Of a DNA stretch of 54,969 nt, positions 1 through 54,969 are shown piece by piece (position 1 is the stretch's first letter; every line of letters starts with the position of its first letter). Source of the DNA: Bacteroidales bacterium (GTDB taxonomy: Bacteria > Bacteroidota > Bacteroidia > Bacteroidales > VadinHA17); contig JAOZPG010000017.1 in the NCBI GenBank assembly GCA_029932855.1, forward strand, positions 1 to 54,969, in the 5' to 3' direction. The translations under genes and the position numbers were made by a program. The notes under the pieces are model-generated. The model was not told the origin of the DNA. It saw only the letters and a program-made list of their open reading frames with translations, and searched no databases.

Positions 1-2
1 TA

Positions 3-104
3 GACTGGCAGTCATCCGAAAAAATGAGTCGGGCAGGAATATATTATGAATTAGGCGTTGTTGTTGGGCATAACGATAAAAAACACCAAACAACTATAAC
101 TTAA
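3..104 (+). CDS. Partial 3' end of an unidentified gene entering from the left edge
   Basis: One frame stays open from the window edge for 33 codons and ends in TAA at 102-104. The residues (for example SRAGIYYELGVVVGHN) are mixed hydrophobic and polar and could be the C-terminal end of an envelope protein. It would be convergent with the GH18 gene and overlap its last 11 bases. I recognise no family. With so little sequence this could also be a chance open frame. Confidence 0.3.
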   Translation, partial: DWQSSEKMSRAGIYYELGVVVGHNDKKHQTTIT

Positions 105-1518
105 CTACTTTGTAGATAAAGCATTTGCCGTTTTCCAATTCTACTTTAATGAAGTATAATCCGCTCTTAAGTGATGAAAGATCTATTGAATGGCTTGTGG
201 GGTAATCACATATATTCTCAAACAATATATTATTTACCGATATTCTTTTTATAATGGCATCATCAGATATTACATCTATTTTACCACTTGTCGGGTTCGG
301 GAACACAGATATGGAATATCCCTTTCCTGCAGTTTCTATGGAAAGCTCATTACTGAATTTTCTTTCAATTAAATCCCATAACTCATCTCTGCCGGCATCG
401 TAGTTCAGTGCCCAGATACCTATCCCACCCAGGTCTTTCTCAAATGCCAGATCATATTTGTAAGCCAGGCTTTCTTCATCCTCAGTCCAAACCTGGTACC
501 AATCGCCACTCTGCCAGCTGTACCATGGTGTTTTAGACGTGTTCTCCCATCTCCGGCCATGAACTGCCATGGAAATTATATCGTTTTTATAAAAAGTTGA
601 ACCTATGTAATCCTTAACATTTGTATAAGGATAGTTGGTGTATGTTTTCCACTTTTTACCATAATAAGGCAATCCCAGCACTATCTTGCTGCTGAAATTC
701 TGAATTGGAATTTTGTAATCTTCTTCCAGGCTTCGAGAGACTGATATTTTGTTATTAGGGCTGTATAAGGGAGAAACCGGCCCCGTGCTTGATGACCATG
801 AACCGTGATAATTGTATGCCATTATAAATATATGGTCAACAATAGCAGTTAAACCGTTCAGATCCCAGCCTCCCCAGTCAACCGAGGGGCCGTCGAATGA
901 AAGTTCAGTGCCGGGGATCTCAGCGTCAATATAATTCCTGAGCTCAAGCATAAAATTATTAAGGCTTTCTCCCCTGATATTCGATTTCAGCCCCTCAAAA
1001 TCAATATTTACCCCATCAATCTTATTGTCGGTAACAATTTGTTCAATACTATTAAACAGATTATACTTTATTGCAGAATCGCTAAAAAGCAGCTGCATCT
1101 GGTTGTCGTCTAATCCGAAGTTTGTAATTGCAATAACTGCCTTAGTCCCAGCTGCATGAGCTGCATTGATAACATCGACCCATGGCCATCCTGAAGGGTT
1201 TTCCAGATTCCCTGAAGCATCAAGAGAAAAATCAAACAGCGCAATATGTGAAAGCAGCTGATATCTCATATTGTTATTAGCCCCCCGCGAATACTCCCAG
1301 TAGGGTAGAAAACCAAATACAATTTTTTTCAGTTTTTCCGGATCTTCCTGTAAGTCAATTATATCATCATTTTGATAAAAACTCTTTAGAGTGAAATCTT
1401 CTTTGGGGAATTCTATGCTCTGTTCCCAGTGAATACCTTTTCTTTCAGCCTGGGCACAAAGATCATTCACAATAAACAGCTGCAGGACAATAATATATAT
1501 CAGAATTCTAAGATTCAT
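94..1518 (-). CDS. Secreted glycoside hydrolase family 18 protein with T9SS sorting domain
   Basis: Probable secreted GH18 hydrolase acting on chitin-like or peptidoglycan-derived glycans. I start it at the internal ATG at 1518 because it begins a clean signal peptide (MNLRILIYIIVLQLFIV, cleavage near CAQA); an upstream start at 1566 would add 16 residues. The GH18 strand-4 motif is DGVNIDFE at residues 168-175, with E175 as the expected acid and D173 as its partner. The Asn in the middle of the motif resembles the YaaH/spore-germination branch of GH18 rather than classical chitinases. The barrel continues to about residue 385. The last ~75 residues begin with SVFPNPTSG and end in KVVKL, a type A T9SS sorting domain, so the protein should be exported through T9SS to the surface or medium. 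No LysM or carbohydrate-binding module is visible. Substrate is unknown. Confidence 0.85.
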   Translation of the reverse strand: MNLRILIYIIVLQLFIVNDLCAQAERKGIHWEQSIEFPKEDFTLKSFYQNDDIIDLQEDPEKLKKIVFGFLPYWEYSRGANNNMRYQLLSHIALFDFSLDASGNLENPSGWPWVDVINAAHAAGTKAVIAITNFGLDDNQMQLLFSDSAIKYNLFNSIEQIVTDNKIDGVNIDFEGLKSNIRGESLNNFMLELRNYIDAEIPGTELSFDGPSVDWGGWDLNGLTAIVDHIFIMAYNYHGSWSSSTGPVSPLYSPNNKISVSRSLEEDYKIPIQNFSSKIVLGLPYYGKKWKTYTNYPYTNVKDYIGSTFYKNDIISMAVHGRRWENTSKTPWYSWQSGDWYQVWTEDEESLAYKYDLAFEKDLGGIGIWALNYDAGRDELWDLIERKFSNELSIETAGKGYSISVFPNPTSGKIDVISDDAIIKRISVNNILFENICDYPTSHSIDLSSLKSGLYFIKVELENGKCFIYKVVKL

Positions 1519-1619
1519 AGAACGATTTATAATGTTCTCAAAAAAGACATATACAAAGTTAAGCATAAATTCCAGCCATTCAGTGCCACAAATATCACTT
1601 CAGGCCGGCAAGGCTCTAA

Positions 1620-3614
1620 CTATACCGAAAATACTTCTTTGGGAAGAATATCTGAAAATAAGTATGTCTCTCTTTCACTAATATCAGCCATTTCCTGCCG
1701 TATGCTCTGTATAAAAGAGTTGCCGTCATATGTGCCACGGATTGCTTCAAAGTCATCATTCTGTATTTCTTCATCTCCGTCAACACCAAATCCGATCTTA
1801 CTGTTCTGATCAAATTCTTTCTCAGCATCTTTCAGAACCATAGCCTTTAACTTGAGGGAGTTTATTTTCCAGTCTTTAATTATTCCGGAAAGTTGTTCTG
1901 CAGTTATTTCGCTAATCTTAATCCCAATGCGCTTTTCAATCAGGTTTACACACCATGAATAAGCCTTTTTCTCATAATCTTCATGTATTTGTCCGAGGCC
2001 TTTCTCAAGCTCATCCACAGACAATATCTTTCCAGTACTTACCGAATTCATTAAATCTGAGATCGAATCTTCAGGAGCAATAAGCCCAAGAATATCCAGC
2101 CATTTTGAACTACCAGATTTTACTTCCGGTTTAAGTATTTCACGAAGCTCTTCAAGGCTTTTTATCACATCAGACTTCTCAAGCCGTTTTATTATTTCAT
2201 CTGCCATATAAACATCAATAGCCAGATCATAGTACCTGCGCGATGTTCGTAACATCAACCTGTTTATATGGGCCCCTTTGTGAGTGGCAAATACTTTTGT
2301 CTTTGGGGTTGATTCATGAAGCTCAGACAGCAATTCAGATCCCCTGACAATTTTCCCGACAATATAAGGATTGAGAAATTCAAAATTGATTAGATCAAGC
2401 TTATCGGAATCTTTCCGTCGGTCACGTTTTGGCCATTTATCACTATCCCTTACCGTTCCAACAGTAAATAAGTTCATCGCGGGAGTGATTACGCTCTTTC
2501 CGTTCTCAACATTGATATATGAAAAGGGAAGCTCTGAAGTATCGAAATTTGCAGCATGCTTATCCATAACAACAGAGAAAGCACCCACACGACAGGGCCA
2601 TAACATATAAGAAAAAGAACCTGTCTTGGATCCTCGTTCTACAATTCCCTGGTGTATAGGTCCAAGTTTATACATATGATTACTCTGGTTGGTACCGCTT
2701 CCTGCATTATAGAAAGAGAACATACCAGCAATCAATAATGTTGATTTATGGTGCGTAACGGTGTAAGGCCCGGCAAGAAGACTACAGGCTTCACCATGAA
2801 AACCTTCGCAATTAGCAAAGATTGCAGAGTTTTCAGACGAAAATTGTTTGCCTATTCTCACACTCTGACCAATAAAGGAAGTATTAATAATTGCCCCGCT
2901 ATCTACTATTGACCCGGATAAGATTATAAAATCCTTAGCTACAACCCCTTCTCCTACTACTGTCGGACCGGCTTCACAACTGATAAGCGATCCTTCTTCC
3001 AGCTTTGAGGCTCCTGAGATAATTGAATAACTGCCTATCTTAACATTCCGAATAGAAGTTGTATTTAGAATCCGTGCATTACTACCAACAGAACCCCTGT
3101 CTGACTTTTTTTTATCTACATATTTCCTTATAAGATTTTCCAGCTTCTCAGTAAACACCTTATCATGCCTGTAAACAACAAGCAGATATGCTATTTGTGC
3201 AGATAACCTGTCAAAAATGGGAAGTTCACGCCCGCCACCTTCATTTAAGACTTCTATCTCCGTTCCGTTTCCAAAGGCAGTTTCTCCATGAACAACTATT
3301 GTCCCAACATTTTCCAGAGCAACATTATCTTCAATATCATAGTTGATAAGGCTGCCAACATTGGATATTAGAACATTATCACCCACAGTACAATCTTCTA
3401 TATAGCTGTTTCGAATTCCGGAATACTTGCTTATGCCTTTCTCAACTATAATCTTTTCAGAAAAGACACCCAGTTTAATATCTCCCGAAAAGTGTGTATT
3501 TGTTATCCTGTCAGGAGTAAAATTTTCTTTAACTGAAACCGATGCCCAATCATCTGCAGAACAAGCTTGTTGTTTCAGAATGGCAATTTCATTATCATGA
3601 AGATCTCTATACAT
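1620..3614 (-). CDS. DUF4954 family protein (left-handed beta-helix type)
   Basis: A 664-residue protein that I recognise as the Bacteroidota family DUF4954. Its first ~400 residues are rich in short repeats of the kind ENVGTIVV, GEGVVAKD, NTSFIG, typical of hexapeptide left-handed beta-helices found in sugar-nucleotide acyl- and nucleotidyltransferases. The C-terminal ~260 residues are charged and probably helical. No signal peptide is present, so it should be cytoplasmic. The biochemical function of the family is not established to my knowledge. It lies 24 bp downstream of nagB on the same strand, which suggests, but does not prove, a role in amino-sugar or nucleotide-sugar metabolism. Confidence 0.8.
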   Translation of the reverse strand: MYRDLHDNEIAILKQQACSADDWASVSVKENFTPDRITNTHFSGDIKLGVFSEKIIVEKGISKYSGIRNSYIEDCTVGDNVLISNVGSLINYDIEDNVALENVGTIVVHGETAFGNGTEIEVLNEGGGRELPIFDRLSAQIAYLLVVYRHDKVFTEKLENLIRKYVDKKKSDRGSVGSNARILNTTSIRNVKIGSYSIISGASKLEEGSLISCEAGPTVVGEGVVAKDFIILSGSIVDSGAIINTSFIGQSVRIGKQFSSENSAIFANCEGFHGEACSLLAGPYTVTHHKSTLLIAGMFSFYNAGSGTNQSNHMYKLGPIHQGIVERGSKTGSFSYMLWPCRVGAFSVVMDKHAANFDTSELPFSYINVENGKSVITPAMNLFTVGTVRDSDKWPKRDRRKDSDKLDLINFEFLNPYIVGKIVRGSELLSELHESTPKTKVFATHKGAHINRLMLRTSRRYYDLAIDVYMADEIIKRLEKSDVIKSLEELREILKPEVKSGSSKWLDILGLIAPEDSISDLMNSVSTGKILSVDELEKGLGQIHEDYEKKAYSWCVNLIEKRIGIKISEITAEQLSGIIKDWKINSLKLKAMVLKDAEKEFDQNSKIGFGVDGDEEIQNDDFEAIRGTYDGNSFIQSIRQEMADISERETYLFSDILPKEVFSV

Positions 3615-3638
3615 AATTATAAACTGGAAAAATTTCTA

Positions 3639-4448
3639 TTATACACTCGGAAGGGTCTTAATCGTCTCAGCTTCAATATCCTTAAAATACTTGACCGTTC
3701 CAACTTTTAATTCAAAAGTTGATTCTTCATCACAAACAATTACACCTTTTTTATGTAGTTGCAAAATAGAGACCGTCCACATGTGGTTAACACCTTCTTC
3801 AACTACTTTTTGTAATGCCCGTGCTTTATTATATCCATTAATAATAATGACTATTTCTTTTGCCTGCATAATAGTGTCAACTCCAACAGTTAATGCAGTC
3901 TTGGGCACATCATTGATTTGATTATTGAAAAACCTTGAGTTTGCAAGTATGGTGTCAAATGTTAATGTTTTAACCCTTGTTTTCGATGTGAGGGAAGAAG
4001 CAGGTTCATTAAATGCAATATGTCCGTCTGGTCCGATACCTCCAAGGAAAAGATGAATACCGCCATAGCTTTCAATCTTATCTTCATAATCTGCACATTC
4101 CTTATCCAGGTCTTTAGCATTACCATCTAAAATATTTATGTTTTCTGCAGGAATATCAATATGACTGAAAAAGTTTTTATGCATGAAATAGTGATAACTT
4201 TCCGGATGGTCTTCGGGCAAACCCACATATTCATCCATATTAAAAGTTATTACATTCTGAAAACTCAGCTTTCCCTGTTTAACCAGTTCGATTAGTTCGG
4301 CATAGGTGCCAAGTGGAGATGATCCTGTTGGCAATCCTAAGACAAAGGGATTATTTTTATCAGGATTAAATTCATTTATTTTACTTGCAATATAATAAGC
4401 AGTCCATTTGCTTAAATCCTGGTAATGATCGTAAATTAGAATTCTCAT
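3639..4448 (-). CDS. nagB: Glucosamine-6-phosphate deaminase
   Basis: Converts glucosamine 6-phosphate to fructose 6-phosphate plus ammonia in the cytoplasm, linking amino-sugar catabolism to glycolysis. At 269 residues it matches the E. coli enzyme (266) almost without gaps. The phosphate loop GLPTGSSP is at residues 38-45. The catalytic stretch NMDEYVGLP places D72 and E73 at the E. coli positions, and [14 protein letters not shown] supplies D141, H143 and E148, all of which are conserved catalytic residues in NagB. It sits between the acyl-CoA synthetase gene (34 bp upstream) and DUF4954 (24 bp downstream) in a probable operon. The identification is firm. Confidence 0.97.
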
Positions 4449-4482
4449 AGTATTTTTTTTGTACGGTTAAAGAATTTATTTA

Positions 4483-6615
4483 TTAAATAATAATTTTTGT
4501 GTCGGCAACAAAGCAGCCTTTACCTTCTTTTAATACAATTAATGGATTAATGTCGAGTTCTTTTATTTCCGGACACTCCATGGCTAACTGACTCAATCGC
4601 ATAATTGCATCAGCAATGCTGTCTATGTCCATTGTCATTCTGCCCCTTGCTCCCATAAGCATTTCAGATGATTGAATCTCTTTGATCATACTAAGTGCTG
4701 ATTCTTTATCAATCGGTGCCACCCGGAAGCTTACATCTTTGAATATTTCGACAAATATTCCCCCAAGGCCGAACATCACAACTGAACCAAAAGACGGATC
4801 CCGTTTAATACCAAGTATAACTTCTGTTCCTCCTTCAACCTGTTTGGCAATATGAATACCATCAATCTTTACATCAGTCATTCGTTTGTTCACATCCGAA
4901 ATAATTTGAGTATATGTCTTTTCAGCTTCTTCCCGCGAGTTAACATTAAGGACTACACCTTTTACGTCAAACTTATGAACAATATCATCCGACATGACCT
5001 TCATAACAACCGGATATCCAAGGCTGTCAGCTATCTTCCCGGCTTCCTTTTCCGACTTAGCCAGTTCATTAGGGACAACAGGCAAATTATAGGCCTGAAC
5101 AACTTTTGCTGCCTTATATTCCGGCAAATAGGTCTTGCCGGCTTTCAGGTTTTCTTCAATGATAGACAGTGCTGCGTCTTTATCAACATCAGTAAAAACC
5201 ACAGGATCACCAATCTTTTGCTGAGTAAGTTTATTGAAGAATAAGGTAGAGGCAAATGGCTTACACATAGCTTCCGGAAGCGAATAATGAGGAATATGAT
5301 GTTTTTGAAGTATCTTAATTCCGGTGGAAACATCGGCTTCGCCCATAAATGAGGTATAGATGGGTTTTTTACTACTGAATGCAATTTTTGATATCTCCTC
5401 TGCAATTTTCTCAATATCAGTCATGGACTGGGGGGTGAGTATCACCAGCAGCCCGTCAACATTTTCATCCAGGATAGCTCCCGTCATGGCTGCATGATAC
5501 CTGTCGGCCCTGGCATCGCCAATCACATCAACAGGATTTTTAATATTGGCTGTGGATGGTAAACTTCTAATAAACTTCTTAGTTGTTTCCTCGTTAAATT
5601 CAGCCAGTGTAAGACCCTCTTTAATTGCCCTGTCAGTAGTTAATACTCCCGGGCCTCCTGCATTTGTAATAATTGCAATCTTCTCAGATTTTGGTAGTGG
5701 CTGATAAGCAAAGGCAATAGCGATATTGAACATCTCTTCCACATTATCACAACGAATGATCCCTGCCTGGCGAAAGGCTGCATCACAAATCTCATCGCTT
5801 CCTGCCAGAGAACCGGTATGTGAAACTGCAGCAGAAGCTCCTTCTGAGGTTCTGCCTGATTTCATGATAAGAACAGGCTTGTGACTCTTTTCAATTACAT
5901 CCTTTGCTGCTTTCATCAAACCCGGTCCATCAGAAATTTCTTCCAGGTAAAGTAAGATCACTTTTGTTTTCTCATCATCCATGAGATAATACAAAAGGTC
6001 TATTTCAGAAATATCGGCTTTATTGCCAAAGCTTACAAATTTTGAAAAACCAATATTACGTGCTTGTGCATAATCCAGTACTGCAGTACATAATGCCCCG
6101 CTTTGCGACAAAAATGCAATGTTTCCTTCAGCAGGAAATTTCCTGGCAAATGAAGCATTCAACCTTGATGCAGGATCTGTATTAATTACCCCAAGGCAAT
6201 TTGGGCCTATGAACGACATATCCCATTTCTCAGCAATTGCCTTCAGCTGCTCTTCCCTTTCAAGGCCTTTTTCTCCAATCTCCTTGAAACCTGCAGAAAT
6301 GATAATAACCGCCTTAATCCCTTTCTCACCACATTGCTCTAAAGCCCTGTCGCAAACAGAACTTGGGAATACTATAATAGCCAGATCAACAGGATCAGAG
6401 ATATCAATAACATATTTATATGCCTTTACGCTTCCAATATGTGTCTCTCGCGGATTTACCGGGTAGATAATCCCGTTTAGATCAGCTTGTAAAATATTTG
6501 TAAAAATATCTCCGGGAACAGTCCCTTTAACTTTATTTGTTCCAACAACAGCAACAGATTTAGGATAAAATAAGGTTTGAAGATTTTTTTTATGAAGGTC
6601 GGATCTTTTAGTCAT
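4483..6615 (-). CDS. ADP-forming acetate/acyl-CoA synthetase, fused alpha-beta form
   Basis: Interconverts acyl-CoA + ADP + Pi with the free acid + CoA + ATP, a substrate-level phosphorylation step in fermentative metabolism. The 710-residue chain has the expected order: CoA-binding Rossmann domain (VAVVGTNKVKGTVP near residue 22), two succinyl-CoA-ligase-like flavodoxin domains, then a C-terminal ATP-grasp domain from about residue 490 (YPVVMKVMSDDIVHKFDVKG and the GIKRDPSFG stretch). The phospho-histidine is H266 in SHTGSLAG. No GNAT domain follows, so this is not a Pat-type protein acetyltransferase. The acyl substrate is not readable from the sequence. It is 44 bp downstream of an acyl carrier protein gene and 34 bp upstream of nagB. 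Confidence 0.92.
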   Translation of the reverse strand: MTKRSDLHKKNLQTLFYPKSVAVVGTNKVKGTVPGDIFTNILQADLNGIIYPVNPRETHIGSVKAYKYVIDISDPVDLAIIVFPSSVCDRALEQCGEKGIKAVIIISAGFKEIGEKGLEREEQLKAIAEKWDMSFIGPNCLGVINTDPASRLNASFARKFPAEGNIAFLSQSGALCTAVLDYAQARNIGFSKFVSFGNKADISEIDLLYYLMDDEKTKVILLYLEEISDGPGLMKAAKDVIEKSHKPVLIMKSGRTSEGASAAVSHTGSLAGSDEICDAAFRQAGIIRCDNVEEMFNIAIAFAYQPLPKSEKIAIITNAGGPGVLTTDRAIKEGLTLAEFNEETTKKFIRSLPSTANIKNPVDVIGDARADRYHAAMTGAILDENVDGLLVILTPQSMTDIEKIAEEISKIAFSSKKPIYTSFMGEADVSTGIKILQKHHIPHYSLPEAMCKPFASTLFFNKLTQQKIGDPVVFTDVDKDAALSIIEENLKAGKTYLPEYKAAKVVQAYNLPVVPNELAKSEKEAGKIADSLGYPVVMKVMSDDIVHKFDVKGVVLNVNSREEAEKTYTQIISDVNKRMTDVKIDGIHIAKQVEGGTEVILGIKRDPSFGSVVMFGLGGIFVEIFKDVSFRVAPIDKESALSMIKEIQSSEMLMGARGRMTMDIDSIADAIMRLSQLAMECPEIKELDINPLIVLKEGKGCFVADTKIII

Positions 6616-6659
6616 AATTCATTTAAAAAAGCTGGTTTAGTAATTAATATAGCTTATGA

Positions 6660-6899
6660 TTAAAGGTAGCTATTAATAAATTCAACTGCACCATTAATGG
6701 TTTGAACCTCCTGTGCTTTTTCAAGCTCCATTTCTATATCAAATTCTTCTTCAAAGGCTGCAATCAGCAACATGCTTTGCATAGAGTCTGCTCCAAGATC
6801 AAAAATAAAATTTGCATTATCAGAGATCTCAGATTCTTCTATTTCCAAAACTTTCGCTATAGTCTTTTTAACTTTTTTCTTCACTTCAGGCAGTTCCAT
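6660..6899 (-). CDS. Acyl carrier protein
   Basis: A 79-residue phosphopantetheine carrier protein. The attachment serine lies in LGADSMQSM (Ser at about residue 40), followed by the acidic recognition helix AAFEEEFDIEM. The residues after the serine (MQSM rather than the common LDTV) differ from housekeeping AcpP, so this may be a specialised carrier rather than the main fatty-acid ACP. No ketosynthase or ACP synthase gene is adjacent; the neighbour downstream is the ADP-forming acyl-CoA synthetase. No phosphopantetheinyl transferase is visible in the window. Confidence 0.85.
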   Translation of the reverse strand: MELPEVKKKVKKTIAKVLEIEESEISDNANFIFDLGADSMQSMLLIAAFEEEFDIEMELEKAQEVQTINGAVEFINSYL

Positions 6900-6932
6900 A
6901 ATTTAATAGTATTAGATAAATAATATTTCTGA

Positions 6933-7121
6933 TCAGTTTAATAATTGTATTAGCCTCTTTAAAGATTCTTCAAACTTCAGTTTATTGCCAGTCGGAAGAC
7001 TTATTATCCTATCTCCTAATTCTCCTTGACCAGGGCCTCGGTCGTCAGCTGAATCTAAATCACATAAAAATAGGAGAAACTTTCTATAAATCAAAGTTGC
7101 TTCCTGCAATTCAAAGTACAA
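6933..7121 (-). pseudogene. Possible remnant: C-terminal fragment resembling a sugar aminotransferase tail
   Basis: An open frame of 62 codons starting only with TTG at 7121. A stop codon lies two codons upstream. Its end (GDRIISLPTGNKLKFEES, then RLIQLLN) resembles the final strand-helix unit of DegT/DnrJ-type PLP aminotransferases, where an SLP motif precedes the last helix. The N-terminal half looks like unselected sequence. I see no matching upstream domain in any frame as far as 7390. It could be the decayed 3' end of a lost gene, or an unrelated short frame. Support is weak. Confidence 0.2.
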
Positions 7122-7391
7122 ATTCCATTAGACACTGATCCACAGGATTTTTGTTATTATAATTATGGACTATTAAGGGCTTTTGACGTAGCCTTAGCTT
7201 CATCGCTAAACAAAATTAGCAGCTAACTTTGATCATTAAATCCATCTATTGACGTATATAGAGTTATTATTTCCTACTAATTGGATTTGTTCTGAAAACT
7301 TTTTATCCCGCTATTTTGCCGTACAACTGCAGGTCAAATTTGTCCCGAATCAGGATTAAGGTCAACAACAAAAACTTATAATATCTATTTA

Positions 7392-8309
7392 TTATTCCTT
7401 ATTACTATTAGAAACCGGATAATATGCTTTACTGATTATCCCTTCACTACTTAAAAGAACAGACAAAACGGGATCCTTCAGAATATCTGCTAGCTGGTAT
7501 TTCTCCCCATTCACAAAAACCACATTGGATATCAACCGTACACCATGTGAATAATCAGCATACTGTGCATTATGACCGTTATAAACAGGTTGAATAGGAT
7601 TATGGTTGCTTAAATGCCAGCCATAAATAACAACCCTGTCATAATTCCTGTCACTGCTGTATATCTTGTTCGAAATAATTATATCCTTTTTATGTCCGGC
7701 AACAATACTGTCAACTGATCTTTCATATCCAATCTGTGATAGTTGTTGTTTAATCGAATCCGTATGCTGGCTAAAGACCGGCACAGTTGTCATTTTATCC
7801 GAAGGCGGTATTGGTTGAGGATATAACTTAACTCCTGCCCCGGCATAAATAATATCAACAAGCTTCTTTGTCGGAAGCAGGCAAGCTGTCTGATCTGCAA
7901 TATATTGCGCTGTTGAAGGGGTCATTGGCATATATAGATAATCCTTGTCCGAACCAACTACCATGTAATCACAAAGAGTAAAAAATAATAATTCATAATT
8001 ACCGGCATCAATAGTACGACTGATTCTTAATGGCCGCATTTTACGTGAGAAAGACGGTACATTCCCGGATAGTATTTCTTCAACAATTGCGTTTTCCCTG
8101 TCTGTTATACTCAGACCGGTAATCTGATCAGTAAATTCAGAGCCTTCAACAGCATTCTCCGGGCGCTCAGGAATATTTAAGTACACTATTGTATCACTTG
8201 CCAAAATTTCATATCCACCGTTGTTTATAATTACTGTGGACTCGGGCTGGCAAAAATTAAATATTGTAGAAATTAGGATCAGACTGAAAATTGTAAATAT
8301 TTTCTTCAT
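7392..8309 (-). CDS. Hypothetical exported protein
   Basis: A 305-residue protein with an N-terminal hydrophobic stretch (MKKIFTIFSLILISTIF) followed by NFCQPES. C20 could be a lipidation site, although Phe at -1 is a poor lipobox. The mature part contains well-defined polar segments (GWHLSNHNPIQPVYNGHNA; YMPMTPSTAQYIADQTACLL) that look like a folded enzyme or binding domain, but I recognise no named family or catalytic motif. It is divergent from the NlpC/P60-like gene across a ~320-bp intergenic region. Function unknown. Confidence 0.65.
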   Translation of the reverse strand: MKKIFTIFSLILISTIFNFCQPESTVIINNGGYEILASDTIVYLNIPERPENAVEGSEFTDQITGLSITDRENAIVEEILSGNVPSFSRKMRPLRISRTIDAGNYELLFFTLCDYMVVGSDKDYLYMPMTPSTAQYIADQTACLLPTKKLVDIIYAGAGVKLYPQPIPPSDKMTTVPVFSQHTDSIKQQLSQIGYERSVDSIVAGHKKDIIISNKIYSSDRNYDRVVIYGWHLSNHNPIQPVYNGHNAQYADYSHGVRLISNVVFVNGEKYQLADILKDPVLSVLLSSEGIISKAYYPVSNSNKE

Positions 8310-8629
8310 TTTTTCTCTTATTAAGTACTTTAAATGTATTAATTATTAAGGGAAATTCATGATCTGATCTCATCTGTTGAAAAAAATTCCAATATTTGCC
8401 AACTATATTAAAAATACCCCGTAGATTGGGTTATAAGCAAAGTCTCAAACTGAACATAAAAATGCAATATTTTTTCAGTAGCATATAAAACCGGGAACTA
8501 AAATGACATATTTTATTAAGCGGCCATATAAACTGTAAAAGCTATTATTGTTTTTCTAATTTGTGACTTACTGCATAAATAATACTAATTTTGAAGCTGA
8601 AAATGAATTCTATACCTAAAGAACATTAC
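8310..8629. promoter_or_regulatory. Divergent intergenic region with no gene
   Basis: About 320 bp of very AT-rich sequence separate the divergent genes at 8309 and 8630. It must hold both promoters, but I cannot place a convincing Bacteroidota -7 box (TAnnTTTG). A short in-frame extension of the rightward gene with TTG (8591) and ATG (8603) starts lies at its right end. I see no RNA gene or strong hairpin. Confidence 0.4.
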
Positions 8630-11476
8630 ATGAAATTTACCAGGTCTATATTATCGATTCTTATTGTTGTTCTGATCGCAAGCCAGAACTTAAGATCCCA
8701 GGAATTACTTTTTCTGCCCTGGGGAGAAAATGATAATGAAATCGGTTTGAGAAAAGCACCTGATGGACAATTCGGACCAATGTCATTCACAGTAAAAGGG
8801 GAAAAGATATTTATTCTTGACACTCAAAATAAAAAGTTGAAAGTATTTCAGGATTCAAAACTGATTTATTCCATCGACCTGCCATCTGCATATATTGAGG
8901 ATTTTGCCTGGCTCTCTGAAAACAGTTATTACCTGCTCGAACATAACCGGATATTCTACTGCGACAAACAGGAAATAAAAAACACCTTTAAAACCGAATT
9001 TCCCATTAATCTTATTACAGAATTAAAAATTGTGAATAATAAGTTCCAGCTTATCCTGAATGAATCCTGTTCAAAACAACCCGGACAGGAAAGGATAATA
9101 AGATATTCAAAAAACAGGGGGATTGAAGACCAGTATGGCAATATTATTAGTATTGAAAAACATAATAAGAATAGTTTTACAATTAATACCGGCAGCAATT
9201 CATCTTTTGAGATCAATTCAACTAATGATGATCTCGGCCTGGCTCGTTACCTGGGGACGACACCATCAGGTGATATATATATCTACATTGAGAAGATCAT
9301 ACGGCAGGTTCCCCTGGAAGTAAAAAGAGAGATATATCTGTATTCCCAATCAGGCGATATAAAGAAAATTATAGATGTACCGCTTTACATGCACACATAC
9401 ATCTTTTCAGAGTTTTATGTTGATGAAGACGGCAATCTTTTTCATATGATCACAGCTGAAAACGGGGTTTATATTCTTGGCTGGTTTTTGACTGATACGA
9501 CAAAAACAAATAATATTCCTTATAAATATCCTTCTAAGTTCTTAAAGCTACATCATTATAATACCATTGAACCAAAATTGCCGGAACCTGGTAACAAATC
9601 CATGGAAATGGAAACAAGCCCGAAGTTTGACACAGTTAGCCGTGATGAATCGCTGGATATTGGCCAGACATATGTACTGCATCAGTGGACGGCAGAAGCT
9701 AACAATATCACTAACGGCCGTATCCATGATCCAAATGGTGTGGAAATTGAAACTCCTCCATGGGTGGCATTGGGCACAAATACGAAAGTACCTTATAAAT
9801 GGGGAGGATTTAACACCCTGTCAGGGTTTGATAACGGCCTGTCAAATGGAAAGTATGCCGGCGATAAAGCCACCAGTGGATCCAGTTCGTATTGTGTTGG
9901 CGTAGATTGTTCCGGTTTTGTCTCCAGGTGCTGGAAATTACCCTCTCATTACTCCACCCGAATGATGGATGATTTTATTACTGTTGCCTACAACGGTTGG
10001 GATGAATTACAGCCTGCCGATGCAATTCACAAGGTTGGTCATGTACGCCTGTTTGTTTCAGAAAACACAAATGGATCATTGTTAGTAGTAGAGGCCTCAG
10101 GTGCTGACTGGCGGGTTTCATACAGGTCATATAATTTAAGTCAGCTTTATAATTATACTCCCCGCTATTATATTTACATGGAGGGCTCACCGGTTATTAT
10201 ACCACGTGCAAAACTAAATACACTAACATTTACTGATAGTGTTAATATGCAATGGTACTTTAACACGCAGGATAGCATTACCGGTTTTAATCTGTACGTA
10301 AATGAAACAGGCAACAACTGGGATTATGCTCCTGGCGGGGAATTAATGCCTGAGACAAAAGAATCTGCCAGTTTTCCGCTAACCCAGGATGCACCTGTAT
10401 TTTATAAAGTCGTTTGTGTTTCGGCCGCAAAAGAGCATGAGGAAGGATACCCGACAGATATTTATGGTTATTATAATTCGGGTGAAGGCCCAAAAGTATT
10501 GATTGTTGACGGATTTGACCGGACAGATGGCAGTTATAATTTATCATACCACGAATTTGCACGAACAATGGGCCTCTCCCTGGCCGCTCATCAGCTTTCA
10601 TTCGAATCTGTGAACAACGATGCGATCATGACTGGTACTATTGATCTGGATGATTATGAAGCTGTGCTCTGGATACTGGGTGATGAAAGTACAGTTGATG
10701 AGACTTTTAATGGCCTGGAACAGCAACTGGTAAAAGATTACCTCTTACAGGGAGGCAAGATTTTTATCTCCGGGTCAGAAATCGCATGGGATCTTGATTA
10801 TAAAGGATCGGTAACAGATAAGACTTTTTTTAACAATATCTTGAAAACAAAATATAATCAGGATGATTCACAGGACTACACTGTGAATGGAGCCCCCGGG
10901 ACTGTCTTTGAAGGATTAACAATTCATTTCGATGATGGCACACATGGTGTTTATGAGGAAGATTATCCCGATGCCTACCTCAGTAATGGCGGGTCATACG
11001 ATGCATTGAAATATGAAAACGGACTGGTTGCTGCCACAGCATTTGATGGGATCTTAAGTGGTGGCACCGCAGAAGCAAAAATTTTATTAATGGGATTTCC
11101 TTTTGAAACGATTTATGAAGAAAGTGACAGGAATAACTTTATGGAAAAACTGATTGAGTTTTTTAATCTTACAACCACATCTATTGGCATAAGTCAGGAG
11201 TCATTAGCTGAAAATCCTGTATTATTTAACAATTATCCCAATCCCTTCAGTTTAAGTACAACTATAGGCTTACAATTATCAAGCGGTCAGTTCGTTTCCT
11301 TAAAGATCTATAACCTGTACGGACAGGAAATTACTACCCTGGCCTCTCAAAAACTATCACCGGGTACATACCGGTTTAAATGGCATTCAGCAGGTTTTGC
11401 CGAGGGGATTTACTATTATGTATTAAAAACATCTGATGGATTTAAGCAAACAAAAAAGATGGTTTTATTGAAATAG
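8630..11476 (+). CDS. Secreted NlpC/P60-like putative cysteine peptidase with T9SS sorting domain
   Basis: A 948-residue secreted protein. I start it at ATG 8630 because that gives a signal peptide (MKFTRSILSILIVVLIASQN); in-frame TTG 8591 and ATG 8603 lie upstream. The first ~320 residues look like a beta-propeller-type region. A papain-like NlpC/P60 domain follows, with catalytic Cys in GVDCSGFVSRC (C427) and His in KVGHVRLF (H471), close to the usual C-H spacing. Next are a fibronectin-like segment, a region resembling a class I amidotransferase-like fold (VLIVDGFDRTDGSYN, then GGKIFISGSEIAWDL), and a C-terminal T9SS domain starting NNYPNPFS and ending KKMVLLK. It is probably a surface or secreted amidase/peptidase acting on peptidoglycan or peptides. 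The DSxG-like middle domain is an inference. Confidence 0.75.
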   Translation: MKFTRSILSILIVVLIASQNLRSQELLFLPWGENDNEIGLRKAPDGQFGPMSFTVKGEKIFILDTQNKKLKVFQDSKLIYSIDLPSAYIEDFAWLSENSYYLLEHNRIFYCDKQEIKNTFKTEFPINLITELKIVNNKFQLILNESCSKQPGQERIIRYSKNRGIEDQYGNIISIEKHNKNSFTINTGSNSSFEINSTNDDLGLARYLGTTPSGDIYIYIEKIIRQVPLEVKREIYLYSQSGDIKKIIDVPLYMHTYIFSEFYVDEDGNLFHMITAENGVYILGWFLTDTTKTNNIPYKYPSKFLKLHHYNTIEPKLPEPGNKSMEMETSPKFDTVSRDESLDIGQTYVLHQWTAEANNITNGRIHDPNGVEIETPPWVALGTNTKVPYKWGGFNTLSGFDNGLSNGKYAGDKATSGSSSYCVGVDCSGFVSRCWKLPSHYSTRMMDDFITVAYNGWDELQPADAIHKVGHVRLFVSENTNGSLLVVEASGADWRVSYRSYNLSQLYNYTPRYYIYMEGSPVIIPRAKLNTLTFTDSVNMQWYFNTQDSITGFNLYVNETGNNWDYAPGGELMPETKESASFPLTQDAPVFYKVVCVSAAKEHEEGYPTDIYGYYNSGEGPKVLIVDGFDRTDGSYNLSYHEFARTMGLSLAAHQLSFESVNNDAIMTGTIDLDDYEAVLWILGDESTVDETFNGLEQQLVKDYLLQGGKIFISGSEIAWDLDYKGSVTDKTFFNNILKTKYNQDDSQDYTVNGAPGTVFEGLTIHFDDGTHGVYEEDYPDAYLSNGGSYDALKYENGLVAATAFDGILSGGTAEAKILLMGFPFETIYEESDRNNFMEKLIEFFNLTTTSIGISQESLAENPVLFNNYPNPFSLSTTIGLQLSSGQFVSLKIYNLYGQEITTLASQKLSPGTYRFKWHSAGFAEGIYYYVLKTSDGFKQTKKMVLLK

Positions 11477-11576
11477 TTTCCTGATCGCCATTCATATACT
11501 TACAGGAATATGGCTGGCTGCCGTATTATTTCTTACCGTGTAGCTTCTGCCATAGCACAAGCTCCCGGGCTATGAG

Positions 11577-12896
11577 TTAGTAAATAAGATAGGGCTTGCT
11601 CATTTCTTTGAATTCAGACAATTCCTGCTGCCATGATAAGAATATCTCTGAGACATCTGCTCCGCCGAGAATCATTTTTTCTAAGCTTCTTGTAGCTACA
11701 AGCCTGTTCATAACTCTCTCATCCCATTCCATTTTATCAGGATGGAGTTTGTGAATTGCCCAGATCATTGCTATTCCTGTTTTATATGGTTCAAAAAGAT
11801 CCCTGTCCACTATCCTGACATATATACCATTACAAACTTCACCTGCAAGATATGGATTGCGGCTGTGAAAAGACATTTTCTTAGGTATAAAGCTAAGAGT
11901 ATCAAATACCACTCCTTTTAAACCGAGATTATTTAATAAAGAGACAACATGATTATTATCAATCCATGGTGCACCTATATATTGAAAGGGCTTTTCGGTA
12001 CCTCTGCCTGCAGAGATATTTAATCCTTCAAAAAGGCAGGTTCCGGTATAAGCAAGTACCGATTCCGGACGAGGCAGATTAGGGGATGGTTTGATCCATT
12101 TTAGGCCTGTATGGTCATACCACATCGACCGTTCCCATCCCAGCATTTCAATTACGTGAAGCTTGGCATGCAGTCCTCCTCTGAGCATATTTTCACCATT
12201 GTATAACCTGGCCAGTTCTCCCATCGTCATCCCATGTATTACAGGAACTTTCCCAAAAGAACCAAAACCAAACAGGAACTCATCATCTGTTATAAATCCA
12301 TCCATTCTTAGTCCGGTAATTGGATTTGGCCTGTCAAGGACTATAATTTCAATATCGTTTTCTGCAGCAGCCTCCATTACAAAACCAAGGATATTTATGT
12401 GTTCGTAAAACCGGGCTCCTACTTCCTGTATGTCAAATACTATTACTTCAACATCTTTTAGCATCTCGGCTGTTGGTTTATGCTGTGAACCATAGAGAGA
12501 ATACTTGGGAAGACCGGTCTCCGGATCAATATCTTTTTCTTTATCCATGGCTAAAGAATAATCGTTAGTACGGATATTGAAGTGCATGCCAAAAAGTACA
12601 ATTAGCTCAGAATAAGGATAATTAAAAAGAGTATCGGCCAGATGTGTCCCGTCAGCCAGGCGGCCTGTGTGATTAGTAACCAGTGCCAGCTTCCTGCCCT
12701 CTATCAGGTAAGCAAATTCAGAAAAAAGCCTGTCAGCCCCAACTTTTACAGTCGGATAGGAATCCGAAGAACAAGCTTGTGATTTACCCGTTGAGGCTGC
12801 AGAATTAAAGGAATTTACAGCAATGAGTATTACTATAATTCTGATAAGCATTGTATTGCAGGATGGTGCTTTCATGAATTTTCTTTTTAAGAACAT
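11577..12896 (-). CDS. DUF1343/NamZ-family protein (exo-beta-N-acetylmuramidase fold), motif-divergent
   Basis: The family (DUF1343, GH171) includes NamZ enzymes that release terminal MurNAc from peptidoglycan fragments. Family landmarks here are GRKLALVTNHTGR (68-80), the TGLPKYSLYG stretch (127-136), VIVFDIQEVGARFYEHI (151-167), a DRPNP motif, and SAGRGTEKPFQYIGAPW. An N-terminal hydrophobic segment suggests export; starts at 12875 or 12851 would give cleaner signal peptides. The oddity is that FGPEHGFRG, nearly invariant in the family, is replaced by FGMHFNIRTN (102-111) while the flanks are intact, so the Glu-His pair is gone. It may be an inactive or re-specialised paralogue. Neighbours are two other secreted wall- or peptide-active proteins. 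Confidence 0.85.
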   Translation of the reverse strand: MFLKRKFMKAPSCNTMLIRIIVILIAVNSFNSAASTGKSQACSSDSYPTVKVGADRLFSEFAYLIEGRKLALVTNHTGRLADGTHLADTLFNYPYSELIVLFGMHFNIRTNDYSLAMDKEKDIDPETGLPKYSLYGSQHKPTAEMLKDVEVIVFDIQEVGARFYEHINILGFVMEAAAENDIEIIVLDRPNPITGLRMDGFITDDEFLFGFGSFGKVPVIHGMTMGELARLYNGENMLRGGLHAKLHVIEMLGWERSMWYDHTGLKWIKPSPNLPRPESVLAYTGTCLFEGLNISAGRGTEKPFQYIGAPWIDNNHVVSLLNNLGLKGVVFDTLSFIPKKMSFHSRNPYLAGEVCNGIYVRIVDRDLFEPYKTGIAMIWAIHKLHPDKMEWDERVMNRLVATRSLEKMILGGADVSEIFLSWQQELSEFKEMSKPYLIY

Positions 12897-12949
12897 AATC
12901 TGAATATATTACCAGCAAGGGCAAAGCCAGTCTCAGCGCCAGGACTTAC

Positions 12950-14290
12950 TTAAACTTTAATTATCTTCTTCACGACAGTATTATTCCTTATTCTCAATTT
13001 AAGGAAATATATGCCGGGAGATAAAGAGATATTTATTGTTAGCTGGTTTTCTCCTTTTGATAATATTTCGGATCTTCTATCTAACTCCTGGCCTGTAGTA
13101 TCCGTAATTGTGATATGTAGCTCCTCTTGCGGATTATTACTATTTATATTCAGGGTAAAAGCCTCTTCAACAGGATTGGGAAATATTTTTATCATCCTGC
13201 CCATAAAAGGATCTATATCATTTACCGACATAACAAATGTACTATCATAAAATGTATATGATATCCCTCCTTTTTCAAACCAGGCCTTACTTATATCATA
13301 TTTATTATGAATATAGCCTTCACCGTTCGAATAAGCTGAATTATGAACAATGGGATTCCCATTATTGTCGAAACCGGCAAGCATAATCAAATGACCAGCA
13401 CTAGATAATGGCTGTCCGACTGAAATTACAATACGTCCACCGGCTTTCAGGATATCATAAGTCTCGCTCCAGGTCCTGTAGCGTGTTACACTGCCTTGAA
13501 GTCCATATTCATGGGCATGCTGTACTGCTCTTGGCCAAACCCCAAATATTCCCCAGTATTGGTCTTTTGTTCTTAATGCAAACTCATAAGGATCAACCTC
13601 AATATCATAACTCCTCAATACCATAGCAGTGGATGTTGGAGAACAAATAGACCCCCCGATCTCATCATCTACTCCCATTTGATAAATGAATTCGGTGGGT
13701 ATATAAATTGCCTCCGGGTTATCATTCACAATGCTAACAACAGATATGTCATCAGTAGTTCGCGAATCACTGACAAAGAAACTTAATTGTGTAACAGAGG
13801 GAGGAGCAAAGTCCTTATTAGTCCGTTTAAACAAAATCTTGAACTGGAACTCTTTTATATAATAATCAAGCTTAACATAGTCTATAGAAACCTTTCCCCC
13901 TCCAAAAGTTGTATAACCATAATCAGGCCATATCTCCTTATCCCAGTATCCTACTGTGATCCATCTTTGCCAATGATCATTAACATTAAAACGCATCAAC
14001 ACTTTAAACGATGAAGCCGTATCTTCAGGTGCATGACCGTTCCATGAAGGAAGGCCCCTGTTAAAGAAATCGTTTGCACTTTGAGGGTTCAAAAGGAAAT
14101 ATCCTTCAAGTGCTCCTTCTGCCAGTTCAAGTGAATTACCGTTCTCAACAATATTCTCACTCTCCTGTATATTGGCAGTTAAATCAGAACTTCCTTTTAT
14201 TATGATCTGTTGATCGGGATAATTTTGCGAAAAAGAATTGACAGGGATAAGTAATAAGATGTATATACTTATTAATAGTTTAATATTCAT
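12950..14290 (-). CDS. Secreted C39-like peptidase with T9SS sorting domain
   Basis: A 446-residue exported protein starting at ATG 14290, which gives a signal peptide (MNIKLLISIYILLLIP, cleavage near SFSQ); an upstream ATG at 14335 would add 15 residues. After a jelly-roll-like N-terminal region there is a papain-like C39-type domain. Catalytic Cys is in GGSICSPTSTAMVL (C216), His in SSAGHLIMLAGFD (H300), with Asn317 in HNSA as the likely third residue. The first Cys context and the SAGHLI motif match the Peptidase_C39_2 group rather than bacteriocin-exporter C39 domains. The C-terminus (KIFPNPVEEAF to KKIIKV) is a T9SS type A domain. Substrate is unknown. Confidence 0.82.
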   Translation of the reverse strand: MNIKLLISIYILLLIPVNSFSQNYPDQQIIIKGSSDLTANIQESENIVENGNSLELAEGALEGYFLLNPQSANDFFNRGLPSWNGHAPEDTASSFKVLMRFNVNDHWQRWITVGYWDKEIWPDYGYTTFGGGKVSIDYVKLDYYIKEFQFKILFKRTNKDFAPPSVTQLSFFVSDSRTTDDISVVSIVNDNPEAIYIPTEFIYQMGVDDEIGGSICSPTSTAMVLRSYDIEVDPYEFALRTKDQYWGIFGVWPRAVQHAHEYGLQGSVTRYRTWSETYDILKAGGRIVISVGQPLSSAGHLIMLAGFDNNGNPIVHNSAYSNGEGYIHNKYDISKAWFEKGGISYTFYDSTFVMSVNDIDPFMGRMIKIFPNPVEEAFTLNINSNNPQEELHITITDTTGQELDRRSEILSKGENQLTINISLSPGIYFLKLRIRNNTVVKKIIKV

Positions 14291-14443
14291 AATTATTTTC
14301 CTGAACCTTAAGTCTAAGTATAATTTATGGAACATAACTAAAATCTCTACAGAAGCAAATATGGAGGGAGAAAAGACAAATCAGAAACTATTACCAGCAT
14401 TTTGAATTGTTAACCGGCAAGTTTTACTCTTCCCGGTTCGTAA

Positions 14444-15520
14444 TTAGCCCTCTTTTTTCGCGCTTTTAAAACCACTGACCAGTTCATTAAAAACACTTTT
14501 TACGCTTGATATCTTATTTGCCATTCCTGCATTCGAACCTGTAAAGGCAAAACCCTCTGTCATGTTCCCCCTGTAAGCTTCAATCAGTGCGTCGGCTATA
14601 CAATATGTTGTTGTTTTAGGATCACAGGTCTTTATACAATGGAACCTGCATGCTGAAGGGCGTCTGTTGCCGGCATTGGCTTCATCCATAAAATCATTGT
14701 TAATAATTCTACCGGGCAGTCCCACCGGACTCTTAATTATCTTAACATCCTCATCTTTTGCATTGATAAAAGCTTCTTTGAATTCAGGAGCTGCATCACA
14801 TTCTTTTGTAGTGACAAAACGTGTTCCCAGCTGAACTGCTGATGCTCCTTTTTTCATTATCCTGAACATATCTTTACCGGAATAAATACCTCCGGCAGCT
14901 ATGACAGGGATAATCTTTTTGTATTTCTCCTTTATATCATCCACCACTTTCATCACCTGCGAAACAAGGTTCTCCAGGCTGTTATTTATATCATCCAGGG
15001 CATCCGGTTTAAAGCCCAGATGTCCGCCTGCTCTGGGCCCCTCAACCACAAATGCATCAGGCAGGTAATCATAATTTTGCTTCCATTTAGTAGAAATGAT
15101 TGAAGCGGCACGGGCAGATGATACTATTGGTACAAGCTTGGTTCTTGATCTGGGAGAAAGATATTTCGGCAGATCCAGGGGTAATCCTGCACCCGAAAAG
15201 ATAACATCAATACCTTCCGCTATTGAGACCTTTACCATGTCAGAGAAATTAGTAAGAACTGTCATTATGTTCACCCCAAGTACTCCTTTAGTCATCTCTC
15301 TTGCTTTCTGAATTTCTTCACGCATAGCCTCTATATGGCTATTCCTCATGCTAAGACCCTTCTTCTTATCAATAAATCCAATGCCAACGGATGATATTAC
15401 ACCAACCCCACCCATATTTGCCACTGCTGAAGCAAGACCTGAAAGAGATATACCGATACCCATCCCACCCTGTATGATGGGAACAGGTATCTTCAGGCCT
15501 CCTATACTAAATGATTTCAT
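14444..15520 (-). CDS. Nitronate monooxygenase family flavoprotein
   Basis: FMN-dependent TIM-barrel enzyme of the nitronate monooxygenase/FabK family, cytoplasmic, expected to oxidise alkyl nitronates; related members act as enoyl-ACP reductases. Family signatures are PIIQGGMGIGISLSGLASAV at the N-terminus, EGPRAGGHLGF around residue 165 with the catalytic-type His, PVIAAGGIYSG, and GASAVQLGTRF. Near the C-terminus is a cysteine-rich stretch (CRFHCIKTCDPKTTTYCI) that could bind metal or an Fe-S cluster and occurs in related Bacteroidota proteins as far as I recall. It lies 9 bp downstream of a cold-shock gene, so the two are probably cotranscribed. Confidence 0.85.
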   Translation of the reverse strand: MKSFSIGGLKIPVPIIQGGMGIGISLSGLASAVANMGGVGVISSVGIGFIDKKKGLSMRNSHIEAMREEIQKAREMTKGVLGVNIMTVLTNFSDMVKVSIAEGIDVIFSGAGLPLDLPKYLSPRSRTKLVPIVSSARAASIISTKWKQNYDYLPDAFVVEGPRAGGHLGFKPDALDDINNSLENLVSQVMKVVDDIKEKYKKIIPVIAAGGIYSGKDMFRIMKKGASAVQLGTRFVTTKECDAAPEFKEAFINAKDEDVKIIKSPVGLPGRIINNDFMDEANAGNRRPSACRFHCIKTCDPKTTTYCIADALIEAYRGNMTEGFAFTGSNAGMANKISSVKSVFNELVSGFKSAKKEG

Positions 15521-15529
15521 AAAAATGAC

Positions 15530-15730
15530 CTAACCGATCTTCCTTACATTAACGGCAAACTGCCCCTTATCTCCTTCTTTGGTTTCAAATTCTACTTCCT
15601 GGTTTTCCTCAAGTCCGGCATAAGCATCCTGCAAACCGCTTCTATGGACAAATATATCTTCTCCATTTTCCTTTACAATAAAACCGAAGCCTTTAACATC
15701 GTTATACCATTTTACTTTCCCTTTTTCCAT
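15530..15730 (-). CDS. Cold-shock domain protein
   Basis: A 66-residue single-domain CSD protein that binds single-stranded RNA/DNA and acts as an RNA chaperone. RNP1 is KGFGFIV and RNP2 is DIFVHRS, both intact. I use ATG 15730; an in-frame GTG at 15739 would add three residues without benefit. A long AT-rich leader precedes it, as is usual for regulated csp genes. The gene is followed by the nitronate monooxygenase gene at 9 bp. Confidence 0.95.
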   Translation of the reverse strand: MEKGKVKWYNDVKGFGFIVKENGEDIFVHRSGLQDAYAGLEENQEVEFETKEGDKGQFAVNVRKIG

Positions 15731-15813
15731 AATTATCACTTTTTATCTTTTGTAATTTTACTACGAACTAATAAGAATAATAGTTTATTAATTCATAAAT
15801 TCATAAATCGCCT

Positions 15814-15821
15814 CAAAAGTA
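15814..15821 (-). promoter_or_regulatory. Candidate Bacteroidota -7 box for the cold-shock gene
   Basis: Read on the minus strand this is TACTTTTG, matching the Bacteroidota -7 consensus TAnnTTTG. It would give a 5' untranslated leader of roughly 75-80 nt before the ATG at 15730, a length common for cold-shock mRNAs. No well-spaced -33 TTTG is obvious. Confidence 0.35.
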
Positions 15822-15944
15822 AGCTAATATTTTCAAGATGAAACATTCTGTACCAATTAATTGTAAAACAGTGTAAAATAAAACATCCTTGAACTCATAA
15901 TTTTACATTTTATGCCTTATATTTCCAAAACAGATTAAAGATCA

Positions 15945-18200
15945 GTGAACAACAATAAAAATAAGCGCTCCGTTTCTTCCCGGAAAAAGAACTCCGGATT
16001 TTCCTGGTCTTTTCTTATAAAGGCAGGCATTCACCTGCTGCTACTCGGATTCTTTATTTTTTTCTTTTTTTTCTTACTGGTCTGGCTAGGTCTTTTCGGA
16101 CCCCTGCCATCTAAAGAAAGCCTGGCTAAGATCCAAAACAACACTGCTTCAGAAGTTTTTTCGTCAGACGGTGAACTTATGGGCAGGTATTTCATTGAAA
16201 ACAGGCTGACTATAGGAAATAAGAAAATATCACCTCATGTATTAAATGCACTTGTTGCTACTGAAGATTCGCGCTTTTTTGAACATAAGGGCATTGACTA
16301 CATAAGCCTGGGAAGGGTTTTACTGAAAACTCTTATTGGTGGGAACAGGTCGCAGGGAGGCGGAAGCACCATAAGTCAGCAGCTGGCACGTAACCTTTAC
16401 CCTCGGAGTGGGACTTCCATGTTCGATCTTATGATAAGTAAGGCTAAAGAGTCCATTACTGCCGGCAGGCTGGAAAAAGCCTATACAAAAGAGCAGGTAT
16501 TGAACTTATACCTTAATACGGTTCCTTTTGGCGAAGATATCTATGGCATAGAAACTGCTTCACAAAGATTTTTCAGTAAATCTGCCGAAAAGCTTAATCC
16601 CCCTGAAGCAGCGACACTGATAGGAATGCTGGCTGCAAATACAGCATATAATCCCAGGCTTCATCCCGAAAGATCGATGAAACGCCGCAACATTGTAATG
16701 AAAAGAATGATGGAACAGGGCTGGATCAGCAATGAAGAATATAATAAATGGAGCAGGCAGGCTATTGAACTGAACTACAGGCGTATTGATCATAATACGG
16801 GTATTGCCCCTTATTTCAGGGATATTATTCAGAAAGAGCTGGAGCAATTTCTTAAGGATGAATATAAGGACAGTATATCTTTATATACCGACGGACTAAA
16901 AATCTATACAAGTATTGAATCGGGATTGCAGACTTTTGCTGAAGAAGCTGTAAAAAGCAGGATGCAAATACTCCAAAAAGAATTCTTTAAACACTGGGAA
17001 GGCCATCCACTATGGAAAGATAAAGAGCCGGATGATTCTTTACGCCGGGAACTGCTTACATTGCATAGCGGGTTCCTGGCAATTGATCCATATTCAGGCA
17101 AAATACTTGCCTGGGTTGGCGGAATAGATCATAAGCGCTACAAATATGATCATGTCAGTTCAAAACGACAGGTAGGATCTACTTTTAAACCAATTGTTTA
17201 TGCTGCCGCACTCGAGAAGGGATTAAAAGCCTGCGACTTCTACCCAAATGAGAAAAAGATATATGAAGAATATGACAACTGGTCTCCTTCAAATTCTCAT
17301 AACAACTATGAAGGCTATTATTCCATGAAAGGAGCCCTGGTTCACTCTGTCAATACTGTCAGTGCCGACATCATCCTTGAAACAGGAATAAACAGGGTAA
17401 TAAGCCTGGCTAAAAAGCTGGGGATAAGCAGTGATATCCCGAAGGTTCCTTCTATTGCGCTGGGTACTGCCGATATCTCACTTAAAGAGATGCTATTTGC
17501 ATATACTGCCTTCCTTAACGAAGGAGTACCACTTGAACCGGTGGGGATACTAAGGATTGAGGATAATAAAGGAAATGTTCTCTATTCCCATAAAGACAAA
17601 GCAGGGAAAGAAGCTGCCATGACAACCGAAACAGCAAAAATAATGTTGTATATGTTAAAAGAGGTGGCAGACTCCGGAACCGCACGTTCGTTGCATAGCA
17701 TCTACAAACTAAAATCCGAGACAGGAGGCAAGACAGGCACAAGCCAGAATAATGCCGACGGCTGGTTTATAGGATTCACCCCGAATATTCTTGCCGGCTG
17801 CTGGGTGGGGGCTGAGAACCCTGCAGTACATTTCCGTACAACAAGCCTGGGACAGGGAGCACATACTGCACTGCCAATTTTTGCCCGCTTTATTCAAAAA
17901 ATTGAACACAGCCCTGATTACAGGCACTACAGCTCAGGTTCGTTTCCGATCCTGCCTATCCAACTTGAAAAAGAACTTGACTGTATGAACTTCTCATTGA
18001 AAAATCCTGAGTATAACTTTATTGAAAGAATATTTTTAAAAAACAGACAAAGAGATTCCCTTAGAATTAAAAGAAAGGAAGAAAGGAGACTCAGAAAGGA
18101 TAAAGAATACCGGGAACTGGAAAAAGAAAGGATCAGGGATCGCATACGAAAGATATTTAGCACAAAGAAGAACATAGCGGAAAGTGACACGATACAATAA
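15945..18200 (+). CDS. Class A penicillin-binding protein (PBP1A type)
   Basis: Bifunctional inner-membrane peptidoglycan glycosyltransferase/transpeptidase, 751 residues, starting with GTG. A cytoplasmic basic tail is followed by one membrane segment (about 24-50). The GT51 domain shows EDSRFFEHKGID (catalytic E107), GGGSTISQQLARN and RLEKAYTKEQVLNLYLN. The transpeptidase domain has the nucleophile in GSTFKP (S412, K415), SVN as SxN, and KTGTSQ as KTG (K596). All catalytic residues are present. The C-terminal ~60 residues are an unusually basic/acidic predicted coiled coil (KRKEERRLRKDKEYREL). The gene symbol is left blank because several PBP1 paralogues are usual in the phylum. Confidence 0.95.
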   Translation: MNNNKNKRSVSSRKKNSGFSWSFLIKAGIHLLLLGFFIFFFFFLLVWLGLFGPLPSKESLAKIQNNTASEVFSSDGELMGRYFIENRLTIGNKKISPHVLNALVATEDSRFFEHKGIDYISLGRVLLKTLIGGNRSQGGGSTISQQLARNLYPRSGTSMFDLMISKAKESITAGRLEKAYTKEQVLNLYLNTVPFGEDIYGIETASQRFFSKSAEKLNPPEAATLIGMLAANTAYNPRLHPERSMKRRNIVMKRMMEQGWISNEEYNKWSRQAIELNYRRIDHNTGIAPYFRDIIQKELEQFLKDEYKDSISLYTDGLKIYTSIESGLQTFAEEAVKSRMQILQKEFFKHWEGHPLWKDKEPDDSLRRELLTLHSGFLAIDPYSGKILAWVGGIDHKRYKYDHVSSKRQVGSTFKPIVYAAALEKGLKACDFYPNEKKIYEEYDNWSPSNSHNNYEGYYSMKGALVHSVNTVSADIILETGINRVISLAKKLGISSDIPKVPSIALGTADISLKEMLFAYTAFLNEGVPLEPVGILRIEDNKGNVLYSHKDKAGKEAAMTTETAKIMLYMLKEVADSGTARSLHSIYKLKSETGGKTGTSQNNADGWFIGFTPNILAGCWVGAENPAVHFRTTSLGQGAHTALPIFARFIQKIEHSPDYRHYSSGSFPILPIQLEKELDCMNFSLKNPEYNFIERIFLKNRQRDSLRIKRKEERRLRKDKEYRELEKERIRDRIRKIFSTKKNIAESDTIQ

Positions 18201-18220
18201 AGTATGCTTAATTGCAGTGC

Positions 18221-18841
18221 ATGAGAAATATAAGTGATAAACAGTTCTGGAAAAAGTGGATGATACAATCCACACTTACATTTGTTTTCGGGTTTCTGCT
18301 TGCAGGAATATTTGCTTTTATCATAAGTAGCTTTTTTAGTAAGCTACTCGAAGAGCCACTGGAGGAAGCCATGACCTATAGCCTTATGGGAGCAGGAATA
18401 GGAGCATCCATGGCTTTCATTCAAAGGAATATCCTGAAAAAAGAAATAAGATTACCTTCTTCCTGGATTTTAGCCGGGGCAACCGGCTTGTTTATTAGCG
18501 AATTTGTTGCAGGCTTTTTACTTTGGATCCTGGGTTCTGAAAGGGAGATGAGTTCAAGTTTCCAGTTTTTGTTTATTAGCTCAATGATTTATGCAATTGG
18601 AGGGGCTATTACAGGAATTATGCAGGCCGGGATCCTGGGAAAGAACAATCTGAATGCCAAAACCTGGCTTTATGCAAATCCTGCAGCCTGGAGTGTGGCT
18701 TTTTTGCTAACACTGATCTCTCTTAATGATCAGGAGGGAGGGGCTTTGATTTTCTTTGGAATGATAATACTGGGGGGAGTACTGTTTAGTTTTCTTACCG
18801 GTTATGCAATGAAAAGGATATTAGATAAAGGGCAAAGTTAA
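18221..18841 (+). CDS. Hypothetical six-helix membrane protein
   Basis: A 206-residue integral membrane protein with about six hydrophobic segments (for example STLTFVFGFLLAGIFAF, LAGATGLFISEFVAGFLLWI and a final glycine-rich FFGMIILGGVLFSF). I start at ATG 18221; a TTG three codons upstream is less likely. It begins 20 bp after the PBP gene, so it may be cotranscribed with it. I recognise no family and no catalytic motif. Confidence 0.6.
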   Translation: MRNISDKQFWKKWMIQSTLTFVFGFLLAGIFAFIISSFFSKLLEEPLEEAMTYSLMGAGIGASMAFIQRNILKKEIRLPSSWILAGATGLFISEFVAGFLLWILGSEREMSSSFQFLFISSMIYAIGGAITGIMQAGILGKNNLNAKTWLYANPAAWSVAFLLTLISLNDQEGGALIFFGMIILGGVLFSFLTGYAMKRILDKGQS

Positions 18842-18950
18842 AGGTTGAATTCATTGTCCTGATGCCTGGTCAAACAAAGCTTATCCACATAACACAAAAC
18901 TATCAGAACCTTCTAATGATCTGACCCTGAGAGGCTTTCTTGCCTTAGCC

Positions 18951-19631
18951 TTAATTAATATTGCCAAGGAAAACTTTCCATATTAAGTTTGAACGATCAC
19001 CAAAATTTTTATTCACTTTTTTAGCAATTATTTCAACCCTGTTTGTGGCAGAATGGATCAATAGTGAATCTCCGGAATTAATTCCAATTATTTTATCGTA
19101 GTAAGTCACCTCTCCCTTATAAAGACTATCCCTTGAAAAATGCAATGGAGTTTCAAGGACAAAATCCTGGCTTGAAACAATCAATTCGTCATATTTACAG
19201 CTATCAAGCTGCTCCATAAATCCATATAATGTTAATTCCTCCGACTTTCCATTAGTTAAATCGATATTGATTCCTGCATTATTATCAATAAACAGATCAA
19301 AGATCATTTCTCCTGCCTGGCTCCTGAAGGCAGAATCATAATCCTGCCTTGAGTAGATCATTACATATTCTCCAAAGTCCCGTATCTTTTCTATTGCACG
19401 CTCTTCAAAGGCATTCAGTTTAATTTCATCCAGTTTTTCAATCTCAAACTCTTTTTCAAAAGACTGAACCATTTCCGATCTAATCCTGTCCACTTCATTG
19501 TAATCAGCTATTAGCTGCTCATCATCCTGAATACAAGCGTTTTCCCATGGATCAGGCTCACTGCAGTTTGGAGATCCCAGGATCAGGAGCCCAAGCATTA
19601 AGAATAATATATGTTCAGGTTTTATTCTCAT
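18951..19631 (-). CDS. Hypothetical putative lipoprotein
   Basis: A 226-residue protein with a hydrophobic N-terminus followed by LGSPNCSEPDP, a plausible lipobox with C23 as lipidation site. The mature part is acidic, probably helical at first (VDRIRSEMVQSFEKEFE), then beta-rich. No family recognised. Its ATG follows directly on the stop of the upstream gene (19632-19634), so the two are very likely translationally coupled and act together. Confidence 0.6.
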   Translation of the reverse strand: MRIKPEHILFLMLGLLILGSPNCSEPDPWENACIQDDEQLIADYNEVDRIRSEMVQSFEKEFEIEKLDEIKLNAFEERAIEKIRDFGEYVMIYSRQDYDSAFRSQAGEMIFDLFIDNNAGINIDLTNGKSEELTLYGFMEQLDSCKYDELIVSSQDFVLETPLHFSRDSLYKGEVTYYDKIIGINSGDSLLIHSATNRVEIIAKKVNKNFGDRSNLIWKVFLGNIN

Positions 19632-20564
19632 TTACTCCTCACTTTTCTGTCTGAATCTTAATACAGATATTTTATTCCCTGAATAAACAGTTTCAACTAT
19701 TTCGATATCCTTTAAACTATTTACCGGCATTGTAAGCTTGTCAATAAATTCATCCTTATTATAAAGCTCCATGCCTGCCTGTCCTTTATCAAATATCTGG
19801 TATATATATGCACTATCTGATATCATCCTGTCCAAATTAGACCTTCTTCTCTTCCAGTCTTTAACATTTGTAGAAGAAAAATAACTTATCATCAAAGCAA
19901 AATCATTAGGATAGAGATAAATTTTTTCAGAAACATCAATTTTATCCAGTATCCGTATTATTGTATCAGGCTTATAATATGGAGCCTTCACAATAAATTT
20001 CACAGTCTTCATTTTTGTCTTCAATTGAAAATCCCCATAGGGTTCAATGTTCATATAAAGGGGAGACTCATTTTCATTTAAAATTATAATCTCTGTTAAT
20101 GTATCTCTTATCCTTCTTTTGGTGTAAGCATCAGCAAATGAAAAATTATATGATTTATTTCCCAGGGTTTTAACCAGAACTATTGCCAGAATAAGCAAGA
20201 GTAACAGTCCGGAAATTTTATGCCATTGCTTTAATCCTTTTGATTTTACTTCCTCATCAAGGCCGGGAAAATGATCTTTGTTCCTGAACTTAAAATCATT
20301 CCAGTCTATATACCCGGCATACCTGCTCAAAAAATTCAGAACATCCACCCTGGGAAGCGAACTATTCCCGGATTTCATATGGGTATAGAACCATTTCTCA
20401 CTAATATGCTCGCTGACCTTTTCCAGAAGATCTTCCTGGAAATTAACAATATCCTGACCCTTCCATTCAGATATATCGGAATCAATACCGGGATAGGATT
20501 GTTTCATCTTTGCAACAATCTCTTCCTTTAATTTACCCAGATATTGACTCTCCCTTTCTCTCAC
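19632..20564 (-). CDS. Hypothetical membrane protein with Bacteroidota N-terminal HTH-like domain
   Basis: A 310-residue protein. The N-terminal ~95 residues (KSGNSSLPRVDVLNFLSRY, then GYIDWNDF) resemble a helical module at the start of many uncharacterised Bacteroidota proteins, in which a short recognition-like helix precedes a W-x-x-F end. A single membrane segment follows at about 118-136 (WHKISGLLLLLILAIVLV). The remainder is a predicted periplasmic beta-rich domain. The topology (cytoplasmic sensor-like module, one TM, outside domain) resembles an anti-sigma-like or signal-transfer protein, but this is inference. It is directly coupled to the lipoprotein gene downstream. Confidence 0.6.
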   Translation of the reverse strand: MRERESQYLGKLKEEIVAKMKQSYPGIDSDISEWKGQDIVNFQEDLLEKVSEHISEKWFYTHMKSGNSSLPRVDVLNFLSRYAGYIDWNDFKFRNKDHFPGLDEEVKSKGLKQWHKISGLLLLLILAIVLVKTLGNKSYNFSFADAYTKRRIRDTLTEIIILNENESPLYMNIEPYGDFQLKTKMKTVKFIVKAPYYKPDTIIRILDKIDVSEKIYLYPNDFALMISYFSSTNVKDWKRRRSNLDRMISDSAYIYQIFDKGQAGMELYNKDEFIDKLTMPVNSLKDIEIVETVYSGNKISVLRFRQKSEE

Positions 20565-20714
20565 AAATATAGGTTCTTGTTTGCCCGAACGCTTGAAAAA
20601 TAATTGTAAAGTAATTTACAATTCAGTTACAGCTGTTTTTCAAAAAAAAATGGAATATCAAAACTATGTTTAATCTAAAATTAGATTCCTTGAAATCCTT
20701 TAAAAAAGAAAATT

Positions 20715-21836
20715 ATGAAAAAACCTGCTTCTCTCAAAACAGAAATTAATAAATACAAGGGAACATATTTCCTGAAGGTATTACTATTTTTTGGTCTATG
20801 CATGCTTTTTGTCCCTTATGTTATCCAGGGGCAAAGCTCTAAAAAACTGGTTATGAAGGCATATCAATTGAGAATGAATGGAAAAACCGATGAGGGAAAA
20901 AGCATTCTTGACCAGGTTCTCCTGAATGATTCCACCTGTGCCCTTGCCTGGTTTGAACTTGCCCGAACACAACATCATATGCTTTTGGGAGGTGGAAAAA
21001 GTTCTGTTAACGAAATATTACACCTTAGCAACAAGGCTGTAAAGTACGACCCGGAAAATGCAGGCTATTTATTTCTACAGGCTAACAATTACTACCTGAA
21101 TGCCTATGTTTCAGATGGTTCGGAAAAAGATGCCAAACAATATATTGAAAAAGCATGTAAGTGCTTTAAGGATGTATTTAGCTTATTTCCTGACAATAAA
21201 GAAGCTCTTCTTTACCTGGTTGATACTTATGCTTCACTTCCTGAGAATATGGGAGGCAACAAAGAAAAAGCCGATTTTTATGCACAAAAACTCAATGAAC
21301 TGGATAAGGCAAGTGGTGCAGAAGCCATGGCCCTATTGATGCCTGACAGTTCTGACAAAGTTCAATATTGGAGTGAAATATACAATTCACACCCAACAGC
21401 CTTCGCTGCAGAGAAACTGGGAAAAGCATATTTCTATTCGGAAGATATTGCAAATGGCGCAAAATACCTTGAAGAGGCAATGAGGCTCGATCCGGCCAAA
21501 AATCTGCTTCAACTGGATATTGGACGAGCATATATTATGATGCTGATGCAGCAAAAAGGAGACAAAAATGAAAATATGGCCCTCGCCAAAAAGTCTTTTC
21601 AGAAATTCCTTGATAATAATCAAAATGAAATAAATCCATATAAGGCATATTGTATTGGTTGGATGGCGAAACTTGAAAATTTTTCAGGGAATTCAGAAAA
21701 GGCAAAAGAACTTGTTGCCAAAGCAAAGGAACTTGATCCGTATTTCTCAAATGCCTTTGGTATTCCTTCACAAGGTCTTTACTCATCACCCGGTCATGTA
21801 GAATTATATTTCAGTTCTTATTTCAGACCTTTTTAA
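20715..21836 (+). CDS. Exported TPR-repeat protein
   Basis: A 373-residue protein with a late signal peptide (hydrophobic LKVLLFFGLCMLFVPYV near residues 21-37, cleavage near QGQS). Several tetratricopeptide repeats follow (AYQLRMNGKTDEGKSILDQV, CALAWFELARTQ, and the AAEKLGKAYFYSEDIANGAKY stretch), giving a helical scaffold for protein-protein contacts in the periplasm. No enzymatic motif is seen. It is divergent from the 19632-20564 gene. Confidence 0.7.
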   Translation: MKKPASLKTEINKYKGTYFLKVLLFFGLCMLFVPYVIQGQSSKKLVMKAYQLRMNGKTDEGKSILDQVLLNDSTCALAWFELARTQHHMLLGGGKSSVNEILHLSNKAVKYDPENAGYLFLQANNYYLNAYVSDGSEKDAKQYIEKACKCFKDVFSLFPDNKEALLYLVDTYASLPENMGGNKEKADFYAQKLNELDKASGAEAMALLMPDSSDKVQYWSEIYNSHPTAFAAEKLGKAYFYSEDIANGAKYLEEAMRLDPAKNLLQLDIGRAYIMMLMQQKGDKNENMALAKKSFQKFLDNNQNEINPYKAYCIGWMAKLENFSGNSEKAKELVAKAKELDPYFSNAFGIPSQGLYSSPGHVELYFSSYFRPF

Positions 21837-21872
21837 TAATAGTAGTTCCATCAAGTAAAATTGAAATAAATC

Positions 21873-22001
21873 ATGATAATATCTATCCGAATTTTTCATT
21901 GGCTCCCGCGGGTTATCTGTATCCTGGCAATTACTTTCCCATTTGTCCTGGCAGGGTTTCTGTTTATTGTGAGCCATAATATGAAGAAAAATAAACTTTA
22001 A
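21873..22001 (+). CDS. Small single-pass membrane protein, possibly a truncated DUF7670-like protein
   Basis: A 42-codon frame, ATG to TAA, encodes MIISIRIFHWLPRVICILAI followed by a hydrophobic segment and a basic tail ending NMKKNKL. The N-terminal part strongly resembles the start of small Bacteroidota membrane proteins (xRxxHWxPRxxCILAI), which normally continue for another ~60 residues. Here the frame ends after one membrane helix. It may be a functional micro-membrane protein or a truncated remnant. The family link is from memory. Confidence 0.45.
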   Translation: MIISIRIFHWLPRVICILAITFPFVLAGFLFIVSHNMKKNKL

Positions 22002-22029
22002 AAGACTTATGCCAAAGATCTATTCTCTT

Positions 22030-22980
22030 ATGAAAACAACAAATCATCTATATTTTTTAGCTAATGCAGGATTGATTCTTTTTGCACTGTTTAGTTGTGA
22101 GAAAAAAGATGTCGCCACTATTCCTGTCTTAACTACAGATGTTGTTAGTACTATAACAGCAGTCTCTGCCACTTGTGGAGGCAATATATCAGATGATGGT
22201 GGCGCAACCATAATGGAAAGAGGTGTATGTTGGAGTATAGCGCAAACTCCAACTGAAGGTGATAATAAAACAAGCGACGGGACCGGAACAGGCAGTTTCA
22301 CAAGTCTGTTGACAGGGCTGCAACCAAATACAAATTATTATGCCAGAGCCTATGCCATCAATAGTTCCGGAACAGGCTTTGGAAATACACTTTCATTTAC
22401 TACAAGTGCAACTGTAACAGATATTGATGGCAATGTATATAATACGATTAACATTGGCACCCAGGTATGGATGGCCGAAAATCTGAAAGTAACAAGATAT
22501 CGCAATGGCGATCCTATACCCAATGTAAGCGGTGAACAATGGGATGATCTTGTTACCGGGGCTTATTGTAGTTATGACAATAAGGAAGATAATCGTTCAA
22601 CATATGGTCTTTTATATAACTGGTATGCGGCAAACGACAACAGGAATATCTGTCCTGAGGGATGGCATATACCAACAATGGACGAGTGGGAAACTCTTGC
22701 TGCCACAGGCTTGGAATTAAAAGAAACAGGAACTGAACATTGGAAGAGCCCAAATGAATGTAGGCCTAATTCATCCGGATTTGAAGCACTCCCCGGGGGC
22801 AATTGTGGATTTGACGGGAATTTCAATGCGCTTACTGAAACTGGTTATTTGTGGACCGCAGACGAGGATAATGCTGAAAATGCCTGGGTAAGCTTGATCG
22901 ATCATTACAATTCCGGGCTGTCAGGTTGGGGCAATATGAATAAATGTGCTGGTTGCAGTATCAGGTGTATTAAGGATTAA
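22030..22980 (+). CDS. FISUMP-domain lipoprotein
   Basis: A 316-residue surface or periplasmic lipoprotein. I choose ATG 22030, giving a short signal peptide with lipobox LFALFSC; an in-frame ATG at 22009 lies upstream. A fibronectin-like domain (SATCGGNISDDGGATIMERG, ending in SFTTSA) precedes a Fib_succ_major (FISUMP) domain: VTDIDGNVYNTINIGTQVWM, AENLKVTRYRNGD, YGLLYNWYAA, CPEGWHIPTMDEW, GFEALPGG and SIRCIKD are its landmarks. The function of this domain is not established; it is thought to be an extracellular binding module. No T9SS domain is present. Confidence 0.85.
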   Translation: MKTTNHLYFLANAGLILFALFSCEKKDVATIPVLTTDVVSTITAVSATCGGNISDDGGATIMERGVCWSIAQTPTEGDNKTSDGTGTGSFTSLLTGLQPNTNYYARAYAINSSGTGFGNTLSFTTSATVTDIDGNVYNTINIGTQVWMAENLKVTRYRNGDPIPNVSGEQWDDLVTGAYCSYDNKEDNRSTYGLLYNWYAANDNRNICPEGWHIPTMDEWETLAATGLELKETGTEHWKSPNECRPNSSGFEALPGGNCGFDGNFNALTETGYLWTADEDNAENAWVSLIDHYNSGLSGWGNMNKCAGCSIRCIKD

Positions 22981-23058
22981 TTGCACTGTCGGGGATTTGC
23001 AATATCAGAATGCCTTTATGCAAGTTTTTGTTTTTGACCTCTTTTTAAACCCAATAAT

Positions 23059-23610
23059 ATGAAAAAAGATAAATCACTGATAAATTATGTTCTGGCGATA
23101 ATTGTTATTTCCTGTTTCATCAATCATAGCTATTCACAGGAAAACAGCGAAAGACAAAAATTTTATAATACATGGATCCGTTTTACAAATGACTCATTAA
23201 AATTAAAAGGCATACTCTATGAATTACAAGATTCATCAATTGTAATCTCAAACTCTCTGGTAGTTAAAAATTACCCTGATGGAGATTATGAATTAACCAG
23301 GATATATATTCAGGAAATAGCTAAAATTAAAACACGCAGGGAAAAAAACACAGGCAGGGGGATCTTAATAGGTGCTGTATCAGGTTTTGCCATAGGAGGA
23401 ATTATTGGTTTTATGGAGGGTGATGACCCTCCTGGCTGGTTTGCTTGGACAGCAGGAGAAAAAGCAACTATTTATGGCACCTTGCTTGGTGGATGTGGAG
23501 CTATTACCGGAGGAGCAATTGGCACTATTAGAATTAAATTTACAATAAACGGCAATGTTCAATCTTACAAAAACCAAAAAAAGAAAATGCAGAAGTATTC
23601 ATTGAAATAA
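23059..23610 (+). CDS. Hypothetical exported protein with glycine-zipper segment
   Basis: A 183-residue protein with a signal peptide (YVLAIIVISCFINHSYSQ). A beta-rich region of ~70 residues is followed by glycine-rich hydrophobic stretches (GRGILIGAVSGFAIGGIIG; GTLLGGCGAITGGAIGTI) spaced like glycine zippers, which usually embed in membranes or pack as helices. No family assigned. It heads a run of small same-strand envelope genes up to 25281. Confidence 0.55.
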   Translation: MKKDKSLINYVLAIIVISCFINHSYSQENSERQKFYNTWIRFTNDSLKLKGILYELQDSSIVISNSLVVKNYPDGDYELTRIYIQEIAKIKTRREKNTGRGILIGAVSGFAIGGIIGFMEGDDPPGWFAWTAGEKATIYGTLLGGCGAITGGAIGTIRIKFTINGNVQSYKNQKKKMQKYSLK

Positions 23611-23660
23611 TATGAAAAATATAATCTGCTTCATGGCAATCATTTATGGTGATAATTTTT

Positions 23661-23694
23661 CATCCTTCAATTAGCATAGGATATAAATTTTAGA
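23661..23694 (+). repeat. Upstream repeat, copy 1 of an intergenic leader duplication
   Basis: This 34-bp stretch (containing CAATTAGCATAGGATATAA) matches 24257-24290 at 29 of 34 positions. Both copies lie 17-70 bp upstream of genes with similar signal peptides, so the upstream region and leader appear to have been duplicated together. Confidence 0.7.
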
Positions 23695-23710
23695 ACTAGT
23701 AAATAAAATA

Positions 23711-24250
23711 ATGAAAAAAATATTTATTTCTCTTTGTTTAATGATCCAGACCATAATCTTCTTTTCATATGCAGCATATGGACAATTCACAATATGGGAA
23801 AAAGGTGAGACAGAAATAAGACCATTGAATAATATTAATTATAATATGGGTGAGGGGTCGCTCAATTCTTTAAATTATGAAAGACTGTTTTTTATCAACC
23901 GGAGATATTTCCTGGCAGCCCAGGCAGGCATTGGGAACAATGAAGAATGGCAGGATGAAACAGATCTTTCAGCTCCAATAAAATATACAACAATACCTCA
24001 TCATATTACCGGGAATTTAGGAAAAGGAAGGAATTTTTTTGAATTCGGATTAAGTGGGTTGATAGTTACCGGCGACCTGGACCAACATTATTTGTTCGGT
24101 CCGATTCTGGGATACAGACTACAGTCATTAAAGTTTAACAGAGTTAATTTTAGAATATATGTGAATTTTCCAATTAATTATCTCGTTCTATTTACGATTC
24201 CTGAAATCCTGTATCTTCCAATTGGAGCGAGTTTAGGTTTTTGCTTTTAA
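23711..24250 (+). CDS. Hypothetical exported beta-rich protein (possible small outer-membrane barrel)
   Basis: A 179-residue protein with a signal peptide (MKKIFISLCLMIQTIIFFS) ending AYGQ. The mature part alternates hydrophobic and polar residues and ends in GASLGFCF, with a terminal Phe, which fits a small outer-membrane barrel. No known family. Its first ~35 residues are similar in pattern to those of the gene at 24331 (YGQFTIWEKG versus YGQYTKWQKD), although the rest is unrelated. Confidence 0.55.
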   Translation: MKKIFISLCLMIQTIIFFSYAAYGQFTIWEKGETEIRPLNNINYNMGEGSLNSLNYERLFFINRRYFLAAQAGIGNNEEWQDETDLSAPIKYTTIPHHITGNLGKGRNFFEFGLSGLIVTGDLDQHYLFGPILGYRLQSLKFNRVNFRIYVNFPINYLVLFTIPEILYLPIGASLGFCF

Positions 24251-24256
24251 TAAATT

Positions 24257-24290
24257 TATCCATCAATTAGTATAGGATATAAGTTCTAGA
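24257..24290 (+). repeat. Upstream repeat, copy 2 of an intergenic leader duplication
   Basis: Matches 23661-23694 at 29 of 34 positions (core CAATTAGTATAGGATATAA). Shorter traces of the same motif occur at about 24816-24827 and 25279-25294 near the next two genes, suggesting that the whole gene run grew by local duplication. Confidence 0.7.
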
Positions 24291-24330
24291 AAAATAAAAT
24301 CAAAAATTAAGCATAACAAAACTCTTTTTA

Positions 24331-24801
24331 ATGAAAAAACTAATTCTCTTTCTCTGTTTTATTCCCGTAGTTACATTTTTTCTTTCACATAAGTCATACG
24401 GACAATATACTAAATGGCAAAAGGATGTTAGTTACCAGGGCATCGAATTTAAGAAAATACGCTTCAGAGTTGAAAAAGCGGATACAACTTATTCTGTAGG
24501 TATTCTGGCAGAAAAGACAATAATCGATGGCTATCCATGCTATAAGGATGTTATGTTTTCAAAAGAATGGGATTTAACAAGTTTTATACTAAGCGACGAT
24601 GACACAATAGCAGGAAATGTATTTAAAAAAGATACGAAAGTTTTTATTCAGAAAAATGATGCAGGGTTCAAAATGTATTGCTTATATGATCCGGTTATTC
24701 AGGATTATCATTGTAAGGGAACTAATTATAAAAGATTACTTTTTATGGGAAGCACAGCACTTCAATTGTACCCTGGCGGACAATTAAAATATTTTGATTA
24801 A
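24331..24801 (+). CDS. Hypothetical exported protein
   Basis: A 156-residue protein with a signal peptide (MKKLILFLCFIPVVTFFLS, cleavage near SYGQ). The mature part is soluble-looking and basic/aromatic, with two cysteines (GYPCYKDVMF and YDYHC-like VIQDYHCKG) that could pair. No family recognised. It shares the upstream repeat and leader pattern with the gene at 23711. Confidence 0.5.
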   Translation: MKKLILFLCFIPVVTFFLSHKSYGQYTKWQKDVSYQGIEFKKIRFRVEKADTTYSVGILAEKTIIDGYPCYKDVMFSKEWDLTSFILSDDDTIAGNVFKKDTKVFIQKNDAGFKMYCLYDPVIQDYHCKGTNYKRLLFMGSTALQLYPGGQLKYFD

Positions 24802-24876
24802 TCAATTCTCAGGGAATTAGTATAGTGAAAAATACATGAGATTATCTATTCATTAAAATAAAGGAGTAAACAAATT

Positions 24877-25281
24877 ATGATTGAACATGTACACAAGCAC
24901 ATCACCACAGAACTTCAGCAGAATACAAAAACTGACATAATTTTTATTCTGGCTGCTATTATTCTTAACCTGATCGGACTGGCTGTAAATTCAGGATTTA
25001 CTGAAAAATCACGTACTGAAAACTCTTTCCTGGTAGCAATGTTTCTTTTCGTAGTACTGATTGTAATAGTAAATATTGTTGTGATCTTCGGATTACGTAA
25101 AGGTCAACAAACAAGATCAATGCTTATTAACGGCCTTATTAAAATGTATAAGGACCAGGATGTGGACAAGTATTATGACAACAGCCTCCTGGAGAACTAT
25201 AACATAAGGTATAACCTGTTTATCACAGTGGTTGTTTTAACAGGCATTATTGCAATACTGGTGCCATTTATAATCAGATAG
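24877..25281 (+). CDS. Hypothetical small membrane protein (three helices)
   Basis: A 134-residue protein with three clear hydrophobic helices (FILAAIILNLIGLAV; LVAMFLFVVLIVIVNIVVIF; LFITVVVLTGIIAILVPF) and a charged loop containing YKDQDVDKYYDNSLLENYN. No enzyme motif. It is the last of the small envelope genes before the histidine kinase, 67 bp downstream. Confidence 0.55.
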   Translation: MIEHVHKHITTELQQNTKTDIIFILAAIILNLIGLAVNSGFTEKSRTENSFLVAMFLFVVLIVIVNIVVIFGLRKGQQTRSMLINGLIKMYKDQDVDKYYDNSLLENYNIRYNLFITVVVLTGIIAILVPFIIR

Positions 25282-25348
25282 GATATAAAATTCTAATGGT
25301 TTTTGTAGATTTACAAGGATATTATCAGAAATAATATAGTAGATCTGC

Positions 25349-27418
25349 ATGAAGAGTTTAACCCTGATTCTCATACTCGTCCTGCAAACAGGACTTGTCT
25401 TACCAGCCGTATCGCAGGACGACCCGCTAATTCAAGGGGGAGTACTTGACCTGAGGGGATACTCAATAAATAAAGACTTCTCTATAAAGCTTGACGGCGA
25501 ATGGGAGTTCTACTGGGATAATTATTTATACCCGGATGACTTTCAGGCAGGAAAGCATCCGCAAGCCGATTGCTTAACTGAGGTTCCTTCATACTGGGGA
25601 AACTACCAGATTGATGGAAAAAACCTGACCGGGTTTGGTCATGGCACATACAGGCTATTAATTCTCTTACCTGAAGGATACAGAAATATCCTTGCTTTTG
25701 ACATTCCCGGTTTTGATGTTTCCTGCACAATGTACATCGATAATAAGCTTGCAGTAAGTGCAGGAGAAACAGGTACATCAAAATACAACAGTAAAGGGGG
25801 ATATAAACCTTTGGTTACCGGCTACAAGCCTGTAACAGATTCCATTAACATCCTGATACAGGTTTCCAACTACCAGCATCGCAGGGGAGGGTTCTGGAAA
25901 TCAATTAAGATCGGAGACCCAAGAAAGATCAATAAACTGGCCGACGAATATGCCTTTGTCAGCTACCTCTCACTGGGAGTACTCTTTGCTTTTGCTGTTT
26001 TCTTTTTCCTGTTTTTCCTTTTATTTAAAGAAGATAAAGTATTACTGTTTTTTGCAATTACCCTTTCAGGAATATTTTTACGTTTTGTAACAACCGACCT
26101 CTACCCTATATTAATATTTACCAATATCTCATGGATGTGGATGATCAGACTGGAATACCTGGGTACTTTTATTGCCTTTATTTTTGGCATGTGGTATTTC
26201 CATTCCATCTATCCCTCAAAGGCATTTAAATATTTTGCCATAGTGAATACTGCCCTTTCTTCAGTTGCAGTTATTCTTGTGACCTTCTTCAGTGTGTTCG
26301 TTTTCTCACACACAATGCTTTACTTCCAACCTGCAGTACTGATCTTTATACTCTGGTTTGTAATTGCCGGTTTCATTAAGCTTTTCAAACCCTTCCCCGG
26401 GAAGTGGGCATATTTTGCAGGATCCGTGGTTTTCATACTGGCCCTGGTAAATGATATTATGCTTGCTAATTCCAAAACTGCCCTTTCCCATGATTATATT
26501 ATTCACTTTGCAATTCAGGTATTTGTATTCATCCAGGCGGTTCTACTTATTAAAAAGTGGATTGTTGCATATTATGAAAAGGAAAAACTGCATACTGAAA
26601 TCACTCACCTGAACAAGAATCTTGAAACAATAGTAAGAAAAAGAACATCACAGCTTGAATCACAAAATCTTGAAATAAATAAGCAAAAAGAAAAAATTGA
26701 AAACCAGAATAAAAAGCTCCAGGAATCGCTGGATTTTAAGAACAAGTTCTTCTCAATAATTGCTCATGACCTTAAAAGTCCCATTTCCAGCCTTGTACAG
26801 GCATGGGAGCTTATGGATGAAGATCTCCCGGAAAAAGAAAAAGAGGAACTAATGACTTCCACCAAAGGACTTGTAAAATCGGCTGCCGACCTGATCGACA
26901 ACCTTCTGTACTGGGGTCTCAGCCAGGGAGATCAGATACATTATAATCCTGAAAATATAATGCTCAGGGAAATAATTGATGGATCAGTCAGCCTGTTTAG
27001 CAAAAGTGCACATCAAAAATCAATCAAGCTGAAGATATTATGCGAAAAGAATTGTTCAGCTTATATTGACAGGGAACTTTTTCAGATAGTATTACGCAAT
27101 CTTATATCCAATGCCATTAAGTTTACCAATCCGCACGGAACGGTCAGTATCAAAGGTGGTCCGGATAAAGAGAATACATCTGCAACAATCATTTCTATTG
27201 AAGATAACGGATTGGGAATGAGCCGGGAAACAATAAAAAATATTTTTGATAATAAGGATATCATTAGCACATCAGGTACAGCGAATGAACGGGGGACTGG
27301 ACTGGGCCTCAGACTCTGCATCGAACTGATTAAGATAAACCAAAGTAAGATAAACATCGAGAGCACTCCCGGTAAAGGAACGACGATCAGTCTGCAGCTT
27401 CCCGGTAAGTCGAATTAA
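25349..27418 (+). CDS. 7TMR-DISM sensor histidine kinase
   Basis: A 689-residue membrane sensor kinase. A signal peptide is followed by a periplasmic jelly-roll sensor (GEWEFYWDNYLYPDDF, VPSYWGNYQIDGKN, VSNYQHRRGGFWKSI) of the carbohydrate-binding-like type common in 7TMR-DISM proteins. About seven membrane helices span residues ~205-400. A coiled coil (about 405-460) leads to HisKA with the phosphoacceptor H473 in IIAHDLKSPISS, and HATPase_c with the N box NLISNAIKF, G1 DNGLGM and G2 GTGLGLRL. All catalytic boxes are intact. There is no receiver domain and no response-regulator gene nearby, so the partner is encoded elsewhere. Ligand unknown. Confidence 0.92.
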   Translation: MKSLTLILILVLQTGLVLPAVSQDDPLIQGGVLDLRGYSINKDFSIKLDGEWEFYWDNYLYPDDFQAGKHPQADCLTEVPSYWGNYQIDGKNLTGFGHGTYRLLILLPEGYRNILAFDIPGFDVSCTMYIDNKLAVSAGETGTSKYNSKGGYKPLVTGYKPVTDSINILIQVSNYQHRRGGFWKSIKIGDPRKINKLADEYAFVSYLSLGVLFAFAVFFFLFFLLFKEDKVLLFFAITLSGIFLRFVTTDLYPILIFTNISWMWMIRLEYLGTFIAFIFGMWYFHSIYPSKAFKYFAIVNTALSSVAVILVTFFSVFVFSHTMLYFQPAVLIFILWFVIAGFIKLFKPFPGKWAYFAGSVVFILALVNDIMLANSKTALSHDYIIHFAIQVFVFIQAVLLIKKWIVAYYEKEKLHTEITHLNKNLETIVRKRTSQLESQNLEINKQKEKIENQNKKLQESLDFKNKFFSIIAHDLKSPISSLVQAWELMDEDLPEKEKEELMTSTKGLVKSAADLIDNLLYWGLSQGDQIHYNPENIMLREIIDGSVSLFSKSAHQKSIKLKILCEKNCSAYIDRELFQIVLRNLISNAIKFTNPHGTVSIKGGPDKENTSATIISIEDNGLGMSRETIKNIFDNKDIISTSGTANERGTGLGLRLCIELIKINQSKINIESTPGKGTTISLQLPGKSN

Positions 27419-27694
27419 ATAACTGTTCAACATTTCCTTTTTAGCAAAGATCTCAAATTAATAAATTCAAAAACTTAATATTAAGCTCTTTCATAATAAA
27501 CTATTATGCCATCAGCCAAAAGTTCATGCTTTCGACTGGTCTGTACCATTGACAGGCATCCTGTTATTGGCATGGCCACAGCTTTTGCAGATGAATAGAC
27601 TTCCAATCCTAAAAGGTTTTGTATATGGAAGTATTCCTTGTAATTTTGTTTTATATGGCATGTTTCTTGACATGATATATATCTGGTATTAATA

Positions 27695-28282
27695 ATGAAA
27701 TTATACACTTTCATATTGTTTTCTTTTTTACTGGCATACACTTCAGATGCTCAGCAAAAGCCGGATAGTCTGACCTTAGTACCTGTTACTACTATTGACG
27801 GGGAATCTATACCCCAGTTAAGCATCAGGGAAGTGGCAGTGTATTCCCGTCCTTCTTTTACAAGAAAAAAATACGTCCGCAGGTACAACCGCCTGGTAAG
27901 GAATGTTAAAAAGGTTTACCCCTATGCAAAATTCATACATGTTAAGATAGACGAAATAAATAACAAGCTGGTTTACCTGGATGATGAAAAAGAACAGAAA
28001 AAATACATTAAAAAAGTTCAGAAGGATATGATGGATGAGTTTGAAGATGATGTGAGACACATGACATACAGCCAGGGAAAAATACTTGTTAAACTTATTG
28101 ACAGGGAAACAGGAGACACATCCTACGAATGGCTAAAAGAAATGAGGGGCGAGCTTTTCGCAGGTTTCTGGCAGACCGTGGCCAGGATATTTGGCAATAA
28201 CCTGAAAGCAGAATTCGATCCAAAAGGGGAAGACCGCTATATCGAAAATATTGTCAGAATGATAGACTCCGGACTGATTTAA
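27695..28282 (+). CDS. DUF4294 exported protein
   Basis: A 195-residue protein with a signal peptide (MKLYTFILFSFLLAYTSDAQ). The body matches the Bacteroidota family DUF4294: RRYNRLVRNVKKVYPYAKF, a central basic/acidic helix region with EQKKYIKKVQKDMMDEFE, then GKILVKLIDRETGDTSYEW and FWQTVARIFGNNLK. Function is not known. The 3' end overlaps the convergent DUF3127 gene by four bases. The ~275 bp upstream hold no supported gene. Confidence 0.85.
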   Translation: MKLYTFILFSFLLAYTSDAQQKPDSLTLVPVTTIDGESIPQLSIREVAVYSRPSFTRKKYVRRYNRLVRNVKKVYPYAKFIHVKIDEINNKLVYLDDEKEQKKYIKKVQKDMMDEFEDDVRHMTYSQGKILVKLIDRETGDTSYEWLKEMRGELFAGFWQTVARIFGNNLKAEFDPKGEDRYIENIVRMIDSGLI

Positions 28283-28665
28283 AAAGGCAGGTCATCGGCA
28301 CCTTCAACATCTGTCTCGGGCATATCTGTCTCACCCGGGAATGGAGTATCATCGGCAATACCATTATCTTCACCATGTACCTTCTCTATGCGCCAGGCAT
28401 CAAGATTGGTAAAATAATTTACCTTGCCATCCCTCTCCCACCTATTACCCCTGATGTTAAATGATACTTTTATCATCTCCCCTGTTGTATAGCTATCTAT
28501 CAGGTCGCACCTATCCTGGGTAAGCTGGAATTTTACATGATTCGTAAACTCAGAACTGCCTGCCGTTTCAACTATTTCAATCACGAACTCACGTTTCCTG
28601 AATTTATCACTATGCTGTATTATTTCAAATTTCTCAACTAATTTTCCACTTAATTCAAAAGCCAT
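28279..28665 (-). CDS. DUF3127 protein with SSB-like acidic tip
   Basis: A 128-residue cytoplasmic protein whose first ~95 residues match DUF3127 (KFRKREFVIEIVETAG, SYTTGEMIKVSFNIRG, YFTNLDAWRIEKV). This beta-rich pattern with GNRWERDG resembles an OB-like fold. The remainder is an acidic, proline-containing linker ending GADDLPF. This closely resembles the conserved C-terminal tip of single-stranded DNA-binding proteins (DDDIPF) that recruits repair and replication proteins. I infer that it may bind nucleic acid and SSB-interacting partners; no direct evidence exists in the window. Confidence 0.85.
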   Translation of the reverse strand: MAFELSGKLVEKFEIIQHSDKFRKREFVIEIVETAGSSEFTNHVKFQLTQDRCDLIDSYTTGEMIKVSFNIRGNRWERDGKVNYFTNLDAWRIEKVHGEDNGIADDTPFPGETDMPETDVEGADDLPF

Positions 28666-28730
28666 ATTTGTAAAATATTAAACCTACATAAAATCTATCC
28701 ACTACTTACATGATCCTGCAAGGCTCTTTA

Positions 28731-29432
28731 TTACTCCTCACCAACCTCAACAAGCTCAATCTCAAAAATAAGGGTTGAATAAGGAACAATCTTGCTGTTT
28801 GGCCTTATTTCAGTACCATAACCCAGATCATAAGGAATAAACAATTTCCATCTCGATCCTTCATTCATCTCTTGCAATGCTTCAGCCCAGCCGGGAATCA
28901 CCCTGTCAACCATAAATGGTACAGGATCTCCATCCATGTGATCCTCAAGCACTTCACCCGAAAGAAGCCAGCCCTTATAGTGTAGCTTAACCAGGCTTTT
29001 AGCTCCCGGCTTTGGCCCGCTTCCTTCTTTTAGTACCTCGTACTGCAACCCGCCGGCTAAACATGTAATTCCCTCTTTCTTCTTATTTTCCTCCAGGAAC
29101 TTTTCTCCCTCAAGCTTAATGTCTCCATACTTTGCAAGATATTTCTCAGACTTAAGCTTATAAACATATGTCTTCAGGAAATCTATTATCTCTTCATCCG
29201 GAATTAAGTATTCATTCTTCTTAAAATAATCCTCAAGTCCCCGGGCAACAATCCATGGCTTAACAGTATCAAAACCATCCCTTGGAAGGTTTTTTGCAAA
29301 TTCAATACCAATAGCATAGCTTACTGAATCAAGCTCAGAGACTAGCTCATGCTTAACATTATAATTTGAGTTATTGCAGGCAGCTAAGAGTAATGCTATA
29401 ATAAACAGGCCGGAAAATAGAGATTGTTTCAT
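28731..29432 (-). CDS. FKBP-type peptidyl-prolyl isomerase, lipoprotein
   Basis: A 233-residue lipoprotein (lipobox LLLAAC, C19) with a helical FKBP N-terminal dimerisation-like domain (SYAIGIEFAKNLPRDGFD) and a C-terminal FKBP domain: VKLHYKGWLLSG, the PVPFMVDRVIPGWAEAL pocket segment, RWKLFIPYDLGYG, and LIFEIELVEV. This is the Mip/FkpA layout, a periplasmic foldase that isomerises X-Pro bonds. The pocket residues are mostly conserved, so activity is expected. Confidence 0.92.
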   Translation of the reverse strand: MKQSLFSGLFIIALLLAACNNSNYNVKHELVSELDSVSYAIGIEFAKNLPRDGFDTVKPWIVARGLEDYFKKNEYLIPDEEIIDFLKTYVYKLKSEKYLAKYGDIKLEGEKFLEENKKKEGITCLAGGLQYEVLKEGSGPKPGAKSLVKLHYKGWLLSGEVLEDHMDGDPVPFMVDRVIPGWAEALQEMNEGSRWKLFIPYDLGYGTEIRPNSKIVPYSTLIFEIELVEVGEE

Positions 29433-29498
29433 TTTTAAATGCTTTTCGGATTATGAATGCGAAATTAAAATAATTCTCATAAAATACATAAGAATATC

Positions 29499-30167
29499 TT
29501 AAACAGGAACACCTGCCCTGGTCATTTCTCTTTTTCCCGGGGGACCTTTAAGTATCTCAACAATAAAGCCGGCTGTCCTTAAATTCCTTTTTACCTTCCC
29601 ACTGGCGCTATAGGTAAGCAAAAAGCCTCCCGGGTTCATACTTGCAAATATCTTACTGAAAATTTCAATAGTCCACATTTCCGGCTGTACTGCCGGAGAG
29701 AATGCATCGAAATATATAAGATCGAATTTATCTGCATAGTTTAACACAGAAATATCAGATTCTATCTTTGTCAACGATAAAAAAGGAAAAAGCTTAACTG
29801 TTTTACCCCAGTCAGAAGCATTAATTTTTTCATGGTATGCTGCTGCATGCTCACCAAGCAGTGAAGCATAATTTAAAGATAACCACAGTTCTTTTTCTAT
29901 GGGATATTTTTCAATTGCTGTATAATGAATACTCATCATCTTTTTCTCTGCATACAAGACCGTAAGCAATAAGTTCAGGCCGGTACCATATCCTATCTCA
30001 AGAATTGAAATTTCCTTTTTCTTCATAATACTTAGTCCCGCCCTGATAAAAATATGCTCCGACTCAGTTATAGCACCGTTAACGGAATGATAATGCTCCC
30101 CTATGGTCTCGTTATAAAGCGTATGAGACCCGTCTTTAGTAGTTATTACTGATAAACTCATTGGCAT
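29499..30167 (-). CDS. mnmD: tRNA 5-methylaminomethyl-2-thiouridine methyltransferase (MnmD type)
   Basis: A 222-residue SAM-dependent methyltransferase corresponding to the methyltransferase half of MnmC, which makes the last step of mnm5s2U at the tRNA wobble base. It has the SAM motif EIGYGTGLNLLL, the acidic loop AIEKYPIEKE, FDLIYFDAFSPAVQPEMW (the DAFxP motif diagnostic of this family) and a C-terminal GPPGKREMTRA. It lacks the FAD oxidase half, as is usual for stand-alone MnmD. Confidence 0.9.
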   Translation of the reverse strand: MPMSLSVITTKDGSHTLYNETIGEHYHSVNGAITESEHIFIRAGLSIMKKKEISILEIGYGTGLNLLLTVLYAEKKMMSIHYTAIEKYPIEKELWLSLNYASLLGEHAAAYHEKINASDWGKTVKLFPFLSLTKIESDISVLNYADKFDLIYFDAFSPAVQPEMWTIEIFSKIFASMNPGGFLLTYSASGKVKRNLRTAGFIVEILKGPPGKREMTRAGVPV

Positions 30168-30318
30168 AAATATAAGCTAAGTACCTTTTGCAAACTATTA
30201 TCATCAAAATTAATGCATGATTATTCAGAAACAAGCTGTTTATGCTTAAAAACAGTTGGAATCATAACAATCAATCTAATGAATAAAACTAAATTTGTCC
30301 TCCCCAATATCAATAACA

Positions 30319-33135
30319 ATGTACAGAACTCTATTCACACTATTATTTGCTCTCACTTCATTCACTTTATTTGCTCAACCAAGAGTTGATGTCTCCGGCC
30401 AGATATTCGATGCAGAATTTAAGCGCTCAATGACAGGAGTAAATGTTGTTATTAAGGGTGAACATATAGGAACAGGCTCTGACGACAGGGGATATTTCTT
30501 TATTTCAGTAAAGCATGAACTGCCATTCACTCTCAGGTTTACTATGATAGGTTATTTACCCGAGGAGGTAGTGATAAAGAACAGGCTTACATCGGGACTG
30601 AAAATAAAGTTAAAGTCTATGAGTTACAAGGGCGAAGAGATAGTTATTTCAGCACCTCCGACCGAGGTGGAACAAAAAACCATGACAAAAATAGTATCTG
30701 TTGAGATGCTTGATGCCTTAAGCATAAAAGAAACCCCTGCTCCCGATTTTTTCAACGCTCTGGGAAACCTGAAAGGAGTGGATGTTGTTCAGCAAAGCAT
30801 GCAATTCATCACGGTAAATGCAAGAGGATTCAATTCCACGGTAAATACCAGGTTCGTTCAGCTTGTTGACGGTATGGACAACCAGGCCCCGGGGATGAAT
30901 TTCTCAATAGGGAATATTATTGGAACAAATGAGCTGGATGTTGAGTCAATAGAGTTTCTTCCCGGCCCTTCTTCAGTAAGATACGGAGGAAATGTGCTTA
31001 ACGGGCTTTTGCAAATCAACACCAAAGACCCATTCCAGTTCCAGGGATTAAGCATGTATATCAAACCAGGAGTAAGTGATATAATCCCGGGGAATGATGC
31101 CCCTTTCCAGTTTCATGGAAAATGGATGACAGATGTTGGAGTAAGATTTGCAAAATCCCTTAATGATAAATTTGCTTTCAAGATAAATGCTTCCTACATG
31201 AAAGGCAAGGATTGGTTTGCAGATGATACCAGCAATATCAGGCCGGGAAGCATTCATTATGAATATGATCCCGGTCATGATGCAATAAATAAATACGGTG
31301 ATGAGGTCACAGCCCTTCTTCCTGTTGGAGAAAACAGGGAGAATATTATTGTTTCACGGACAGGCTACAGGGATAAAAACCTTGTTGATAATGGTGTATT
31401 CAGTCTTAAGCTGGGAGGATCATTACATTACAGGTTGAATGACAGGACTACAATGATAATTCAGGGTAATTATGGAAATGCCACAACAGTCTTTACTGAA
31501 GAAAACAGGACATCTCTCTCAGATTTCAAAATATACCAGGGCAAAGTGGAACTTAACAGTAAAAGGATCTCATTGAGGGCCTATTCAACCAAGCAGCAAA
31601 CAGGAAAAACCTATGATGCCAACTACCTGGCAGTGCATCTCAACAATGCCTGGAAGAGTAATGAAGAATGGTTCAGGGATTATGAAAATGCCTATACAGG
31701 AAGATTGGCCAAGTATGGGGTTTACCCCGGAGACCACAGGGTAGCAAGGGATTATGCCGATTATGACAGGCTAAATCCGGGCACAAAGGAATTTGAAAAG
31801 GAAAAGAACAGGATAATAAATGAGAGTGACTTTAATATAGGTGCTCAAACAATAAATAATTCTTACTTAAGTCACGTTGAAGGAAGCTACCGGCTGATTG
31901 AGCTTGAGGAAATTATTGACATTGAAATAGGTGCCAATTACAGATTTTTCGACCTTGAATCATTTGGAACAATATTCCCTGACAGTGGTTCAAATGACAT
32001 AACATTTTTTGAGTATGGCTCTTATATTCAGCTCAAAAAAAGCCTGCTGGGTGATGCCCTGAAGATTTCCCTGTCTGCACGATATGATAAGAGCGAAAAC
32101 TTTGAAGGGCATATAACTCCCCGGATATCTGCACTATATTCATATAATAAAGCCCATCATTTCAGAGCTTCTTTATTAACAGGTTACAGGAATCCAAGTG
32201 CCAAGGAGCAATTTATAAAGAAAGACCTGGGCCAGTCATGGCTGATAGGAGGTTTGCAAAACAATCTATCTCCTCTTGAACTTCCTGACAACAGCATATA
32301 TGGTAAGGGAATATTGGAATTCAACCAGATGGTAGCGGAAAAGTCGGAAAGCTTAAGTAATCCCATGGCCCCGGAGCAGGCAGTCCTTGCCAGCCTGTAT
32401 ATACTGGAAGATAATACCCTTGATAAAAACGATCTTAGCCCCTTATTGCCTGAACAGGTCCTGTCTTTTGAGTTCGGGTATAAAACAAAATTCCTCGACA
32501 AGATATTTATCGACCTGGTATATTATCACAGTAATTATGAAAACTTTATAGGAATGGTTGATATTGTTAAGCCGAGAACTTCACCTACAACTGACCTTTA
32601 CTCGGCATCAAAGCAAATAAATACGTCCTCACAGTCGGAGAGTTATCTGATATATACGAATTCTAAAAAAAATATAAGCATTCAGGGCGTAGCAGCAGGT
32701 TTAAAATATATTGCCCCGGTAGGTATAATCTTTTCAGGAAACATGACATGGTCTGATATATCCAAAGAGATTAATGATCCGCTGATACCCGGGTTCAATA
32801 CTCCTGAGTATAAGTTTAACGCTTCAATTGCCAATCGTCGTTTAGATAAAATGGATAATAACCCGGGATTTGAGAACATAGGATATAATCTTATCTGGAG
32901 GTGGCAAAGTGGCTTTTACTGGGAAAGCCCCTTTGGAAACGGATGGATGGACCCTTTGGGATCATGGGACGTGCAGGTATCATACCGGTTCCATCAGCCT
33001 GAGTCCATATTGAAATTTGGTATCTCTAACCTGTTTAATGATGAGCCCAACACAACTTATTTTGGAGGCCCCCAGATAGGATCTTTCTTCTATGTATCAT
33101 ATCTGGTTGAAAACCTGTTTAACAGATCTAAGTAA
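30319..33135 (+). CDS. TonB-dependent outer-membrane receptor
   Basis: A 938-residue outer-membrane transporter. I start at ATG 30319, which gives the signal peptide MYRTLFTLLFALTSFTLFAQ; an in-frame TTG lies at 30295. A carboxypeptidase-regulatory-like domain (VDVSGQIFDAEFKRSMTGVN) is followed by the plug (about 120-230, with the ELDVESIEFLPGPSSVRYG segment) and a 22-strand-type barrel to the C-terminus. No SusD gene follows; the next gene is an SGNH-type lipoprotein, a pairing seen in many Bacteroidota. Substrate is unknown. Confidence 0.92.
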   Translation: MYRTLFTLLFALTSFTLFAQPRVDVSGQIFDAEFKRSMTGVNVVIKGEHIGTGSDDRGYFFISVKHELPFTLRFTMIGYLPEEVVIKNRLTSGLKIKLKSMSYKGEEIVISAPPTEVEQKTMTKIVSVEMLDALSIKETPAPDFFNALGNLKGVDVVQQSMQFITVNARGFNSTVNTRFVQLVDGMDNQAPGMNFSIGNIIGTNELDVESIEFLPGPSSVRYGGNVLNGLLQINTKDPFQFQGLSMYIKPGVSDIIPGNDAPFQFHGKWMTDVGVRFAKSLNDKFAFKINASYMKGKDWFADDTSNIRPGSIHYEYDPGHDAINKYGDEVTALLPVGENRENIIVSRTGYRDKNLVDNGVFSLKLGGSLHYRLNDRTTMIIQGNYGNATTVFTEENRTSLSDFKIYQGKVELNSKRISLRAYSTKQQTGKTYDANYLAVHLNNAWKSNEEWFRDYENAYTGRLAKYGVYPGDHRVARDYADYDRLNPGTKEFEKEKNRIINESDFNIGAQTINNSYLSHVEGSYRLIELEEIIDIEIGANYRFFDLESFGTIFPDSGSNDITFFEYGSYIQLKKSLLGDALKISLSARYDKSENFEGHITPRISALYSYNKAHHFRASLLTGYRNPSAKEQFIKKDLGQSWLIGGLQNNLSPLELPDNSIYGKGILEFNQMVAEKSESLSNPMAPEQAVLASLYILEDNTLDKNDLSPLLPEQVLSFEFGYKTKFLDKIFIDLVYYHSNYENFIGMVDIVKPRTSPTTDLYSASKQINTSSQSESYLIYTNSKKNISIQGVAAGLKYIAPVGIIFSGNMTWSDISKEINDPLIPGFNTPEYKFNASIANRRLDKMDNNPGFENIGYNLIWRWQSGFYWESPFGNGWMDPLGSWDVQVSYRFHQPESILKFGISNLFNDEPNTTYFGGPQIGSFFYVSYLVENLFNRSK

Positions 33136-33141
33136 CTTAAA

Positions 33142-34626
33142 ATGAAACTATACGGAAAATATTTATTTATTATCTTCACCCTCATTGCTTCTTCCTGTAC
33201 TTATGAGTTCCCGGAGGTCAATGAGGATTATTCAACAGGCACGCTTGACCTGTCGGGCTTTATAAGCCTGGGTGACGGATTTACATCAGGCTATATGGAC
33301 GGAGCATTGTTCACCGACGGACAAAATAATTCCTTTCCTGCAATAATAGCCAGGCAGTTTGCATACGCCTATTCCATAGATTTTATACAGCCCGACATAA
33401 ACTCTGAGAACGGTTATAATTTATGGGCATCTGAGCCCCAGGATACAAAAGGAAAATGGATATCGCAATATAGCACCCCGGAACAGGCTGATCCTGACAG
33501 GATACTTACCGGGGGAGAATTGCCCGGACAGTTTACGGGCAATTTACAGGCCACGGCTAATTATTCCGTACCCTTTGCAAAAAGTTTTGAGATCATTAAC
33601 AGCTCCCTTTCAAATAATATATACTATAACAGGTTTGCCAGTGATCCTGGAAACTCAAGCCTTCTGGGAGATGTTGCTGACCAGAACACCGGCTTTATTG
33701 TTTTATGGATAGGGATGAGTGATTTTATTAATTATGCTGCATATGGGGGAACAGGCAATCCTGATCCTGCTGAAGATCCGGCCATGATCTCCACAAATGA
33801 TCTGAGTCCTGAAAATATTTTTGAAGCAGCCCTTGATACAATAATCACAAGACTGTTTGCCGGCAACCAGGCAAAAGGATTAATTGTTCAACTGCCCCAG
33901 TTTGAAGATATGCCCTTTGCTTACACTTATCAATATAATTTTGCCAGGATAAAAAACACAGTTCAATTTAACAGTCACTATAATAGTTTTAATGAAGCCG
34001 TGGGAAGCCACAATATTGCACACCCTGAAGCAAAACGCCCGATGATAGCATATAATGATAACTTCTCAACACTATCACCCCAGGAGGTGGTTGTAATAGA
34101 TTCTTCATTACCCGATGCACAGTATCCCGACGGATCACCTTTACCAAAATTAAGACAGCTTGTTGAGGGGGAAATGGTTTTACTGTCCATATCTGCTGAA
34201 GATATAAATGATTCTTACGGGACCTTTGTTCCTGCTGCAGAAGAGTATTATCTATCGCTGGATCAGGTAGAGATCATTAAACAAAGGATAAATGCATACA
34301 ATGAAGCTATACTGAACAAGGTAAATCAATACCCCGGACGGCTTAGCCTTGTACCTTTGGAAAATGTAATTCATGATATTGCTGAAACAGCAAAATGTAA
34401 TGCATGGGGCCGTCCTAATAGTTATGACATTAAATATTTTGAGGGTGTTCCTTTAGAAGGCAGCCTGGGACTGAACAGCATATTCTCACTTGACGGGCTA
34501 CACTTCAACCAGAGGGGAAATGCTTTTATTGCTAATCAGTTAATTGAAATTATTAACGATCAGTTTGAAGCAAATATCCCTCTTGCCAATGTAAATTCAT
34601 ATTTAGGGAATACTGTATCCTATTAA
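33142..34626 (+). CDS. SGNH-hydrolase-like lipoprotein, probably catalytically dead
   Basis: A 494-residue lipoprotein (lipobox IASSC, C19) paired with the upstream TonB receptor at 6 bp. Its layout matches SGNH/GDSL lipoproteins of Bacteroidota: block I at 43-50, block III around 189-194, and block V DGLHFN (D451, H454). However, the nucleophile block reads GDGFTSG where family members have a GNSLTAG-like motif, so Gly46 occupies the serine position. Block III reads GMSD instead of GNND. The Asp-His pair is kept. It is therefore more likely a binding or accessory lipoprotein for the receptor than an esterase. Confidence 0.8.
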   Translation: MKLYGKYLFIIFTLIASSCTYEFPEVNEDYSTGTLDLSGFISLGDGFTSGYMDGALFTDGQNNSFPAIIARQFAYAYSIDFIQPDINSENGYNLWASEPQDTKGKWISQYSTPEQADPDRILTGGELPGQFTGNLQATANYSVPFAKSFEIINSSLSNNIYYNRFASDPGNSSLLGDVADQNTGFIVLWIGMSDFINYAAYGGTGNPDPAEDPAMISTNDLSPENIFEAALDTIITRLFAGNQAKGLIVQLPQFEDMPFAYTYQYNFARIKNTVQFNSHYNSFNEAVGSHNIAHPEAKRPMIAYNDNFSTLSPQEVVVIDSSLPDAQYPDGSPLPKLRQLVEGEMVLLSISAEDINDSYGTFVPAAEEYYLSLDQVEIIKQRINAYNEAILNKVNQYPGRLSLVPLENVIHDIAETAKCNAWGRPNSYDIKYFEGVPLEGSLGLNSIFSLDGLHFNQRGNAFIANQLIEIINDQFEANIPLANVNSYLGNTVSY

Positions 34627-34633
34627 GGCCTTA

Positions 34634-36724
34634 CTACTTCAGATAAGTATCAAGCCAGGCAAAAAACTCCCTCTGCCACAGTATACTGTTTTGTGGCTTC
34701 TGCACAAAATGGGTCTCATCGGGAAAATAAAGCAGTTTGGCCGGAACTCCCAGTAATTTGGCTGCATTAAAGGCCTCCATACTCTGGCTATAGGGTATCC
34801 TTAAATCATTCTCCCCCGTAATTATCAGTATGGGTGTGTCCCAGTTCTTAACAAACTTATGTGGCGAAGTGGCATAAGACTTACGGGCAATCTCATTTTC
34901 CTTATCCCAGTAAGCTCCTCCATAATCATGATTTACAAAAAAGATCTCATCGGTTGCAGTATACATACTCTCGAAGTTAAATATCCCGCAATGCGAGATA
35001 AAAGCCTTAAACCTTTTATCATGATTGCCAGCCAGCCAGAAGACTGAAAATCCACCATAACTGGCACCCACCGCTCCAAGGCGCTGTTCATCAATAAATG
35101 GCTCCTTCTTAAGCTCATCTATTGCGCTCAGGTAATCCTTCATATTCTGTCCCCCGTAATCGCCTGAAATCTGCGCATTCCATTCCTGCCCGAATGTAGG
35201 AAGTCCGCGACGGTTGGGAGCCACAATAATATAATCATTGGCAGCCATCATCTGAAAGTTCCACCTGTAGCTGAAAAACTGGCTTACCGCACTCTGAGGC
35301 CCTCCCTGGCAATACAAGAGTGCAGGGTACTCCCTGGTCTTATCAAAGCCGGGTGGATATATTACCCATACAAGCATATCCTTGTTGTCGGTGGTCTTTA
35401 CCCAGCGCTTTTCTATGCTCCCCATCTCAATATTATCGTAAATATTCTTGTTTACAAAGCTAAGTTGAGTCTCCTCTCCGCTTTTCTTGTCAACCTTAAA
35501 TATTTCCGTTGCCATGGCCATGGTCATCTTCCCACCAACAATATAGTCTCCGGCCTGGGCAAGAGAAGTATAATTATGATCACCTTTAGTGATCTGCCTG
35601 ATCTCCCTGGTGGCAATATCAATCTCATAAAACTGGAAAGTAGCCTGCACCCCGCTTATAAAATAAAGCCCCTTCCCGTCTTCCTTCCAGCTCAGAGATG
35701 ATACATTCTGATCAAAGCCGTCGCTAAGGTATTGTTTCTCACCTGTCTCAATATTATAAATAAACAGGCGGTCCTTATCTGACTCATATCCCGGTGTTTC
35801 CATGCTCTGAAAAGCAATAAGATCATTACCGGGCGAGAATACGGGATACTTATCATATCCCATCATCCCTTCTGTAATATTCTTTGTTGCCCCATCCTCC
35901 ACATTATACAGATAAATATCAGAGTTGGTGCTCGTAGCATATTCCGTAGGATTCATTTTCTTACAGCTATAAGCAATATATCTCCCATCATTGCTCCAGT
36001 TTATCTCCGCCCCATCGAAATAGGGTGATAAAGGAGTATCATATGCTTCCCCCTCAAGTATATCTTTGGCTTCACCCAGCATGCCACCTTCAATACCAGC
36101 CACAAAAATATGTGAATAGGAATAATCCTCCCAGTGGTTCCAGTGCCTGTACATCAGCTCATCAATTATTCGCACATTTGCCAGTGGCAGGTCGGGATAT
36201 CGCTCCTGTGGCGTTTCCCTCATTTTAACATCCTTAATATAGTACAGCTTAGCTCCTGCCGGTGAATACTCAAAATCATTGATCCCTTCTTCAATATCTG
36301 ATATCTTAACCGGATCGCCAGCTCCCTGTTCAACTTCCCAAATCTGCACATCTCCCGACTCTGCAGAAAGGAATCCGATCTTTGATCCGTCGGGGGTCCA
36401 CCTGGGATGAAAAGCCTTCATGCTGGTAAGCAGTTCTGGCTCACCTCCTTCAACAGGCATTAAATACAGCCTTGTACAGCTCTCGTTGGTAGCTGCATTA
36501 TACCTGGTTAAACTGTACACAATTGTTGATGCATCGGGTGATACCTGTATATCTCCTATGCGGCCGAATTTCCATAGTATCTCAGGTGTCAGCCTGCCGC
36601 CGGCTATTTCCTGCTCAGTTAATTTACCCGGAAAATCCGAAGCCGGTCCGGATTTAGTTGCTTTTTCATTGTTGCAGGAGGCCAACAACCATACCAGGCT
36701 TAATGCTAATAATAAATTTTTCAT
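34634..36724 (-). CDS. S9 family serine peptidase, lipoprotein
   Basis: A 696-residue prolyl-oligopeptidase-family enzyme (acylaminoacyl-peptidase/DPP-like) with a lipobox LLASC (C17). A seven-bladed beta-propeller (repeated W-x-x-D-G segments such as PRWTPDGSKIGF and WSNDGRYIAYS) is followed by the alpha/beta hydrolase domain. The catalytic triad is S555 in GASYGGFS, D640 in ENDLRIP and H672 in DETHFV. It is expected to cleave short peptides in the periplasm. Spacing to recA upstream includes a clear terminator, so it has its own promoter. Confidence 0.93.
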   Translation of the reverse strand: MKNLLLALSLVWLLASCNNEKATKSGPASDFPGKLTEQEIAGGRLTPEILWKFGRIGDIQVSPDASTIVYSLTRYNAATNESCTRLYLMPVEGGEPELLTSMKAFHPRWTPDGSKIGFLSAESGDVQIWEVEQGAGDPVKISDIEEGINDFEYSPAGAKLYYIKDVKMRETPQERYPDLPLANVRIIDELMYRHWNHWEDYSYSHIFVAGIEGGMLGEAKDILEGEAYDTPLSPYFDGAEINWSNDGRYIAYSCKKMNPTEYATSTNSDIYLYNVEDGATKNITEGMMGYDKYPVFSPGNDLIAFQSMETPGYESDKDRLFIYNIETGEKQYLSDGFDQNVSSLSWKEDGKGLYFISGVQATFQFYEIDIATREIRQITKGDHNYTSLAQAGDYIVGGKMTMAMATEIFKVDKKSGEETQLSFVNKNIYDNIEMGSIEKRWVKTTDNKDMLVWVIYPPGFDKTREYPALLYCQGGPQSAVSQFFSYRWNFQMMAANDYIIVAPNRRGLPTFGQEWNAQISGDYGGQNMKDYLSAIDELKKEPFIDEQRLGAVGASYGGFSVFWLAGNHDKRFKAFISHCGIFNFESMYTATDEIFFVNHDYGGAYWDKENEIARKSYATSPHKFVKNWDTPILIITGENDLRIPYSQSMEAFNAAKLLGVPAKLLYFPDETHFVQKPQNSILWQREFFAWLDTYLK

Positions 36725-36739
36725 CTTTCAGGATTTTAT

Positions 36740-36769
36740 AAAAAAACCGGGTGTTTTTATTCACCCGGC
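36740..36769 (-). terminator. Rho-independent terminator of recA
   Basis: Read on the minus strand, a GCCGGGTG / CACCCGG stem of seven to eight pairs with an AT-rich loop is followed by a run of seven T. It lies just past the recA stop at 36782 and before the peptidase start at 36724. Confidence 0.9.
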
Positions 36770-36781
36770 ATTAATTGTATT

Positions 36782-37783
36782 TTATGAAGCTTCTAATATC
36801 TTTCCCTTCAGTTCCTCAAGCAGTTCAGGATTATCTTCAAGCAGATGCTTCACTCCTTCCCTGCCCTGTCCGAGCTTTGTATCACCATAACTGAACCACG
36901 ATCCGCTTTTCTTGATTATGTCAAGATCAACACCCATATCGATAACCTCTCCTGTCAGGGATATTCCCTTTCCATACATTATATCAAATTCAGCTTTCCT
37001 GAATGGAGGAGCCATTTTATTCTTAACTATCTTCACCCTTGTACGGTTACCTTTAATATCTTCACCCTCTTTAATCTGTCCTATCCTCCTTATATCAACC
37101 CTTACCGAAGAATAAAATTTAAGGGCATTACCCCCGGTAGTTGTTTCCGGATTACCAAATACAATCCCTATCTTCTCCCTCAACTGGTTAATGAATACGC
37201 ATGTTGTATTGGTCTTGCTGATACTGGCCGTAAGCTTTCTAAGAGCCTGCGACATGAGCCTTGCCTGTAAGCCCATGCTCGAATCTCCCATCTCTCCCTC
37301 TATCTCCGCCCTGGGAGTAAGAGCTGCCACAGAGTCAATAACAATAATATCAATGGCACCGGAGCGTATAAGATGGTCTGTTATTTCAAGAGCCTGCTCC
37401 CCGTTATCGGGCTGAGAAATAAGCAGGTTTTCTATATCAACCCCCAGGTTTTCAGCATAAAACCTGTCGAAAGCATGCTCTGCATCAATAAATGCAGCTA
37501 TCCCACCTGCTTTCTGAGCCTCGGCAATGGCATGAATGGCAAGAGTTGTCTTTCCCGAAGATTCAGGACCAAAAACCTCAACCACCCTTCCGCGTGGATA
37601 TCCACCTATACCAAGTGCAATATCGAGAGCAAGCGAACCTGAAGAGACACTTGCAACATCCGCCATGGGCTGATCACCCATCTTCATTATTGTTCCTTTT
37701 CCGAAACCTTTTTCTATTTTATCCATGGTAAGCTGAAGAGCCTTCATCTTTTCCTTGTTAATGTCTTTCTTTTCCTGGTCCAT
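36782..37783 (-). CDS. recA: Recombinase RecA
   Basis: A 333-residue DNA strand-exchange ATPase. Walker A is GPESSGKTT (72-80), the Walker B region is [17 protein letters not shown]1 is [19 protein letters not shown], and the [22 protein letters not shown] stretch carries L2 and the monomer-contact residues. The full-length family pattern is intact. It also promotes LexA-type cleavage where LexA is present. The gene lies 38 bp downstream of bcp with a strong terminator after it. Confidence 0.98.
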
Positions 37784-37821
37784 TTTATTGTATTATTGAA
37801 TGATTATTAAATCTGATATTC

Positions 37822-38274
37822 TTATCCGAGGATCTGTGAGCTGTGGTCTTTGGTTTTAACCTTATCAATTATCTTAATAACAATACCTTCCTCATCTATC
37901 AGGAAGCTTGTACGTAATACACCCATGAATGTACGCCCATACATTTTCTTTTCTCCCCACACTCCATAATCCTGCATTATTCTTTTCTCCTCATCGGCTA
38001 TTAAGGGAAAGGGCAGGGAATTCTTATCAATAAACTTCCTGTGCCTGTCAGCCGAATCGGGACTAACGCCCAGTACTGCATAACCCGCACTTTTAAGCTT
38101 ATTGAAATTATCCCTGAGGTTACATGCCTCAGCAGTACAGCCGGGGGTCATGTCCTTGGGATAAAAAAACAGAACCAGCTTCTTACCGCTAAAATCAGAC
38201 AGGCTTACAGCAGCACCATTTTGATCATTTCCCTGAAATGCAGGAGCCCTGTCTCCTTCCTTTATGTGAGTCAT
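37822..38274 (-). CDS. bcp: Thioredoxin-dependent peroxiredoxin (Bcp/PrxQ)
   Basis: A 150-residue peroxiredoxin that reduces peroxides using thioredoxin. The peroxidatic cysteine is in FYPKDMTPGCTAEAC, where the second Cys five residues on is the resolving cysteine typical of PrxQ. GVSPDSADRHRKFIDK and DYGVWGEKKMYGRTFMGV are further family landmarks. Cytoplasmic. Confidence 0.95.
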   Translation of the reverse strand: MTHIKEGDRAPAFQGNDQNGAAVSLSDFSGKKLVLFFYPKDMTPGCTAEACNLRDNFNKLKSAGYAVLGVSPDSADRHRKFIDKNSLPFPLIADEEKRIMQDYGVWGEKKMYGRTFMGVLRTSFLIDEEGIVIKIIDKVKTKDHSSQILG

Positions 38275-38433
38275 ATAACTATTCCTTATATCTTCCCTAA
38301 GTTTCCTGTGAAAATTTAGGTAAAATTACAAAGTTTCCTCTATAAAACTTTTATTTTTGTCTTGAATGTACAAAAATATTCTGCCATTTTATCCAATACT
38401 TTTACTAAGTTTATAAACATTGTAATCAATCCT

Positions 38434-40725
38434 ATGAACTTTTATCTCAAGCCCCGGATATTACCCACATTTCTCCTTGTACTGCTTCTTGGTTTAAGCA
38501 TGGGCGTATCAGTCAGATCACAAACAAGTACCGATGTCCTGCAGCAGGCATTGGAGCAATTCAATAATAAGGAATACCGGGAAGCTCTTGATAATTTCAA
38601 TATAGTCCTGGATATGTATCCTAAAGATCCCGAACTGAACTACTATTCGGGCATCTGCCTTACGGAGCTTAATCATAACCTGAACACAGCTATATATCGC
38701 TTAAAACTCGCCTCACTGGGAACAGTGGCTCCTGATGTATATTATTATTTGGGGAAAGCTAATTACCAGCTGGATCATTACGATGAGGCCCTGAATTATT
38801 TTAACAGGTTCAGCGACTACGCATCACGTGAAGATGAAAAAAAGTTTAAGTCCGGCCAATGGATAGCATGGTCTGAAAGCAAGCTTGAATATCAATCCTC
38901 GGGGAAAAAAGCATTAAAAGCAGACCGGGGCCGTACCCCCGTTTCAGACCACAATTTGTATATGGGCAGGGCAAGATCAGACCAGCATAAATCAGATTCA
39001 CTCTTCCGGAAGATTAATAGCCTGAATAAAAAAATATCGTCGCTGGAAGGCACAGAAAAAGAAAAAATTGCCATACAAATATCGGAACTGCAGGCAGAGG
39101 CAACTGCCTTACAACTTTCAGCAAATGAGTATTCAGAAAAAGCTAAACAAGTTGAAGAGACCGGTGTACTGGAGAGCGGAAAATACGGAAGCAATAAGCT
39201 GATGTTGAAATATAATCGCTCTTCTGCAAAAAAAGTTTATGTTCCCGGCCGTACCGGCAGCCCCTTTCTTGAACAGGAATCAGATGCTTTCTACAAGCAA
39301 CCGGCAATAAAGAAGATCATTAATCCCAATGATATTCCCACCCTGGTAGAAATAGATGATCTGAATAAAAAATATAATAAAACCATGCAAGAGTCATGGA
39401 GCATTGATAAAGATATTGAAAAGCAAAAAACGGTAGCCAATGCAGCTGCCAGCAAGCAGGAAAGCAAGCTGGCAGAAAGGAAGATACGAAGCCTGAAACA
39501 GGAATCGCGTAATAAAAAGCTTGATGCTTTTGAAGGTTATAAGGTAGTAAACAGCGTTAAATACAATGTTTACAGCAAAAACATTGACCGCTTACTGGCA
39601 GACAGGTCTAATGAGCATTACAAGGAAATTGAAAGGCTTTCATTAAACAGCAGGGATAATTCCAGGGATGCCATGAAACTACAGGCTGAAGCTGAAATGG
39701 TTACTGCTCTTGACGATAAGTATGACCTGCTTAGTGAAGCTAATGCATACGAGCTGCTTGCTCTTGAGAATCAGAAAAAAGCACTCGCACTCTATGCCGG
39801 GATACAGAATAATAACAGGTCTGGGATAATGGATCCCGGGAAAGCGGTTGAAATACCAAAAAAGGCTCACACAAAGAAGCCTGACGGAAAGACAGAAAAA
39901 GCTATTGCAGATAAAGGTGAAATAATAAAGAAGGAGGAACCAAGAATTGTAATGCTCACAATTCCCGAAAAACATGAAACACTTATTGTTGAGGAAAGCA
40001 ATATAGCTAAGCTGTCAGAAAAAAAGGCAGACAAAGATGTTAAGATAGAGCTCAAAGAAGAAAAAGTATATGATTTCTCAATACTTCCCACTCCCGATTA
40101 TAATAAGATGAAGCCCATTCCTGTTGATGAGGATATGCCGGAAGGAGTATCTTATAAAATACAACTGGGCGTTTACAGGAACCTGAGGCCCCAATCATTC
40201 TTCATGGGCCTACAACCTATTTCTGCAGAGACAGTTGAGGGTAAAGATCTTATAAGGTATTTCGCAGGTATATTCCCGGATCATGAAAGTGCCAAAAACG
40301 CATTAAAGAAAGTAAGGAAGAATGAATTTGGGGATGCTTTTATTGTGGCTTACTATAATGGCGAAAAGATTTCAACAGGCCAGGCCAGGCAGCTTGAAAA
40401 AGGAATAATAAATGCCAGTGCAAACGATGAAACTGAAACTCATAATGTTTACTACCTTATTCAGATCGGTGTTTACAGTAAGGAAGTAAGCCCTGAAATG
40501 AATAAAACCTTTAAAAATCATGCCGGGGATAAAAAGCTGGAACATTTTGTCAATAATAAAGGATTGGTAGTTTACACAATAGGAAAATTCCTTACCTTTG
40601 ATAGTGCGAGCAGCTTTAATAAGGATTTAAAAGACAAAGGACTGAGTGATTCTTTTGTTATTGCTTATGACGGGAATGATAAAATAACAGTAAGAGAAGC
40701 CCGTATATTGCTTAATAATAATTAA
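38434..40725 (+). CDS. Exported TPR protein with two C-terminal SPOR-like domains
   Basis: A 763-residue protein starting at ATG 38434, which begins a signal peptide (LPTFLLVLLLGLSMGVSVRS); an in-frame TTG at 38362 would add 24 residues. TPR repeats occupy about 30-150 (EQFNNKEYREALDNFNIVLD). A long charged, coiled-coil middle follows. Two SPOR-like domains are at about 570-650 (YKIQLGVYRNL) and 670-760 (YYLIQIGVYSK). SPOR domains bind denuded peptidoglycan at division sites, so a periplasmic cell-envelope or division role is likely. ClpS starts at the base after its stop. Confidence 0.8.
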   Translation: MNFYLKPRILPTFLLVLLLGLSMGVSVRSQTSTDVLQQALEQFNNKEYREALDNFNIVLDMYPKDPELNYYSGICLTELNHNLNTAIYRLKLASLGTVAPDVYYYLGKANYQLDHYDEALNYFNRFSDYASREDEKKFKSGQWIAWSESKLEYQSSGKKALKADRGRTPVSDHNLYMGRARSDQHKSDSLFRKINSLNKKISSLEGTEKEKIAIQISELQAEATALQLSANEYSEKAKQVEETGVLESGKYGSNKLMLKYNRSSAKKVYVPGRTGSPFLEQESDAFYKQPAIKKIINPNDIPTLVEIDDLNKKYNKTMQESWSIDKDIEKQKTVANAAASKQESKLAERKIRSLKQESRNKKLDAFEGYKVVNSVKYNVYSKNIDRLLADRSNEHYKEIERLSLNSRDNSRDAMKLQAEAEMVTALDDKYDLLSEANAYELLALENQKKALALYAGIQNNNRSGIMDPGKAVEIPKKAHTKKPDGKTEKAIADKGEIIKKEEPRIVMLTIPEKHETLIVEESNIAKLSEKKADKDVKIELKEEKVYDFSILPTPDYNKMKPIPVDEDMPEGVSYKIQLGVYRNLRPQSFFMGLQPISAETVEGKDLIRYFAGIFPDHESAKNALKKVRKNEFGDAFIVAYYNGEKISTGQARQLEKGIINASANDETETHNVYYLIQIGVYSKEVSPEMNKTFKNHAGDKKLEHFVNNKGLVVYTIGKFLTFDSASSFNKDLKDKGLSDSFVIAYDGNDKITVREARILLNNN

Positions 40726-41001
40726 ATGAGCGAGCAGGAGAAATATCATTTACAGGATGACGGTTCCACAGGAGAAATGCAGGAACGTTTTCTTGTTCTT
40801 CATAATGATGATGTGCATTCTTTCGATTATGTGATCGATGCCCTGGTAAAAACATGTAAACACGACATGGTCCAGGCTGAGCAATGTACCATGATTGTTC
40901 ATTTTAAAGGCAAATGTACCGTGAAAGAAGGAAATTTCAATCTGTTAAAGCCCATTAAAGATAAACTTATCAGGATGGAGCTCAATGCCACAATTGATTA
41001 A
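40726..41001 (+). CDS. clpS: ATP-dependent Clp protease adaptor ClpS
   Basis: A 91-residue adaptor that delivers N-end-rule substrates to ClpAP/ClpCP. The N-degron pocket motif LHNDDVHSFDYV is intact, and the substrate-binding region continues through CTMIVHFKGKCTVKEG. Its ATG follows directly on the stop of the TPR-SPOR gene, so translation is probably coupled although the functions are unrelated. Confidence 0.93.
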   Translation: MSEQEKYHLQDDGSTGEMQERFLVLHNDDVHSFDYVIDALVKTCKHDMVQAEQCTMIVHFKGKCTVKEGNFNLLKPIKDKLIRMELNATID

Positions 41002-41016
41002 TAAATAATACTGCTA

Positions 41017-41493
41017 ATGTCTGTCGGACTTATAATAATACTCATACTGCTTGGCATAATATTGTTCCTTATAGAGTTCCTCTTAGTTCCGGGAATAACC
41101 GTTGCAGGAATAAGCGGGGCCGTACTAATGATAGGTGGAATAATACTGGGATATCATCACCACGGGACACAGGTGGGTAATCTTATTTTACTGGGAACCG
41201 TAGTCTTTTCCATCATTATTTTGTATTTTGTTCTAAAATCAAGGACCTGGAAAAACATTATGCTGGACTCCAGGATAGAGGGAAAAGTAAATAAGCTTGA
41301 AAGAGATAAAGGCCTTATAAAGACAGGAGACAAGGGCGTTTCCGTTACCCGCCTGAATCCGATGGGAAGAATAGAAGTGAACGGAGAGTATTATGAGGCC
41401 AAGAGCCTGAACCGTTTTGTAGATGAAAATACGCCGCTTATTGTAAGGAAAATATCCGGCAATCAAATAATTGTTGAACCAATAAAAGAATAA
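41017..41493 (+). CDS. NfeD-family membrane protein
   Basis: A 158-residue protein with N-terminal membrane helices ([17 protein letters not shown], then [17 protein letters not shown]) and a C-terminal OB-fold NfeD domain ([20 protein letters not shown], then YEAKSL). NfeD proteins are paired with flotillin-like FloA, as here, where floA starts 5 bp after the stop. The couple organises membrane microdomains. Confidence 0.88.
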
Positions 41494-41497
41494 AAAA

Positions 41498-42478
41498 ATG
41501 GAAGGAATGGGTTTGTACGTCGTTATTATAATTGTTATTCTGTTATTCCTGTGGATCATGTTTTACTTCATACCTGTAGGATTATGGTTCAGGGCACTGG
41601 TCTCGGGAGTAAGAATTTCTCTTTTGCAACTTATTTTTATGCGTTGGCGTAAGGTGCCGCCGTCAATTATTGTAAGCGCACTTATTGAGGGCACCAAGGC
41701 AGGAGTAAGATTGCAAAGAAATGATCTTGAAGCTCACTATCTTGCCGGGGGACATATAACCCAGGTAGTACATGCACTGGTCTCTGCCGAGAAAGCAAAT
41801 ATTGAACTTCCGTTCAAAATGGCAACAGCTATCGACCTGGCAGGAAGGGATGTGCTGGAAGCCGTGCAGATGTCTGTTGTACCAAAGGTGATCGATACAC
41901 CCAGCGTAACAGCTGTAGCCAAAGACGGGATACAGTTAATATCAAAAGCGAGAGTTACGGTAAGGGCTAACATAAAGCAGCTTGTTGGTGGTGCAGGGGA
42001 AGAGACTGTACTTGCCAGGGTTGGTGAAGGGATTGTATCTTCCATAGGTTCCTCGTCCTCTCATAAGGCTGTATTGGAGAATCCCGACTCAATCTCCAAG
42101 GTGGTACTGGAAAAAGGACTTGATTCGGGGACTGCATTTGAGATACTTTCAATTGATATAGCAGATATTGATATTGGAAAGAACATTGGCGCCGTATTGC
42201 AGATGGATCAGGCCAATGCCGACAAGAATATTGCCCAGGCAAAGGCTGAGGAAAGGAGAGCCATGGCCGTTGCCCTTGAACAGGAGATGAAAGCAAAGGC
42301 ACAGGAAGCCAGGGCCAAGGTTATTGAGGCCGAGGTACAGGTGCCACTTGCTATGGCAGATGCTTTTAAGGCCGGTAACCTGGGTATTATGGATTACTAC
42401 AGGATGAAGAATATTGATGCCGACACTTCCATGAGAGACTCAATATCTAAGTCCGGTCCTGAAGGAAATAAGAAATAA
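41498..42478 (+). CDS. floA: Flotillin-like protein FloA
   Basis: A 326-residue SPFH/flotillin-like scaffold of membrane microdomains. N-terminal membrane anchor ([17 protein letters not shown]) is followed by an SPFH-type domain ([20 protein letters not shown], then [14 protein letters not shown]), and a helical flotillin tail rich in EA repeats ([19 protein letters not shown]). The length and motifs match UPF0365/FloA proteins. It is cotranscribed with the NfeD gene and ends at a strong terminator. Confidence 0.95.
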
Positions 42479-42503
42479 AGAGAGCTGAAAATGCCTATTA
42501 GAT

Positions 42504-42536
42504 AAATGCCTGCTGTAATGAACAGCAGGCATTTTT
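42504..42536 (+). terminator. Rho-independent terminator after floA
   Basis: A perfect stem ATGCCTGCTGT / ACAGCAGGCAT with a five-base loop, followed by TTTTT, lies 26 bp after the floA stop. Confidence 0.92.
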
Positions 42537-42653
42537 AATAGTTGCAGCGTACTACAATAAATAATCCTGATCGCACAACTTAAACATTTATTTTCCTTTT
42601 TTTTGAGATTGCATTCAATTTGACTATTTTTGCCGGGCTTTTAAGCTTATCCC

Positions 42654-43235
<582 letters not shown>

Positions 43236-43251
43236 TACCGCCATAACAGTA
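43236..43251 (+). promoter_or_regulatory. HipB operator candidate O1
   Basis: TACCGCCATAACAGTA, an imperfect palindrome with half-sites TACYG and CAGTA. It recurs at 43307 and 43379. Confidence 0.6.
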
Positions 43252-43306
43252 ATATCGTTAAATTTTCGGCATTTTATATGCAAAAACATATAAAAACGAT
43301 CTATCT

Positions 43307-43322
43307 TACCGCTATATCAGTA
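43307..43322 (+). promoter_or_regulatory. HipB operator candidate O2
   Basis: TACCGCTATATCAGTA, second copy, 71 bp after O1. The half-sites TACYG and CAGTA are kept while the six-base spacer varies, as expected for a dimeric helix-turn-helix repressor site. Confidence 0.6.
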
Positions 43323-43378
43323 ATATACTTCACTTTTCAACCAATTTACTTGGATTTAATTATATAAAATCATATTTT

Positions 43379-43394
43379 TACTGCCATAACAGTA
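43379..43394 (+). promoter_or_regulatory. HipB operator candidate O3
   Basis: TACTGCCATAACAGTA, third copy, 72 bp after O2, and the best palindrome (TACTG-N6-CAGTA). It ends six bases before the hipB ATG at 43400, so bound repressor would block transcription start or the leader. Confidence 0.65.
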
Positions 43395-43399
43395 TAATC

Positions 43400-43612
43400 A
43401 TGAACATATTTAATGAAATCTCTAAACAGGTGCTAGCTCACAGGAAAAAAGCTGGATTAAGTCAGAAAGCCCTGGCAGATCTTGCTGGTGTTGGGAAAAC
43501 AGTTGTTTATGATATCGAAAAAGGAAAAGAAACCGTAAGGTTCAATACACTTGAAAAGGTGCTGGATGTGTTAAACATATCCATTGAGATAATAACACCA
43601 TTGAAACAATAA
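43400..43612 (+). CDS. HipB-like XRE antitoxin/repressor
   Basis: A 70-residue single-domain helix-turn-helix protein (QKALADLAGVGKTVVYDIEKG, HTH at about 22-42) ending in a short C-terminal strand (ISIEIITPLKQ). In hip systems HipB represses its own operon and neutralises the kinase. It is first in a tight operon: hipS-like begins 12 bp on. Three putative operators precede it. Confidence 0.85.
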   Translation: MNIFNEISKQVLAHRKKAGLSQKALADLAGVGKTVVYDIEKGKETVRFNTLEKVLDVLNISIEIITPLKQ

Positions 43613-43624
43613 ATATTAAATAAA

Positions 43625-43939
43625 ATGCGTCAGGCCAAAATACTGCTATACGGAATAGAAGCGGGGGTATTGATAGAAGAGAAAAAGAACCGGGATTATT
43701 TGTTCAGATATAATTCAGATTATTCCGGTGAGCCAATTTCATTAACAATGCCTGTGGAGAAAAGGGAGTTTCGTTTCAACAATTTCCCTTCATTTTTCGA
43801 TGGTTTACTTCCTGAGGGAGTACAGCTTGACGGCTTGCTCCGAAACAGGAAGATTGACAGGGACGATTATTTCAAACAACTGATAGCTACCGGATCAGAC
43901 CTGGTGGGAGCAGTAACTGTGGAGGCTATAAATGAATAA
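43625..43939 (+). CDS. HipS-like protein (HipA N-terminal subdomain as a separate gene)
   Basis: A 104-residue protein equivalent to the N-subdomain 1 of HipA: YSGEPISLTMPVEKREF, FPSFFDGLLPEGVQL and the final DLVGAVTVE are its hallmarks. In the E. coli O127 HipBST system the corresponding small protein HipS, not HipB, is the antitoxin that blocks the kinase. Its end overlaps the kinase start by eight bases, in a different frame, so this is a real split gene and not a frameshifted hipA. Confidence 0.82.
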   Translation: MRQAKILLYGIEAGVLIEEKKNRDYLFRYNSDYSGEPISLTMPVEKREFRFNNFPSFFDGLLPEGVQLDGLLRNRKIDRDDYFKQLIATGSDLVGAVTVEAINE

Positions 43940-44858
43940 GTGCCCAATCACATATGAGGAATGTGAAGCAAAGTATTCCGAAAAAGGATTAAGCTTATTA
44001 TCTCCTTCTTTGAAATCATTAAACGACCTGGAATATTCAGCAGCTGAACAGAGGGAGCAGGCCTTCCTCAGGTCATATAAAATGTCGATCCAGGGAATGC
44101 AGCCGAAATTAAGTGCTGTATTAAGTCCATCTGCCTCTTCCTTTATGATTGTAGATATAAAAGGCCGCTACATTTTAAAACCACAACATCAGCATTATCC
44201 TCAGTTACCGGAGAATGAGAGCCTGACAATGAAAATGGCCGGAGTTATAAATATTGATATTCCTGTTTCAGGGATGCTGTGGTCGAAAGATGGCAGTCTG
44301 ACATATTTCATAAAACGCTTTGACAGGTATAGTAAAACCAAAAAACTTCCACTTGAAGATTTTGCCCAGCTTGCCGGGATGACGAGGGATACAAAATACG
44401 GCTATTCATTTGAAAAATTAATCAGCCTGGTCGAGACCTACTGCACTTTCCCGGTTGTTGAAAAAGCAAAACTTTACCGAAGGACCATTTTCAACTATTT
44501 AAGTGGGAATGAAGATATGCACCTGAAGAACTACTCACTTATTAGCCGAAATGGGAAAGTAGAGTTATCACCGGCATATGATCTGCTCAACAGTTCAATT
44601 GTTTTATCAGGCGATATTGAAGAAACAGCATTAACAATAAGAGGAAAGAAAAAAAATCTTACACACTCAGTTCTGGTCGATTATCTGGCATACGAAAGAA
44701 TGAAACTCAATGAAAAGACAGTATCGAATATCCTGAAAGGCATAAGCTCATCAGCAGGATACTGGACAGATCTGATCAACAAATCCTTCTTATCGGCAAA
44801 ACTAAAAGATTCGTATAAAAGCATGCTTGATGAAAGACTGCAAAAACTAGGCTTATAG
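43932..44858 (+). CDS. HipT-like serine/threonine kinase toxin
   Basis: A 308-residue HipA-like kinase lacking the N-subdomain 1. The Gly-rich-loop motif is MSIQGMQPKLS (51-61, with S52 at the autophosphorylation position). The ATP lysine is in YILKPQ (K83). The catalytic segment is GNEDMHLKNYS (D195, K199, N200), and D217 in PAYDLLNSS binds metal. All kinase residues look intact. HipA phosphorylates GltX and HipT phosphorylates TrpS, so a tRNA synthetase target with translation arrest is expected but not proven here. The operon ends 77 bp before tRNA-Pro. Confidence 0.85.
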   Translation: MNKCPITYEECEAKYSEKGLSLLSPSLKSLNDLEYSAAEQREQAFLRSYKMSIQGMQPKLSAVLSPSASSFMIVDIKGRYILKPQHQHYPQLPENESLTMKMAGVINIDIPVSGMLWSKDGSLTYFIKRFDRYSKTKKLPLEDFAQLAGMTRDTKYGYSFEKLISLVETYCTFPVVEKAKLYRRTIFNYLSGNEDMHLKNYSLISRNGKVELSPAYDLLNSSIVLSGDIEETALTIRGKKKNLTHSVLVDYLAYERMKLNEKTVSNILKGISSSAGYWTDLINKSFLSAKLKDSYKSMLDERLQKLGL

Positions 44859-44935
44859 AATCAGCCACCAGCTATAATAAAACTTTTGCCCAATCGAATT
44901 AATTAATTACATTTGCACTCCGAAAAAATGATTTT

Positions 44936-45010
44936 CGGGGTGTAGCGCAGTCCGGTTAGCGCACCTGCTTTGGGAGCAGGGGGTCGCAGGTTCGAATCCT
45001 GCCACCCCGA
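44936..45010 (+). tRNA. tRNA-Pro (anticodon TGG)
   Basis: Acceptor arms CGGGGTG / CACCCCG, discriminator A. The anticodon stem CCTGC / GCAGG encloses TTTGGGA, giving anticodon TGG. The T-arm reads GCAGGTTCGAATCCTGC. The region to its right looks like acquired DNA, so the 3' end may be an attachment site. Confidence 0.97.
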
Positions 45011-45361
45011 CAATATGAAAATATAACCCCTGTAATTCAATGAGTTACAGGGGTTATTTGCTTAGTAAGCCAAATATTAAGCCAAAATATTAAGCCAAAT
45101 ATGCCTTTCAAAACCGAATAAGTGTTTATTATCTATCATAAAGATAGATTAATGGGAAAGATGGATATCAAAGAAAAGACCGAACTGGGTCAGAAATTCG
45201 ACCTAAGTATAAAGGACTTGTTTCATTTGGAAGTCATATGTGGGAGCTTTGCATACAATTAATCCATAGAGAGTTAAGGGTTCGATGCTAAAAAGCATAT
45301 AAAACAGCAGGCTATATTTTGGCTTCCTGACATTAATAAGTAGAACCAAAACCTTCTACTT
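45011..45361. other. Non-coding stretch after tRNA-Pro with direct repeats
   Basis: Contains the terminator at 45023-45057 and three near-identical direct repeats of TAAGCCAAATAT (45066, 45078 and 45091, the middle one with an extra A). A small hairpin ATCTATC/GATAGAT lies at 45131-45149. A 36-codon ATG frame at 45152-45262 encodes a hydrophilic peptide I do not recognise and is not convincing. No integrase fragment was found. Confidence 0.6.
45023..45057 (+). terminator. Terminator-like hairpin after tRNA-Pro
   Basis: A perfect 13-bp stem, ATAACCCCTGTAA / TTACAGGGGTTAT, with a nine-base loop; the following T run is weak. Confidence 0.75.
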
Positions 45362-45667
45362 ATGAAAACAGAATCAAAATTACAGTCCTTACAGGATATG
45401 GAAGCCTATAAAATATACTGGCAACAAGTATATCAGTGCAAACTCCGATTATCAACAGTGGTAGTAATTGATTTAAATCTGGAAATCATTGTTGATAGTA
45501 ACCAAACCCTATTAGCATATCGCCATGACCTTCCTGATGATATGATGCATATGGTAATCAATACTGGTCACTGGCATATATTTAATGAAGAAAAAATAAG
45601 TTCAGAAGTTTTGGTTGAGGTCATGATTTTATTAGGAGAATTGAGACTGGAGATTTGTCAGAATTGA
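45362..45667 (+). CDS. Hypothetical small protein
   Basis: A 101-residue soluble protein without signal peptide or membrane segment. It contains LSTVVVIDLNLEIIVDSNQT (two strands) and a later helix. No family recognised. It stands alone 200 bp upstream of the type I restriction operon, right of tRNA-Pro, so it probably belongs to the acquired region. Confidence 0.45.
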   Translation: MKTESKLQSLQDMEAYKIYWQQVYQCKLRLSTVVVIDLNLEIIVDSNQTLLAYRHDLPDDMMHMVINTGHWHIFNEEKISSEVLVEVMILLGELRLEICQN

Positions 45668-45873
45668 ATGAAATATGCTGATTAATAAAAAGAAGTTTTG
45701 TGATTGTACCAGACATAAAAAGATAAAAAAGTGTCCGTTGTAATCCTAAAACTTTATGAATACCTTAGATGATTGATTTTCCCTGACGAGATTTCCTTGA
45801 TGATGTGTTAAGAATGAGGTAATTCCTGCGGGAAGCGAGAAGTTAATATGCATTAAACATTCAAGAACCAAAC

Positions 45874-47442
45874 ATGTCAGAAGACCACAAACGCCAACTC
45901 AACCAGCAACTCTGGAATATAGCCAACACCCTTCGGGGTAAAATGGATGCCGATGAATTCCGTGATTACATCTTAGGATTTATTTTCTATAAGTACCTGT
46001 CTGAAAAAATGAAAATATATGCCAATGAAATCCTGAAGGAAGACAAAATGGTATATATGGACATCAAGGAAGACACAGATAAAGGCAGAGAATATCTGGA
46101 AGCCATTAGGGAAGAATCACTGGAAAAACTAGGTTATTTTCTCAAACCATCGGAATTGTTTGGTCAAATTGCAAAACGTGGGAATGGTAATGGTAAGTCT
46201 GAAAGCAATTTTATTATTGAAGACCTTGATGTTATCCTGAACAATATCCAACTCAGTACGATGGGGACAGAAAGCGAGGAAGATTTTGACCACCTGTTTG
46301 AGGATTTGGATTTAAACAGTACTAAATTAGGAAAGACTGTTGACCAGAGAAATGAAGTTATTGCAAAAGTACTTTCGCATCTCAATAAAATTGATTTCCA
46401 ACTGGAACATCAGGAATTAGATGTGTTGGGCGATGCCTACGAATATCTCATCGGTCAATTTGCAAGTGGTGCGGGGAAAAAAGCAGGAGAATTTTATACA
46501 CCACAGCAAGCAAGTAAAATCCTTGCACGACTGGTAACACTGGGTAAAACCAGAATAAAATCTGCTTACGACCCCACGGCAGGGTCTGGGTCATTAATTC
46601 TTAGAATCGGGAAAGAATGCGAGGTACTGAACTTTTACGGACAGGAACTTAACCGTACTACCTATAACTTATGCAGGATGAATATGATTCTGCATGACGT
46701 GCATTATTCCCGTTTTGACATCAAACTGGAAGATACGCTTGAATACCCGCAACACAACAAGCTGGAAGCAGAAGCTGTGGTTGCCAATCCACCATTCAGT
46801 GCAAAATGGAGTGCCAATCAGTTGTTTATGACCGATGACCGTTTCAGTGAATACGGGAAACTTGCACCCAGTTCTAAAGCCGATTATGCCTTTATCCAGC
46901 ATATGATATACCATCTGGCAGAAAATGGTGTTATGGCTGTAATTATGCCCCATGGAGTGCTTTTCAGGGGTGCTGCCGAGGGACATATCAGAAAGTACCT
47001 GATTGAAGAAAAAAACTATCTGGATGCCGTTATAGGACTTCCTGCAAACATTTTCTTTGGAACAAGCATACCAACATGCATACTGGTGTTTAAAAAGTGT
47101 CGTGAACAACCCGATGATATCCTGTTCATTGATGCCAGTCAACATTTTGAAAAGGTGAAAACCCAGAATCATCTAAGAGATGAGGATGTTGACCGTATTG
47201 TTGATACTTACAGCAAGCGGGTCAGTATTGATAAGTACAGTTATGTGGCGGGTCTTGAAGAGGTAAGGGAGAACGATTATAACCTGAACATCCCTCGTTA
47301 TGTGGATACCTTTGAAGAGGAAGAGCCAGTTGATATTGTTGAGGTGGCAGGTGAACTGGTAGCATTGGAAGCCAATATGAAAAAGACTGATGAAGCTATT
47401 GCTGGTTTTTGTAAGGAATTAAATATCCCAACACCTTTTTAG
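45874..47442 (+). CDS. hsdM: Type I restriction-modification system, methyltransferase subunit
   Basis: A 522-residue N6-adenine methyltransferase subunit. The N-terminal helical HsdM domain (QQLWNIANTLRGKMDADEFR) is followed by the SAM-binding motif AYDPTAGSGSL (231-241) and the catalytic NPPF (305-308) in VVANPPFSAKW. It pairs with HsdS to modify the host recognition sequence and with HsdR to cut unmodified DNA. hsdS starts three bases after its stop. Confidence 0.96.
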   Translation: MSEDHKRQLNQQLWNIANTLRGKMDADEFRDYILGFIFYKYLSEKMKIYANEILKEDKMVYMDIKEDTDKGREYLEAIREESLEKLGYFLKPSELFGQIAKRGNGNGKSESNFIIEDLDVILNNIQLSTMGTESEEDFDHLFEDLDLNSTKLGKTVDQRNEVIAKVLSHLNKIDFQLEHQELDVLGDAYEYLIGQFASGAGKKAGEFYTPQQASKILARLVTLGKTRIKSAYDPTAGSGSLILRIGKECEVLNFYGQELNRTTYNLCRMNMILHDVHYSRFDIKLEDTLEYPQHNKLEAEAVVANPPFSAKWSANQLFMTDDRFSEYGKLAPSSKADYAFIQHMIYHLAENGVMAVIMPHGVLFRGAAEGHIRKYLIEEKNYLDAVIGLPANIFFGTSIPTCILVFKKCREQPDDILFIDASQHFEKVKTQNHLRDEDVDRIVDTYSKRVSIDKYSYVAGLEEVRENDYNLNIPRYVDTFEEEEPVDIVEVAGELVALEANMKKTDEAIAGFCKELNIPTPF

Positions 47443-47445
47443 TTT

Positions 47446-48717
47446 ATGGAAAAGCAAAATAATATACCTGAATTGCGGTTTCCATCTTTTGGTGATGTAT
47501 GGAATAAGAATAAATTTCATGAATTATTTTCGTTTATTACCACAAATTCTTTTTCAAGAGACCAATTAAATTACGAATTTGGGAATGCAAAGAATATCCA
47601 TTATGGAGATATTCATACAAAATTTGCTACGCTTTTTGATATTGGGAAAGAATTAGTTCCATACATCAATAGCAATATCTCACTCAATAAAACTAAGGAT
47701 GAGAATTATTGTAAAGAAGGTGATGTGATTTTTGCTGATGCTTCAGAAGACTTAAATGATGTCGGGAAAAGCATTGAAGTAGTAAATCTTGATAAACAAA
47801 GAGTGTTAGCAGGATTACACACAATACATTCAAGACCTAATAAGGATTTATTTTCTGTCGGATTCTTGGGCTTCTTAATGACCTCAAATTTTATACGGAC
47901 TCAAATACAGAAAGAATCACAAGGGACTAAAGTATTAAGTATATCAAATGGAAGGTTATCAAAAATAAGTGTGATTTATCCTTCTTTTCCCGAACAAAAG
48001 AAAATCGCATCCTTTTTCACCGCCATTGACCAGAAGATTTCCCAACTAAAACAAAAGAAGACCCTGCTGGAACAATACAAAAAAGGGGTGATGCAAAAAA
48101 TCTTCTCTCAGCAAATCAGGTTTAAGGATGATAATGGGCAGGAGTTTCCAGAATGGGAGAAGAAGAGGTTGGGGGAAATTGCTGTGTTTTATAAGGGTAA
48201 AGGAATTTCAAAAAATGATATCGCAGATAATGGAAATATTGAATGCATCAGATATGGTGAGTTATATACGGTATACCAAGAAACAATTGATGTTGTGAAG
48301 TCAAGAACAAGTGTTAACCCTAAAGATTTGGTTTTAAGTGAAGCCGATGATGTTATTATTCCTGCCTCAGGAGAGACACAGATTGATATTGCCACTGCAT
48401 CTTGTGTATTAAAATCAGGCATTGCCCTTGGGGGAGACCTGAATATAATTAGAAGCAACTTTAATGGCGTTTTTCTTTCCTATCTTTTAAACAGTAAAAT
48501 GAAAAGAGAGATTGCAAAATTAGCACAAGGTATTTCCGTAGTACATTTATATTCGAGTCAACTATCATTATTAAAACTCGAAATTCCAACAGTTTTTGAA
48601 CAAACCAAAATAGCCAATTTCCTATCCGCCATCGATACTAAAATCAACCACACTCAAACCAAAATAGAAAAAGCCGAACTGTGGAAGAAAGGACTTCTTC
48701 AAAAAATATTCGTTTAA
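47446..48717 (+). CDS. hsdS: Type I restriction-modification system, specificity subunit
   Basis: A 423-residue specificity subunit with the expected two target-recognition domains and two helical spacers. The spacers are similar to each other: EQKKIASFFTAIDQKISQLK (centre) and EQTKIANFLSAIDTKINHTQ (end), followed by KKGVMQKIF and KKGLLQKIF. TRD1 covers about 1-180 and TRD2 about 225-385. The recognition sequence is bipartite but cannot be read from the protein alone. Confidence 0.94.
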   Translation: MEKQNNIPELRFPSFGDVWNKNKFHELFSFITTNSFSRDQLNYEFGNAKNIHYGDIHTKFATLFDIGKELVPYINSNISLNKTKDENYCKEGDVIFADASEDLNDVGKSIEVVNLDKQRVLAGLHTIHSRPNKDLFSVGFLGFLMTSNFIRTQIQKESQGTKVLSISNGRLSKISVIYPSFPEQKKIASFFTAIDQKISQLKQKKTLLEQYKKGVMQKIFSQQIRFKDDNGQEFPEWEKKRLGEIAVFYKGKGISKNDIADNGNIECIRYGELYTVYQETIDVVKSRTSVNPKDLVLSEADDVIIPASGETQIDIATASCVLKSGIALGGDLNIIRSNFNGVFLSYLLNSKMKREIAKLAQGISVVHLYSSQLSLLKLEIPTVFEQTKIANFLSAIDTKINHTQTKIEKAELWKKGLLQKIFV

Positions 48718-48720
48718 AAT

Positions 48721-49317
48721 ATGAACGCAAATGATAACATTGATAAATGGTTGGACTTCCTTGACCCTGAAAATTTCAAAGGAAATCTAATGATTTCATC
48801 TCTGTTTATAGCATCGTTTGAATCATTTAAAGATTACGTGGTCGAAGAAGTCAGGTTCTTCTTCAATACTGGATTTGAAAATGGAGAATATACGTTTGAC
48901 CCCACTTATAATACTAAGATTATTGCGAAGGATAGAAGCCCAATAAAAGCAAGTCTTCTCTGGCTTGAAGAAATGGGTGCAATAAGTTCGCAGGATATTG
49001 GTGAGTATGATAATTTTAGACAATTTCGAAATAAACTGTCGCACGAATTGATGGATTTGTTATTCGAGGGACTTCCAGAGAAACTTCCAAACATGTTTGT
49101 TAAACTCATAGACCTTCGTATCAAAATTGAGGAATGGTGGATTTTAAATATTGAAATCCCAGCTAATCCAGATTTTGACTCCGAAGAAGACATAAATGAA
49201 GAAGGGATAACGACTTCAACTCAGATATTTTATAGGCTTTTTAAGGACATGCTTTCAGGAGATGAGAAAAAGGCATCCTACTATCAAAATGAGTTTAAAC
49301 AATATTTTAAAAAATAA
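48721..49317 (+). CDS. HEPN-motif protein inside the type I operon
   Basis: A 198-residue, mostly helical protein between hsdS (three bases upstream) and hsdR (its stop TAA shares a base with the hsdR ATG, as TAATG). It has the sequence FRQFRNKLSHELMD, in which R103-x4-H108 fits the Rx4-6H catalytic signature of HEPN ribonucleases. The surrounding helices (LLWLEEMGAI before the motif) also match small HEPN proteins. I infer a possible RNase or effector tied to the restriction system, comparable in idea to anticodon nucleases embedded in type I loci. No exact family assigned. Confidence 0.7.
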   Translation: MNANDNIDKWLDFLDPENFKGNLMISSLFIASFESFKDYVVEEVRFFFNTGFENGEYTFDPTYNTKIIAKDRSPIKASLLWLEEMGAISSQDIGEYDNFRQFRNKLSHELMDLLFEGLPEKLPNMFVKLIDLRIKIEEWWILNIEIPANPDFDSEEDINEEGITTSTQIFYRLFKDMLSGDEKKASYYQNEFKQYFKK

Positions 49318-52169
49318 TGTCACGCCAACCCGAACTCATACTAGAAGAAAAACTGGTTCAGCAATTAACTGAATTGGGTTATGGTCTCGTGCATATAAGT
49401 AATGAAGCTGATTTAATCATCAACCTCAAGACCCAACTTGAGAAACACAATGGCATTAGGTTCAGCGATAAGGAATTTGAGAAGGTACTGAACATCCTGA
49501 GCAAGGGTTCAGTATTTGAAAAAGCCAAAACGCTGAGGGTAAAACAACATATCATCAAGGATAATGGTGACAACCTATATTTTGAATTCATAGATACAGA
49601 GAACTGGTGTCAGAACCAGTATCAGGTAACACATCAGGTAAGCATAGAGGGTAAGTATAAAAACCGTTATGACGTTACCTTACTCATTAACGGATTGCCA
49701 CTGGTACAGATTGAATTAAAACGCAGAGGACTTGAACTTAAGGAAGCCTTTAACCAGATTAACCGATACCAACGACATTCTTTCGGAGCGAGTTCAGCAC
49801 TTTTTCAGTATGTTCAGGTATTCGTTATTAGCAATGGTGTAAACACCAAGTATTACGCAAATAATCGCTTCCAGTCTTTTAAACAAACGTTTTACTGGAC
49901 AGATATTGAAAATAAGCGTCTTACTAATATTCTTAACGGTTTCACAACGGACTTCCTCGAGCCATGCCACATCAGCAAGATGATTAGCAAGTATGTGGTG
50001 CTAAATGAGACCTATAAAATATTAATGGTGTTAAGACCCTATCAATATTATGCTGTTGAAGCACTTGTGGACAGGGTTGAAAATAGTAGAAAGAATGGAT
50101 ATATCTGGCATACTACTGGAAGCGGAAAGACGCTGACCAGTTTTAAAGCAAGTCAGATATTAACAGGTCTTCCCAAGATAAAAAAGGTGGTCTTTGTGGT
50201 TGACCGCAAAGACTTGGATTATCAAACCAACAAAGAATTTAACAGTTTCAGCAAGGGTAGTGTTGATGGAACTGATAACACCCGACAACTGGTTAAGCAG
50301 TTCCGTGATGACACCAAACTCATCGTAACCACCATTCAGAAACTTAATACTGCCATTAGCAAGAAACATTTTCTGGAAAGAATGGCAAAGGTGGAGAATG
50401 AACGTATAGTTTTTATTTTTGATGAGTGCCACCGCAGCCAGTTCGGTGAAACTCACCAGCGCATCACCAGTTTTTTCAAGAACATCCAAATGTTTGGTTT
50501 CACTGGCACTCCAATCTTTGCTGATAATGCCGTTAAAAATGCTCTGGGTAAAAGAACCACCAAGGAATTATTTGGTGAGTGCCTACACAAATATGTTATT
50601 ACCGATGCCATAAGGGATGAGAATGTCCTGAAGTTCAGTGTGGAATATGTGGGTAAATACAAAAACAAAAACAGTTCTACTGAAATTGATATACAGGTTG
50701 AGGATATCGATGTTCAGGAATTATTGGAAAGTCCTGAACGTCTGGATAAAATCAGTGACTACATCATTGCCTATCACGATAAGAAGACCCATAGGAAGCA
50801 ATTTACAGGCATGTTTGCTGTTGGTAGTGTAGCAACCCTGATTAAATATTACGAGACCTTCCAACGTAAGAAAAACGAGGGTAAACACGACCTGAGAATT
50901 GCTACTATATTCAGCTACATCAGCAATGAAGATGATGCCGATGCTTCAGGGTTTATTCCTGAAGAACTGCCATTAGCAGCCGAACCAGAATTTCAATACC
51001 GTAATTCCCATACTCGTGAAAAACTTGATGGATTTATCGGTGATTATAACCAGATGTTTGGTTCAGCATTTAATACCAAAGACTACCAAAGTTTTTACAA
51101 TTATTATAATGATATCAGCAAGAAGGTCAAGGAACGTAAAATAGACATCTTGCTGGTTGTAAACATGTTCCTGACGGGATTTGATAGTCCAACACTAAAT
51201 ACCCTGTATGTAGATAAGAACCTTAAATATCACGGACTGATTCAAGCATTTTCCCGAACAAACAGAATAATAAACGAATTAAAATCACAGGGCAACATCG
51301 TGACCTTCCGAAATCTCAAGGATGCCACCGATGAAGCCATCACGCTGTTTAGCAACAAGGATGCCATTGATGTAATCATTATGAAACCTATTGAGGATTA
51401 CGTTAAGGCATTCAATGCAGCCTATAAACGACTTCTGGAAATCGTCCCCAGTATCGATAGTGTAAATGAACTTGAAACCGAAGAAGACGAACTGACATTT
51501 ATTAAGGCATTCCGTGATTTAATGCGAGTGAAGAACATCCTGACCTCGTTTTCCGATTTTCACTGGGATGATTTGGAAATGACTGAGCAAACCTTTGAGG
51601 ACTATAAGAGTAAATATCTTGATTTGCACGATAAGGTCAGGAGTGACCATGCGAAAGAAAAGGTTAGCATATTGGATGACGTGGACTTTGAACTGGAACT
51701 TATTCACAGGGATGAAATAAACGTTGCATATATAATCCAGTTACTGGTTAAACTCAAAGCCAACCAGAAGAAAGAAGCTGAACAGGTTGAAAAAGAAATC
51801 CAGAATTTGCTGAACACCGAAACACAATTACGGAGTAAGAAAGAACTTATTGAACGGTTCATCCGTGAGAATCTTCCAATCATCAAGTCCACAGAAGATA
51901 TTCCCGATGAGTTTGAAAAATACTGGAGTGCTGAACAGGAAAAAGCGTTTCATGAACTCGTTAAGACAGAAAACCTCAGCAAGGAGCGGACACAGGCACT
52001 TATTGAAAATTACTTGTACTCCGAAAAAGAACCCATGCGTGATGATATACTTGAATTGCTTCAGGGCGACAAACCAACATTGCTTCAGCGCAAATCAATT
52101 GGTGACAGGATACTGAAAAAGATAGTTGGTTTCGTTGATACATTTATTAACGGAATTAGTGGGTCTTGA
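49317..52169 (+). CDS. hsdR: Type I restriction-modification system, restriction/translocase subunit
   Basis: A 950-residue motor-nuclease. The N-terminal PD-(D/E)xK nuclease shows D119 in YDVTLLING and E133-L-K135 in QIELKRRG. The SF2 helicase follows, with Walker A GSGKT at about 268-272 in WHTTGSGKT, and DECHRS (D369) as motif II. Later motifs include FGFTGTP, VVNMFLTGFDSPTLNTLYVDK and QAFSRTNRI. The C-terminal helical domain (about 760-950) contacts the methyltransferase. All catalytic residues are present, so the system looks functional. Confidence 0.96.
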   Translation: MSRQPELILEEKLVQQLTELGYGLVHISNEADLIINLKTQLEKHNGIRFSDKEFEKVLNILSKGSVFEKAKTLRVKQHIIKDNGDNLYFEFIDTENWCQNQYQVTHQVSIEGKYKNRYDVTLLINGLPLVQIELKRRGLELKEAFNQINRYQRHSFGASSALFQYVQVFVISNGVNTKYYANNRFQSFKQTFYWTDIENKRLTNILNGFTTDFLEPCHISKMISKYVVLNETYKILMVLRPYQYYAVEALVDRVENSRKNGYIWHTTGSGKTLTSFKASQILTGLPKIKKVVFVVDRKDLDYQTNKEFNSFSKGSVDGTDNTRQLVKQFRDDTKLIVTTIQKLNTAISKKHFLERMAKVENERIVFIFDECHRSQFGETHQRITSFFKNIQMFGFTGTPIFADNAVKNALGKRTTKELFGECLHKYVITDAIRDENVLKFSVEYVGKYKNKNSSTEIDIQVEDIDVQELLESPERLDKISDYIIAYHDKKTHRKQFTGMFAVGSVATLIKYYETFQRKKNEGKHDLRIATIFSYISNEDDADASGFIPEELPLAAEPEFQYRNSHTREKLDGFIGDYNQMFGSAFNTKDYQSFYNYYNDISKKVKERKIDILLVVNMFLTGFDSPTLNTLYVDKNLKYHGLIQAFSRTNRIINELKSQGNIVTFRNLKDATDEAITLFSNKDAIDVIIMKPIEDYVKAFNAAYKRLLEIVPSIDSVNELETEEDELTFIKAFRDLMRVKNILTSFSDFHWDDLEMTEQTFEDYKSKYLDLHDKVRSDHAKEKVSILDDVDFELELIHRDEINVAYIIQLLVKLKANQKKEAEQVEKEIQNLLNTETQLRSKKELIERFIRENLPIIKSTEDIPDEFEKYWSAEQEKAFHELVKTENLSKERTQALIENYLYSEKEPMRDDILELLQGDKPTLLQRKSIGDRILKKIVGFVDTFINGISGS

Positions 52170-52605
52170 AATATCCTGTATATTTTGTAACATTTCCGTC
52201 TTAAATCCGTATAATCAGTTAACTACGAGCATATTACATGCAAATAGTGACAATAAAACGACATCTTCCATAATTATTGATGAATATATTAAAGGCAGGT
52301 AGCAATATTTGCTTTTGGTAGTTTTAAGAAGCAAAACTTTTGTAAATTAATACCATATAAGATTATTAAGTGTATCGGTAATCTTTTCCTGTTCTGGTGT
52401 TATTTTATTATTCATACTCTTGTTTTATGAGATACTATATTTATAGTAAGCAGGAACAATTCTATGAAAAAGCTATGCACAACTCTTAAAATTAGTATAT
52501 TTAACAAAAAAAATCGACAACCCTGTAATACACTGACAATTAATTCGTAAAAACGTGAGTTGTGCATGGTTTTATTAAGAGTTGTCACTAACATGCTTTT
52601 TGATT
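52170..52605. other. Non-coding region between hsdR and the palm-domain gene
   Basis: About 436 bp with no supported gene. The right third carries the inverted repeat described separately. A 22-codon minus-strand frame at 52347-52415 is too short to support. AT-rich stretches could hold the promoter of the downstream gene, but no convincing TAnnTTTG box was placed. Confidence 0.5.
52469..52585 (+). repeat. Long inverted repeat upstream of the palm-domain gene
   Basis: ATGCACAACTC (52475-52485) and GAGTTGTGCAT (52557-52567) are exact complements. Pairing extends outward to 52469 and 52573, giving 17 pairs with two G-U. The loop is 71 bases. A second half-copy, TTAAGAGTTGT (52575-52585), is also exactly complementary to 52479-52489, so the left arm can pair with either of two right arms. 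It ends about 20 bases before the ATG at 52606. It may be an RNA structure or repressor sites. Confidence 0.75.
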
Positions 52606-54567
52606 ATGAATAGATATTATGATAATTATTTTGAATATTTGCCTCTTCTTTTAAAGAAAAGGTTAATTGTTTTATTTAATAATCTTCCTGAAGGGTATGA
52701 ATCATTTGGTCGTGATTTCCGTTCATGGAATAATTGTGTTAAAATTTGTAGTGTTGTATTGTTTAAACAATTTGAATTAGGTTCTATTGGAGATTCATCT
52801 TTATTTTATTGTGGGTTATCAGCAGGGTTTTGGAAGGATAAACGTATAATCGGGAATCATTATTCACGATACATAAACTTTCTTCTTGACCAGCAGGTTT
52901 TGCAGCGTAAATGGGGTAGGTTTTATTTTGATGATGGGTTTGTTGATGAATATGGTTACAGGATAAATCCTGAGTTGAATAATGGGGAATATGTTATTGT
53001 TGAATACAAAGACCGAAAAGACAAACCATCAGAGGTAGCTATTAGTGAATATGACGGACATAAACCATTTAAGCCTGAGCCATTCAATTTGGATAAAATT
53101 AACATTGGAAATAAATCGTATGCAAAAAAGTGGGTAAGGGAAAATGCTGAACGATTGGTGAAAGATGCTATTACCGATAATTATTACGATTTACTACCCG
53201 ATAAACTTTCTCTTGCCTTCACAAAGCTAAAAGAGGATGGGACACATCAGACCCGCTATTATTCTGTTAAGAAGGCAAAGGAGATTGCAAAAGTAGAAGA
53301 CCTATCATTGTTTTATTACAGAAACAAAAATGTAATTTCCACAAAAGATTATTTTTTGAAGCAGGTCATTCCTGAATTCACAAAGCACTATTTGTGGCGA
53401 GTATCTTCTTTTAGTAGCGTGAAATTTAATTTGTCCAGACATCAAAAAACCAGAAGGGTATATGGTCAAACTGTTTCGCTACCATCCACATTATTACCAT
53501 TTGTCCGCATCCACAACCAGTTTATAATGCAGGTTGATTTAAAATCCAGTCAATTCACAATCTTCGCCAATATCTTAAACCATTACATTATAAGTGGTGA
53601 TTCCGAGGGAGAGGCATTGCTTGAGAAATTTAGAAACACTAAAAGCAGGGATTTCATTACAAAACTGATAAAGACATTCAAAAAACACAAAGAGAATCTA
53701 TCAAGCAACAGTGTGGATTATAAAAATCCTGTTGAGGATATATATTATGATGAGGGGAATGATGTGTTTCAGTTTTTGCAGGATGTCTTCTTTCATGATT
53801 TTTATAATATACTGAAATCAACACTGAACCTTTCTTCCAGACAACATGCAAAACTTTGGGCATTCACAATTTTGTTTGGAAAGGAGACCACCAACAATAT
53901 CATCAAGAAACAAATGATGGAACTTTACCCAACAATTGTTAATATTATTGATGATTTTAAAAGAACGTATAAATCTAACCAGTTTTCAATCGGTCTTCAG
54001 GTTTTGGAAGCGGAACTGTTTATTGACAATATCTGGAAATCAGCAAAGACCAACCACATCACAAGTTTTACACGACATGACTCCTTAGTGTTTGCAATTT
54101 CAAAAAGAAGTGAAGTAGAAACCATTATTGCAGAAACGCAAGAAAAATTCCAGTTCATTGGCAGTTTCAATTACGAGATATTTAATGAAACGGTAATTAA
54201 GAAGTATGGCTATTATATTCCTGAAGAAGAATTTTGTGTTGATGAATTGGATTTATATACACACTATCCACATCTTGAAGAACACCCATTTAGTGAGTAT
54301 TACGAAGATGATATTGAACTGATGAAACAATTAGTTGAAATCGGAATACATGATGATTATTATGGATTAATTGATTTGGGTATGATGGAAAACATTACTG
54401 AATTACCTTTCTTAGAAGACTCTTCTAAGGAATCAAGATTTCTTGCAGATGAAGTGTGGAATATGCGGGAAGGATATTCGTTTTTTCAGGAAACTACGAA
54501 TAGTATATTGAAAACAATGATTACCATCCTCTCATCAATAAATTTTGATGCAATACCAGAAGACTAA
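52606..54567 (+). CDS. Putative family-A-polymerase-like palm protein
   Basis: A 653-residue protein from ATG 52606 (an in-frame TTG at 52582 is less likely). I do not recognise it by name, but the central part shows polymerase A-type palm motifs in order: motif A MQVDLKSSQFTIFA (D311), motif B RQHAKLWAFTILFGK (R412, K416, FG 424-425, equivalent to R-x3-K-x7-YG), and motif C RHDSLVF (H491, D492). A conserved-looking LQVLEAELF lies between B and C. The N-terminal ~120 residues may contain a winged helix (GNHYSRYINFLLDQQ, then QRKWGRFYF). There is no 3'-5' or 5' exonuclease motif and no reverse-transcriptase YxDD. It could be a replication, defence or single-subunit polymerase protein. The acidic C-terminal ~110 residues are unassigned. 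Confidence 0.65.
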   Translation: MNRYYDNYFEYLPLLLKKRLIVLFNNLPEGYESFGRDFRSWNNCVKICSVVLFKQFELGSIGDSSLFYCGLSAGFWKDKRIIGNHYSRYINFLLDQQVLQRKWGRFYFDDGFVDEYGYRINPELNNGEYVIVEYKDRKDKPSEVAISEYDGHKPFKPEPFNLDKINIGNKSYAKKWVRENAERLVKDAITDNYYDLLPDKLSLAFTKLKEDGTHQTRYYSVKKAKEIAKVEDLSLFYYRNKNVISTKDYFLKQVIPEFTKHYLWRVSSFSSVKFNLSRHQKTRRVYGQTVSLPSTLLPFVRIHNQFIMQVDLKSSQFTIFANILNHYIISGDSEGEALLEKFRNTKSRDFITKLIKTFKKHKENLSSNSVDYKNPVEDIYYDEGNDVFQFLQDVFFHDFYNILKSTLNLSSRQHAKLWAFTILFGKETTNNIIKKQMMELYPTIVNIIDDFKRTYKSNQFSIGLQVLEAELFIDNIWKSAKTNHITSFTRHDSLVFAISKRSEVETIIAETQEKFQFIGSFNYEIFNETVIKKYGYYIPEEEFCVDELDLYTHYPHLEEHPFSEYYEDDIELMKQLVEIGIHDDYYGLIDLGMMENITELPFLEDSSKESRFLADEVWNMREGYSFFQETTNSILKTMITILSSINFDAIPED

Positions 54568-54573
54568 ATGTTA

Positions 54574-54819
54574 TTATAACTCATCTATGATGGATAGTAA
54601 CTCAGAAGCACTTACCCGATAAAACTCACAGAGCTGGAAAAGAGTTAGTATCTTAAAATTTTTAATATTTTCAATATTTAAAATTGTGTTACGATTCAAA
54701 CCAGCTTCAATACCAACTTCTGCTTGTGTAAGATTTTCTGCATATCTTAATTCTTTAAAATAACTTGATATGGCAAATAATTGCTTATCATATTTCTTCT
54801 GGACATTCTTGGACTTCAT
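54574..54819 (-). CDS. XRE-family helix-turn-helix regulator
   Basis: An 81-residue HTH protein (LTQAEVGIEAGLNRNTILNIEN, HTH at about 31-50) with a helical continuation (LTLFQLCEFYRVSASELL). It is convergent with the palm gene, with six bases between the stops. It may regulate this island, but no matching operator was found. The final 150 bp of the window hold no gene. Confidence 0.8.
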   Translation of the reverse strand: MKSKNVQKKYDKQLFAISSYFKELRYAENLTQAEVGIEAGLNRNTILNIENIKNFKILTLFQLCEFYRVSASELLSIIDEL

Positions 54820-54969
54820 GTTTTCGGTTTAATATAAATACTGTAATTGCAGATTTCATAACCTATTTGAATGTGGTGGATGAAGTACTATAACTTAACT
54901 AATGAATGATTAATCATTCTTAAAACCATGTTTATGGAGTAAATAAGAATAGTTAAATATTGGTCTGGA

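Follow-up and report, generated by a model that had tools for sequence, protein, structure and literature searches.

A family-A-like palm polymerase of Bacteroidota mobile elements and phages, with a predicted leader RNA in part of the family

Genes and features of the locus

The window, the whole stretch of 54,969 nt that was analysed, comes from a contig of a Bacteroidales bacterium. On its forward strand, an open reading frame of 653 residues at positions 52606–54567, here called POL, carries the palm motifs of family A polymerases. Its ATG has two in-frame alternatives as start, the TTG codons at 52582 and 52600. As the alignments and hhalign show, R284 (53455–53457) aligns with the TGR motif of PolA. 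Motif A reads VDLKSSQF (53533–53556) and contains D311 and Q316, the latter at the position of the Glu in DYSQIELR of PolA. The motif B region of Klenow is its O helix, and motif B of POL, R412-x3-K416 followed by FG (53839–53880), is O-helix-like. The Gln of Q465-x-x-E468 (53998–54009) aligns with that of the PolA IQG motif, and motif C reads RHDS and contains D492 (54073–54084). The ORF of 653 residues and the motifs VDLKSSQ, R-x3-K with FG, and RHDS were present as a sequence-only reading had claimed.

The type I restriction-modification operon that the same reading had placed upstream of POL was also found. It occupies positions 45874–52169 of the forward strand, its translations read as HsdM, HsdS, a 198-aa ORF and HsdR, and 436 nt separate its end from the POL ATG; it is probably a cargo neighbour. 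A Cro/C1-type HTH protein (Pfam HTH_3) is encoded on the reverse strand at 54574–54819, convergent with POL. No recombinase or integrase was seen on the window contig, which stops 402 nt past POL. In a search for element ends by synteny to relatives, the matches ended at a FloA-like gene and an att site was not found. Two adjacent ORFs at 43625–44858 resemble a split HipA toxin-kinase gene and lie beside tRNA-Pro (44936–45011).

A repeat scan located an inverted repeat on the forward strand upstream of POL. Its 17-nt arms (52469–52485 and 52557–52573) are 88% complementary and 71 nt apart; the left arm contains ACAACTC (X) and the right arm contains GAGTTGT (X'). A second X' copy (TTAAGAGTTGT, 52575–52585) stands 22 nt past the first, with the direct GAGTTGT at 52579–52585, and three of the four contig copies of this 7-mer fall within a 107-bp stretch. 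Read from the letters, both arm mismatches would be G·U pairs if the forward strand is transcribed. Folding of positions 52440–52610 as RNA gave −41.5 kcal/mol and z −4.4 for the sense strand, and z −2.1 for the opposite strand. A stem of 17 bp with a 71-base loop had been described at this place, and the repeat and its fold bear this out, but the distance of "within about 20 bases" from the gene has to be corrected, as the right arm stops 32 nt before the ATG. The forward-strand octamer TATATTTA (52496–52503) resembles the −7 box before several POL leaders and, together with a weak −33 box, may be promoter-like.

Conservation and distribution of the POL family

Nine residues, R284, D311, S315, Q316, Y400, K416, Q465, E468 and D492, are invariant across 44 aligned members, the window included, and R412 is kept at 90% or more in a 31-row alignment (A4). 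Loss of D311 or D492 in homologues had been named beforehand as evidence against a polymerase, and both residues are present in 44 of 44 rows. The window POL shares 15–23% overall identity with the other 30 rows of A4. It forms a long branch on the family tree (L151, L176, L088 and L161 left out), where its nearest neighbour is L173. It thereby stands far apart within a large, nameless family of small enzymes that resemble DNA polymerases and are carried by mobile elements and phages of Bacteroidota. The usual length of POL is 400–550 aa; the POL ORFs at L143:9523–11583 and L166:8878–10821, with 686 and 647 aa, come near the 653 aa of the window.

The window POL had zero matches in Pfam and PADLOC at E 10, and matches to NCBIfam (best E 0.15) and PHROGs (best E 0.34) were at chance level. 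No RT family was found for it in Pfam, NCBIfam or PADLOC, in agreement with the earlier statement that RT motifs are lacking, and no exonuclease family was found in POL. The 44 members matched 22 Pfam families at E 0.1, and DNA_pol_A (PF00476) was not among them. One of the 44 matched a PHROG annotated as replication initiation protein (E 3e-4). An ordinary PolA is encoded elsewhere in the genome of the window organism.

The family was collected by chained searches starting from the window POL, and the counts for relatives, class and phylum include its own genome. POL was found in 7 of 60 genomes of relatives, 32 of 396 genomes of the class and 17 of 395 genomes of the phylum, and in 16 genomes of a single-genus survey. 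It was further found at 14 named genome loci, at 45 viral-contig loci, and in six phage records of 595–735 kb, two of which are alike. By tblastn, one plasmid (NZ_CP060788.1) and one 635-kb phage record carry POL. Viral scans with two subgroup alignments returned none from one alignment and one already known contig from the other. Across Bacteroidota the POL family is common, and huge phages have it too, but Pfam offers no consistent match.

Palm fold and type of polymerase

The AlphaFold model of POL, computed from the 44-row alignment, had a mean pLDDT of 68.5 and a pTM of 0.60, with pLDDT of about 74–93 in residues 270–520 and lower values near 370–390. When the model was searched against the PDB with Foldseek, the top 21 rows were all family A DNA polymerases, with a best E of 1.8e-3; no match reached E 0.001 or below. 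VIA-align gave Z 13.0 and 4.8 Å over 259 residues for T7 DNA polymerase, and Z 12.9 and 3.2 Å over 218 residues for apPol. The best two rows in BFVD were phage proteins of 403 and 409 aa, one of them titled "Putative DNA polymerase I". The hhalign comparison of POL with PolA was colinear across the motifs over 205 columns, yet weak (P 0.003, probability 10%). The fold comparison (Z 12–13), the weak colinear profile alignment and the conserved catalytic residues agree with the PolA-like palm that had been proposed from the letters.

The Glu of DYSQIELR in motif A of Klenow and PolA is the steric gate against ribonucleotides, and the invariant Gln316 of POL occupies its column. Because of the fold, the profile alignment and Gln316 at this column, the catalytic core is predicted to be of family A type with an altered gate. 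POL shares with PolA and T7 DNA polymerase the palm fold and the order of R, the motif A Asp, the R-K-FG of motif B, Q and HD. It differs from them in the missing DNA_pol_A match and exonuclease family, in the Gln at the gate, in HDS instead of HDE, and in an N-terminal region of its own. With the single-subunit RNA polymerases (T7, N4 RNAP2) POL has the HDS of motif C in common, and there are marginal profile matches: N4 RNAP2 reaches E 0.86, and two of the 44 members hit Pfam RNA_pol, the better one at E 0.026. RNA polymerases, and not family A, are the sole weak sequence matches to any polymerase. However, the profile alignment and fold matches of POL to RNA polymerases are weaker than those to PolA: the best hhalign match to T7-type enzymes covers motif C alone (P 0.024), and mitochondrial RNAP reached a Foldseek E of 0.69. 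The sequence-only reading had left the product type open; family A DNA polymerases now fit better in fold and profile, whereas the weak sequence matches are all to RNA polymerases, and DNA seems a likelier product than RNA.

Gene neighbourhood and mobile setting

Among 59 cellular loci (L151, L176, L233, L235 and L088 left out), which include near-identical pairs (L090/L092) and related loci and are therefore not independent, 33 had a recombinase within 5 kb of POL (26 tyrosine integrases and 7 serine recombinases), compared with 0 of 20 random 20-kb stretches from POL-carrying genomes; neighbours of POL had served to train the integrase profile, and the control stretches were picked by round coordinates. 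The other 26 loci showed none within this distance. Of 47 cellular loci, counted without L151 because it repeats L087, 14 show the order tyrosine integrase, unnamed ORF, HTH and POL, with a small ORF interposed in some, and Pfam confirmed the integrase and the HTH of this module in examples. The ORF between integrase and HTH (L085:3718–4791, L089:7860–8924 and L087:7698–9083) is without a Pfam match and may be an element-specific protein.

Phage terminase, amidase/lysis or serine recombinase genes lie near some POL copies. At L222:10237–12280 and L226:7168–9205, a gene for a large serine recombinase comes after POL, as does a conserved gene of 86 aa (76% and 80% identity). On three viral contigs (L046:5601–6947, L044:5920–7230 and L063:5634–6977) an unnamed gene of 436–448 aa with no Pfam match comes right before POL, and in two of the three an ORF of 63–66 aa lies between the two genes. 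In L043, a gene for an AAA/kinase-like protein precedes POL.

Ten POL neighbours preselected for a defence-like appearance were scanned with PADLOC, and nine matched defence models. The matches near POL were HKD+Snf2, HEC-06, a methyltransferase, MzaB, MzaC, GajB-like and MkoA-like helicases, TIR, and a type I methyltransferase. BLAST with HsdM as seed placed a type I HsdM within 8 kb of POL at 6 of 59 loci, one of them in the window, and translations show that HsdM also adjoins the POL of genome G919. Recombinases recur, phage genes lie near some copies and the inspected defence neighbours vary; POL is therefore read as a replication enzyme carried by mobile elements, and the defence genes as their cargo. 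A plasmid or ICE replication protein had been one of the earlier suggestions, and the recombinase count and the plasmid favour it at the level of the family, not of the window contig. The family represents a family-A-like polymerase of compact size whose nucleotide gate is altered and which is linked to integrases and, in the scanned examples, to defence-type cargo.

A predicted leader RNA in other branches of the family

An early scan for simple inverted repeats upstream of homologues gave few above shuffles, and its verdict of "not conserved" was revised because later folding and a descriptor scan revealed leaders. RNA folding gave strong hairpins before several POL genes. Over all POL genes the enrichment was mild, with fold z below −2 in 21% of 80 leaders and 11% of 261 controls, and below −3 in 12% and 5%, respectively. 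A descriptor scan covered 4.49 Mb and gave 13 distinct places with scores of at least 40.5, of which 9 precede POL. The pattern consists of an outer stem of 4–6 pairs, UU, an inner stem of 7–9 pairs, a bulge X of 6–8 nt, the outer stem again, X' once or twice, and the start codon. The last X' ends 1–13 nt before the start codon, which is TTG in L220 (by comparison with a relative) and, it appears, in L227 and L230 as well. The leader of L226 is spanned by a longer ORF, and the start was chosen to match relatives.

A covariance model from three loci detected three more among 76 loci at E 1.8e-10 to 8.4e-5, including the previously unseen L230. The next model, from six loci, was run over 1.38 Mb and matched 7 times, in each case upstream of POL and in its sense orientation; six are model members and the seventh is L220. 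In the seven leaders, 9 of 13 pairs vary on both sides and 0 on one side only. Covariation was 0.80, where shuffles gave 0.22 and slid pairings no more than 0.19, on an alignment that was fitted to the model and favours this result. Applied to 248 genomes of one genus, the model gave seven matches below E 1e-6, of which five were model members and a sixth had already come up in the protein search; the remaining one, G919, was new. In G919, a POL frame (E 1.5e-29) that the protein query had missed opens 87 nt after the RNA start on the same strand. Six of the 16 POL genomes of this genus have a model match and 10 have none. Three of eight weak matches (E 0.006–0.1) were inspected, and all three were without POL. 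The leaders of L086, L154, L041 and L232, assigned by eye or by the descriptor scan, are missed by the model, and where POL follows an HTH gene there is often no room for a leader.

A complement of X (6–8 nt) was present in the own leader in 12 of 12 cases and in other leaders in 13 of 128, where X of 10 leaders had been taken from folds or from a scan already requiring a 5-nt complement, and L230 and L251 had been found by the model without it. There are 10 different X among the 12 leaders. A second X' site of at least 5 nt occurs in 9 of 12, with a spacing of about 15–22 nt in seven, about 35 nt in L154 and 39 nt in L220; the first X' is partial or absent in L041, L079 and L222. Between L227 and L230 one base of X differs, and the matching base is changed in both X' copies. 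Rfam had no match for ten leader loci, and among the papers listed in literature searches none described the POL family or an RNA-linked family A enzyme. On these searches POL is a new family of known fold with a new predicted leader RNA. More elaborate hairpins with complementary repeats and different stems stand before POL at L064:7046–7142, L164:7010–7115, L053:7184–7304 and L228:10937–11078 and are possible variants.

The hairpin of the window compared with the leader

The pairing of a structured element with the polymerase, suggested from the window, is upheld in other branches by the covariation and the blind match in G919, but could not be demonstrated for the window hairpin itself. The window leader scored 4.9 bits against the leader covariance model, and the two stems of the relatives are absent. 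It has X and then X' twice, 22 nt apart, in the same order as in the relatives. Triples of this 7-nt type occurred in 4 of 95 POL leaders (window included) and 6 of 1053 control leaders, and in 10 of 1826 segments of its own contig, in a scan that excluded two-letter 7-mers and with them hid several X sites that are true. Elsewhere in its own genome the 427-bp leader region has short matches but is nowhere repeated in full. At L173, the nearest tree neighbour, POL lies behind an HTH gene without leader space. The letters of X, X' and X' are suggestive of a diverged version of the relatives' leader, and the hairpin may be either such a diverged leader or an unrelated operator.

It is a serious possibility, somewhat short of even, that in the window the hairpin is due to chance or unrelated and that POL there is a plain element polymerase. 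The window POL has no close homologue, the R2 leader model does not match, L173 lacks a leader, and the triples in control leaders and on the contig agree with this. The difference in z between the sense and the opposite strand, the G·U nature of both mismatches, and the X/X'/X' order shared with relatives argue against it.

Proposed role and alternative explanations

Alongside the fold, motifs, recombinase neighbours, stem covariation and X/X' complementarity observed in the family, we propose, with about an even chance of being right, that POL is a mobile-element replication polymerase whose synthesis is controlled by the leader RNA in a subset of the family. POL would be a primer-extending family A palm polymerase that copies the DNA of its carrier element. 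In the subset, the POL transcript would start with the leader RNA, made of the outer stem, the UU bulge, the inner stem closed by a loop like U-A/U-G-C, the 3' bulge X, and X' once or twice. Pairing of X with X' beside the start codon, with or without bound POL, would set the amount of POL and therefore the frequency of element replication. POL perhaps binds the leader hairpin, as gp43 of phage T4, a family B polymerase unlike POL, does with its own. According to the excerpted text of PMC3014915, T4 gp43 binds its own hairpin operator in autoregulation, and the T4/RB69 hairpin lies tens of bases before the start codon of the polymerase gene, as for POL. That excerpt (PMC3014915) describes no X/X' repeats for gp43, and autoregulation of POL would be an analogy.

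The repeats could also be DNA sites, either operators bound by POL or by an HTH repressor, or an origin of replication beside a replication gene. This is rather unlikely, even though the window has two direct copies at a distance of 22 bp and an inverted one, an HTH gene adjoining POL, and a left arm that overlaps the −33 region of the promoter-like box. An RNA fits better with the compensatory changes in the stems and with the X bulge left unpaired, in the sense orientation of POL in 7 of 7 model matches, and 10 different X in 12 loci are unlike the sites of one conserved regulator. That the leader RNA serves POL as template or primer, as in retrons and DRT systems, is distinctly improbable. 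Like the relatives of POL, those systems have a polymerase gene with an upstream structured RNA; however, POL is not an RT, and no constant effector was seen beside it. The X' copies flank a short A-rich unit, and a product ending at one X' could therefore re-anneal at the other and give repeats; DRT2- or telomerase-like template jumping would be a parallel for such repeated copying. The second X' site of at least 5 nt in 9 of 12 leaders, the complementarity of bulge X to X', the fixed orientation and position before POL, the palm polymerase adjoining a structured RNA and the Gln in place of the gate Glu are consistent with a template. Against it, X' abuts the start codon, as is typical of control elements, the first X' is partial or absent in three leaders, many family members have no leader, and neither a constant effector gene nor an RT domain was seen. 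Very improbable, too, is the fuller version, in which a family A palm enzyme and a dedicated ncRNA, with X' and X guiding repeated copying of a short unit, would form an independent retron-, DRT- or telomerase-like device on a PolA fold. As a precise handle, the X/X' complementarity of the covarying leader RNA could serve to tell translational control, a DNA operator and a template apart.

A dedicated anti-phage function of POL is very unlikely. The defence-type neighbours (type I restriction-modification, Mza-, Mokosh- and Gabija-like genes, TIR) would fit such a function, but the inspected cargo varies between loci while recombinases recur, and POL is also found in huge phages and beside phage genes. 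The retron-like defence system considered in the sequence-only reading is not borne out either, as POL genes are carried by phages, by a plasmid and by integrative elements whose cargo changes.
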